In this document: piece by piece, positions 1-64,000 of the stretch
Position numbering within the stretch: position 1 is the first letter of the stretch
Layout of the letters: every line of letters starts with the position of its first letter
NCBI GenBank assembly: GCA_963281155.1
Contig: CAUJLY010000003.1
Span: 2,294,001-2,358,000 of the forward strand
Length of the DNA stretch: 64,000 nt
Direction: 5' to 3'
Origin: Rhabditophanes sp. KR3021
Lineage: Eukaryota; Nematoda; Chromadorea; Rhabditida; Alloionematidae
The notes under the pieces: generated by a model
Database searches by the model: none
What the model was told of the DNA's origin: nothing
What the model saw: only the letters and a program-made list of their open reading frames with translations
Translations under genes and position numbers: made by a program

Positions 1-312
1 TGCAAGCAATTCAATGCAACTAATATCATTAGAAGCAGGAAAATCGGAGACACTTGTTATGAAGATATTCCTGTTATTATTGGACAGAGGACGGCTTTTT
101 CAAAAGACGGCCTTAATCTACTAAACAATTCGAGAATCGTTCATTGCAAAAGTTTCTTTTACGAGAATTCCGATACAATTATTGAGGTCATTTGTTTATC
201 TATCAATGGTATCTTGGGCACATTCTTTGCCATTTTGCTTTATTGTTTCATTCGAAAAAGATACGCCAAGATTTCAACCGCCGAAGACAGACATATTTTG
301 CTTATTAATTAG
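1..312 (+). CDS. C-terminal end of a single-pass membrane protein (partial)
   Basis: The reading frame is open from the first base of the window and ends at TAG 310-312, giving 103 residues. The start lies outside the window. The extracellular-looking part carries three cysteines (residues 1, 20 and 55) and an N-x-T site near residue 5. A hydrophobic segment at about residues 65-85 is followed by a basic stop-transfer stretch (FIRKRYAK) and a short tail of about 15 residues. This is the layout of a type I membrane protein ending in a short cytosolic tail. An AATAAA-like signal (TTAATAAACG) follows at about 341. I do not recognise the family, and too little is present to infer a function. It could also be the last exon of a larger receptor. 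Confidence 0.6.
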   Translation, partial: CKQFNATNIIRSRKIGDTCYEDIPVIIGQRTAFSKDGLNLLNNSRIVHCKSFFYENSDTIIEVICLSINGILGTFFAILLYCFIRKRYAKISTAEDRHILLIN

Positions 313-619
313 CATTAATTTATGTGCTGATTTAATTGTTGCTTAATAAACGTGTGCTTCTATACTTTTTATTCTCCCTTTTAAACCATAAACAAAATAA
401 TTATAAATAGTTTTGTATTGAAACTCGAAGGTCGTAAAAATAATTTATTTATATGAAGTATACTGCATTGTTAGCCAAATGTGGATTAAAAGAACGAATT
501 GATAGATGGAATAAAGGAAATTCTTGAGGAAATTTGAGCTAACCTCGGAATTAAGTGCGCATCATCAACAGCCTGAAAGATATAAACATTTATTAAATAT
601 ACACTGAGGAATCATACAA

Positions 620-12840
<12,221 letters not shown>

Positions 12841-13566
12841 CTAAAAGACAATTTCACTTTAAAATATTAATCAGTATTGGCACATACATTCAATGCCAAA
12901 TAATTATGATGTATGCCTTTTATAATTTTAAACTTATATCTTATGTATAAAATATGTTGGAATTTAAATAAACCTCTTTGTAAAACTAGAAAAAGGTACA
13001 AAGTTTTGGATTATGTCATAAAGTGTAGAGAAAACTTTAATCAACTTTTTAAATAGTCGATTAATTGCTCAATAATAACATTAATTTATAGACTCATATT
13101 GTTAACCAACATCGCATTATCACTCTCAATTTGCTATTCTATTTTCATTTATACTCTCGAAAACTTTTAAACTTATTTTTAACAAATCCTTTGAAGAAAT
13201 TTTTTATTTCACATGGATATGTATTAATTTGTTATTAGATCAATGAGCTATTTATTTGTGTTATAAAAATATCAATATTTAAATGCAGATTAGTTCCATG
13301 AATTAACAATGATTTGATACCAAACATATCTTTCAATTAATTCATCTTAAACACAACTTGACTGTGCAAAAAAGTTGTTCAAAGAACATCCACTTCGCTA
13401 TAGTTTCATTTGACTAAGGTCACTTGGTACCACGTGCGTTTGCCTGTTTTTACAATGTGGAAGATTCTTGTTGCTTTGGTTATTTGTAGTTCTTATCAAT
13501 ATTTTATTTACCTTTATATAGAAAAAATAATACCCTAGTTTACTTGCAGAGCTTTCTATCCACAAA
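12841..13566. other. RSK 3' region and upstream region of HIBADH
   Basis: The RSK 3' UTR probably ends near the AATAAA at about 12967. The rest is AT-rich with short frames only. A possible upstream exon for HIBADH ending before the acceptor at 13548-13549 was tested. The one candidate starting at 13455 gives an in-frame stop when joined, so I do not call it. Confidence 0.4.
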
Positions 13567-14503
13567 ATGTCGGTTGGTTTCATCGGTTTAGGAAATATGG
13601 GTGCCTTTATGGCTAAGAACCTTATAAAAAATGGGCAAAAGTTAATCGTTTATGATTTAAACACAAAAGTCTTAGCCGATTTTAAAGCTATTGGAGCTGA
13701 TATTGCCACCCATCCAGCTGATATCTCTGCAGCTTCCAAAACAATTATCACTATGCTTCCCGAAGGTGCTCACGTCAAAGCTACTTTCCATGCTGACAAC
13801 GGTCTTTTAAAGTGAGTACTTGATTGATTTATGTTAATGCTTATTCTTTAGAAACCACCAAGCAGGCTCTATCTTTATTGACTCTTCAACTATTGCTCAA
13901 AATGATGCCTTGGACTTATATCAAGATCTTAAAAAAGTTGGATCTACCTTTATTGATGCTCCTGTTTCTGGTGGAACAGTCGGAGCTCAGAATGGGACTT
14001 TAACTTTTATGGTTGGCGCTGACAAGAAACATTACGCTGCTGTCAAACAACTTCTCCAAGGAATGGGAAAAAATATCGTAGATTGCGGCAAGATTGGAAA
14101 CGGGCAAGCCGCAAAAATTTGCAATAACATGCTTTTAGCTATCCACATGATCGGTGTTGCTGAGACTATGAATTTAGGACAAGAAATGGGATTAGATAAA
14201 GCCCTTCTTGCCGGAATCTTGAACACTTCAACAGGAAGATGCTGGGCTGGAGACACCAACAATCCAGTTCCAGGAGTTCTCGAGGGAGTCCCATCATCTC
14301 GCCAATATTCCGGTGGATTCGGAGTTGCCCTTTTGGCTAAGGACCTTGGGTTGGCTCAACAAGCTGCCACCTTAACCAAGTCAGCTACACCTCTTGGATC
14401 AGCTTCCCATCAAATTTACCGTCAATTGGCCAACAACCCCGAATACGCTGGGAAAGACTTTGGTATTGTTTATCAAACACTTTGCAACAAATCCAAACAA
14501 TAA
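13567..14503 (+). CDS. HIBADH: 3-hydroxyisobutyrate dehydrogenase
   Basis: There are two exons, 13567-13811 and 13852-14503, with a 40-nt intron; the product has 298 residues. The N-terminal Rossmann fold has GFIGLGNMG near residue 4. The substrate-binding signature [25 protein letters not shown] stretch starts near residue 115, and the catalytic lysine sits in [16 protein letters not shown]-like STGRCW and the C-terminal AKDLGLA segment are typical of the metazoan enzyme, which oxidises 3-hydroxyisobutyrate to methylmalonate semialdehyde with NAD in mitochondrial valine breakdown. No mitochondrial presequence precedes the Rossmann motif from this ATG. The frame is open back to an acceptor at 13549, so a short upstream exon carrying a presequence may exist that I could not identify. 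The length matches the mature enzyme. Confidence 0.93.
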
Positions 14504-14830
14504 TATATCGTATTGTTTACATAGAATAAATATTTTTCGACATCTTATAATTTAATTTATTGCACTTTTTTCTAATTCTTTCATTTATTTGCCTGTTTTT
14601 ATCAGCTTATACTTTTTAAAAACTGTCGCTAACTTTATTCCACCCAACTCTTATCATTTATCGTGACAAGACCATTTATGCTAAATAAACGACCTTCCAA
14701 AGTACTAGTCTAACCCTCAGATCATTTTGATTAAATTTGAGATCAATTAGTAGTTATTTTAAGCAAATGTTATGATTTAAAGATGCTTTAAACTCTTATT
14801 CGATTAATTAGGACTTTTTAGATATCAATT
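14504..14830. other. Intergenic spacer, HIBADH to ATP synthase delta
   Basis: This 327-nt AT-rich spacer has an AATAAA at about 14525 that can serve as the HIBADH polyadenylation signal. I see nothing else. Confidence 0.5.
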
Positions 14831-15420
14831 ATGTCATTCTTGGCTCGTGCTATTCGTCAAGCTCCACGTCTTGCATCATTCACCCAAAGATATGCCTCTG
14901 CTGCTGCCGCTGAACACAGTGTCAATGAATTGAAATTTACTTTGGCATCTCCAGATACTGTACGTTTATTAGTTGCTTATTTTTTAATTTATTGTACCCA
15001 GGCTTTCTTTGATAATGCCTTGGTTAGACAAGTTGATGTACCAACAATCGCAGGAATGGTCGGTGTACTTGCCTCCCACGTACCCACTCTCGGAGTCTTG
15101 AAGCCAGGAGTTTTGAAAGTCACTGATACTGAAGGACAAATTACCGAACTATTCGTTTCATCCGGAACTCTTTCAATGAACATTGATGGAACTTGCCAAG
15201 TATTGGGCGAAGCTATCATTAAAGTTGCAGATATTGATGAATCCGTAAGTGTCAGATAAATGACACATCATTTAATTATCTCACTTTTTAGGCTGCTCGT
15301 AAAGTTCTTGAATCTGCCCAAAAAAGATCCCTCGAAGGAAGTGATAAGGATCGCGCCGAAGCTCACATTGAAATCGAAGTAGCTGAAGCTCTTATCAAAG
15401 CCGTCACTGGAGCACACTAA
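14831..15420 (+). CDS. ATP5F1D: Mitochondrial ATP synthase delta subunit (F1 central stalk)
   Basis: There are three exons, 14831-14959, 15002-15244 and 15292-15420, all in phase 0 with introns of 42 and 47 nt; the product has 166 residues. The N-terminus MSFLARAIRQAPRLAS is Arg/Ser/Ala-rich without acidic residues, a good mitochondrial presequence. The body begins with LKFTLASPD and has VRQVDVPTIAGMVGVLASHV, the beta-sandwich signature of the delta subunit (bacterial epsilon). It ends with a two-helix region (AARKVLESAQKR and IEVAEALIKAV). In the enzyme this subunit clamps gamma and epsilon to the c-ring. Length and order match animal ATP5F1D (168 residues in human). It sits 327 nt after HIBADH on the same strand. 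Both are mitochondrial, but nothing suggests co-transcription. Confidence 0.95.
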
Positions 15421-15771
15421 AAGAAGACAACTATACTTGATGATATAGATAAAATTGTAGTTTCTTTGGTTTTGTTTCCATTGACTATTTCATATAGCTG
15501 CTGTTTTTAAAAAATAAATTTAACATAAAAAGATTATGAAAATGATAAAGATAGGAGAATATTTTTTGTTTGTTATCTTTTTGTGTACATCTTTATATAT
15601 AATTATCTGATTTAATCAAAATATAAGTGTATCCATAAATATGGCAGCAACAATTTTGTGTTGTCCAAGTAAAATAAATGGCTTTTGGGTAATTTAAAAA
15701 GGGTGGTTCTGTTAATTTTTATTTCTCTTTAAATAAATTCACATTATACATAAATATTTATATATTTAAAC
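15421..15771. other. Intergenic spacer, ATP synthase delta to tubulin
   Basis: A 351-nt AT-rich spacer with an AATAAA at about 15513. No other feature is visible. Confidence 0.5.
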
Positions 15772-17165
15772 ATGTCTAATCCAGCACTAGTGAGTTTAAA
15801 ACATATTGTGTTTGTTTATTTACTCATGTTTAGAATGAAATCATTTCGATACACGTTGGTCAGGCAGGGACTAAAATTGGCGAATCTTGCTGTAAGTTAT
15901 TTTGTGTCGAACATGGAATTGATAAAAGTGGTTTTATTTTAAATAATCATTGCACTGATCGAACTGGAAACATTGATACTTTTTTTAATGTAAACTCAGA
16001 CAGCAAGTATATTCCGAGATCTTTATTTGTTGATCTGGATGATGGCTCGATTAATGAAATAATGAATGGATCACTTCGAAGGCTTTTTGACCCACGATAT
16101 TTAATTTCAAACAAAGAAGATGCTAGCAATAACTTTGCAAGAGGATATTATACCGTTGGAAGGAAGATTATTTCGAATGTTATGGATTCTGTTCAATCTT
16201 TAGCAGAGAACTGTGAAAATTTATCAGGTTTCCTAATATATAACTCAATTTGCGGTGGTACCGGTTCTGGGTTTGGATCTCTATTGATGCAAAAATTAAG
16301 TAAACAATACCGGAAAAAAACAAAAATGTGTTTTTGTGTTTTCCCTTCTAATAAACTAGCCAGTGCCGTTGTTGAACCTTATAATTCAATTTTATCCACA
16401 CACGCCACTCTTCCCCATTCAGACTGTAATTTTCTAGTAGACAACGAAGCTATTTACGGAATTTGTAGAAACAAACTTGACCTTGAAAAACCAAGTTTTT
16501 TTGAACTGAATATGGTTATTGCTCATGCCGTTTCCTTTATAACAACATCGTTTCGATTCGATGGTTCTCTTAATGTTAATTTAAATGAATTTCAAACGAA
16601 TTTGGTCCCATTTCCAACTGTTCACTTTATTGCTACCGCCATTTCGCCTCTCCGCTCGTCATCTAAGTCGACCTACTCAAACGTTGGTGGGCAACAAATA
16701 TTCCAAGAATGCTTTGACAAAGGTAACCAATTATTGAGTTGTGATATCGAGAAGGGAAAATTGATGACGGCGTGCATCCTGTTTAAAGGAGTTGTTCCGA
16801 TGAGAGATGTCAATGTAGGTATTGAAAGTATTAGACACAGTAAGATTGAGTATGTGGATTGGGCCCCGATAACGTTTAAGGTGGGAATTAATCATCGCAC
16901 GATGGACTGTCTTCCTAACGATATCGTTGGGAGAAGTTTGCTATCAGCTGGAATGGTTATAAATTCTACTGCTATGGGCAAATGTTGGAACAAGCTGAAT
17001 CAAAAGTTCGATAAACTGTATTCAAAGAAAGCGTTTGTACATTGGTATGTTGGGGAAGGAATGGAAGAAGGCGAATTTACAGAATCTAGGGAAAATTTGG
17101 CGAATCTCGAGAGAGATTATCTTGAAATGTCAATTGATTGCAATTCAGAAGAAGATGAGTATTAA
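15772..17165 (+). CDS. Highly divergent alpha-tubulin
   Basis: Exon 1, 15772-15789 (MSNPAL), and exon 2, 15834-17165, with a 44-nt intron, give 449 residues, a normal tubulin length. Alpha-class features are NEIISIHVGQAG at the start, the catalytic Glu in LNEFQTNLVPFP that drives GTP hydrolysis on the beta subunit, FVHWYVGEGMEEGEF, and the C-terminal EEDEY with terminal Tyr. Divergence is unusual for tubulin. The nucleotide-binding signature reads CGGTGSG with Cys in the first position. The loop that normally carries the acetylated Lys40 is shortened and has no Lys (DRTGNIDTFF). Many core positions are changed. The acidic tail is short. It may be a tissue-specific isotype, for example in sperm or cilia, or a fast-evolving paralogue. 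The frame is intact, so it is not a pseudogene. Confidence 0.92.
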
Positions 17166-17939
17166 TGCAATTCTTTTACTAATAAATTGTATGCATTTTT
17201 ATATAAAGACAAGTTAAAATATCTTATGATCCCAATTGAGACTTTGAAAAAATTGTCCTGCTTCAATCTTTTTCCATTAAACAGGGTTGCTACATCATAC
17301 TTGTTACCCACCGTCTTCAATATACAAGTGTTTATTAAATGTACGTCAATCGCACATATTAATGCAGACGAAGTACCGCGGTAGTAAATGGCATAGTAGA
17401 TCTTATGCGTCACAGACTGTAACATGAGAGTGTACAGACTAATTTGACAGGAGGAATTGAATTCATGCTAAAAAGTTATAAACGAATGACCGTATGATCG
17501 TCTACCACATACACGTGGATACACCAAACAGATGTGCATTTGCGCATATCAACAGTCTGCAATTTATACACTGGTAGGGTTGACTACTATTTGTAACCAA
17601 AGTCGAGAATAAGGCCTCCCGATAACAGCTTATTTATGAATTAGTGGTAGTGGACGTGTCATAAAACGTCCAGCCTCCATTCTCGAAAGTTTAGCTATAT
17701 AAAGTGCAATGTTACTCTTTTGTAGTTACTTTTGCTTTTATTTTGGTTTAAGTCAACTATCAAGATATAAAGATGGTCTTATTATACAGAGATGCAAAGT
17801 TATATGGTTTGTTTGAAATTGCTGATCTACTTTGCCACGGAGACAATGGTGGAAGACAGGCAGTTTTTGTCAATACAAATGATTTATTTTTGCAATTTGA
17901 TGTTATTTTAACTTCTCAGTATATCACGCAAATATCGAA
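17166..17939. other. Region upstream of the repeat array
   Basis: Tubulin 3' UTR followed by DNA without a recognisable gene. A small frame at 17773-18120 begins just before the array and runs through three of its boxes. It has no motif and I do not treat it as a gene. Confidence 0.35.
17696..17704 (+). promoter_or_regulatory. Possible TATA box (TATATAAAG) upstream of the array
   Basis: A good TATA-box match in a locally GC-richer context, about 245 nt before the first GTCGCAAA box and 70 nt before ATG 17773. It could drive transcription across the array. AT-rich DNA yields chance matches, so this is weak evidence. Confidence 0.25.
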
Positions 17940-18810
17940 GTCGCAAATGGTTTATGCCTTACTTTTTTGTAGGCTAACCACCTCTTCTTTTGGTGTCGCA
18001 AAGGTTCGGGCAAAGAATGATTTTTCAGAATTACCGCTTTCAATAGTTATGATTCGAATGATTTTCAAGCCCGGACTGTTTATAATTCATGTATGGAGTA
18101 ATTGTAATGTCGCAAATTGATTTCTATAAAATTACTTCCCCATGAATTTATTTTGTTATCCTTGTTTTCTAGTTAATCACCTTTTATATGTCGCAAAAGA
18201 TACTTGCTATACGCTTGAATCATCCTTATTATTTATCTATTCTTAAATATTACGTCGCAAATGGTTTAAGCAGATTGCTTGAATCTTACTTAGTCTTTAA
18301 TTACTTGCTTTTTGTACTATTATGGTACTTATTCATCGATAACTTCTTTGAATCCTCCCATTTCCTTATTTTTACTGTCGCAAAGATTCTTATTTGAAAT
18401 ATCCAAAGAGAATCATTTTCCATTTCTTTTCTTATTGTCGCAAATGATTCATGCTATTGAAAAGGCAGTTTGAATCTTCATACACCTAAATTAATTGTAG
18501 CGATTTCCCCCATCCTTTTCAAAGTCGCAAATGGTTCATCCTAGAATATCTAGTTTGAATCACATTTTCTCTAGTAAATGCTCAATATTTACACTGTCGC
18601 AAAGGATTTATTCAATTTTGTGTGAATCCCTTCTTTTTCTATACCATAGCAAATCCTCCTTTATTTTCTTATAAATCCTCCTTTATTTCCTTATAAATCC
18701 TTCTTTATTTTCTTATAAATCCTTCTTTATTATCCTCTAGATACTTCTTTGTTATGTTGTAAATACTTTTCATTATCATTTATATACTTTACATTATTAA
18801 ATGTCGCAAA
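17940..18810 (+). repeat. Array of ten GTCGCAAA boxes followed by hairpin arms
   Basis: The exact octamer GTCGCAAA starts at 17940, 17995, 18109, 18190, 18254, 18377, 18437, 18524, 18596 and 18803, always on this strand, at spacings of 55 to 207 nt. The sequence just after each box pairs with a downstream arm: TGGTT with AACCA (17940 copy), GGTTCGGGC with GCCCGGACT (17995), TGATT with AATCA (18109), GGTTTAAGCA with TGCTTGAATC around a 3-nt loop (18254), GATTCTT with GAGAATC (18377), GATTCA with TGAATC (18437), GGTTCA with TGAATC (18524), GGATTTA with TGAATCC (18596) and TGTTT with AAACA (18803). Arms differ among copies while pairing is kept, including G-U pairs. The 18190 copy pairs poorly. 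Two further octamers lie at 19258 and 20716. Function is unknown. Confidence 0.7.
18651..18782 (+). repeat. Six degenerate 22-bp tandem units within the array
   Basis: Units of the form AAATCCTYCTTTATTTYCTTAT begin at 18651, 18673, 18695, 18717, 18739 and 18761. The first four are nearly identical and the last two are decayed. The tract occupies the widest gap between GTCGCAAA boxes (18596 to 18803) and is preceded by TAGCAAA, a decayed version of the box. Confidence 0.8.
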
Positions 18811-21768
18811 TGTTTTATTCTTCGGTTTAAACAACTTCTGTTTAATAATAACACCTCTGTAAATTCAACAAGAAATATTTATCAAAAAAACCACCTTGGG
18901 CCCGGAATGACAATTAGGTAACATTAATCTGTTCTTGAAGACAATTGACAATCACCCCATCCAATTAATTAAAATTGCTGTTTTTCGAATGATACCTGAT
19001 AGTGTTGGTCTTGTATTTGATAAGTAGGAATAAAATGTGGTAGAACACAGGAAAAGACGCCTTCAGCTATCAATTAATAAAGTTAAAGAGTGGCTTTTTT
19101 TAATTTTCCAAGGCGTCTTTATGTAGGGTGTGGTGAATCAATAACGCAAATGTACGAAAACCGCCGCTGTTGACGCTATCCCTAACCGTATTTATTTTGA
19201 CCTCCCATTTGTCAAAGAACGGAGGGGATGGCTGGGTAATTTTGTATTTCTCATTCAGTCGCAAAATTTTCAATGTGTGGGGTGGCGCTTTGTTTATAAA
19301 ATTTGATGAATTCATTTATTTTCTGATACATTTTTAAATATTGCCTATTGTATTGACAACTACCAGACCAATGGGTTATACATTGTACCCGAATTCAAGG
19401 AAATGCCATGCAGACATTTTTCTTAGCAAGTTACAAAATGGAACTATTAATAGAATTTTAAAATAATGAGGATAGTTATTTCAACCTAAGGTACCTGCTG
19501 TGTTTTCAAGAAATTAGGAAAATTGGTTTTGTTAAATATTGTCTACCCACCCTGACTCAATCGCAAAATGAGCCCGCAAACTCTTAGTTTATTTGCCGCA
19601 GAACTTTTACAACAAACACCGACATACCGAATACTCTGAAAAGTGTAATACGTCCTAGATTATAGAAATGACACCTCCTAACACGGAATTGTGACGTACG
19701 TATGTGGCTTGTCTGTAATCTAAATTTGTGAAATAAACTAATGAGCAATACTGTATCACAGCAAAAATGCATCGCAAAGCAGTTTGATAATCCATCCATC
19801 TCTCCCTCCTTATCATTTTACTAAAACGCATAAAATCACCGAAAAATTCAAAAGCCCTACAAAAGTCGAAAAAAGTATTTAAACATGGATTATTAACAGT
19901 ATCATTAAAAAACAAAAAACCCGCTTAATGTCAATTTGTTTACAGTCAACGAAATTCTTTATCTGTTTACATTTTTTGCAGGTGGCACCAAAAACAATTT
20001 GTATCACCTTTTATGTTTAAAACTAAGAATCGCGAATGTTCTTTAAAGCCATATTCAACAATATATGCCGTTTATGCCTTGACAAGTCAATTTATACCTA
20101 AATTAACGCAATATAAGCATTTAATCCTCGAAATTTGACGCAATACATACTTCAATCGGAAAATTGTGCTTTGTCTGTAGACGGTAACATTTTTGTCTGT
20201 CTATACAACAACTTTGCATTCCTCCTTTACAAACAACTATTAAAATGAATTGGCTCCCAGAATTTAATATTCTACACTAATTACGTGAGTTTAAGATCAA
20301 CCACAATTCAAAGAAATGCATTCTAAGAATTGAGATTCCGTTTTTGAGATGACTTAGTTAATTACTTTATCTGAGCTAATTTTAATTAGTTCGCAAAAAC
20401 TTTTCATATGTACTCATAGCCCCAATATAATTAAGACAATTAGAAAACTATTTAATGCAAGAATGTTATAATCTTTAGATTGACAATATTTTTGCTGCCC
20501 CCTTTGTCTGTAACAAATTGATAAGTAGGAGGGACTAAACATCTGTCCGACCTTAACTTTTTAACACATGCAAACTAACTTGAATTAATTTACCTTCCTT
20601 CTTTATACAACAACAATGATTAAATGGAAACTACTGAATCGCAATGATGTAAATAAAATTATGTAAACCGTATTTGTAGAAAAAAATTGACTAAAAATAG
20701 AAAGCTAGGACTACAGTCGCAAAGAATTCTCGAGCCGTTGTTGGGATATTTTATTTCAAGGTTGGTCTTGAAGTAGGATCCTCATCAGCTTAATTGTCAA
20801 TGTTGCGGTCTGATGACAGCCCTTCAAACAATTTAGAAAGGCAATAAGGTTCATCAAATCCTGGAACAAGTTTTTTATTAAGAAAAATACAATATTTATC
20901 TATTCAAAAAGCAGATTTGCCGCATAATATTCATTACCAAATAGTATTATCGTTTGTAATCATCTGCACCAAAAAAATGATTTCACTGCTTATTCATAAA
21001 ATACCAAAAAAAAATAAAATTCAAAAGACCCAAAAACAAGATTTTAACGTCAAATTGACAATCAACATTATGACAGACGTGCAAACCCTCGAATTAAAAT
21101 GTCATACTAGCTCTGCCGGAAAACAGAGCTCCTAGCATTTGGATAACCCGTTAGATTTAATGCACTTTTTATTAACACTGCATTCAAAGCTTATTTGCTG
21201 ACAGAAAGGCGTCGAACTTTAACGGAAAAGAAAATGAATTGAAATGGCACGGCCTTACCCAAGAACTTCAATTAAATTTTGAGCAGTTATTCGGACAGCT
21301 TGTTTATATGTATTAGTAAAATTATTAAATAGCTTTTATGTAAGTTCCACCCTTCATTTAATTAATTATAATATGTGAATTTTCAGATTTAACGTTACTT
21401 TAATAGAAACGCCCCTTTAAATCGTTTTTAAATACATAGCCAATTTTGGAGAGTCTTAATTTCCAATTATTATGTAAACAATCCGAATTATTATATAATC
21501 AACTCCAATTATTGAGCGAAAACACAAATAACAAATAAACTGCAAGATACGAAGGCAACTTAATCATTAATTATACAACTTTGCCTTGCAAATTTTCTAT
21601 TTGATATAAATTGATTAAATAACCTCGTTTGACTTACATTGATAATTTAATATTTGAATTTAACATTTACAACAACTATATATTTTACTCAAAGTAATAA
21701 CCAAATTATGATCATACAATATAGTATGAAATAAGTACATAACGAATTATTCTTTTTTAATTGATCAC
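18811..21768. other. Gene-poor region with scattered box copies and small relic frames
   Basis: About 3 kb lies between the array and the next gene. It holds two more GTCGCAAA octamers (19258, 20716) and near-matches at about 19560, 19771 and 20391. The minus strand has a small coding-like frame at 19100-19315 (Pro/Trp-containing and balanced composition, 71 codons) and two overlapping frames between 19584 and 19915. None has a recognisable motif or splice context. These may be relics of an inserted sequence. Confidence 0.35.
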
Positions 21769-22736
21769 ATGTCCGATACAACCTTAACCAGTTTTGTAGA
21801 TAATGAGTTCAGAAATACGTTTAGGCGGATGTATGACGAAAAGAAGCAACTCGAATATGTAAATTTAACCATTGTGGTCCCAAATAATCATTCTATTTTT
21901 AGCGACTTGAACAGGTGAGAAATGTAGCTCACAATCAGCAACTTGAGCTCCAAGAAATGGAACAAACAATAATTGAACTGCTCAATAAAGACAAAGATAA
22001 TCAAATGATTTTGAAGTGTCTGGGAAAGACAGCTAAGGACAACGCTAGTCTAAAGTCCGAACTTAAAAATACGGATGAGATGTTAGTCAGAGTTAGTACG
22101 GAGAACCAAAAGATGAAACAAGAACGCGATACTTTAATGAGATTGAATGATAATCTCAAGTTAGAAATAAAGCTGCAGCCCTTTTTTATTGCGAGATCAC
22201 AGCCATCTACTCCAGTTATCAATTCACAGGCTCTTAATAATCAGATCAATTTGGAACAAGAATGCCAAGGGACATACAACTTGGTATTATCATTGCAATC
22301 CGTAATCGCTGAAAAAAATGAAGAAATATCAAAATTGACTGAATGTATTAATGGATACAAAAATATCAACCATGAACAAAAAAAGGAAAAAATTAAGCTA
22401 AAGCTACACGTATTGCGTTTGGAAAAGAACAAAAACTTCATGATGGTTAAGATGAATGGGATGATTGATAATAGTGGCGGATGTATACAAAACTATCTAA
22501 CTGCTTTTCCGTTCTCCAATACATTAGCCCATGAATTATTGGAGCTTTCTCTGAAGCAAAAATTGAGGTGTGAGGGCAATGACTGTCACATGAACACTGC
22601 TATCAGTTTCAAATCAACAATTGAAGGGGGTGAGGTTATTATTCCAGAACCAAAGATAAGTGATCTAAAAAGAAAACTCGACATATTTGACAATGTCACA
22701 AAGAAAAGCCGGCAACATTATTTCGCTTTTAACTAA
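21769..22736 (+). CDS. Coiled-coil protein of unknown function
   Basis: Exons 21769-21858 and 21903-22736, with a 44-nt intron in phase 0, give 307 residues. The first exon encodes MSDTTLTSFVDNEFRNTF and leads into a long helical region rich in Glu, Lys, Gln and Leu (about residues 20-115). A Pro/Ser-containing break (ARSQPSTPVIN) follows, then a second coiled coil (about 145-200, with runs such as EQKKEKIKLKLHVLRLEKNK). The C-terminal third is less helical and contains CEGND and KRKLDIF. This layout suggests a structural or scaffold protein, perhaps centrosomal or cytoskeletal, but no family is recognised. The splice sites are canonical and the frame is clean, so the gene model is firmer than the function. 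Confidence 0.75.
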
Positions 22737-23291
22737 TTTCCTTTGATTATTTCATAACACCCAGCATGGAAGCTTTTACTAACATTCAATCTAATTTAAC
22801 ATTATACATCATATTTCTAGATATCAGCTCTTTTAATAAATAATTTGCAAACAAAATAATAAATTGTGTAAAGAACCACCCTTGTTGTAACTCGGATTTG
22901 ATTAAATAAGGTAAACTAAGTGTCCAATGGGCATTATTTAGTAAATCTGATTGGAGTTATTCGTTTTGTTGTTTGAAAAGGGAATGTACATACAATTGTT
23001 AAATGACAATTAATAATGAGGTGATGCTGAGCAAAATTTTAAATTTGTAAGATGTGCAGAAGGGCTGTCATCTTCATGATAGTTATGTGTCAGAGTTTTG
23101 TTGTTTGTATTGCTGAAAGTTGAATCTCTTTAGTAATAGGAATTCTGGCGTATACGGACTTCTGATGGCTTTCTGTCAAACGTAGATAAGTTTTGAGCGG
23201 AAATTCTGAGTAAACAATTGGTAGGCAGTACCTTCGAATGGTTGTTGTTGGGTGACCACCACTTTGTTCGTATTTATTGTTATCAACAAAC
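22737..23291. other. Intergenic spacer before DCTN4
   Basis: A 555-nt AT-rich spacer. It includes the 3' end of the coiled-coil gene (AATAAA-like signals at about 22835) and the DCTN4 promoter region. Nothing else is recognised. Confidence 0.45.
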
Positions 23292-24591
23292 ATGTCTCTG
23301 ATGAACTATTATGACCATGTTTTATATCAATGTGCCTGCGGTGCATTCGACAAATTCTCTAAATTGTTCTTTTGCTCTGAATGCAAAAAGTTAGCCTGTA
23401 TTTCTTGTTGTAATGATGCCGTAGATACTTCGTTTTGCCCTTCTTGCTTTGAGAGTACACCGGTTGGAAAGAATGAAGGAATTAGAAAAAACTTCTGTCA
23501 GAATTGTAGGCTATGTCCTATTTGCTGTAAGTTTAGTTACATTCATTCAATCATTATTCGAATTTTAGTCTCTACCTTGTCTTTGAAGAATACGGAACAA
23601 GATACCTGCTTTTATAAATGCAGTCACTGCTTCTGGACGACTCGTGAAAGCAAGTTACAGGATAAAACAAACCATCAAAATTTCTGTGCCTACAAAAACA
23701 CTGACATGGAAAAAGAAGTGGGAGAAATCGAGAAATATTTACAAGACTTAGTGGCCTTTGAAAAAACCGACCCAACGTCTAAATCAAACCAAGAAATCAA
23801 AAGTCTTACCTAACAACAAATACCAACTCGGGAGTGCGTACGAAAAGAAACTACATCTTCAAAGAAATGACGAAGGTGCTAAGTTAAAACTCCCAACAGT
23901 AAAAGCGACCTCTGATATAGAGGAAATTTCTTCTTCTTACTTTACTGAAGACATTCAATACAAGATTCTGCCTTCATTGGATCAAAAAATTGCTCAGTTA
24001 AACCTTGGGAAAGGAGAATTAGAACCCATTTCAATCCAAAATACCTGTAAAAAGGTCTATCGATGTGCAGCTGATCATTTACTCTGCAAACTTGAATATT
24101 CTCCCAGTACAATAAAGTTCAAACTATTCCATACTGCCTGGACAATTCTTCCCGAACTAAAAGTAGTGCTAACAGAACAACCGGCTGTCATCGGAACCAT
24201 GTCACATTCAATGTTTGTGGTCAAGAACAACCACAACTACAAGATGCGACTCCAATTAACACCTATGAAACAAGAAGGCACATACGTAGAATGTCTTGAC
24301 GAGCAAGTAGAATTCACATTGGAAGCCAGAGAAGAAAAGCTTGATTATGACGATGGCTTTCTCAATACGCCTACTCGAATTAATGATGCATCGCCGTTGA
24401 CGTTCCGCAAAGGATGCAGAGCGGGACTTCGATTCAAGGTCAGGCCGGTTGTTGCATGCGAAGTTAACTGGTTGTGTGTATTGCTTAAGTTTTTAATTGC
24501 GCCGAGGAGAGAGGAAGAGCAGGATGAAGAATGGTGTAGTGTCATGGTTAAGATCAATACTGGGTCTTCTGTTTTGTTGACGCCTTCTTGA
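23292..24591 (+). CDS. DCTN4: Dynactin subunit 4 (p62)
   Basis: Exons 23292-23526, 23569-23750 and 23794-24591, with introns of 42 and 43 nt. The first ATG is 23292 (MSLMNYYDHVLYQCACG). The N-terminal half carries the cysteine clusters of the dynactin p62 family: FFCSECKKLACISC, FCPSCFE, CQNCRLCPICFSTLS (the last completed only when the first intron is removed, which confirms it) and CSHCFWTTRE. Dynactin p62 is part of the pointed-end complex of dynactin, the dynein activator. The C-terminal half matches the family beta-rich region (PSTIKFKLFHTAW, LPELKVVL). Reading without the second intron gives an apparent frameshift near 23760-23813. A 43-nt intron GTGGCC...AACCAAG with a CTAAAT branch-like site restores phase. 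Its donor is weak, so that junction is moderately sure. Confidence 0.92.
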
Positions 24592-24641
24592 TCAAGATAA
24601 ATACTATTGCCTTGGTAATGGGCAAATTCTATTGACAATAT

Positions 24642-26198
24642 ATGTGTTTTAATAAATTATTTTTAATTATGCTTAAACTATGTCTGTTGCTTTCAATCAT
24701 CTTACAAACGGATGGTTTAAAAATCCTGCAAATTGTGCCCGGCTTTACTAACAGTCACGTATTATTTAATTATCGAGTAACTGAGACACTTAAAACTTTA
24801 GGCCATGACGTTTTTCTACTCACTCAATTAGAAATGAATATGGTTGTTAAGGGTGTTTTGAAGAAACCGAAAGACGTGGAAGAGCTAAAAGTCCCAATTC
24901 ACTTCACGAACATGATGAAAGCGGATGGATTAAAGGTCTTTCAAACTATGATGTTCAATAAAGGCGATGCGTATGATTTATGGTGGACTGGCCAGGAATT
25001 CAAAGACATGCGAGTTGAATCTTGTGAACAAATGCTAGATGTAGGCAGTGAAGCTATTGAGCGATTAAAGAGTGAAAAATTCGACGTAGCTATCGGGCAT
25101 TTCCACGACTTATGTCCATTAGGAATCGCTAAAGCAGTTAATGTCAAAAAATTAATCTGGATTACTCACGGTACCTCTGTTTATGACTTTACAGCTATTC
25201 AAATGGGATTAAGAACTTTTCCTGCTGCTGTTTCACACCCTTTAAGTTCATATTCGGATGATATGACCTTTCTAGAACGGATGTTCAATTTGTTTTGGCA
25301 TTTAAGTAAGTTGGACTTTGTCAATTTGCCTCAAAACTTATTACACGAAGAAAATGATGTTTATAAGAAGAGGAAGGAATATACAGATAATGAAGACTTA
25401 TGGGATTTAAGTCAAAATGTCCGAGTTCTTTTAATTAACGGGGAGAAGTTTCTCGACTTTCCTAGACCTTTTCCTATTGGCATTAGTTTCATGGGTGAAG
25501 TTGGATCTAAAAGCAAATTGAATACATTGCCAGCCGAAATCGAATCTATCATTAAGAAAGCTAAGAAGGGAATAATCATTTTTTCACTTGGAACTGTTTC
25601 AAATACGACTAACATGCCAACGCAAATGATTCATTCATTTGTCGAATCATTTGGTCAGTTTCCTGATTATGAAATTCTTTGGAGAATGGAAATGGATGTT
25701 CCAGAGGCTAAAAAGTACAAAAATATCAATTTGCTGAAATGGTTGCCACAAAAAGATTTAATGCAGCACCCAAGCACAAAAATGTTAATTGGACATGGTG
25801 GATACAACTCATTTTTGGAAGCGGCACAGACAGGAATTCCTGCCATTTTGATGCCATTATTTGCAGATCAATTTATTAACGCCAAGAGAGCTCAAAGATT
25901 TGGATTTGCTGAAACTTTAGATAAATTAAATTTAACTCCACAAAAGGTGGCATATGCAATGGACAAAGTTTTAAATACGGAGTCATATGCTTTTAACGCT
26001 AAGAAATTATCAAAGATGCTTAATGACAAACCTTCAAAGGATGAGTATGCTATTCTTAGACATAGAATCAAATTAGCAATGAGCCCAAGAGAACCATTTG
26101 CTCTTAAAGCAGCTCAGAAATTAACCTTCATCGAATTTTTCAACCTAGATCAACTAATTCTTCCACTTCTACTTACTTTAATTATTACCAAACTATAA
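24642..26198 (+). CDS. UDP-glucuronosyl/glucosyltransferase (UGT)
   Basis: A single exon of 518 residues, the usual UGT length. A hydrophobic signal peptide covers about residues 1-25 (LKLCLLLSIIL), followed by LKILQIVPGFTNSHVLFN, the typical start of the mature N-terminal acceptor domain. The C-terminal donor-binding signature reads WLPQKDLMQHPSTKMLIGHG followed by GYNSFLEAAQTGIPAILMP, with the conserved Asp-Gln (FADQ) after it. The catalytic His may be that of NSH near residue 37. A hydrophobic segment near the end (LILPLLLTLIITKL) fits the ER membrane anchor, but the usual dilysine tail is not evident. In animals these enzymes conjugate sugars from UDP-sugars to lipophilic compounds in the ER lumen. 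The substrate cannot be inferred. ATG 24669 is an alternative start. The lack of introns is notable here. Confidence 0.95.
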   Translation: MCFNKLFLIMLKLCLLLSIILQTDGLKILQIVPGFTNSHVLFNYRVTETLKTLGHDVFLLTQLEMNMVVKGVLKKPKDVEELKVPIHFTNMMKADGLKVFQTMMFNKGDAYDLWWTGQEFKDMRVESCEQMLDVGSEAIERLKSEKFDVAIGHFHDLCPLGIAKAVNVKKLIWITHGTSVYDFTAIQMGLRTFPAAVSHPLSSYSDDMTFLERMFNLFWHLSKLDFVNLPQNLLHEENDVYKKRKEYTDNEDLWDLSQNVRVLLINGEKFLDFPRPFPIGISFMGEVGSKSKLNTLPAEIESIIKKAKKGIIIFSLGTVSNTTNMPTQMIHSFVESFGQFPDYEILWRMEMDVPEAKKYKNINLLKWLPQKDLMQHPSTKMLIGHGGYNSFLEAAQTGIPAILMPLFADQFINAKRAQRFGFAETLDKLNLTPQKVAYAMDKVLNTESYAFNAKKLSKMLNDKPSKDEYAILRHRIKLAMSPREPFALKAAQKLTFIEFFNLDQLILPLLLTLIITKL

Positions 26199-26917
26199 GA
26201 ACACAGTTGGAAACTCAAAAAAGACACACAATGACGACACAAAATAAGATCAAACATTCAATCACACATTATGCACTATCAATTCAACCTTCACAACTAT
26301 AATTTTGTTAAATATACATATCATTATATTCTAATTATGCTCTATTCCTTTATTATATAACATGTCCCTATTCTATAATAAAGTTAGTTAGGCTTATGTT
26401 GCTTTAATGTCTATGCCAGACAGTTGTTGAAACTAAGGTCTGAGGTATGCACCCCAGAACTAAACAAATTCATTAGTAAAAATGATACGATATTTTATTG
26501 GATCACTCGAGTCCGAATTGAACGACCAAGTAAGACAAACAAAAGCTATTGTTTTAAACTTTACTTTAACTTAACACTTTAGACATGCTTAGTTCTAAAG
26601 TACTGAATCTCTCCTACAATCATCGTTATTGCGGTATGCAAACCGATTATTTGTTTACTCATGCCCCCATATATACATTTACATTATCACCCTTATATAT
26701 ATTACACAACTTTACTTAAATAAACTTATAAAACTAACTAAGACAACAGCACGGCAAAGCACAAGAGCTATAAAACAACTAATCTCAAGAGGAATATCAT
26801 GCCTGCACATCATACTAGCTAAAAAGAGTCTTTCTTTGTACTCATTTAATAAATTTTTACCGTTAAAGATTCCATTATTTTGGTGCTGTAGTATTTAATT
26901 TTAACTAATGTTTGACG
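26199..26917. other. Intergenic spacer, UGT to sugar transporter
   Basis: A 719-nt AT-rich interval. A short frame at 26629-26898 has no family resemblance and is interrupted in context. I see nothing else to support. Confidence 0.45.
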
Positions 26918-28479
26918 ATGGGTAATATAAAGTTACTTACAATTGGATTTACGTTGGCGATATGTTCTATATTTCAAGTAAGTTGAACTTATACCGGTTA
27001 ATTAAATAATGAATAGATGGGATATAATAATGCATACGTCAATACTGCAACAGAAGAATTTAAAAGGCTTTTGAATGAGTCTTTCAAAGACAGACATGTT
27101 TCAATGAGTGAATCTATTTACTATTGGACGTGGTCAGCAATTCTGAACACATGGTTCGTTGGATTTGCAATGGGTTCTTGTCTGGCCATTCCAATCTCAA
27201 ATAAATTGGGAAGAAAATCAGGTTTATTAGTATCAAATATGGGAACCATAATGTCTGTAGCAGTCATGGCCGTGTCAATTCCAATCTTATCTCTAGAACT
27301 CCTCGCACTAGGTCGTTTCATGTCAGCAGTTAGCAGTGGAATTGCAATGAGTAGTTTAGTTGTGTTTCTACAAGAGATAAGTCCCTTACATCTCAGAGGT
27401 TCAATGTCGTTCTTCGCAGAATTGGCTTTCGTTGTTACGAACGCATGTGGTAGTTTTGCCGGAATGCCCATTATACTAGGTAAGAACCTTGTAATCTTAA
27501 TTGCATTTGCTGCATTACCACCATTGGTCGCAATATTTTTGTTGGTTGCTATCTACGAAACGCCAATTTTTTTGTTTGCAATCAAACATAACCAAACAGA
27601 TGCAATCAAATCACTTCAATTTTACCAAAGAATAATCACAAAAGAAGACTGTCTAACCTTTTTAAATGGAAATTCGGGTGAACAATCAGAAACATCCTTT
27701 TGGACATTAATAAAAGAATTATTTCAAATTCCTCATTTGAGAAAAGGCCTTTTGCTAGGCTTCTTTGCCCTACAAATCACATGTTCAATCTGGGCAATAA
27801 TTTTTTATTCAACTGACTTCTTGATAAAATCAAACATCTCATCCAGTCTAGCTATAATCTTTTCTACGATTATGCTAGGAGTAAGTGTTGCAGCTACAAT
27901 CATCGGCTTCTTTGTGGTTGAAAAATTTTCAAGAAGAAAGATGTTTCTATATGTTTCTGCAATTAATCTGCTTGCTCTAACTTTGTTTTGGGCCTTTGAT
28001 CAAGCACGTATTATATTCGATGCGGATTTCATGAAATATTTTTTAGTTTTTGCCTTATTTCTTCACGGAGTAACTTATTCGATTGCCACGGTAAATAATT
28101 AAATGATGACATTAAATAATATTCTATTGCAGGGACCAATAGCCTGGTTTTTGGTAACTTTGGTTGAATAAATATAATGTTTTCATAATAATTGCTATTT
28201 TAGGTGAGTGAACTAATCCCACTGCCCCATCGTCTGTTAGCGCAATCACTTAGTCTTTGTGCAAATAGCGTGTCTGCCTTAATTTTGACATTGATCGTCC
28301 TGCCACTTTACAATGCCATCGGTTCACACACTATTCTGATACTACTAGTTTTACCAGCCATTGCCTGCATGTATTACCTGTACAAAGAACTTCCCGAAAC
28401 CAGAGACAAAACTCCCAATGAAGTTGTACTTGCCTTGAAGAAACAGACAAATTATGTTGATTCTATCGAACTTAAATAA
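26918..28479 (+). CDS. GLUT-type facilitated sugar transporter (MFS)
   Basis: Four exons: 26918-26977, 27017-28090, 28133-28153 (a 21-nt microexon) and 28204-28479, all phase 0, giving 476 residues. About twelve hydrophobic segments are visible. SLC2 landmarks are FQMGYNNAYVN in TM1, NKLGRKSG after TM2, EISPLHLRGSM after TM4, YETPIFL in place of PESPRFL before the central loop, and GPIAWFLVSELIP in TM10. The last is formed only by joining exon 2, the microexon and exon 4, which confirms the splicing. The protein ends with PETRDKTPNEV, the PETKG-type motif. The family carries hexoses down their gradient across the plasma membrane. The central loop and several signature residues are diverged, so the substrate is uncertain. 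Confidence 0.93.
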
Positions 28480-28777
28480 CTTCCTATATAATAAGGTTTT
28501 TTCACATACATAAATACTTTAGAGTCATATAATTTTGAAGGTAAAAAATCCATCTTGGCCCAAATAAATTTATATAGTTATATCAAAAAATTATTTTATG
28601 AATGTTTGTATTAAGCGGTCATTAAGATAAAATATATTCTGAGCTTAATTTAGAACTGTTTATTATAAATATGGTTATTAATAACAAATAATATATCCAT
28701 TTCTTTGAAATATATCTCCTTCAGACGTTTGTATACCCGACCGTCTTTATTTCTCTTTAAATAATTATGTATTTGAG

Positions 28778-29526
28778 TTAAACGTTGCTTGATTCTTTCT
28801 TCACTCTAAAACTATTCATTCGAGTGAATGAAGGACTAGTAGCTGCTGCAATTCCGTACTTTACTGTAATACAAAACACCATTAAATATTGACGCATAGT
28901 GACTCACCTCTGATTTCATCCATTCTTGCCTTACGAGCTATCTTGCGTTGTTCCTGTTCTTGATTGAAACTATCTCTTTGAATAGCAATCTTTAAATTCT
29001 CTTTAATATATTGTCTATTCCTATTCCATCTCGCACATTGATCAACTTTCGAACAAACGCAGCAGAAAATAACAATACAAACAATGAAAGTAATGATAGC
29101 AATGACGATGAAAATAATCAGAATAGCATTATAGGGAACATTACAATGGATAAATTTTGTGTCTTTGACTGGACATGTATTTGTTGGGTTATATCTTTCG
29201 CATACCTTTGAAGATTCACACCATTGACATTTCTAGGAGAATACAATTAAAGTCTAAATTAAAATAAATGAGAGACAAAATACCTTGCTAATGTTTAAAC
29301 AATTTTTACAGTTTTTCTTAACATCATCTCCGAGAGTGCAATTAATTTCTTCTTTAACCAAATTTTCTTGTGCCCTTACAATAAAAGGCCTACGGGTAGA
29401 AGTAAACAATTCATTAGTAGAATCAAACAATTCATTAGCATTAGTTTGTTGGGCTGTTTCTTCTGGCACAACAACACTACCAGCAACCAAAACCAAAGCT
29501 ACAGCAAAAATAATCTGTTGTAACAT
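28778..29526 (-). CDS. PTTG1IP: PTTG1IP-like PSI-domain membrane protein
   Basis: Three exons on the minus strand, 29526-29284, 29232-28908 and 28863-28778, with introns of 51 and 44 nt, give 217 residues. A signal peptide (LQQIIFAVALVLVAG) leads to a Thr/Asn-rich stretch, then a cysteine-rich PSI-type module (NCKNCLNISKKCQWCESSKV across the first splice). A transmembrane helix (about residues 110-135, ILIIFIVIAIITFIVCIVI) ends in CCVC. The cytosolic tail is basic, Gln/Arg-rich and helical and contains ARKARMDEIRVKYG, matching the HDEIRKKYG end of human PTTG1IP. In vertebrates this protein binds securin (PTTG1). Whether that holds here is unknown. The ORF upstream of ATG 29526 extends to 29607 but the signal peptide fixes the start. 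It is recognised from domain order and the C-terminal motif. Confidence 0.85.
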
Positions 29527-30117
29527 AATATGTTTATACTGAAAGCTAAAACAGTTCGTCAAAAATATTAGAGTCGATTGATAAGGTACACTAACAGCAC
29601 GAGTCAATTGACGATTACAATTTTTTAGCAGTGCTTATTTAGTCATAAGCGCCAGCCTTTTTCTGACGGGAATGAAAGAATTTTATGCGATTAATTTAGG
29701 TGTATCAAGCATATGGATAGACAAAGGGAAACACATATCAATAATATCAACATATTTGGTATTATTGTTTCGTTCACCATAAAAGAACCAATTTTTTGTT
29801 TGTGAAGGTGATAAAAAAACATATTATTCTGTTATTTGATTCTTCATTTTAAATGCAATGAAGATGTTGGTTGTTTGGATCGTTCAAATTCAAAGCATAT
29901 GACCAATCTAGCAGCTGTTCAATTCTAACTGCATGCAAGGACAAACTCATTACTTTTAAATGTTCAAACCATTTAAACCGTGATCAGTAAAGGGTAGACT
30001 TTACCAATAAGTAGTTACTTGATGTAGCGCACAAATACCTTTCAAATTTTGTATGCAAATTTACCTAGTTAACGAATAAGTGGAAAACCTCGTCAAATAT
30101 ACGGTTATAGAAATAAA
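29527..30117. other. Divergent intergenic region
   Basis: 591 nt between two divergently transcribed genes (PTTG1IP on minus, the coiled-coil gene on plus). It likely contains both promoters. I find no clear box or repeat. Confidence 0.4.
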
Positions 30118-31430
30118 ATGGACAAAATGTCAGGTAATGGTCGTTGTAAAGTTTACATAAAAAGTTAATCTTCATTTTAGATTCGACGCAGCTTAGGCAG
30201 TTAATTAAAAAGTACGATATAAAGTTAAAACGATACAAGGATCAAAATGAGTTGTTGAAGAGGGCTTTAAGGTTAGAAAAAAGAAAAGGTGGCAAAAGTG
30301 GAAGCAATGTTTGACAAGTTATTAGGAAGCAATGGCGAGCAATTGGATGCCCTATCAATTCAAGGGATACTAAATGAAATTTCCGATATCAAGGAACCTT
30401 CTTATGGTGTGGAATGTGATGAAACAAACAACGAAAACAATGTTGCTCGCAATCAAACACCATCGGATCAAGAACCTTTTGTCAAAGAATCAGGTCTTTT
30501 GGATAGTTTGCTAACTTCAAACGAAAGGAAAATACTGAACAATAGTTTTAATAGTGTTGAAATTTTATGTAAAGAAACCTTTGATCTACGGGAATACAGA
30601 CTGAATGAATCAGATCAAAGAAAAATCGAGGAAGGGATTAATAAAGCTTCCTACGAATCAAGTGATTCTTTAAATACCGAATCAATGATTCGCAGGCTTT
30701 CAAGTTTGATGTCGAGCGAGGTTGAGAGCAAATCTGTGACTCCTATCGATTGTAATAATTGTGGGAACACCAAAACCAGTAAATCGAAAATAAGAGAGTC
30801 CAAAAATAAAGATCATGGCACACAAGTATTAGTTTATTCAAATAAAAAAGAAGCAGAAATCGCCACACCATCCGGAAAAAACCCACAAAGCATTGCATAC
30901 TTTTTGGAAATGAAAGATCCGAAGTCAAAAGTTAAAGCAAGTGATTGTGAATCGGTACACGTATGTCAAGTAAGTAACGATTACTCTTTATTTACCTTTC
31001 TTTTTACCCATAGGACTATCTCAGACTCTACAACCAACCATTTATCACTCGATCCGAAGCACGTCAAGAACGGATCTACCAAGCCAGTATGCTGCGAGCA
31101 CAAATAGCCAGAGAAAAGAAAGAAGCTGCCCGTGACGTAATATTAGGTCAAAAGACAGCTAATGAGGTTGTAGACATTCTTAATAAAAATACAACCTCAA
31201 TCAAAGCCTTCCCTGACCGTTGGATTCGGTCAGTATCGCAACGCAATCTTGCAAACACGGGTTACTACCAAAAACTCAGAGCAGAGCAACAAAAAGAATT
31301 TGACAAGAGTGTGACTCAATTTTTAGGGAAAGTTTATTCTGAGGTAAGTATATAATCATCAACCCCTAAACTCATTCCTTTCTTTATCCATCTTTATTTA
31401 CAGAAGACAAGAATACTTCCGAAGCGGTAA
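30118..31430 (+). CDS. Coiled-coil protein of unknown function, Arg/Lys/Gln-rich C-terminus
   Basis: Proposed exons: 30118-30133, 30181-30288, 30326-30969, 31014-31343 and 31404-31430, giving 374 residues. The N-terminus (QLRQLIKKYDIKLKRYKDQ) is a short coiled coil. The middle is Ser/Asn/Glu-rich and probably disordered. The C-terminal region (about residues 255-365) is a charged helix with RSEARQERIYQASML and IAREKKEAARDVI. The last exon adds KTRILPKR. The 37-nt intron 30289-30325 (GTGGCA...TTATTAG) is inferred because the frame must change there. Its donor is weak and it is the shortest intron in the window. I do not recognise the family. The composition recalls centrosomal or axonemal proteins, but that is only an impression. 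Confidence 0.65.
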
Positions 31431-31651
31431 ACTTAATTTATTATTTTTTTAATCAACCTTTTTGTGTTTACTTTGAATAAATGAACATTTTTACAAATAC
31501 TTTACTTCCGAATTGTTTACTCAACAATTTATATTTGTTCGTCGATCAATATCCCTGTTAGTTGGCTGCATTTTTATATTCATGTATTATTTTATATAAC
31601 ATCTTATTAACATTACACTTATTTTATTTACTTACCAAATAAACAATTGAG

Positions 31652-34600
31652 ATGAACAAAACTAACACAACTATTGTGGATAATATTATCGGCGGTCAAG
31701 AATCTATCATTGACCCATGGTTGGATTTAACGGCAAGCAAGGAGCCTGTACTTTTGATGGTTGAGTTTTGTCAGGTGCAAGGCCCAAGACCATTGCATTA
31801 TTTCCCCGAAACAGTATCGACGCATCTAAATTTGGACAATGTGTCGATTTGGTTGATGTCATCTGAAATGATTCATGGCTCTACAACTCTTTTGTATAAT
31901 CAACCATTGGCAACGTATGCTCTCGTACACTATTCAACTATTCTAGATGTAACGGCACGTGCTTTCCAACGAATGTTTGCCATGGCCTATCTAACTCCTA
32001 AAAAGCCAACAGTCGAGTTGTTCTCCAAATTCGAAAGGACAGTAAATGATATGCTGATGCCCGTTCTTTCGTGTAACAGACAGCAATTCCGTCGTTTTTC
32101 ATATCTCATGATGGATATAGCTGATCGTATAGAAACCGATACAGTTAGCGAATACTACAAATTACACCATGCTCACTCCATTAATCCCGTCTTAGCAACT
32201 AAAATACAAGTCATTTCAAAGCAAATACGATCTTTATCAAGCAAATTACAGGGCATTTTTGCAGCCTTATCCGGAGAAGAGAATAAATGCATGTGTCACT
32301 TTTCACCGAAGGAGATGGAAAAGTTTTTTCCTGTAAGTTATTTCATTGAACTAAAACAAAAAAGATTAAATTAAAAGTGGGAATCAAAATTAGTCATCAG
32401 AAGCCATATTAAGATCAAACATCGTCCTAACTAGGATATCAGCAACAGCATATGCACTCATATAATTGAGGAGGTAGACTTCCGGCATACTATATTTTCC
32501 ATGGTAGCAGTTGGTGCTTTGTTTTTTGAATCTTTCAACTAAGATAAATTCTAAGTTTTCAGGCAATTTTTGGTAGGCACTGGAAGCTTGAGATGCAGAG
32601 TTTCGGCTGGATGAGTGTGACTTGGTCCATTCTAGTCTCTTTTCTGCCGAATAAATCATGATTCGTACTTTGCAAACACCGACAAATTTAAGCATAACTA
32701 ATATTAAAAATAAAATATTTAACTAATTTTTTTCAGGCCATTGAAAGAGGATTAGCTCATGAATTATTGCCATTAAGAGAATTATGTCTTTGCGCATTTG
32801 ATCATTTTGTATTTAGTTTCCAATCAAGATACAATGAATTAGATTCTATTACTTTGGAGAACCAAAAATTTGGAGTTTTATTTTGTGGTAACATACCAGT
32901 AATCCGAGGTACTGTTTAAATGTATTTTATTAATTATTTTTAGGTATACAAAAATTTATTAAAAACCAAAAAATATAATTAAAACCCGGTAGAGATCTCA
33001 TCTTTTCAGCAAAGAGCTCACCATTTAGCTTTAAAAATCTTTTGCATTTTCTTGATCCTGGAACCAATGAAAGACAATCTATGTACTTTACTAGCATATT
33101 CATTTTTGTGGCAGCCAAATCTTGCCTCTTTTTTACCCCATTCACTGCTCTCACACCGGGATACAATAGAACATCCTCAGGAGTGTAAAACCCATACACA
33201 CTTTCCCCCTTATCGCCATCATTTTCCTTAGGCACTTCAATCACGATAGCTTCAATAGTTGTTTTGCATTGTAATCAGCATACTTGACTATTGCTTTATT
33301 TTTGTGTCCATTAAGCCTTGACATGTAAAGTTCTCCATATGCGAGGTGCTTGCAAATGCTTCATGGCATTCAGGACAAGAATAAATTCCCAACTATCTTG
33401 AACAATCTAACAAATTCCTCATCATTTGAATTAGCATGGGAGATTAGTCTTACTAAGTTAGAACAACATCTCCGTAAACGGAGTACTTTCTATCGACGTC
33501 CCTTACAATGTCTCTGATTGAACTAAATAAAGTTCTAAAACATGTTCTAGCATCATTTATGGCAATACCAATTAACGCATTAGTAATATAGTTTATTTTG
33601 CACAAGGTTTCAAAAACAGCATACATTGCTCCGAATGTTGATCGTTCAGGCAATCTTGGGATTAAATTGACGTTTTTTCTCATTTCAAAGAAACTATTTG
33701 TCTGATCATCACATCTGCAATATCACGTTTATCCACAACACCTCTCACTTTGTTGAGTTCTAAAATAAACCTTTCTTTAAAAGAATCATTTGTTGCTAAA
33801 GTGTAACAGAGACTATTCAACAGATCATATTCAGGTCTGACTCTCTGAGAACTTCCTTCATATTTAGACATAAACTGCCATTGTCAATACCAAGCATGAA
33901 TAAAGGAAACAATTTATTGGGCATTCCAGCACTGCCAATTAACTTTAACAAATCTCCAATTTCTGCCTTGACTTCATCTCTGATTTTTTATCCTTCATAT
34001 CACGAACAGGAAAGGGGAATGTCATATTCTCTCTGAGCAATAATTTCATCTTTTATTGCAAAGCATTCAAAAAACATTGACTATTCTTAATCTTGTCAAA
34101 TTGAACATTAGCATTAACAACCATAGCAGCGATTTTGGTTTTTTCTCCATCAATCTCCGTTCTTCTTTCTCCTTAGCTGTAGTGGTGAAAAGCGAGAAAA
34201 ATTAGGGTTTCTCTCGTTCTGGTTTGGCTAAAAACATACACAATATAAAAGATATAATTACTTACCATTTTCATCTGCACCAAAAGTGATAGATCAGGAA
34301 CATCAAACTGAGTGCCTTCAGATTCATAAGAACTTTCTTCGGGATTCCTTGTCAGAAACTCTTGTTTTGTTGTTGTCATCATAATGGAATAAAAACAAGG
34401 AGATAGATCTTTTTATTTAAAATAATAAGATTAATAATTAGAACATGCATTAGACTCCTTAAAATAAGAATGAAATAGTAATGCATCTTAAAGATATGCT
34501 ATAAGCAAATTTGAATGTCATATTCCCTTGGCTGGAAGAGTTGGCATAAAGCATTGTCAAACTGTATATTATAACCAAAAAATATTAAAAAGCAAAAAAT

Positions 34601-35357
34601 ATCTCTACTTTTAGAGTAAATATTCTTTTAATGATGAGTTGACTAATAGTTGTAATTAAGGAATCAGACCTAGAAATGATTTGACTAAAATTGAAAACGA
34701 TGAGGCCTTTTTGACAAAAGAAAAAAGTTTATGTTCAATGACAAATGGATTAGATATTTTAATTAGTGCTTTATTAACGGGTTACAAAATTATTATTCTG
34801 GCTTCTGAAAATAGAGAATCTACGGCCTTAGATTTCCTGCAAAAACTTTCCTATCTTAAACCTCAAATTAATATTGATCGTGAAATTGCCAAAGTATTTG
34901 TTAGGTAATTTAGACCGGATTTTATCTTTGTTTTAATGTTTTTTTCAGTGAGTTCCCTTCAAATGAACATCAAATTATCGGTGCAGCCTGTTCAAAGATA
35001 GAATCCATTTCATTTGAAGATCCTCGGTACAAAGTTGTCTTGAATCTAAATCAAGAGAAGATTTCCTCACCTGCTTACATTGGAAAATTCCTAATTCCTT
35101 TAACCAAAGGCAAGGACTTCCCAAACGACTATGTTCTGATCAAATTCATCATTTCCATCATCAGTGAAATTTGTCAAACAGTTCACGTAGCTCGTTACTT
35201 GAAGCCCGAAGAAATTCAGAAAAAACTAGACTTATCCAAATCTGACTTCAAAATAGTCATTCACTTACTGTCTGAAATTGATGTCCTAAAGTTCGGTGCA
35301 CTGCGCCAAAAGTATATTGAAAACGAAACAAGTATTATCTCCACTGTTAGTTTGTAA
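31652..35357 (+). CDS. SMCR8/folliculin-like longin-DENN protein
   Basis: Exons 31652-32332, 32737-32908, 34661-34904 and 34949-35357 join in phase to 501 residues. The N-terminal longin-type domain has LLMVEFCQVQGPRPLHYFP near residue 35 and ATYALVHYSTILDVTARAFQRMF-like sequence (read in two parts: ATYALVHYSTILD, TARAFQRMFAMAY) near residue 90. This closely follows the SMCR8/folliculin pattern in which a GPRPL motif precedes a YVHH...ARGF...MAY segment. The last two exons (GLDILISALLTGYKIIILAS and a C-terminal helical part) fit a DENN C-terminal module. SMCR8 and folliculin regulate Rab and Rag GTPases in autophagy and mTORC1 signalling. At 501 residues it is much shorter than human SMCR8. 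Introns 32333-32736 and 32909-34660 are unusually long and carry antisense coding-like relics. I favour SMCR8 over folliculin, moderately. Confidence 0.75.
32390..32695 (-). pseudogene. Antisense coding-like fragment in the first DENN-gene intron
   Basis: An open frame of 101 codons on the minus strand, with its TAA at 32390-32392, lies inside the 404-nt intron 32333-32736. Composition is protein-like (Ser-rich near the middle, then YHGKYSMPEVYLLNYM). No family is recognised. It is uninterrupted, so it could be a small gene, but its position next to the broken fragment 32984-34382 suggests it belongs to the same relic. Confidence 0.35.
32984..34382 (-). pseudogene. Frameshifted antisense relic in the second DENN-gene intron
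   Basis: The minus strand of intron 32909-34660 carries successive protein-like segments in different frames: 34382-34263 (ends at a GT donor-like site), about 34160-33880 in two frames, 33871-33680, 33683-33453, about 33430-33270 and 33244-32984. They are separated by frameshifts and stops, notably near 34090, 33990, 33870, 33680 and 33250. One segment near 33330-33380 has a Cys-Pro-x-Cys plus His/Cys pattern that resembles a zinc finger. Together this looks like a single long coding sequence that has decayed. The source is unknown: a former host gene, a mobile element or an old viral insertion are all possible. Confidence 0.5.
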
Positions 35358-35903
35358 ATAAATTTTAATCCTACTATCTATTTGTTAATTGTTACTTAAT
35401 TTATGTGTGTAATGTTTTGTTAATTGCAATTAATTTGGCACTGGCATATACTCCTAAATTAGGTACTTGACTTTGAGGCAATATGTGCATTTATAATGTT
35501 ATGCAAATTAATAAATTTATTCTCATGTACTTCACGTTACTTGTTTGTAATAAAATGTGAGATGCCAAAAAGTTTAACTTCCTTCAAAAACAAATCAAAA
35601 CAAAGAGAAACAAATACCGTATCATAACTTCAAAACAAATTTTGCAAATTAAAACCAAATAGTCAAATCTAATATTTTAATTACCCAAAACTGGCAATTA
35701 CATAAAACCATACCAAGACAGCATCAATCCGCCTCGTCTAATTAAGTTATCAAGCATCGTATGGCAATAGCAATCACTTTAATCCCTTACCCCATTATCC
35801 ATATTGCGTTATCCATCTTTTGGTTGTGTTTAATTTTTGGGTTCTAAATATTTTGAGACCAGGCCAAATCAAATATTGTTTTAAATAAAATTTATTTCTT
35901 ATA
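35358..35903. other. Intergenic spacer before the Phox2-like gene
   Basis: A 546-nt AT-rich spacer with polyadenylation-like AATAAA sequences at about 35510 and 35550. No other structure is evident. Confidence 0.45.
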
Positions 35904-36788
35904 ATGGATTATAATAATTATTTTCAACAGGAGGCTGCTAATGGCAGTAGTGGTTCTGCTATTGCTCCTTTTAATTTAAGCTTCGGAGGACCTGCTGGGA
36001 CAGGATCAGCCGGAGGTGTTTCGCATCCTTATGGGCAGCAAGGAACTGTTGTGACAGCTGGGAACCAAATTTACGAGCAGTATAATAATGCTTATAATCA
36101 GTTGGCGGCGATGGGAAATGCTAGAGGAATTCAAGGGCAGGCTAGTGGATCTAGTAATGGAAGTGGATGCCAAAGTAGTTACAAAGCTCATGATTCTTTG
36201 ACTGCTTTCTTTAATACAGGTAAGTATATTTAGACTGAAAATTACATTAAATGTTCAGGACTTCCTTACAAGCTTTACCCTAACCCAAATGCCATTCTTC
36301 ACTCAACTCACAGTGAAGCTTCCATCAGAGCTGCTGCCAATGCAGGATCTTCTGGCTTGATGGGAAACTTCTCGAGTGGAGCTTCATTAATCGGCGCACT
36401 AGGTTCTGGAGGCCTTAACCCTTCTGAGAGAAGAAAGCAAAGAAGAATAAGAACAACCTTTACTTCTGGACAGCAACGTGAATTAGAAAGAGCTTTCCTG
36501 GAAACGCATTATCCAGACATTTACTCAAGAGAAGATATTGCTATGAGAACTGATTTAACTGAAGCTAGAGTTCAGGTAAGCCATAGATAGTTTGTCTTTA
36601 ATAACCATTCAATTAGTATTTGCATTAGTTATATTTTTACGTTATTTATCCGTTTTACATCATTTATACGATCATAGGTGTGGTTCCAGAACAGACGCTC
36701 CAAATGGCGCAAAACTGAGAAGCAACGACTGAAGCCCAAAGATGAGGAAAACAATAGTAACAATGCCGAATCATTAGAAACGATCTAA
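35904..36788 (+). CDS. PHOX2: Paired-like homeobox protein, PHOX2 type
   Basis: Exons 35904-36219, 36259-36575 and 36678-36788 (introns 39 and 102 nt) give 247 residues. The homeodomain begins with [20 protein letters not shown] and continues with [14 protein letters not shown] and [19 protein letters not shown], almost the PHOX2 sequence, with Gln at position 50. The intron inside helix 3 (ARVQ|VW) is at the position common in paired-like genes. Upstream, LPYKLYPN corresponds to the VPYKLF segment that precedes the PHOX2 homeodomain. The N-terminal region is Gly/Ser/Asn/Gln-rich. The C-terminus after the homeodomain is very short (about 20 residues) and lacks the polyalanine tract of vertebrate PHOX2B. 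In animals PHOX2 specifies visceral and cholinergic or noradrenergic neurons. ARX/ALX relatives are the main alternative. Confidence 0.88.
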
Positions 36789-36979
36789 ACATCTACATAA
36801 CTTTCTTTAAATAAGCATCTAACCATAATAAAAGCTTTACACATAAATAATTTAACAGAAAAGGGATTTATTCCTGATCAAGTATGATAACAAAATAAAA
36901 CAAAGCTTCTTTGTCTAGATAGTCCAAGGACTACTTCGAAAAAGATAACATAATATCACATTAGTCATGGAACCTTGAT

Positions 36980-37342
36980 TTAAAGGCTGGTAGAGTCAGC
37001 AACGGTGACTTCAACGTCCACACCAGGTTCAATTGGGATGGATGAAATTTTCTTGAGCTTTTCAGTTCCAGATTGGAGGTTGATAAGTCTCTTGTGGATT
37101 CTCATTTGGTAACGATCCCAAGTCTTGGAACCTTCTCCACAAGGTGTCTTTCTGGTGGTGATTCTGAGGGTCTTGGTTGGCATACGGATTGGTCCCTTGA
37201 CTGGAAGTTGTTCGTTCTTGGCAGAAAGGATCAATTGATCGCAAACAGATTCGAGGGCTCTTACGTTTTGGGAGGTAAGAGTGATACGGATACGACGGAC
37301 GACGTTGTCCTCAACTGGTTTGTCTTGTTTCAAGTCAGCCAT
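36980..37342 (-). CDS. RPS20: Ribosomal protein S20 (uS10)
   Basis: A single exon of 120 residues, the usual length for this protein. [19 protein letters not shown] at the N-terminus, [27 protein letters not shown] in the middle (read as KGPIRMPTK then [13 protein letters not shown]) and [12 protein letters not shown] are hallmark segments of eukaryotic uS10, which sits in the head of the 40S subunit near the A-site side. The end, [11 protein letters not shown], is also conserved. The gene lies tail-to-tail with the Phox2-like gene, 191 nt apart. No intron follows the start codon, unlike many animal ribosomal protein genes. Confidence 0.98.
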
Positions 37343-37765
37343 TCTTTTTAAAATAAACCTATAATGGAAGGGAATATTAGTTTGGTCACAAAATATCTAT
37401 TAAATATAAATGCCACGCAGATGTTACTATTTTTGATTAAGAATAATTCTAAAATATTTTTATAAATATCTTTTCGTCCGTTCAAACGACTAAATGTGAG
37501 GACAATAATTATTTTTAATCAAAATTGGGATGTATATTTTTGCAGTTTAAAAGGTACCGTAATCATTGGTAACGTTAAAAGAAATGATACTCAGTCAACG
37601 ACTTTTCGTGGTGAAATTCGGCTGGCCTTAAGGTTGGAATAAAGTGTCTTTAATAATTACAAATATATTGACCTGCACATATATATACAAAGATGTAAAA
37701 AGTGTTGCCATGGTAATTGGTAAATAAAGCTAAAAATAGATTTGGAAGTCGATATAAATAAAACA
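37343..37765. other. Divergent spacer, RPS20 to CC2D2A
   Basis: 423 nt between the RPS20 start (minus) and the CC2D2A start (plus), presumably a shared promoter region. AT-rich, with no box I can support. Confidence 0.4.
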
Positions 37766-40700
37766 ATGTATGGTGGATTATCAGATATTGCTTCTAAAAC
37801 GAGAGATGAAAGTCTCAGGCATGGAAAAAAATTGCCCCCATTAAATTTAAGTTTTAAAAAAGCTGAGAATGCTCTAAGTCCTGAAAATACGGAGCTTTCC
37901 ACAACTCGGACTAACTTTACTAATAAAGATGATGTCGAGGAAGGGCAAGAGACTCCAATGAGGTAAGTTAAAGCTTTTGAATACAAAGCAACCTTGAATT
38001 TATAGTCCTGGTTCCCAGTCACAAGTTTCTAAACGCACCCAAAGTTCACTTGAAATGACAACAACAATTAGGCAGAACATTCGATCCAGAGCAAAGGCAT
38101 CTCTTCAAACCAAAAGAGGGTCAGTTCAATTAGAAAAAAGAATCCTTAGAAGTAAACTGGCGCTCCTAAGCACAAAGAAAAAAGAAGTTGCTCCCTATGA
38201 TCCAGACGAAGCTGATGACAAGATTGAAAAAGCAATAAGCATAGGAAACCAGTATACTATGCAAAAACAAAATCTTGAAGCTCCAGTTGATCACCAGAGA
38301 TCATTTTTCGTAGATAACTACGAAGTACCTCTAATAGGAGATGATTCTGTTGTAACTTCCTTTTATCAAAAAGCATACAATATAATAATGTTCTCTCCCA
38401 TTTTGAAACAAATCCTAACTTATTACAAAGAAGGCACCAATTATGGAATCGAAGATGGTGCTAGCATCTTTAAATCAACAGAAAAAGACTACACAAAGTT
38501 AATCAAAAGATCCGGCATTTGCTTTATGAACAATGGAAGCGAACTAATTGGATCTAAACAAGAAACCTTCTACACAACAGATGTTAAAAGCTATGAACAT
38601 GTTGATTATGAAGAATCTACCCTTGTTGAATATGTTTACAGGGAAAGTAAGTCTAACAGAAAGTTACGTGAGAGAAAAATGAATTTCAAGACCTTAAGTC
38701 TGGGAGTTAAAAAAGTGAAATTGTACCATCATTGGTTATTTACACCTGAACACATAGCTTGCCGCTTAATGGAAGAAACGTATGACTTACTAGTTTTAAA
38801 AGCAAGTCAATTAGTTGTTCTAATTAAAAAATACCTCAAAACAATCAGTGACATAGAATCGAAAGACTCAATCTTATCTGAAATAAGACTAAACATTTCC
38901 GAATACAAGGCCTTAATTGATGAACTTGAAAAACGATGGCACAATGTTCAAGAAATCAGAATTACAATGAAAGTTCAATACACAAACAAAATATTAATAA
39001 CATCGTTTATGGATGAGCAAGATTTGAGTGGATTTCCTAGTGAATTGCAAAATTTTTATAGGCAAATTAGGGGCATAAACATAAAAAATATATAAAAGCC
39101 ATACATTAGAAGGCGATATAATTGAAAGATTCATGCAATTTGTGAAGTGCCAGCTTAGCCATTTGGGTGACGATACATGGATGTTTCGGCAACATTATAT
39201 AGTTTGACTGTCCAAAAGCATCTGAATTAGTTAATGACTTTTGCACCTTGAAAATAATTGCATACTCGATTCCAAGAGCTTCATTAACATGCAAGTCGGA
39301 AAGGTAGACGGCAATAACCTTTTCCTTCTTTAGCCAAAAAGCATTGCATCTTTATTCTTTAGGATTTAGGAAATTCCTTTTTTAGTAATTGCTTTCGTTT
39401 GTATACCATGTTATCACTAACACTTGCATATATAATCTTGTTGACGAACTCTTCAAATGAAAGTGTCTTATAATTAACACCTTCTGCGATATCCAAGAAC
39501 TCGTAAACAGACTGGTCATTTTCTTTAACAGAATTACGACTTTAGCTACTTTTAACTCAGCCATCAGATTGTTCTATAGATTACTATCAACATTAATAAC
39601 CCAATCACTTAATTAATTGTCGATTCACATCCTGTTTAAGCATTTTTGGTCAATACTTGCATCTTCGTTTAACTCCGAATTAATTATCCGCCTAATTTTG
39701 AAGAAAACAAAGTAAATTATAAAGTAATCAAAAAGCACTAAATGTGCTGAAAAAAAGAGACTTCCTTTTCCAATTTTTCATCAAGACATTAAGGATTATT
39801 TAAATGAGTCACTTAAAACTACATAAAATGCAGATTTATATTAAACATTTGGTTAATCATTTATTTTGGATTTTTATAGATTTCCGATGTTTGTTATTGC
39901 AGATAAGGGGGAGGATGAAGGGAGTGATAATGAAAGTCAAAAGAAAAAGGCTGAATTCAAAGAGTATTTGTCAAAATGCGAATGGCAATTGCAAATTGAT
40001 TTTAATAATGTTTTTGTTACCAGATCAGCTATTGTTCAGATGGATGAAAACTTTGAAGTACCAATTAATGAAGAGTATAATTTGTCGGTCCATGATGAAG
40101 CTGAAAGTATTCATGTTATCTTGTATGAAAGGTACGAGAAGGGTGTTTATCAGATGATTGCAAAGGTTGGAATTACTCTTGATGAGGATGAAAGTGGAGA
40201 GGGGGTTGATGGGAAGTTTACATTTGGCTCGGAAGCCAAATTTAAATCTTTTAATAATTTTATTGGAGCTGGGGGGATACGTTGTATAATTTAAATGGAT
40301 GTTTAATTACACATTTAAAGGGATATGGGAAAGAAGCTTTAAATGATTACGCAAGAAAATTCAGCCTAAAACACGCTGATTCAACCGTCCAAGAAACGTT
40401 TTCCTTGATTCCACCCGAAAGTAGATTAATAGGAGATGAAGAATTTGATGAGGACATCAGATTTAACGCTTTACATGCTCGTTATGAAAACAGAAAAATG
40501 CCAGGACGACATGAAAAGAGTATTCCTCTGTATTGTGAAGAAATGGATAACAAATTCATTTTTCTCGATGAACCTTCCTCTGCTGATTTGGGGGTTTATT
40601 CATTTGGAATAGAAGGTTTTAAGAAAGCAGCTAGACAAATGGCGATAACCTTAAGAAGCGATACGCTTCAAATGAATGGTAGTACGATTGATAGCATCAA

Positions 40701-42408
40701 AAAGTACAATGATATAATTAGAGAAGAGACATTTCCCAATTTGTTTTCTGGCTTTGGTGCCTTATTTGGTACAAAGGATATTTCTAGAAAACTAAAGCCT
40801 ATGAGAAAAGATGTTGATAGGATTATTACGACATCAATAACTCAATTTAAAATATTAATTAATGTCCAAAGTGCATCAAATTTACCATCGGTAATAGACG
40901 ATACAATTCTTCATCCATTCGTTGAGATAACTTTCCAAGGAAAGAGTATTCGGACCAATTTATCTGAGGGAACTAACCCATTGTGGCAACAAACTATTTC
41001 ATTTGATTTCGATGGTTCCCAACTTGGAAATAGTGCCTTGAATTCAGTTACAGACAAATTTACATTTACTATCTTTAACCAAGTTTTTAGTACAATGAAA
41101 CATGACGATCGTGAAGTCAACACAATACATAAACAAATAGATTTGCACTATCTATCGAAGGTTGAGGTTCCCTTTTCAACAATTTATATTAAAGGAAAAA
41201 TTGATGGGAACTTGTTGCTTGAAAATTCAATTTTTACAAAAGGATACTCAAGTAAAGGACATTCATTTTTGAAAGTATCCATGTCTACAGATCCTATGAT
41301 CGCGGCACCTCTTCCTGACCAAAGTATGTTAAATTTAAGCACAGAAGAGGAAGAAGTTGTTTTGAAGGCAATGGATTGGAGAAATAAATGCTTAGTTCAA
41401 CACGGCGACAGGCGTTACAAAGCCCTTGTTTTAAATAATAACGGAAGAAGTGTCCTAGTTTGTAGATACTTAAGACCTGTCAAGCCTCCTATAATTCTTG
41501 AACAATTTTGTAGTGACAAATTGAAATTCTTGAAACAAGCAGTTCAATTGGTAAAGAATATTCCTTCAATTGTAGATCCCATTATGTTTCCCGGCACTTG
41601 TGATTTATGGACTGCAATAGATCAAACAATTGCTATTGCCTACGGTTCGGAAGAAGAAAAGGCAATAATGTTGTGTTGTTGGCTATTGTATCATAAATAT
41701 GATGCTAGTATTATCTTATGTGATTCACTACCCGAAGGTTCAAATGGAGCTTATGTTCTTGTAGATACGAGCTTGCATCTGTCGTTAGTTAATACACAAA
41801 CAGGCACAATTTGGAAGACAACAGATACTTTTTGTCCAATTATCAATATAGGCACAATCATAACAGAAAACAATGTTTATGGAAATATACAAAAGACTAA
41901 TAGTCTAAGTGGAATGTCATTTGAATTAAATAAAATTGACTTGTGGAAACCATTATTTGAAAAATATGTGCCTGAGTTTACGGGGGTTCAAAATGAAACT
42001 CCAAATTATAATAAAATTAGTGATGAAGTTTTATTAGAATTAAAGACTTCTCTTGAACGAGAAATAAAAGCAGAAATCGACAAATCTAGGCAGTATGGGA
42101 TTCCACAATGGAATATCCTCGTTTCCCGAACATTGAGAGATATCCTTGCAGAAGAAAGCATTCTTTTTAATAACAAAGAAATTGAAAGAATTATTCAAGA
42201 TCAATTCAAAACATACTTCAAAATTAATTCAGTAATAATTTCAATTCCCTTTTATTCACGCGAAGCTGTGATTGAACATATTTTGAACCTGAAATTACAT
42301 ATTAATAGCGATCCTAAAGTTCAATTTGCAATTTCGGTTAACGTAGTTCCATTTGTTAATAATATAGTTAATTGTAGAATTGCTTTAGCTTACGTTATTC
42401 CATTGTAA
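37766..42408 (+). CDS. CC2D2A: CC2D2A, ciliary transition-zone C2-domain protein
   Basis: Exons 37766-37962, 38006-39039, 39903-40215 and 40269-42408 join to about 1227 residues (human about 1620). Landmarks in order: LYHHWLFTPEHIACRL matching the human HHPCFSREHVLAAKL segment, a coiled-coil stretch, a first C2-like region (CEWQLQIDFNNVFVTRS), a second C2 region (LINVQSASNLPS, HPFVEITFQG, VEVPFSTIYIKGKIDG), and the C-terminal transglutaminase-like module (CDLWTAIDQTIAIAYGSEEE, DTFCPI, LWKPLF). The protein scaffolds the B9/MKS complex at the base of cilia, so the organism is ciliated. Intron 39040-39902 (863 nt) holds an antisense relic. The junction 40216-40268 (53 nt, GTTTAC...TTGGAG) is inferred from a frame change, and a one-base indel is the alternative. 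The N-terminus is shorter than in vertebrates. Confidence 0.9.
39106..39600 (-). pseudogene. Antisense relic in a CC2D2A intron
   Basis: Minus-strand coding-like segments fill most of intron 39040-39902. One runs from about 39600 to 39540, then shifts frame and is open to a stop at about 39374. A further frame is open from about 39340 to TAG/TAA at 39106 (62-80 codons, protein-like composition with HPCIVTQMAKLALHKLHE). At least two frameshifts separate them. The family is not recognised. Confidence 0.45.
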
Positions 42409-42810
42409 TGATTTAGCAGAACATCGTCATATAAAAGAATAGCCAAGTTGTACACAAGAAATGTCAGGAATATCAAGCCATTCCAACAATTACATAAGAG
42501 GTTGTCTAATTACAAGAATTGTTTTAATGTAAAAGTTGTTTGCCAATGTTGACGCTAGATTTGAAGTTACTTTTGATAAAATGATTTCACGTACAGTTTA
42601 ATGTTATACCAGGCCGGAATATGTGTATTATATTGTCTTGCTTTTAATTGAAAACTCCTACTTTAAAAAATTTAATATTTTATGAATATTAGTTTTCGGC
42701 GTAGAAACGACAACGAATTTCGGGGTTGCGACATTGGTAAAGTGGGCCAATTACATACCTAATTATCCTGTTATATGAACGTATTTACATATTTTTAATT
42801 TAGATTATAA
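42409..42810. other. Intergenic spacer, CC2D2A to NADAR gene
   Basis: 402 nt of AT-rich sequence without recognisable features. Confidence 0.45.
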
Positions 42811-43335
42811 ATGGGCAACTCTACTACGTTTGATATTGAATTGAATACTGATGGCAAAACCTTTATTTGTTTTGAATATTCAAAGAATTGTGTCTTCTCC
42901 AATCGCTATTTGAGTTCTTTTACTATTCGCAATCGAAAATTCAACTGTTCAGAGCAGTATTTCATGTTTGCAAAAGCACAGCGATTTAAAGATGGAGACG
43001 CAGCAAAAGCCATATTGCAAGAATCAAACCCCATCAAACAAAAAGAAATAGGAAGAAGCATCAAAAACTTTAATAAGCCAATTTGGGATCGTGAAAGCTA
43101 CAAATTTATGAAAAGAGCCGTTCAAGCGAAATTTAGTCAGAATGCCGAATTAAGGCCTATATTGCTTAGCACTAACGATGCTACTTTAGTGGGATGTGCT
43201 TCAAGAGATGTCATTTGGGGTATAGGATGCGAAATTACGAATCCGACAAGATTGGATAAGAAAAGCTGGAAAGGGCAAAATCGTCTGGGGCAAGCATTAA
43301 TGGAAGTGAGATCGTTAATGTGTAATCGCACATAA
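42811..43335 (+). CDS. NADAR/YbiA-family (DUF1768) N-glycosidase-like protein
   Basis: A single exon of 174 residues, the usual size for this family. Family landmarks in order: LSSFTIRNRKFNCSEQYFMF (the F-x-CSEQ-F motif, about residues 30-50), KAQRFKDGDAAKAIL, KEIGRSIKNFN, then IWDRESYKFMKRAVQAKF, LRPILLSTNDATLVGCAS, the core VIWGIGCE (W-G-x-G), and WKGQNRLGQALMEVRS at the end, matching the G-x-N-x-L-G-x-x-L-M-x-V-R ending. NADAR proteins hydrolyse N-glycosidic bonds. Members act on riboflavin-pathway intermediates (YbiA) or remove ADP-ribose from guanine. The actual substrate here is not shown. The start MGNSTT could be N-myristoylated (inference). The family is widespread in bacteria, fungi and plants and patchy in animals, so transfer is possible, but base composition does not stand out. 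Confidence 0.9.
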   Translation: MGNSTTFDIELNTDGKTFICFEYSKNCVFSNRYLSSFTIRNRKFNCSEQYFMFAKAQRFKDGDAAKAILQESNPIKQKEIGRSIKNFNKPIWDRESYKFMKRAVQAKFSQNAELRPILLSTNDATLVGCASRDVIWGIGCEITNPTRLDKKSWKGQNRLGQALMEVRSLMCNRT

Positions 43336-43997
43336 TTATTCTTTATTTATTTTTTTGTTGTTGCATAAATACAAGATTTTGATTTATATGCAACTTTAGC
43401 CTACCCAGTAAATGAGCGTTTTCTGCCGTGAGAAGTTATTTGCATATAAAGAAAGTTTAATAGTTGTGCAAGCCATTTGCTTGATTGTTCCAGAATGTTA
43501 CAACGGCTTGACTCATCGGTTATATTTTGCTATATCAATTAATTATGTAAATAAAAGATTAATAAATATTTAAAAAGTCTTCATAAAACGTAAATTGAAA
43601 GTCCAATAATACTGAGAGTATATGATAATACATTATAATATTCCATAAATATACAATATTTTGTGTAATTTGCATACGCAAAAACCACAAAAGCTGCCAG
43701 CCTCAACAGCTACCTTTTTTATGAAATTCCCCGCCTTTTGTTTGTTGTGCGTATGTGTAATACAAATAATAAGTAATCTATTGCACTACTCTTGCATCCA
43801 CATATATCGTTGTTTATAACGAAGACAGGACACACTTCTCCATTTATCTTCTTCTTGAACTGCACGCATGTTTTTAAAATCTATTCTTCTGTTGAAACTT
43901 TCAATGCCATTTGTTAAATTGGGTGCATATTTCTAAGGTTGGTATTTTAATATTTATATATAAATCTACTTTGGGTCAAAATAGTTCATTTTTGAAA
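43336..43997. other. Intergenic spacer before CDK12/13
   Basis: 662 nt, AT-rich. The NADAR gene 3' end is followed by AATAAA-like sites at about 43550. No gene or repeat is seen. Confidence 0.45.
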
Positions 43998-46038
43998 ATG
44001 TCACCTGATAGAGCTACCAAAAGAAGGTATGATTCTCCTTCTCGAGATTATAGACGTAGTGACCGTGACCGAAGGGACAATAACTTTAAAAGGTAAGTAA
44101 ATAAATTGGTTCTAGTTATTATCAAATATTTTTAGAAGTAAACGGGACCATTCTCCAGACAGAAGATCGCGTCATCGGGATAACGGCCGAAACGGTCATA
44201 AATATGAAGGTAATCATCGAAGAGAAAGTTCTTGTGGCACAAGGTCCCGTTCGCGGGAAAAGAAAGTGGAAAAAGCAGGACGTTTGTCGAGAATAGATAT
44301 ATCCACCAGTCCTATATCATCTGCCGAAGATGTTCATATAATCAAGAAAGAAGGAAATTTAGGTGGTGGAATTTCAAGACAGATCTCATCGAAATCTCGA
44401 CCTAAGGAAAGAAATTCGCCTTCCAAAAAAAGACGTTCAAAGAGTTTAGAGAAGAAAAACGTTTCTGTTTACAAAAGTACCTCGAAAGTCATTAAAGAAG
44501 ATGTGTCAAGTTCAGATTCTTCTCTATCTCCAGTTACACCACCAAGGGTTAGTTTCAAACTTAATTTATAATCAATAATTACTTTTAGCTAAATAGTAAT
44601 TCATCAAAAGCTCAGGCCGCAAGACACGATTCGGCGAATAATATTTTCAGCTTTTCTCCACCTCCACCCCCTCCTCCGTCCATGAGCAAGCCGATTGTTG
44701 TAAATTACCAACTGCCTTCTGGTTTCAAGCCTATTGTCGGTTTGACAGTAATATCACCCCCACCTCCGCCACCTCTTGGAAAGGATGGTAGTCGCTCACC
44801 AATTGAATTAGATGAACTCCCCCCGCCACCACCTTCACGCAAATTAAAGGCCCGTCCAGTTATCTACAACCACCGTGTTGCAACAATAACAAGTAGGGAT
44901 TGGGGTATGGATGCGGAAAACAATTATAAGATTGAGAAGCAAGTCGGCGAGGGAACGTACGGGTATGTTTTCAAAGCTACTCAACTATCAACGGGCAGGG
45001 AAGTTGCTTTGAAGAGGGTCCGCCTGGAAAATGAAAAAGAAGGTTTTCCAATCACAGCGATTCGCGAAATCATTATTTTACGCCAACTTGATCACAAAAA
45101 TGTAGTTCTGTTAACAGATATTGTTACTAATAGGTCTGTGATTACTGAAAACAAACACCAAGAAAAAGGAAGAACCTCGAAAGAAAAGGATGATGATCGG
45201 GAGAGCATCCATTATTTTTATCTCGTCTTTGAGTATTTGGATCATGATTTGGTTGGTCTGCTTGACTCAGATATGGAAGCATTTACCGAACTGCAGGTTG
45301 CGTCTTTTATGAAACAGTTGGCCGAGGGCTTACGGTACTGCCATAAAAGGAAATTTCTGCACCGTGACATCAAAGGCTCCAACATTTTATTCAATAATAA
45401 AGGAGAAATCAAGCTTGCTGATTTTGGTTTAGCTCGTTTTTATGATAGATCACAAGAGCGTCTATATACTAATCGTGTCATTACATTATGGTATAGGCCT
45501 CCTGAATTGTTACTTGGTTCGGAGAAATATGATGAAAAGATTGACTGTTGGTCGTTGGGTTGTATTTTGCCGGAGATGTTTACTAGAAAGCCCGTTTTTG
45601 CTGGTAACACAGAGCTTGTTCAATTAGAAGCAATTTCTAAAGTTTGTGGAACACCGTGTGAAGCAAATTGGCCAGACGTTACCCAACTAAGTCTGTTCAG
45701 AAATTTCAGATACCAGAGGCATTATACTAGGGTTGTTAGAGAGCATTTTAAAGAGTAAGCAATACTACGTTTATACTTTAATCATCAATTATTTCAGTAT
45801 ACCAGCTGGGGCACTCGATCTTTTAGATGCTATGCTGACACTCGACCCGAGGAGAAGGTTATCCGCCGATGAAATTTGCAATCATCCGTGGTTAATTAAC
45901 ATTGACCCAAAGACAATTGAACCGCCGAGGTTTCCTAAAAACCAAGATTGCCATGAGCTTTGGTCGAAGAATCAGAAGCGAAAGAAAGTCATTGTGCGAC
46001 CAAATGGTAACGGAGCTATACCAATTTCACCTCCTTGA
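43998..46038 (+). CDS. CDK12: Cyclin-dependent kinase 12/13
   Basis: Exons 43998-44092, 44136-44547, 44589-45754 and 45798-46038 (introns 43, 41 and 43 nt) give 637 residues. The N-terminus is an Arg/Ser-rich region (KRRYDSPSRDYRRSDRDRR) typical of CDK12/13. Polyproline tracts (SPPPPPPPS, ISPPPPPPLG) follow. The kinase has GEGTYGYVFKA, a PITAIRE helix in place of PSTAIRE, HRDIKGSNIL, DFGLAR and the T-loop TNRVITLWYRPPELLLG. The C-terminal extension QDCHELWSK is a CDK12/13 hallmark that contacts ATP and cyclin K. These kinases phosphorylate the RNA polymerase II C-terminal domain during elongation. An insert after KEKDDDRESI in the N-lobe and CILPEMF (Pro for Gly) are local oddities. CDK9 is excluded by the RS domain and the HELW motif. 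Confidence 0.95.
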
Positions 46039-46928
46039 AACAAATCTTTCTTACCGGTATATAAAATCTAAGCATGCTAACGATTTCTTCAATTATATCT
46101 TGTTATCTTTTTGTGTTGATGAATTCTTTTATTAATTCACTTGTATTGGATGTTATTCCTTTTACTTTAAAATAAATTTTTAATTTGCACATATTTTTGA
46201 ATACCAGCAAAAGACTCGAAATTCGTTTAGATTATGACCAGTGATGATCATTTCACAATCACTTCATCTTTCAAATTGTTCTTACTCTCAAGTATAATAT
46301 AATTATTTGGTTTCATATTTATCTTTGAGTCTTTTCAATTTATTACTCTAACTCTTTCAAAAACTTTCCGGCTGAACCTGTCCAATGTGTTATGAAGAAG
46401 GAAATAAATGACTGCTTAAGAGTGATACTAAAGGACCAAATAATTGTACCCTCAAAAGACGGAATGTGTGTAAATAATACCTCCTTTTGCAACCTATTTG
46501 ATGGCAACCACCCATTAGATGAATTTGAATTTCATGAAATTATTGTATGAGAAATGCACATTAACCTTAGATATGTCCTTAAACCTGAAGAATTTAGGAT
46601 TGATAAAAAAACGTCTTTGATCTAATTAATGTTTGGCAAGAATTGCCAACTCTAAACCTAATTGTCAGTTAATGAATTATAAGCTTGGTGTTCATCATAG
46701 CCGCCTGGGGATAAGTCGCTAAAAGTAGTGAAATAATGTTTCAAAAATTCGTCTGATGGTTCGTGAAAAAGGATTCGGATATAACAACCAAACTACTTAC
46801 ATTAATATTGGCTCCTAATCTCTCTCTGAATTGACAACTTTGTCTCAATACACACCGATTCTCTCGCAACGCTCGACTTTACAAACATTGGAACGAGTTG
46901 CTATCGAATTTGCTCCAGTTCAGTGAAA
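46039..46928. other. Intergenic spacer, CDK12/13 to MPC1
   Basis: 890 nt. Apart from the CDK12/13 3' UTR (AATAAA at about 46172) and the coding-like relic described at 46341-46675, I see nothing to annotate. Confidence 0.4.
46341..46675 (+). pseudogene. Decayed coding-like fragment, intergenic
   Basis: One frame is open from about 46341 to a TGA at 46548-46550 with balanced protein-like composition (FPAEPVQCVMKKEIND, then DGMCVNNTSFCNLFDG). It continues after the stop for about 23 codons, then appears in another frame to about 46675. There is no start codon or splice context. The style resembles the antisense relics in host introns. The family is unknown. Confidence 0.35.
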
Positions 46929-47328
46929 ATGTCTTCTGCGACACGTGCCGTTACAACCTATTTTCGACAATATTCAGCCACAGAATGGCGAAAATACTTT
47001 TTGTCCACACATTTCTTTGGACCCTTAGTAAGTTCTTAATTTTGAAACAAAATTTATTATGTTTTAGATTAATTGGGGACTTCCATTGGCCGCCATTGCT
47101 GATTTGAAGAAAAATCCCGATATGATTTCGGGTAATATGACATTGGCATTGACAATTTACAGTTCTGTATTTATGAGATTCGCCTGGAAGGTCCAACCAA
47201 GAAATTTGTTGTTGTTCGCTTGCCACATAACAAACTTTACCACTCAATCCGCTCAATTGGCTAGATACGTGAATCATAATTATTTACATATTATTGAAGA
47301 CCCACACGCCAAAAAAGCTCTTGCCTAG
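46929..47328 (+). CDS. MPC1: Mitochondrial pyruvate carrier subunit 1
   Basis: Exons 46929-47027 and 47068-47328, with a 40-nt intron in phase 0, give 119 residues (human 109). [20 protein letters not shown] spans the splice and matches the STHFWGPVANWGLPIAA core of MPC1. [32 protein letters not shown] and the final part, [16 protein letters not shown], complete the family. The N-terminus [17 protein letters not shown] is basic and Ser/Thr-rich. MPC1 with MPC2 forms the inner-membrane pyruvate carrier, and three hydrophobic segments are visible. The H(F/Y)-x-GP and KVQPRN motifs separate it from MPC2. Confidence 0.96.
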
Positions 47329-47490
47329 ACGTATCTATAAAAGTTATCTTAATAAATAGTAGTATGATCTAATTCATTTAATAAATATTCAGACAAATAC
47401 ATAGTAAAAGGTTTATTTAAAAATATACATTTGGCTCGACCCGTTTGTCTTGTGCCTTTGTCGCATAATAATTTTTGTATAAATAAATTT

Positions 47491-50400
47491 TCAAATACTT
47501 TGATCGTGTATCTTTATCGTTCCCATGGTCCTGCTTCTATGGAAACAGCAGCAACACATAATTCCTATAGCTATCAACAAAGAACCGATCATAATTGCTA
47601 AACAACTGGTCCAAAAAGCTGTTTCCTCAACTTTGTAAAGTCTTTCTTTGATTTCATCCAAATTAGAAGCATCTATCTTGATGTTTTCTCTTAAAGTAAT
47701 TACTGGAATGATCCCAGCTTTCATCCGTGGGTACGCAAAGTTACTGATATTAGCACCGCTGTGAATTCCAAAGTTCACTTGCAATCTTCTGCTTGCTTTA
47801 AGCAATGTTCCAAGACGTGGTTCAACAACTAGGTATATTTGATCTGACTCAGCATTGGGTTCGTCAAGACCTTCAATCATGTTTCTCACAGAATCAGGTG
47901 CATCATAAAAATTCGGCATTGACGCAACAATGTCAGGTTTACCTGTAACATCGTCGTTAATAAGGATTCGGCATTTTTTAATTATAATATTTAAGTGAAG
48001 GCTAGTTAATATTTATATGTCATTATAGTTAGTATCAAATTTAAATGTTAGCTCGGCTATTTACGTGTATTGACATCAAATTTAGCGTATCTTAATCACT
48101 CCTATTCATTCTAAAGCAACCACATCGTCTCAATTGGAGCTTTATCATTCTAAAATGAAAGAAGAGAAGAATTCAACTACAATCAAGAAAATCTTCTCCA
48201 AAGGTTTGGAAGAAGAGGTTGGAGGCTCGATTTTATTAGTCAAAAGTAGTAGTCATACGCCAGTTAAACCGAAAAGAAGTTGTGCTGGTGGCAAAAGTTT
48301 TCTCTTACAGAAAGTAAAAATCTTGTTATGCTGGTAAGTTTATATTCGTATTTTTATATCTTATTTGCTTTAGGAAAAGAAGAAAGTGACTACAAAATTA
48401 TCAAATTTGTTGCAGACAATAAAAAAAGAGGGTCAATAGATAGATTGTTCTCAAAAATATGTCCAAGAAAGTCTTTTACTATGGACGTCAATGCTTCTTT
48501 TGGGGAGGCTATTCTGATCAATGCACTTGGTGCCCAACTCACCAGCACCCATTCTGGCAAGGCATCTCTAGATTTTGTATTAACCATGAACTACCAAGTA
48601 AACTCGAAAGTTGCCACCCTTATCTTCTATGTCTTCTCAAAATATGGATATAGAGAGCATATTATGAAATATTAATACGTCTTTTCGTGTTTTTCATATA
48701 TTCCAATTGATTTTAATAATTAAATTTTTAATTTTGTTCAGTAATTTACCCTAAAACAAAAAAATTAGTTAACATCATATTAGTTAGCATCAATACCTTT
48801 AGACATCTAGACAAGTCCATCAGGCCATTTGGCAAGCATCCCGGTGTTTGATGATCAAAGTAAACCTTTGTCGTTTTATGGCAATAGCCAGTGTGCTCCG
48901 GCTTTTCATAATTCCATGCATCTTTTGGAACACCGAATTTGTAGGCATTCACTCCTTCATAATCGAATTCTTTTTGGAAGGTCAGGTAAATTGATCGACA
49001 AATAAAAGTACTGAAGATGTATATTCTTTCGTCTTTGGTTACATAAGGGTGAACCAAGCCACCGTCAGTACCATTAATCATTGAAGCTTGTGTTGTTGAC
49101 CACCAAGATGAGGGAACTGTCTTTCTACCATTCCAGGCAATTATTTTGCCAAGACTCTTGCTTCTGTCATGTGTTCCATCACTAACTAGGTAATCTCCTT
49201 CGTGTGTTCCATTTCGTTCATAAAGTAATCCAATTCTATCTGGCATGTTTAACATCGACTCACAAATAATATTCATGAAAGGCAATGAACAAATTTGGTC
49301 TAGGAAGGGGTTAACGTAATTATTATACAAGACATAAATAAATGATAACTTTTTAGGACAACTCCTTTTTAGGTCGCATCCGTTTATATAGAACATGATG
49401 ATATACACCAAAATCCAAACTAAATATAATGGTTCTCTCCAAATAGACGTAAATTTACGATTCTAAGAGGTCCTATGGCGAGGGTGTGTACAATCGGTAA
49501 CTTAATGTATATAAGAAGTATAAAATACATTTAACTCATTTTAATCTTGTTATACATCATATCTAAGAGAAAGGGTTTAACGCAATCTACTCCGATATCC
49601 GGGATGATACTATATTTCATGCAATGCTCCCAAGTGTCAATGTAAGAGGGATTTATACAAATCATCTCTTGCCAACAGATTAAGTCATTTTGGTAGCAAG
49701 TAAAAAATCAGTGGATATAATATATGCGATGGAACTGAAAACACATGTAATTGTAGGAAATTGATGACTAGCTTTATAAGAATACTTCTTGTCCGATTGG
49801 GGATTGAACAATTTGGAGATTCCCCAAAATAAATTCGCCAAGAAAGCTTGCTTTGTTTGCACTAATGGAAGGTGCATGAAACATTATGTGTCTACTATTA
49901 ATCGCATAACTGACAGAGGAGCTGGGAGCCCAAATTGCGCTAAGGTTTCAATTTTTCCTGGTGCTACTAAAGCTTTGTTGGAAAAGTTAGTATTTGATAC
50001 GGAGAAAAGTTACGATGGACAAAATGGTGATTTTGAAAAATATTTATCTTTTGATTGTATCATAGGTAACTACTATCAATAATTGAATCTTAATTTTTTG
50101 TATTATTCTAATAAAAAGCTTTTTAATTGTTCCTCATTTAACTTTACTCAAAAAAATGTAAATATCCTTCCCATTCTAACCAAAATCATACATAATTCAG
50201 TAATAGATAACCCAATAATTTTGATTTATTTAATTTGGCTTGTTGAATATAAAACAAAACATACCGAGAAAAGGATCCACATATCCCACAAAAAACAATT
50301 CCTTTGTTTTAACATCCAAAAAAGGGGTTTGAAGTTGAAGTGCTGTAGATGCAACTTTCGTCAATGGGTTACTGGCCGCCAAAACAAACTTTAAGGAATA

Positions 50401-52305
50401 ATTAGATAAATTTGTTTAAATGTCTTGATGCAAGTTTTGAAAAAAGAGTCCCTTTTAAATATTTAATGGCATTTGATTACATCACCTCAATTAGATTGTT
50501 CGCTTAAAATGATGTGGATTAGAGAAGATTCGTAGGTGAAGATATTGTATTGAGTCAGTACCAACTCGCAACTAGTACGCTACGAAGATTTGTTTCGACT
50601 GAACAAGAATTCAATATGCTAGTTGTGAAATACAATACGTTTTTAGAAGTTCACATGGTTGGTGAGGAGACTGGATATCCAAACAGATCTGCAGTTGTTT
50701 TGCATGACTATTTCGTAAAGTATGGAAAAGACAGGGATATTTAGGATTATGCTACATTAAGTTTGGGTGAATCAGTGGACTTTATAAAGAGTTATAGATC
50801 AAATTGAAAATGCATCGGCCCAAAGATGTGCACATTTCATGAGACTATTTGATACTCAACTTACTCATATTTATGGAAATATATGTAATCCTTACTACTT
50901 GCTAGTCATGACGACTGTAAAATGGAAAGAGTAACAATTAATGAATTCAAACCAAATAATACTGAAGGTTCTTACAAATGTACAGGATGGCAATCTGGAT
51001 TCAAGTTTTGTGGCGATTTTATGAATCATTACAAATATCAAGAGTGTAGAAAACAAGATCTCCCAATTGCCAATAAAATCAGTGAGATAGGCCTCAAAAA
51101 ACTACACGACTTTTCCAATTCTAGTGTCCCTTTAATTATATACTTTATAAACCTTTCAATTTATTTGTATGATGATTAATAAATATTTCTTAATTTATTT
51201 GTATTACCTTTTGATAAACTAGGTTCGGAATCCAAACATGATCATTTGCTAAAGAACAATTTTGACAAGACTTTTGTTCATTGTAAAAGTACGTCATATA
51301 GTTTTGGTACTTGATCGTTCCATTTCCCTTTGATAGTATCTATAAAAAATGGAAGGTGATATCAACAAAGTAGTTAATAGGAAATGGAAAAATAAGAAGT
51401 CATGCTTTGATGTTAGCGTATACATTTTTTGGTGATGATGTTGAAATTGCTTTTAAAATGACTTTAAAGAGATGATGTAGGTAGGTAATTCCTACCAACA
51501 AATTGTTTTTTTGTGCACTCTGTAGTTTGTTAGGTCTTTTATGTGTCAAATGTGTAATAGCAGGTGAAATATTATCATAAATAAGTATTGTTTCACATCA
51601 CGTACAATTGCTTTGTTTACACTACATTTTTACAGTACATTCACAAACAAAATATGTTTCTCACTTATCAATTCCTCAAATCTAAGTGATCTCATGTTTC
51701 CTAATATCTTTGAATAATCGTGAATATTTTTTGGTAAAGGTTAATCAAATTTGAATGATAAGATAAAACATGATTCAATTAACCGTGCTACCGTTACATC
51801 ATCGTCTAATGTATATCTTAAATATCAAACAATCACTCAGTCTACCATAAAACAAGTTCCCAACATTAGCTAATGTGTTAAATCATCAAATAATTATACA
51901 ATTAATAATACCTTTTTATATTGTCTTTCATCAAATACATAGGGTCCTTTGTTGACAACCCTGGGTTTCATTCCGATCGTGATGTTGTCTGGATTTTGAA
52001 TTGAGTGGGTCCAAATATTTAGATCTATAAAATACTCGGATTAAATCGAATTAATTAATCTACCAACCTATGATGTACTCTGGATCGACCCACTTCTTAT
52101 ACAGGGACGTTCCATCGGCTAGATTGTGTTCAGTCCTAATTAAATTTTCGATGACATAAGGCATTGACATCAAAATTGCCAAACCGCCTATGATAAATAT
52201 GGCTCCAAATATGCTAGAAACAATAAAGGAGATGCCCCAACATTTGGTTGGGTTTCTGCTAGATTGAGTAGAAGAAATGCTTGACTTAACGTAAGCAATA
52301 GGCAT
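47491..52305 (-). CDS. CD36/LIMP-2 (SCARB) family scavenger receptor
   Basis: Exons on minus: 52305-52068, 52024-51912, 51339-51208, 50388-50265, 49299-48797 and 47942-47491, about 520 residues. The first transmembrane helix (about residues 25-50) is followed by LADGTSLYKKWVDPEYI. Then come IWTHSIQNPDNI, NKGPYVFDE, KELFFVGYVDPFLDQ (across a splice), YERNGTHEGDYLV, WWSTTQASMINGTDGG, ICRSIYLTF, DLSRC, MPNFYDAP, PRLGTLLKASRRLQVNFG and a second transmembrane helix ending in CCCCF with a short tail HDQSI. This is the two-helix, large-ectodomain layout of CD36, SR-BI and LIMP-2. The family binds lipids or lipoproteins or sorts enzymes to lysosomes. All junctions are in phase except 48797/47942, which is one base short. 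The introns are unusually long and carry antisense relics. Confidence 0.9.
48361..48675 (+). pseudogene. Antisense coding-like fragment in a CD36-family intron
   Basis: This lies in intron 47943-48796 of the minus-strand CD36-family gene. The plus strand has a frame open from about 48361 to TAA 48673-48675, with protein-like composition (ASFGEAILINALGAQL, SGKASLDFVLTMNY). Just upstream, 48155-48332 is open in another frame and ends at GTAAGT, followed by an acceptor-like TTTAG at 48374. The phases do not agree, so it is either decayed or mis-modelled. No family is recognised. Confidence 0.35.
49580..50082 (+). pseudogene. Antisense coding-like fragment in a CD36-family intron
   Basis: It lies in intron 49300-50264. 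The plus strand has three short coding-like runs between 49580 and 49775 separated by stops, then a frame open from about 49780 to TAA 50080-50082. That frame has cysteine-containing and protein-like sequence (KKACFVCTNGRCMKHY, NCAKVSIFPGATKALLEK). There is no clean start or splice structure. The family is not recognised. Confidence 0.4.
50520..51179 (+). pseudogene. Antisense frameshifted relic in a CD36-family intron
   Basis: It fills most of intron 50389-51207. The plus strand is open from about 50550 to TAG 50742-50744, continues in frame to a stop at about 50805, then is open in another frame from about 50806 to 50927, then in a third frame (ATG 50922) to TAA 51177-51179. The last part has KCTGWQSGFKFCGDFMNHY-type sequence with Cys and His residues that could form a zinc site. 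At least two frameshifts are present. The family is unknown. Confidence 0.45.
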
Positions 52306-55300
52306 CTTAGTGATTAGTAGAATAAATGTTGATTTGTGAATAATAGATGCAGCAAAATGGAATAAAATACTCACTTCCAGAGGTTGAACTCTCTTTAAAG
52401 ATTCTAATTGTATTTCCTCCCAACCACCTTTCTCGAAGGTACTAAAAGAAAATATAGAAGTTATGGGTATCACACCAATTGTATCGAACTTTTTTATTAG
52501 GGTGTTTCTGATCGAATTTTTTACAAGATGTCACCCTGCCAAACGGGTTTTGCTGTGAGCATGTACAAATACCAAAGTGTTTTGATTTGATCTTTTTATG
52601 TGATGACCTTTTCAAGTAATTGGAATATATGTTGTGTATATAGGTTTGTAAGCGAAAAAATAATGTGAGGTAGGTTAGTATTTTTTGTACAATTCGATTA
52701 ATTCGTTTGATAAGAGTACAGGGAAGTTGCTTTAGTTGATTTGATTAAATAAAATTGACTATATTGATAAAAATTGATAAAAAACATGGTATTGTTTTTG
52801 TTAACATCTTTTTTGGTTTCTTCAATAAAATTAGTATAATTAATTGCTTTTGATGAAAGACATCCGAGACATAATAAATATCAAAGATAAAAAAATATTT
52901 TGAGAGTGTTTGCAGGTTGTCCATGATATTCACAAAACATCCCTTCTACTCCATCAATAATACTCGAGTAAAACAATTATTACTTAAATTGATGTCGACA
53001 AGCGTTTCATTACAATTAAAACTTTTTGATATTTTTTAATATTTATTCATGTGTGATTTATAAGCATTAAAGCATGGTAACCTGACGGATAGCATTAAAT
53101 TGAATTGTAATAAAATGAATTAATAGTATAGGAACTATTTGATGTTAATAACATACCTAAATCTGTGTGTTTATATGTTCGTGGGTAAAAGGAATGCTGA
53201 TTTTTGAAGTCATTCTTAAGTAATTGGTAGTTTGTTGCAATTGTTAATGGATTTGGGTAGCAGTTAAATATAAATACATAAAAAATAACATAAAAGCCAA
53301 GTATAATTTGTTTGATGAACCTATTCACATGGTAACCTTAAATTATAGGTGAAAACTAGTCTTTTTCCTTTAAAAATACATCTTTCTTTCAATTTTTGCC
53401 GACATCACTGTCTTATCTGCGTTATAAATGTACTTTGCCAATGTGAAAAGAGACTCTCTCTTGTTTTTGATTCCTTAATAAACGGAAAATCCGATACAAT
53501 AAATGAACGACACATTTAAACTCCTACTACCAATAACAACAATGAAATCTCTATACACAAGCCAAAACAAAGGATTTATTGAACTTGTTTTTGTCTACTT
53601 TATCAATCCCTTATAATTACACTTGCCACCACAAAAAACCAGCCTTTACCTCATATGCGCAAAAGAAAAATGTATTCAAAAACTTTAAAAGAGGTCTGAT
53701 TAACAAGTAATTAGGTCGTAAAGCTCCTTATAAAGTACCGTAATTTGAGCTTACAATGTGTTATGCAATCCACGCTTAAACTTCCTCATATTGTTTAATA
53801 GGACATACGTCTTAATAAGACAAATGTTTACGCAATGAATCGTAAATTGGGTAGTTGCCAAAACAATCCACACCGAAGAGGGTGTTTAAGAGAGTGTCTT
53901 TGATTTTGTTATTATTAGTTGCTTCCTTTTTGTTATTACCAAGAAATTGTTCGTAAAAAGAAGTGATAAATATATGAGGAAGAGAATAGGTAAAAGTTCG
54001 CCGCAAAGTTAATAAATTTTGAAGGCATCAAATGATGACAGCTTCGGTCCCTTTTAAAACAATATATAGTTGTATTTGGTTATAGTTAGTTCTACTTGGT
54101 ATGGTAAAGGTTTGAAATGTCCAATGTTGGCATGCTTCTACAAAACATTATATATCACTTCCACCTTCATGTCAAAATGACCGATAGTTTGTCGCAATAT
54201 CAAAATCTCTTTTTTAGAAAGCTTTACAAATTTTACTTCAATCACAATCTCAAACTTTCCCTTCTTACAAAAGATAATTGGTGTGAGGGTTGAAAAGCGG
54301 AAACCTAAAAAGTTTTTCTTGCATCCAGCCGACTACCAAAGACAAAATGCCAAAGACGATGGTGATAGGACCGGAAATATAAAAGTTACACTCGAATACA
54401 AAATAGACATCGGTCTTGTGACGTCTTTTGCGGGTCTTTATAAGGCAACTGTAGCATTTTTAATTAGCATCCGCCGGTTTGTTAATTGATATGCACAGAT
54501 CATGAAATGCTTTGATTTATTTATAACACATTTTAAAATGCGGAGAAGTTAATTTACGGTTAACTTTATATTATTTTAAATTATTTGAGATTAACTTGGA
54601 ATTATTTTCAAAATAATTTACCAGCCGTTCTTTTATACATCAAATTAAGTTCTTTCAAAAAGCACTTACGTACCTATCTTATAATTGACTTTTACTTTTG
54701 CAAATCCAAAGTATGTAGATCGTATAAATATTATATAAATATATATCCATATCGTTATTACACAGACATTGGGGTGTTTTTTAATATAAAAAATGAGATG
54801 ACCTTGTCAACAGAAGCGCCATATGCTCTGAGGATGTAGCTTGATCCTTGGTCGTTTTTTGGCAATCATACAATGGGCAACAGATATATGAATATATAGT
54901 AGTACCTGTCATATGGTCAAAGCCAATAAAACAGTTATCATATAGCTAATAAATTTCTTCATACTTCATTACCTGCTAATTGCATCAATTCAAGGGAAAA
55001 GACTTTTTGGTTGCGCTAATTATAAAGAAAATATTCCTTTGATGGAGTATATGAAAGCCGATACATGTGTATTATTTATACCTATACAGTTGACGTTCCA
55101 AAATAAATCACTAGCTCTGATATGTCGTTCCATCCAAAGCACGCGTTCATTTTTGCTTGAAGCAAATCTGATTTCCTACAGGCTGCATGCTGTGAGAAGT
55201 AAGCCCAAATGTGTCCTGCCTTAGAATGACATAAACTTACGGAAGCCATTTTAGTTAAGATCAATCTCGCAACTTATGCACCCTTAAACTAAGTACGCTC

Positions 55301-58050
55301 ACTTCACCTGCCAATCATTTATTGTGCCATCAACAATTTGTAACACATTCCGATCTAGCACTTCCCTTATTGTGCTTAGTGCCATTATTTTGATGGGCTT
55401 TATTTGGAGCCAGGCTAAAAAGGGTAGTCAATTTGTTTTTATGAAGTGGTATCGAAACTACCTTTTTATAGTCCCATTTATTTTTTAAATAAAGTTGCAC
55501 CTCATTAAATAGTGTATTTGGGTTTTTATATGTTATGCTGGGGTAAAAATAAAATCTTATTTTATTGCTTTTTAGTACCTGCACAATTGACTTTGTTAAT
55601 AAGAGGAGAAAACTCTTTCTTTTTTTAAATGAACAAATTGAAAGACAATAGCACACCTGTGTATATTTGAGACCTTGGTCACTTTTATTATGTCACTTTT
55701 GATTTGAACCACCTGGACTAAATTTATTTTTGCGTATTCTTGTTATTTCATGTTATTCAGATTATTTATGTTACTTAGATTATTTGATTTAAATCATTTT
55801 TGAAGGCATTCTTTATTATATTTATGTCCCTGGCAAAGTTTATAAAACTCTATCATTTAATTTACCTCCTTTTATGTTTTTTACCCAATACTATGCCCAT
55901 TCAAAAAGTCTAGCCAACCGACGGAATTCGGGGCCGCAGTACCTATTGTCCTTTCTACCCAAATTATCCTTTTGTAGAATTGTTGTGTCAAAATTTTTAT
56001 TTTTCTTTCTGTGGCGGCTGCTCCCAAATCAAGGACATACATCTATTTTATATTGTCATATCAACTACCCAACCAATGAATTGTGCTCCTTTTATTTGTG
56101 ATTTTTTGTAGGTTCATATGTGTGCCTGATGAATAATTTCATACTTTCATACTTTAATTCTTTTCAAAGGAAATGATGTACAGTACGGTAACTATATATC
56201 ATCGCTTCATTTATACCTTCATCCAACAAATATATCATACTACATTTTTACGATAATATGTAATACTTTTTTTCGAGTTCAACAAAAAAATGTGGCAAAA
56301 GTTCAGGCACACTTAAAACAAAACATGTTTTCTAACTTCTTTTTTGGTGTCTTATTAAAGACGGTCCCACTCCAATATGTATCTCCTTTTATCCATTCAT
56401 TCTCCCCTATTTATCAACCATCATTCAATGAATGTATATATATGCCTATATGTATTCAGGATTTTTACAGTATTTGTATGAAAAGATAATTATAGACTTC
56501 CTTTGCAGTTCCTTGCCTTTTCCGGCAGATAACATGTATAGTCGTACAAAATCGAAAAAGTAGTTGAGGAGATGTATGTTTGGGTTGAATAAAAAAATAG
56601 ATAATTTTGAGCTGAATTGATAAGAAAAAGAATTGTGAAATTGCATTTTTTTGTCTAAATTATACACATAGTTAAAAGATATTTCCACCTGAACTGATCA
56701 CAATTGACTCCACTTGATCACATCACAAATTAAGACAAATTAAGTTGGTCTTATCCCTTATAATTAGCGTAGCTATATCCACGGCACGAGCTCAGCTTAC
56801 TGTGGAACTCATGGAGAGCATTGTTCAAAGTTATGTGGCATGAACTTTCTAAGAAGGCTCCCCGGGTCTTAAACACGTGTTAAATCACCACATGACGCCT
56901 CAATACAGGTACATAGGCCACGAAAGTGTCCAAATTTGTGGCAACAAAAGGTTTAAACAAAGTTTAGGGTAAGCTTATTTTTTACATCTTAGAGCATACT
57001 ATTTTTAATGAAATTGAAGTGACAATAACAACAAATGTATTACAATATATTTCAGTATTTCAAATATATTCCGAATGTATTCCAAATGTATTCCGAACAT
57101 ATTTCAAGTCTTTTTCAAACGTATTTCAGATATAATCCGAATAGTTTTTGTTTGCTATTAGGATCTGTTGTACATAATATTTAAAACGAGTAAACTTTTG
57201 ATTATTACTTTTTGACAAAAATATTTATCAGTAATAACGAAAATGGCTTAATATGTAGTTAAACATAAAGTATAATAATATATTATATGTGTGAAATATA
57301 TATTGACAGTCATGAGGTTTAAAAATGTTTATGAAGACAATATACATGCAGTCTTATTTATGTTAGGAAAGATGGTATAAAGAAAATAGTGGTTCATTCA
57401 TTGGTGACATTTTATATGTATTTAATCGCTTCTAATCAGTTCTTACATATTGTATAATCATGCCAATTAATTGTCATCTTTAGTTGTGTAAGCTTTTTGT
57501 CAACATTTGTAGGAGATTTATTGATCATCGTCAGTCTTTTGTATCAACTTTTATCAGCTCCTTTTGTGGGAACAATTGAAAGATAAAAACCTTGACTTAC
57601 CTTAGAGAAATGCTGTCGTTTGTCGGTTGACGGAATAAATGAATATATTCATCAAAACTGTACATGTCAACCAACCAATTGTGGTTAAATTGAGGCGTGC
57701 ACGAGTTGGGACTTCCAAAATTGTGTACATTTTGGTCATAACTATCACCCCCAAATTCTCCTCCCTTTCTTCAATACAACAACCAAAATCCCTTAGTTGT
57801 TTGTCAGAGGAAGCGTGACGCAAAGAATATACATTCTTTAATATAAACTTCGATCATAACTAAATGGGTATTTATTCCCACATATATCCATGCCAATTTA
57901 ATTTAATGATAGCGTTGCTTAATTTAAGTTAGTCTAATTGTAATCATTTAACACTTCTTTCAGACACACTCATATTTTAATAATCTACCACCATCCTTTT
58001 TAATTATCTGTCTTAATTACATACATATTATATCATTACCAATTTAAAGA
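52306..58050. other. Gene-poor interval between CD36-family and Distal-less genes
   Basis: About 5.7 kb with no gene I can support. It includes a minus-strand coding-like frame without a start codon (about 54025-53812, ending TAA), a short plus-strand frame 54283-54489 of mixed composition, and an 11-bp tandem tract at 57046-57144. No tRNA, transposon ends or conserved motif was recognised. Developmental homeobox genes often have large regulatory flanks, so the right part may contain Distal-less enhancers (inference). Confidence 0.4.
57046..57144 (+). repeat. Degenerate 11-bp tandem repeat (TATTCCRAATG)
   Basis: Eight to nine consecutive 11-bp units related to TATTCCAAATG and TATTTCAAATA can be lined up across 57046-57144. 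The central units (TATTCCGAATG, TATTCCAAATG, TATTCCGAACA) differ by one to three bases. It lies about 900 bp upstream of the Distal-less start. Confidence 0.65.
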
Positions 58051-60573
58051 ATGTCGCATGGCTCAATGGATGTATCAAAAGATCCATGCAACAACTATCC
58101 AGACTTGGAGCAACAGAAAAATGATATTTTATACAATAGACAATCAACCTCCCTAGACTATTCTTCAGCCGTTGACTCCAACACTTCACCTTCAATCACA
58201 GCAGCTTCATTGGCGGCAGCAGCTTATAATAATGCAAACTATGGTAATGGTACTGATTTTAGAAACAATATTGCCGCTGCCCAAGCTCACCAATACTTCA
58301 ATCCTTATAACTTTGCATCTAACTCTGGAGTAATTCCAAATATGGGTTCGGCAAATCTTTACAGCACAGCTCAACATAATTCGCACTTTAATTCTCATAT
58401 GTTTCCAGTTCCTACCTCGAGTCCGGAAGGTGGTATAGTATCAGAACATACCTTAAAAATCATCGAAGGGGGCGAAGTTCGTATGAATTCAAAAGGAAAG
58501 AAGATTAGAAAGCCTAGAACAATTTACTCATCTGCTCAATTAAAGGAGTTGCAGAAGAAGTTTCATAAAACACAATATTTAGCCTTGCCAGATCGGGCTG
58601 AATTAGCTACATTATTAGGCTTAACACAGACTCAAGTGAGTTATTTAAAATTTAATTATATGGGTTCGTGGTTGGGTTCATTGCTATCGCCACTTTTGTC
58701 ACCTTATATAACCCTATTAACCGCTTAATCCCCTCTATTACCTTTTATGAGCTTATTAGTTGTTTTTGATGGTACCGCTCACACCACGACTACTACCGTT
58801 TGAGTATTTCTTTGCGGCATATAAAGTGAAAATATTATGTGCCTCAAGCATAATGTGTAATTGGCACCTTCAAAACGATAATTAGTACCTTCATCATTTT
58901 TATTTATCCCAATATTATAAAAACGGATGCTTTCCTTCCTAGACACATCTAATTATCTTGGTGATAAATTTGAACGTGAGCTTGGTAAATATTATTTAAA
59001 ATGAATGTCGTATCTTCCTTATCTTACCATCCCATCTGTAGAACTTCAAATAGTGATGTACACCTGTCAAGGGTGTAGAAATATCTACGTAACTCACTAC
59101 CATAGAGGCAAGCACCTGTCTTTTGAGGTGACAACAAAATAGAATAAAAACGTATGTGCCAATGTTTTTTTTGATGAAGTCATACGATTGTTAGGTAGTT
59201 TGATAGTTGCGTCATGGATGGAATAGTCTCAATCTGGTGTCGGAGTTTTGTGGCATGAAAAGAGCATTGTTGGTAATGTAAGAGTATTCCAGAATCATCA
59301 GTACATTTTAAGTTCGAAGTAGTTGTAATGCATTTTGGTACCTAACAGATAATTTGATACCTTTTGTGGTATCTAAACAATTTGATATTTAGAGCCACAA
59401 ACTTACACCAGGAATATTACTCAATGTATTGTCGTTCCTTCCGTTTAAATCTAGATTTTTCTCAAACCAAGTGCTCTTATTATTCAATATTCCAAGAATA
59501 TATTAACTTTTCTGATAAACATGTAGCACTTTATGGCAAGAGTTATACAGAATGTACATATGCATAGGTCAGAACGAAAACACGAGAATGTTCCACTTAA
59601 GCTAGATTACAGTAAAATTTGTAAAATAAAAGATACAGATTTCGCCATTATCTATCTAATTAAATGTTTGAATCACAAATTATTTACTTAACTATTGTAG
59701 CGCTATTTGAGACCTACATTTTAAGCTATTGAACGACATTTCTTGATAACTTGTATGATCATGTAAATCAGTAGTATAAACAATTTCAAAAAATTACAAA
59801 ATCCTTTTTATGTGACAAGCCTCGTCCAATGCCTAGGTATAAAAATCAGTTTTTAGTGTCATTGAATTCAGTTTTTATCCAGAATCTGAAAGTAATAGCT
59901 TTATTCTTTTATTGCACGTATATTTTGACATAAATGGGGAAAGTACTATAAATTTAGCGAACGAGATCTCATAAATCCGCCCGTGATATAAAGCTAATAA
60001 TTTTGACACAGCTAATCGGTATAATTTTAAATAAAAATATGGTTCCAAAACCGGAGGTCTAAGCATAAGAAGCTGAATAAAAATGGAGAAGAAATCGAGG
60101 ATGACGAAGATGATGAAATGAATGGTGGTGATACATCATCATCAAATGCCGATGGAACGGGATCTCCTGACGCATCAGAATTAGCAAAACATTCATTAAC
60201 ATCTGGAACTAAAAATTCCCCAAATATTACCGTAAATGGAATAAATAATCAAAATATTCCTATCAAATCTGAAATGAGTGCAGATCCAATTTTACCTTCA
60301 AATCTTTCCTGGAATTTGGGGTCGGGAGGTCCAAATTTCTCAATGCTCGCAGTTTCAAATGCCAATCAAATAAACAATACTTATAACACATCGGCCTTTT
60401 TACATCCTATCAATCCAGCATTTTGTTTACCGAATAATGGAGCCTACCCCGAAGCTTTTGGACGCTACAACCCTTCAGATCCAACATATGACATGAAACC
60501 ATTTCCAACCTCAGACTATGCCTACCATCAAAGTCAATACTTCGGTGGTCAAACACAGCCTCCTTACAGTTAA
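58051..60573 (+). CDS. DLX: Distal-less/DLX homeobox transcription factor
   Basis: Exon 58051-58635 (donor GTGAGT) and exon 60031-60573 give 375 residues. The homeodomain starts [20 protein letters not shown] and continues with [20 protein letters not shown] and, across the intron, [17 protein letters not shown], which is diagnostic of the Distal-less family (QYLALPERAELA, SLGLTQTQ). The intron falls between positions 44 and 45 of the homeodomain, as in many homeobox genes. The N-terminus is Asn/Ser/Ala-rich and the C-terminus is Asn/Pro-rich, preceded by an acidic run ([10 protein letters not shown]). Distal-less genes pattern appendages and the nervous system. The acceptor before 60031 reads TTTTAA with no AG, so either the splice is non-canonical or the base is an error or variant. 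Intron 58636-60030 (1395 nt) holds nothing I can name. Confidence 0.9.
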
Positions 60574-61488
60574 ATAGAAACCATGTGAAGTTTTCTCTTT
60601 GAAATAATTATCAACTCAACTCCCTGAAAGTTTTAAAAATATTAAAAGAAGATGAACAATTGTTTAGTTTGTTTTATTTATGTGTCATAGATAAAAAATG
60701 ATTCGAATTAATAATATAATGGCCGAAGAAAATTGTATCATATAGTAAAAAATCCACATCATCAGCTTTAAATTTTGATAATTTTTATGTCTCTCATCAT
60801 TCCTCTCTTTTTTGCTATATTATTATATTATTTTATATATGAACACATAGAGCAGCACACATATTTTATATAAATTTATTTTTTGACTTGAAGTGCATTT
60901 AAACGTATACTGTATATTATTAGTGTGTTGGAGTCAAGATATATAAAACTGCACAACACAAAAGCAGTCATTGACATCACCATTTTTAGACAAGTTTTAA
61001 CTGAATGATAACGTGTGTAGGATGTTGACAATTGAGCACAAGTTTTTGTTGAAAAAGAAGAGAAGTATAACGAATGTGATATTATTTTATATTTTTGATG
61101 ATTGGAACTGTTCTAGTTGAGGGAAATTGAAATAAATAAATTTTAAATACATATTACCTATTCGGTGTAAAAAGTTCAATTTCCTTAAACCGGCAATTAC
61201 CACCTTTTTCCTTAAAGGACTTTGTCATTTTGTTTTATCAAATTGGTATCTATTTTTATCCTAAAATGTCCTTCTTTCCAAACCTATAATTACGGGATGA
61301 ACAATTTATTTAACTTTTATTCAAAATAATATAAATTTATTTAAAATATACTTGGCTAACGGAAAGACGATATTACACTTGAGAATTAAAAAAGTAATTA
61401 AAGTTTTATTGAAATGAAAAAATATGGATGGATATATTCAATTAATTGTTGAAATGAAACAAAATTACATATTATTGGTGGTTTTATT
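60574..61488. other. Convergent intergenic region, DLX to acyltransferase
   Basis: 915 nt of very AT-rich sequence between the 3' ends of two convergent genes, probably both 3' UTRs (AATAAA at about 61134). No other feature is recognised. Confidence 0.45.
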
Positions 61489-63943
61489 TCACTTATCATC
61501 TGCTCTAAGACGCCCCAAGTCTAATGAATTTTGTTGAGTGTGTGCTGCTGTTGATAAGTGACGACGGCGGTCTGAGAATTTGAAAAGATTTCGGATAGGG
61601 CGAGAGATGGCAACATCGACAATTGTAGATAGGACGATTGACACGACGAGAGTTCCTACACCCGTGCAGATCTTTAATTATAAATGAAGATAGTTATTCT
61701 TAATTTTGAGTAAACTTACAAAAGCTAAGCCGGTTCCGTAGAAAGGTCTGTGAAGGGATGAAAAAAAGTAAAGAGCCACTGGTTCAGAAATTAAGAAAAT
61801 AACGTAAGATAATTTTGACAGGGGATGGAATATTCTCCACGATAAAAATACTCCAATAACTAAAAGACAAGTATGTAAATAAATAAGTATACGAGTAATT
61901 AGACTTACAAGAAGTTTTTCTGTCAATCGTATAAATCAAAACTAAGCAAAATAATGCCCACAACGGGGGGGACACAGTAGCATAAATTGGGTAAAATACA
62001 TTCCAACTAGTAATTGACGTACTAATGAAAGGAAATGGTGCCCAAATTACAAAAACGGCGATTAATCCAAGAATCGCATAAACTCCTAAGTAAACAGATT
62101 GGGAAACGTTGTGGTTTGATTGAATGTAAAAGGAAAAAAGAAATCCTATAAAGTATGAAGCTGCGTGTGAATAAGGTTTAATTAACACATTATTAATGTA
62201 ATTGATAGCTGCAAACTCGGTAACAAACAGATGTGTTGGAATCAAAGTTGGTGGAGTTTGTTTGGCAATTGTAGTAATTAATGTGTATATAATTGAAATT
62301 GAAATTAAAGCAATCGTACTTCCGATGGCAATTTTCCTGTGATTTTTTGTCAAGTATAAGAGCACCATTAAAATGAGAAAGAGTTGAGCTTCATTTGCTA
62401 TTAAATAACTTCCATCGAGACACTGCAAAGTAATCAACATTGAAAAAGATTAAGATATTCCCAAAAAGTGATTAATGATGTGGCAATAAATATTATGTGA
62501 TGAATTACTTTTTTACCATATATCGAACAATTTATTAAACAATTTTTGTGTTCTTGTATGATAATTGTTGTGTGCGCCACTTAATTATAGGCACACACCA
62601 AAAAGTAATCCATTATGTTTGGGTAAAGTAAACGAGTATGGCAAAACATTTTAAGGGACATTGTAATTATCTAGATTATTTGATGGTTTATTGAAAGGAA
62701 TGTTTTTGTGCATGTTTATTTCGTTTGTTTGTATGATTCATAGCGCGGTTGGCATTGAACTTATTTGGGTAGTCATTAAAGTACGTATTTAAATAATATC
62801 TAACTTTAAAGGAACATGCTTATTGGTCATTTTTTAATAAATGCAACAATTTCATTTGACTAAAATGATATTCTGCTTCCAATGACACCTATTTCAGCAT
62901 TAGAAAACGTTTTTGTAAATTTGATGAATGCAATAGATTTTTATATAAAAGTGAGCTCTTCAATTTACTTAAAATTGAATTTTGGATCAAATAAATTTTA
63001 TTAGATGAAGTGTTTAAATAGTTTAAAATGTAGCCTTTTTATAAGTCTACAAGACGTGACTAATCGCATAAAATTAAAATAACACAAAAAACAAACTTTT
63101 TTACCCCTGACTTACGGGTACTAAATAAATGAAAATTTACTTTCAAATATGGATTAGATCGAGATACAAAAATAATGTTAGATTGGATTTTCATAATAAT
63201 CTCCAAAAACACTACAAATTGGAAAATATGAAAAAGTACATACTTCTACTTCCAAAACAATTTAGTGTATTAAGATCAAACGTCACGAACTTTTTCGAAA
63301 AATTGGTTCAATTAGTCAAAAATAATTTAGTCATTTAAACCCAAAACAATATAAATATAATTGTTACATGTGCTAAGGTCGAGAAGTACCATATCAAATT
63401 AACGAATATTCAATTAACTGAGCTCATATAACACCCAAAAAAGTAATGTATTGTAGGTATAAACAAAGAACGTTTCGATTTACATTAAGACGTGGTAAAA
63501 TGAGAATGATAATGACCATACAAATAAACATACCGTTTCGTTGTAGTTAAAGAAATTGTTAATAAACAATAATTCTTTCCAAAATTCACGTGCACACCTG
63601 TCGGCCATTGCTGAATGTGACCACATGGGTCCAGATCCGACTCGAACAAAGAGCAATGTTGTGAAAAGAAGGATAAATGCATACATTGGGAAAATACGAA
63701 CAGCTCTATCTAAAACCAATTGCAGCATATTTTTGAATGAATTTACATGAATGTGTAATCTTAGAGTTGTTGCCAAAGCTGACAGCACCAACAATCCATC
63801 GACATGATAAAGATAATTGATAATTGGTTGAGCTCTGAAATCTTTATTAAAAGAATATAAGAAACTAGCGTTTTCCATGTACGGAGCCATGATGTTGAAT
63901 ACATTTCCAATTACAAGCATAACAACTGAAATGAATTGAATTC
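61489..63943 (-). CDS. NRF-6-type membrane acyltransferase (acyltransferase 3 family), partial
   Basis: Exons on minus: 63943-63534, 62422-61909, 61859-61720 and 61671-61489. Phases agree throughout. The exon at 63943 begins in phase 1 after acceptor TTCCAG, so at least one more exon lies outside the window. The piece has about 415 residues and many hydrophobic helices. Landmarks of the NRF-6/acyltransferase 3 family are HVDGLLVLSALATTLRL (D-x-F/L-x-LSG region), the DRAVRIFPMYAF helix, GSGPMWSHSA with WKELLFINNFF, then CLDGSYLIANEAQLF (C-x-x-x-x-YLANDMQ-like, formed across the 62423-63533 intron), FLSWRIFHPLSKLSY and ISRPIRNLF. In nematodes NRF-6 acts in lipid and drug uptake. The substrate here is unknown. 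An N-terminal NRF domain would lie outside the window. Confidence 0.9.
62423..63533. other. Long intron of the acyltransferase gene
   Basis: 1111 nt, much longer than the other introns of this gene (47 to 50 nt). Only AT-rich sequence with short frames is seen (for example plus-strand 63129-63338). I find no antisense relic comparable to those in other long introns. Confidence 0.45.
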
Positions 63944-64000
63944 CTGGAATGTGATAAATTGCGATTAGTTAATAATATATGCTTTTAAACAAATTTGCAA

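What the first reader, a model, noticed from the sequence alone, without database searches (positions are those of the whole stretch)
17940..18810. Array of GTCGCAAA boxes, each followed by a hairpin whose arms co-vary
Ten exact octamers, all on one strand, occur in 0.87 kb; an octamer is expected about once in a 64 kb window. Right after the box, at least nine of ten copies have an arm that pairs with a downstream arm. The arms differ between copies but remain complementary: TGGTT/AACCA, GGTTCGGGC/GCCCGGACT, GATTCTT/GAGAATC, GGTTCA/TGAATC, GGATTTA/TGAATCC and TGTTT/AAACA. The 18254 copy has a 10-bp stem with a 3-nt loop and two G-T pairs. A constant single-stranded box plus a variable but paired stem is the signature of a structured RNA family, not of simple tandem decay. 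No known ribozyme, snoRNA, tRNA or CRISPR layout fits.
Basis: seen in the sequence. Interest (0 to 1): 0.82.

Follow-up and report, generated by a model that had tools for sequence, protein, structure and literature searches.

The report
MicroRNA seed-site array with paired hairpins
In a small roundworm genome, one short stretch carries ten or more docking sites for what looks like a whole family of tiny regulatory RNAs, most of the ten main sites followed by a small hairpin, which suggests an RNA built to soak up or clear that family and gives a testable clue to a current puzzle about how worms destroy microRNAs.

Summary
In detail: ten exact GTCGCAAA boxes on one strand of 0.87 kb (12 in 2.8 kb). 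Box-adjacent stems beat swapped arms, random starts and genome controls as a group; seven of ten form in hand-cut folds.

The window is from the nematode Rhabditophanes diutinus. Elsewhere in that genome (scaffold C4) the complement of the box, TTTGCGAC (TTTGCGAT in one), sits at the predicted 5' end of the 3p arm in nine pri-miRNA-like hairpins (8 of 9 with z -2.5 to -9.0). GTCGCAAA is thus the canonical 8mer site (m2-m8 plus t1A) of a clustered miRNA family. A sequenced Bursaphelenchus miRNA (PMC2953492) begins with the same eight bases.

I read the array as a seed-only target array for the whole family: 12 8mers and three 7mer-A1 sites, no 3' supplementary pairing. The likeliest carrier is a decoy or clearance lncRNA like C. 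elegans tts-2, which degrades all of mir-35-42 through the seed plus an unknown cue. The hairpin 3' of the core sites is a candidate cue. Transcription, the miRNAs and the mechanism are unshown; three Pfam models for ZSWIM8/EBAX-1 parts found nothing here.

The parts
17940..17947 (+). Site 1, 8mer GTCGCAAA; hairpin arms 17948-17952 / 17976-17980 (TGGTT/AACCA)
   Evidence: fold z -2.57
17995..18002 (+). Site 2, 8mer; arms 18003-18011 / 18069-18077 (GGTTCGGGC/GCCCGGACT)
   Evidence: fold -25.3 kcal/mol, z -3.63
18109..18116 (+). Site 3, 8mer; weak arms 18118-18122 / 18175-18179 (TGATT/AATCA)
   Evidence: stem not in the minimum-energy fold, z -0.82
18190..18197 (+). Site 4, 8mer; broken stem with GAT 18199-18201 / ATC 18219-18221
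   Evidence: z -0.11
18254..18261 (+). Site 5, 8mer; arms 18263-18272 / 18276-18285 (GGTTTAAGCA/TGCTTGAATC, 3-nt loop)
   Evidence: z -2.68
18377..18384 (+). Site 6, 8mer; arms 18385-18391 / 18408-18414 (GATTCTT/GAGAATC)
   Evidence: z -2.97
18437..18444 (+). Site 7, 8mer; arms 18446-18451 / 18471-18476 (GATTCA/TGAATC)
   Evidence: stem formed, z only -0.73
18524..18531 (+). Site 8, 8mer; arms 18532-18538 / 18556-18562 (TGGTTCA/TGAATCA)
   Evidence: z -3.92
18596..18603 (+). Site 9, 8mer; arms 18604-18610 / 18623-18629 (GGATTTA/TGAATCC)
   Evidence: z -2.95
18803..18810 (+). Site 10, 8mer; weak arms 18811-18815 / 18829-18833 (TGTTT/AAACA)
   Evidence: stem not in the minimum-energy fold, z -0.51
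19258..19265 (+). Outlying 8mer site without a notable box-adjacent stem
   Evidence: score 10; genome mean 8.35
20716..20723 (+). Outlying 8mer site without a notable box-adjacent stem
   Evidence: score 7
19561..19567 (+). 7mer-A1 site TCGCAAA
19772..19778 (+). 7mer-A1 site TCGCAAA
20391..20397 (+). 7mer-A1 site TCGCAAA
17696..17704 (+). TATATAAAG, TATA-box-like, a possible promoter of the array transcript (inferred)
   Evidence: sequence, pattern position (ten such patterns in 17.0-21.9 kb); no transcript data
19029..19081 (+). Two AATAAA poly(A)-type signals (19029, 19076), a possible 3' end of a transcript with the ten core sites (inferred)
   Evidence: seven AATAAA in 17.0-21.9 kb

Best explanation
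The array is a multi-site target RNA for a microRNA family whose members share the 5' end UUUGCGAC. Shown by computation: the boxes are 8mer target sites (complement of miRNA nt 2-8 plus A opposite nt 1), and the matching seed sits at the start of the 3p arm in a cluster of nine pri-miRNA-like hairpins on another scaffold of the same genome. There is no supplementary pairing to the predicted miRNA 3' ends, so the members would be bound alike. Inferred: the + strand of about 17.7-19.1 kb (or to 20.9 kb) is transcribed as a mostly noncoding RNA, and Argonautes loaded with any member bind it through the seed alone. Binding titrates the family or, as with C. elegans tts-2, triggers its decay. The hairpin on the 3' side of the core sites would present the site or serve as a cis signal read together with bound Argonaute.
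For: Both arrays are exceptional: 10 boxes in 0.9 kb here and 7 in 1 kb on C4, against at most 4 of any filtered octamer per 900 nt in 200 kb of control sequence. Pairs of boxes with gaps 9-39, 40-70, 75-105 and 106-136 in 44.8 Mb lie in these two arrays in 10 of 12 matches. C4 was found by its boxes, so its clustering is not independent; its hairpin geometry is. C4 hairpins: 8 of 9 with z -2.55 to -9.00; the stem runs 7-14 nt past nt 22 in 9 of 9; the seed strand folds better in 6 of 9 and in sum, -273 against -240 kcal/mol. Conservation stops at the 8mer on both sides: 2.0 bits over exactly 8 positions here (by selection of exact boxes), and nt 1-8 on C4 with 1.5 bits at nt 8. A sequenced B. 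xylophilus miRNA, bxy-novel-09, starts UUUGCGAC. All 15 TCGCAAA of 17.9-20.8 kb are on +, with one elsewhere in the window and none on -. No 3' pairing beyond chance: 8.43 against control 9.14 +- 0.31. A seed-only trigger for a whole family is reported for tts-2/mir-35-42 (PMC12324485). AATAAA follows the upstream tubulin stop by 16 nt, and the 115-aa ORF at 17773 has no protein relative at E 1.
Against: No RNA data: neither the transcript nor the miRNAs are shown to exist. Two C4 hairpins (4625, 5786) fold clearly better on the other strand and 4274 slightly so; 4625 has z -0.54 on the seed strand. The windows were chosen for the best seed-strand fold, which favours that strand. Boxes are not predicted to be more open than average: 0.11 against 0.14. 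The codon score of 17773-17940 resembles that of exons (0.109), so a short coding part is possible; the test is coarse. Three Pfam models for ZSWIM8/EBAX-1 parts found nothing in this genome, which speaks weakly against the decay version. For two of them the controls were silent, while the Piwi model found 19 stretches here.
Confidence: 0.6

Rival explanations
1. The sites lie in the 3' UTR of a protein-coding gene that is strongly repressed by the family, as lin-14 is by lin-4 (recalled). The product would be a short protein starting at 17773, or the tubulin-like gene with an extended 3' UTR.
For: ATG ORF 17773-18120; codon score of its first 56 codons is exon-like, 0.109; TATA-like box at 17696.
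Against: No homolog of the ORF at E 1 and no Pfam domain at E 0.1. The ORF runs into boxes 1-3, where the codon score falls to -0.046. The tubulin stop at 17165 is followed at once by AATAAA (17181).
Confidence: 0.22
2. Both arrays are noncoding RNAs with the box as binding motif of an RNA-binding protein. The C4 hairpins are transcribed from the box strand and are not microRNAs.
For: Same box in two arrays; three of nine C4 hairpins fold better on the box strand; box-hairpin layout recalls roX or Xist repeats (recalled).
Against: On C4 the complement sits exactly where a 3p miRNA would start, with pri-miRNA stem length. The eight bases are those of a sequenced miRNA's 5' end. The box has different structural places in the two arrays, which a protein motif would not predict.
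Confidence: 0.1
3. DNA element: a cluster of transcription-factor sites or an enhancer.
For: Between genes, many exact sites.
Against: All 12 in one orientation. The arms co-vary, and a scan that allowed both wobbles gave 15 G-T against 3 A-C in the best stems, as for + strand RNA (small sample, and 5 of the 15 come from one copy).
Confidence: 0.04
4. Decayed tandem repeats or a decayed antisense copy of the miRNA cluster, without function.
For: A 22-nt minisatellite lies inside the array.
Against: No one-mismatch box in the array although spacers are unrelated; no pairing across the boxes as on C4.
Confidence: 0.04

Closest known systems
tts-2 lncRNA of C. elegans, TDMD trigger of mir-35-42 (PMC12324485, a preprint; abstract, introduction, first Results section, sections 11, 13, 14 and passages read)
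   Same: One RNA matched to the shared seed of a clustered miRNA family; no need for pairing to the miRNA 3' ends; nematode.
   Different: tts-2 has one full and one partial seed site; here 12 8mers. tts-2's extra cue is unknown and its point mutants spanned t8-t35 (5' of the seed match). Here core sites have a hairpin on the 3' side. Different seed; no sequence relation tested.
[quoted passage not shown]
   Same: Many seed sites for one miRNA on one noncoding RNA.
   Different: Far fewer sites here; circularity unknown; adjacent hairpins not mentioned in the passages that I saw.
bxy-novel-09 miRNA of Bursaphelenchus xylophilus (PMC2953492, section 7 and passages read)
   Same: Starts UUUGCGAC, as do eight of the nine predicted 3p miRNAs (the ninth UUUGCGAU).
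   Different: Single miRNA there, listed without homologues. Beyond the seed the best R. diutinus members match 8 of 15, not significant by total identity (3146 of 20000 shuffles) and borderline by runs (2133 of 50000).
lin-14 3' UTR with multiple lin-4 sites (recalled)
   Same: Several sites for one miRNA in one transcript.
   Different: Coding mRNA and a target to be repressed (recalled).
roX RNA / Xist A-repeat (recalled; one roX paper seen in a search listing)
   Same: Short constant box with hairpins in tandem.
   Different: There the repeats bind protein complexes (recalled); here the box is explained by a miRNA seed.

Membership tests
microRNA target site array | Exact complement of miRNA nt 2-8 plus A opposite nt 1 | tested here: met
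   12 GTCGCAAA on one strand; seed TTTGCGAC on C4
microRNA target site array | Bound by Argonaute in vivo | not testable with these tools
   no CLIP or RNA data
clustered microRNA family (C4 partner locus) | Hairpin with about 22-nt mature arm, paired, with about 11 bp of basal stem (geometry recalled) | tested here: met
   14-20 of 22 nt paired, stem 7-14 nt past nt 22 in 9 of 9; z -2.5 or lower in 8 of 9. Two further TTTGCGA of the 11 in the locus are not such hairpins and were dropped
clustered microRNA family (C4 partner locus) | Sequenced mature product with fixed 5' end | not testable with these tools
   only a Bursaphelenchus miRNA with the same 8-nt start was found
clustered microRNA family (C4 partner locus) | Rfam miRNA family | tested here: not met
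   best mir-2566, 26.5 bits against a gathering score of 86
TDMD trigger | Seed pairing | tested here: met

TDMD trigger | Extended 3' pairing (classical triggers; not needed for tts-2) | tested here: not met
   8.43 against control 9.14 +- 0.31
TDMD trigger | ZSWIM8/EBAX-1 ligase in the organism | tested here: inconclusive
   PF04434 (E 0.001), PF25572 and PF21055 (E 1): no match; the controls of the last two were silent
TDMD trigger | Loss of the RNA stabilises the miRNA | not testable with these tools
   experiment
miRNA sponge | Many sites on an abundant RNA that is not coding | tested here: inconclusive
   sites met; abundance and noncoding nature not shown; codon score ambiguous
Known structured RNA (Rfam: ribozyme, snoRNA, tRNA, riboswitch) | Score above a family's gathering threshold | tested here: not met
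   0 matches in 64 kb; best E 0.26 in 17000-21900; no tRNA

The most novel reading that the evidence does not exclude
The ten site-plus-hairpin units are repeated copies of a composite degradation signal: the seed site docks Argonaute with any family member, and the hairpin immediately 3' of it is the cis element that marks the complex for destruction. This would be the missing cue of seed-only target-directed miRNA degradation, amplified tenfold in one RNA, in a lineage with a different miRNA family from C. elegans and perhaps with a ligase other than EBAX-1.
Probability: 0.17. Interest if true: 0.92.

Novelty: new variant of a known kind. Interest (0 to 1): 0.74.

Why it matters
How an RNA that pairs only with the seed sends a whole miRNA family to destruction, while ordinary targets do not, is an open question; [quoted passage not shown] Their point mutants covered the 5' side of the seed match (t8-t35). 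Here nature seems to repeat a seed site with a compensated hairpin on the 3' side ten times, not equally well in every copy. That gives a concrete element to transplant and mutate, and a clade IV miRNA family with a candidate regulator. If the decay version is wrong, it is still a natural multi-site miRNA decoy or a very strongly targeted mRNA.

Tried and rejected
Rfam on the window, on 17000-21900, on L017 with L018 and on part of L017: no family above its threshold, and only sub-threshold matches. Protein reading of the array: the ORF at 17773 has no homolog and no Pfam domain. Dispersed single copies of box plus hairpin: the pattern finds three places, all in the array; DNA search with 1 kb finds only itself. 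Other box clusters: C4 and two isolated pairs; gaps of 71-74 and above 136 were not searched with the octamer. The boxes at C6:9.05 Mb (three in L018) were folded and show no such hairpin; the pair at C1:61.8 kb was not examined. TCGCAAA pairs at C3:5.07 Mb, C6:0.21 Mb and C1:8.82 Mb were set aside on their sequence alone. Five single boxes elsewhere (L001-L005) were folded without a matching layout. Spliced-leader and hammerhead readings were weighed by eye only and dropped (recalled features). 3' supplementary pairing and better accessibility of the boxes: tested, not found. A first structure count named the wrong columns and was redone. Papers: GTCGCAAA as a whole word in none of the library; UUUGCGAC in 67 papers, ten listed, none of those nematode by title; UUUGCGA with nematode and miRNA in four papers, all listed, one relevant. 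No paper on R. diutinus miRNAs shows in the titles listed (30 of 58; 7 of 7); this does not show that none exists.

Full report
WHAT AND WHERE. The window is nematode DNA. The ATP synthase delta ORF at 14831 has its best match in Rhabditophanes sp. KR3021 (87% over the whole query), then Parastrongyloides and Strongyloides. The assembly holding it has 44.8 Mb in six contigs, five of which were seen to be 11.21, 9.31, 7.88, 7.52 and 6.57 Mb long. This fits the R. diutinus KR3021 v.2 assembly (44.8 Mb; 11.2, 9.3, 7.8, 7.5, 6.5 and 2.3 Mb; PMC10676810 Results, part 1 of 2). The array lies in the 7.5-Mb scaffold. It sits between an alpha-tubulin-like frame ending at 17165 (Pfam tubulin) and a coiled-coil gene that I read by eye as starting near 21772.

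OBSERVATION. Ten exact GTCGCAAA lie on + in 17940-18810 and two more at 19258 and 20716; shuffles give 1.45 in the window. Counting TCGCAAA, 15 of the window's 16 lie in 17941-20723, all on +. In 20 random 10-kb stretches no octamer passing the complexity filter exceeds 4 copies in 900 nt. The stem after the box is real as a group property. The mean score of the ten is 13.7, against 8.35 at 4000 random genome positions (0 of 20000 resamplings) and 7.7 on the upstream side of the same boxes, and 8.26 at random starts within the array. Own arms beat swapped arms (p 0.012 to 0.00025). It is not equally good in every copy. Hand-cut folds show it clearly in seven of ten, with z -2.5 or lower in six. 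Uniform 50-nt windows give z -2.4 or lower in four, with + folding better than - in six of ten. The alignment test is weak because few pairs vary and two or three copies had to be left out (57 of 500 and 29 of 500 shuffles as high). A covariance model of seven copies does not single out the other three. The five outlying sites have no such stem (scores 10, 7, 11, 3, 5).

THE PARTNER LOCUS. Searching the genome for pairs of boxes with gaps of 9-39, 40-70, 75-105 and 106-136 gave 12 matches: seven in the window array, three on scaffold C4 near 2.418 Mb and two isolated ones. In the fetched 10 kb of C4 the box occurs nine times exactly on one strand and never on the other. Read on the opposite strand, TTTGCGAC follows the loop of a hairpin in eight cases and TTTGCGAT in a ninth. 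Of 11 TTTGCGA on that strand, two (3140, which is one of the nine exact boxes, and 7510) have no such hairpin and were set aside. The nine hairpins have variable, complementary arms; z is -4.96, -6.01, -4.14, -6.61, -0.54, -6.88, -9.00, -5.89 and -2.55. The paired stem runs 7-14 nt beyond nt 22 of a 3p product starting at the seed, as expected for a pri-miRNA (geometry recalled). The seed strand folds better in six of nine and in sum, in windows that I chose for that strand. 4625 and 5786 clearly prefer the other strand and 4274 slightly. I take this as evidence against the reading, though not strong enough to overturn it. Conservation covers nt 1-8 and falls off after that, the pattern of a seed family.

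EXTERNAL SUPPORT. A miRNA with these first eight bases has been sequenced in another nematode: bxy-novel-09, 56.0-704.8 counts/Mb, in a set whose precursors were checked by PCR, listed as species-specific (PMC2953492 section 7). Beyond the seed the likeness to C4 members is not significant by total identity and borderline by runs, so orthology is open.

WHAT THE BOX IS. GTCGCAAA is exactly the 8mer site of such a family: complement of nt 2-8 plus A opposite nt 1. In the window the constant block is these eight bases and no more. TCGCAAA is the 7mer-A1 site. The array thus holds 12 8mers and three 7mer-A1 sites. Pairing to the predicted miRNA 3' parts is not above control, so all members would be bound alike.

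MECHANISM. Shown by computation: the site array, the hairpins on the 3' side of core sites, the complementary miRNA-like cluster, and Piwi domains in the genome (19 matched stretches, gene pieces counted apart). Inferred: one + strand transcript from the TATA-like box at 17696 to AATAAA at 19029 or 19076, or further. Inferred: binding of the whole family through the seed, with titration or decay of the miRNAs as result. The nearest precedent is tts-2 of C. elegans, a lncRNA that clears all mir-35-42 members by seed pairing and, its authors say, must use another cue such as a specialised RNA structure (PMC12324485). Its point mutants ran from t8 to t35 on the 5' side. The hairpins here lie on the other side, which section 13 does not report as tested. 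Against the decay version: SWIM, TPR_ZSWIM8 and ZSWIM4-8_C models found nothing here; since two of these controls were silent, this is inconclusive. Against a pure lncRNA: the first 56 codons of the ORF at 17773 score like exons, although some unassigned open frames score as high.

NOVELTY. miRNA sponges and seed-only triggers are known kinds. I saw no description of a nematode array of site-plus-hairpin units matched to a clustered family in the listings, which cover one library only and in part. I file it as a new variant of a known kind. The bolder reading, a repeated composite degradation signal, is not excluded and is directly testable.

Noticed in passing
17793-17894 (+): A 102-nt irregular hairpin upstream of the array folds at -29.4 kcal/mol in a 110-nt window, z -3.58; it lies inside the ORF at 17773 and may be part of the same transcript.
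   Followed up: partly
19053-19120 (+): Perfect 11-bp inverted repeat AAAGACGCCTT/AAGGCGTCTTT, 46 nt apart, with an AATAAA between its arms; z of the fold -2.10.
   Followed up: partly
19709-20511 (+): TTGTCTGT occurs four times on + in 0.8 kb; outside the tested region the window has none on + and two on -. A second possible box between the same two genes.
   Followed up: no
18651-18789: 22-nt minisatellite (consensus AAATACTTCTTTATTATCTTAT, 6.4 copies) between sites 9 and 10.
   Followed up: no
L019, L020, L021 (C3:5.07 Mb, C6:0.21 Mb, C1:8.82 Mb): A separate dispersed repeat in which TCGCAAA boxes 60-70 nt apart alternate with TTGCGAAG-type complements; different in layout.
   Followed up: partly
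G000:C2:2400561, 3074749, 3692802: Three Piwi-domain frames with the same score (186.3 bits, 836-aa frames), probably recent copies.
   Followed up: no
16062-17165 (+): Divergent alpha-tubulin-like frame; the Pfam match starts at profile position 63, so its N-terminus probably lies in an earlier exon.
   Followed up: no
G000 whole genome: No match to SWIM (E 0.001) or to two ZSWIM8-type models (E 1); possible loss or divergence of EBAX-1 in this lineage, not shown.
   Followed up: partly
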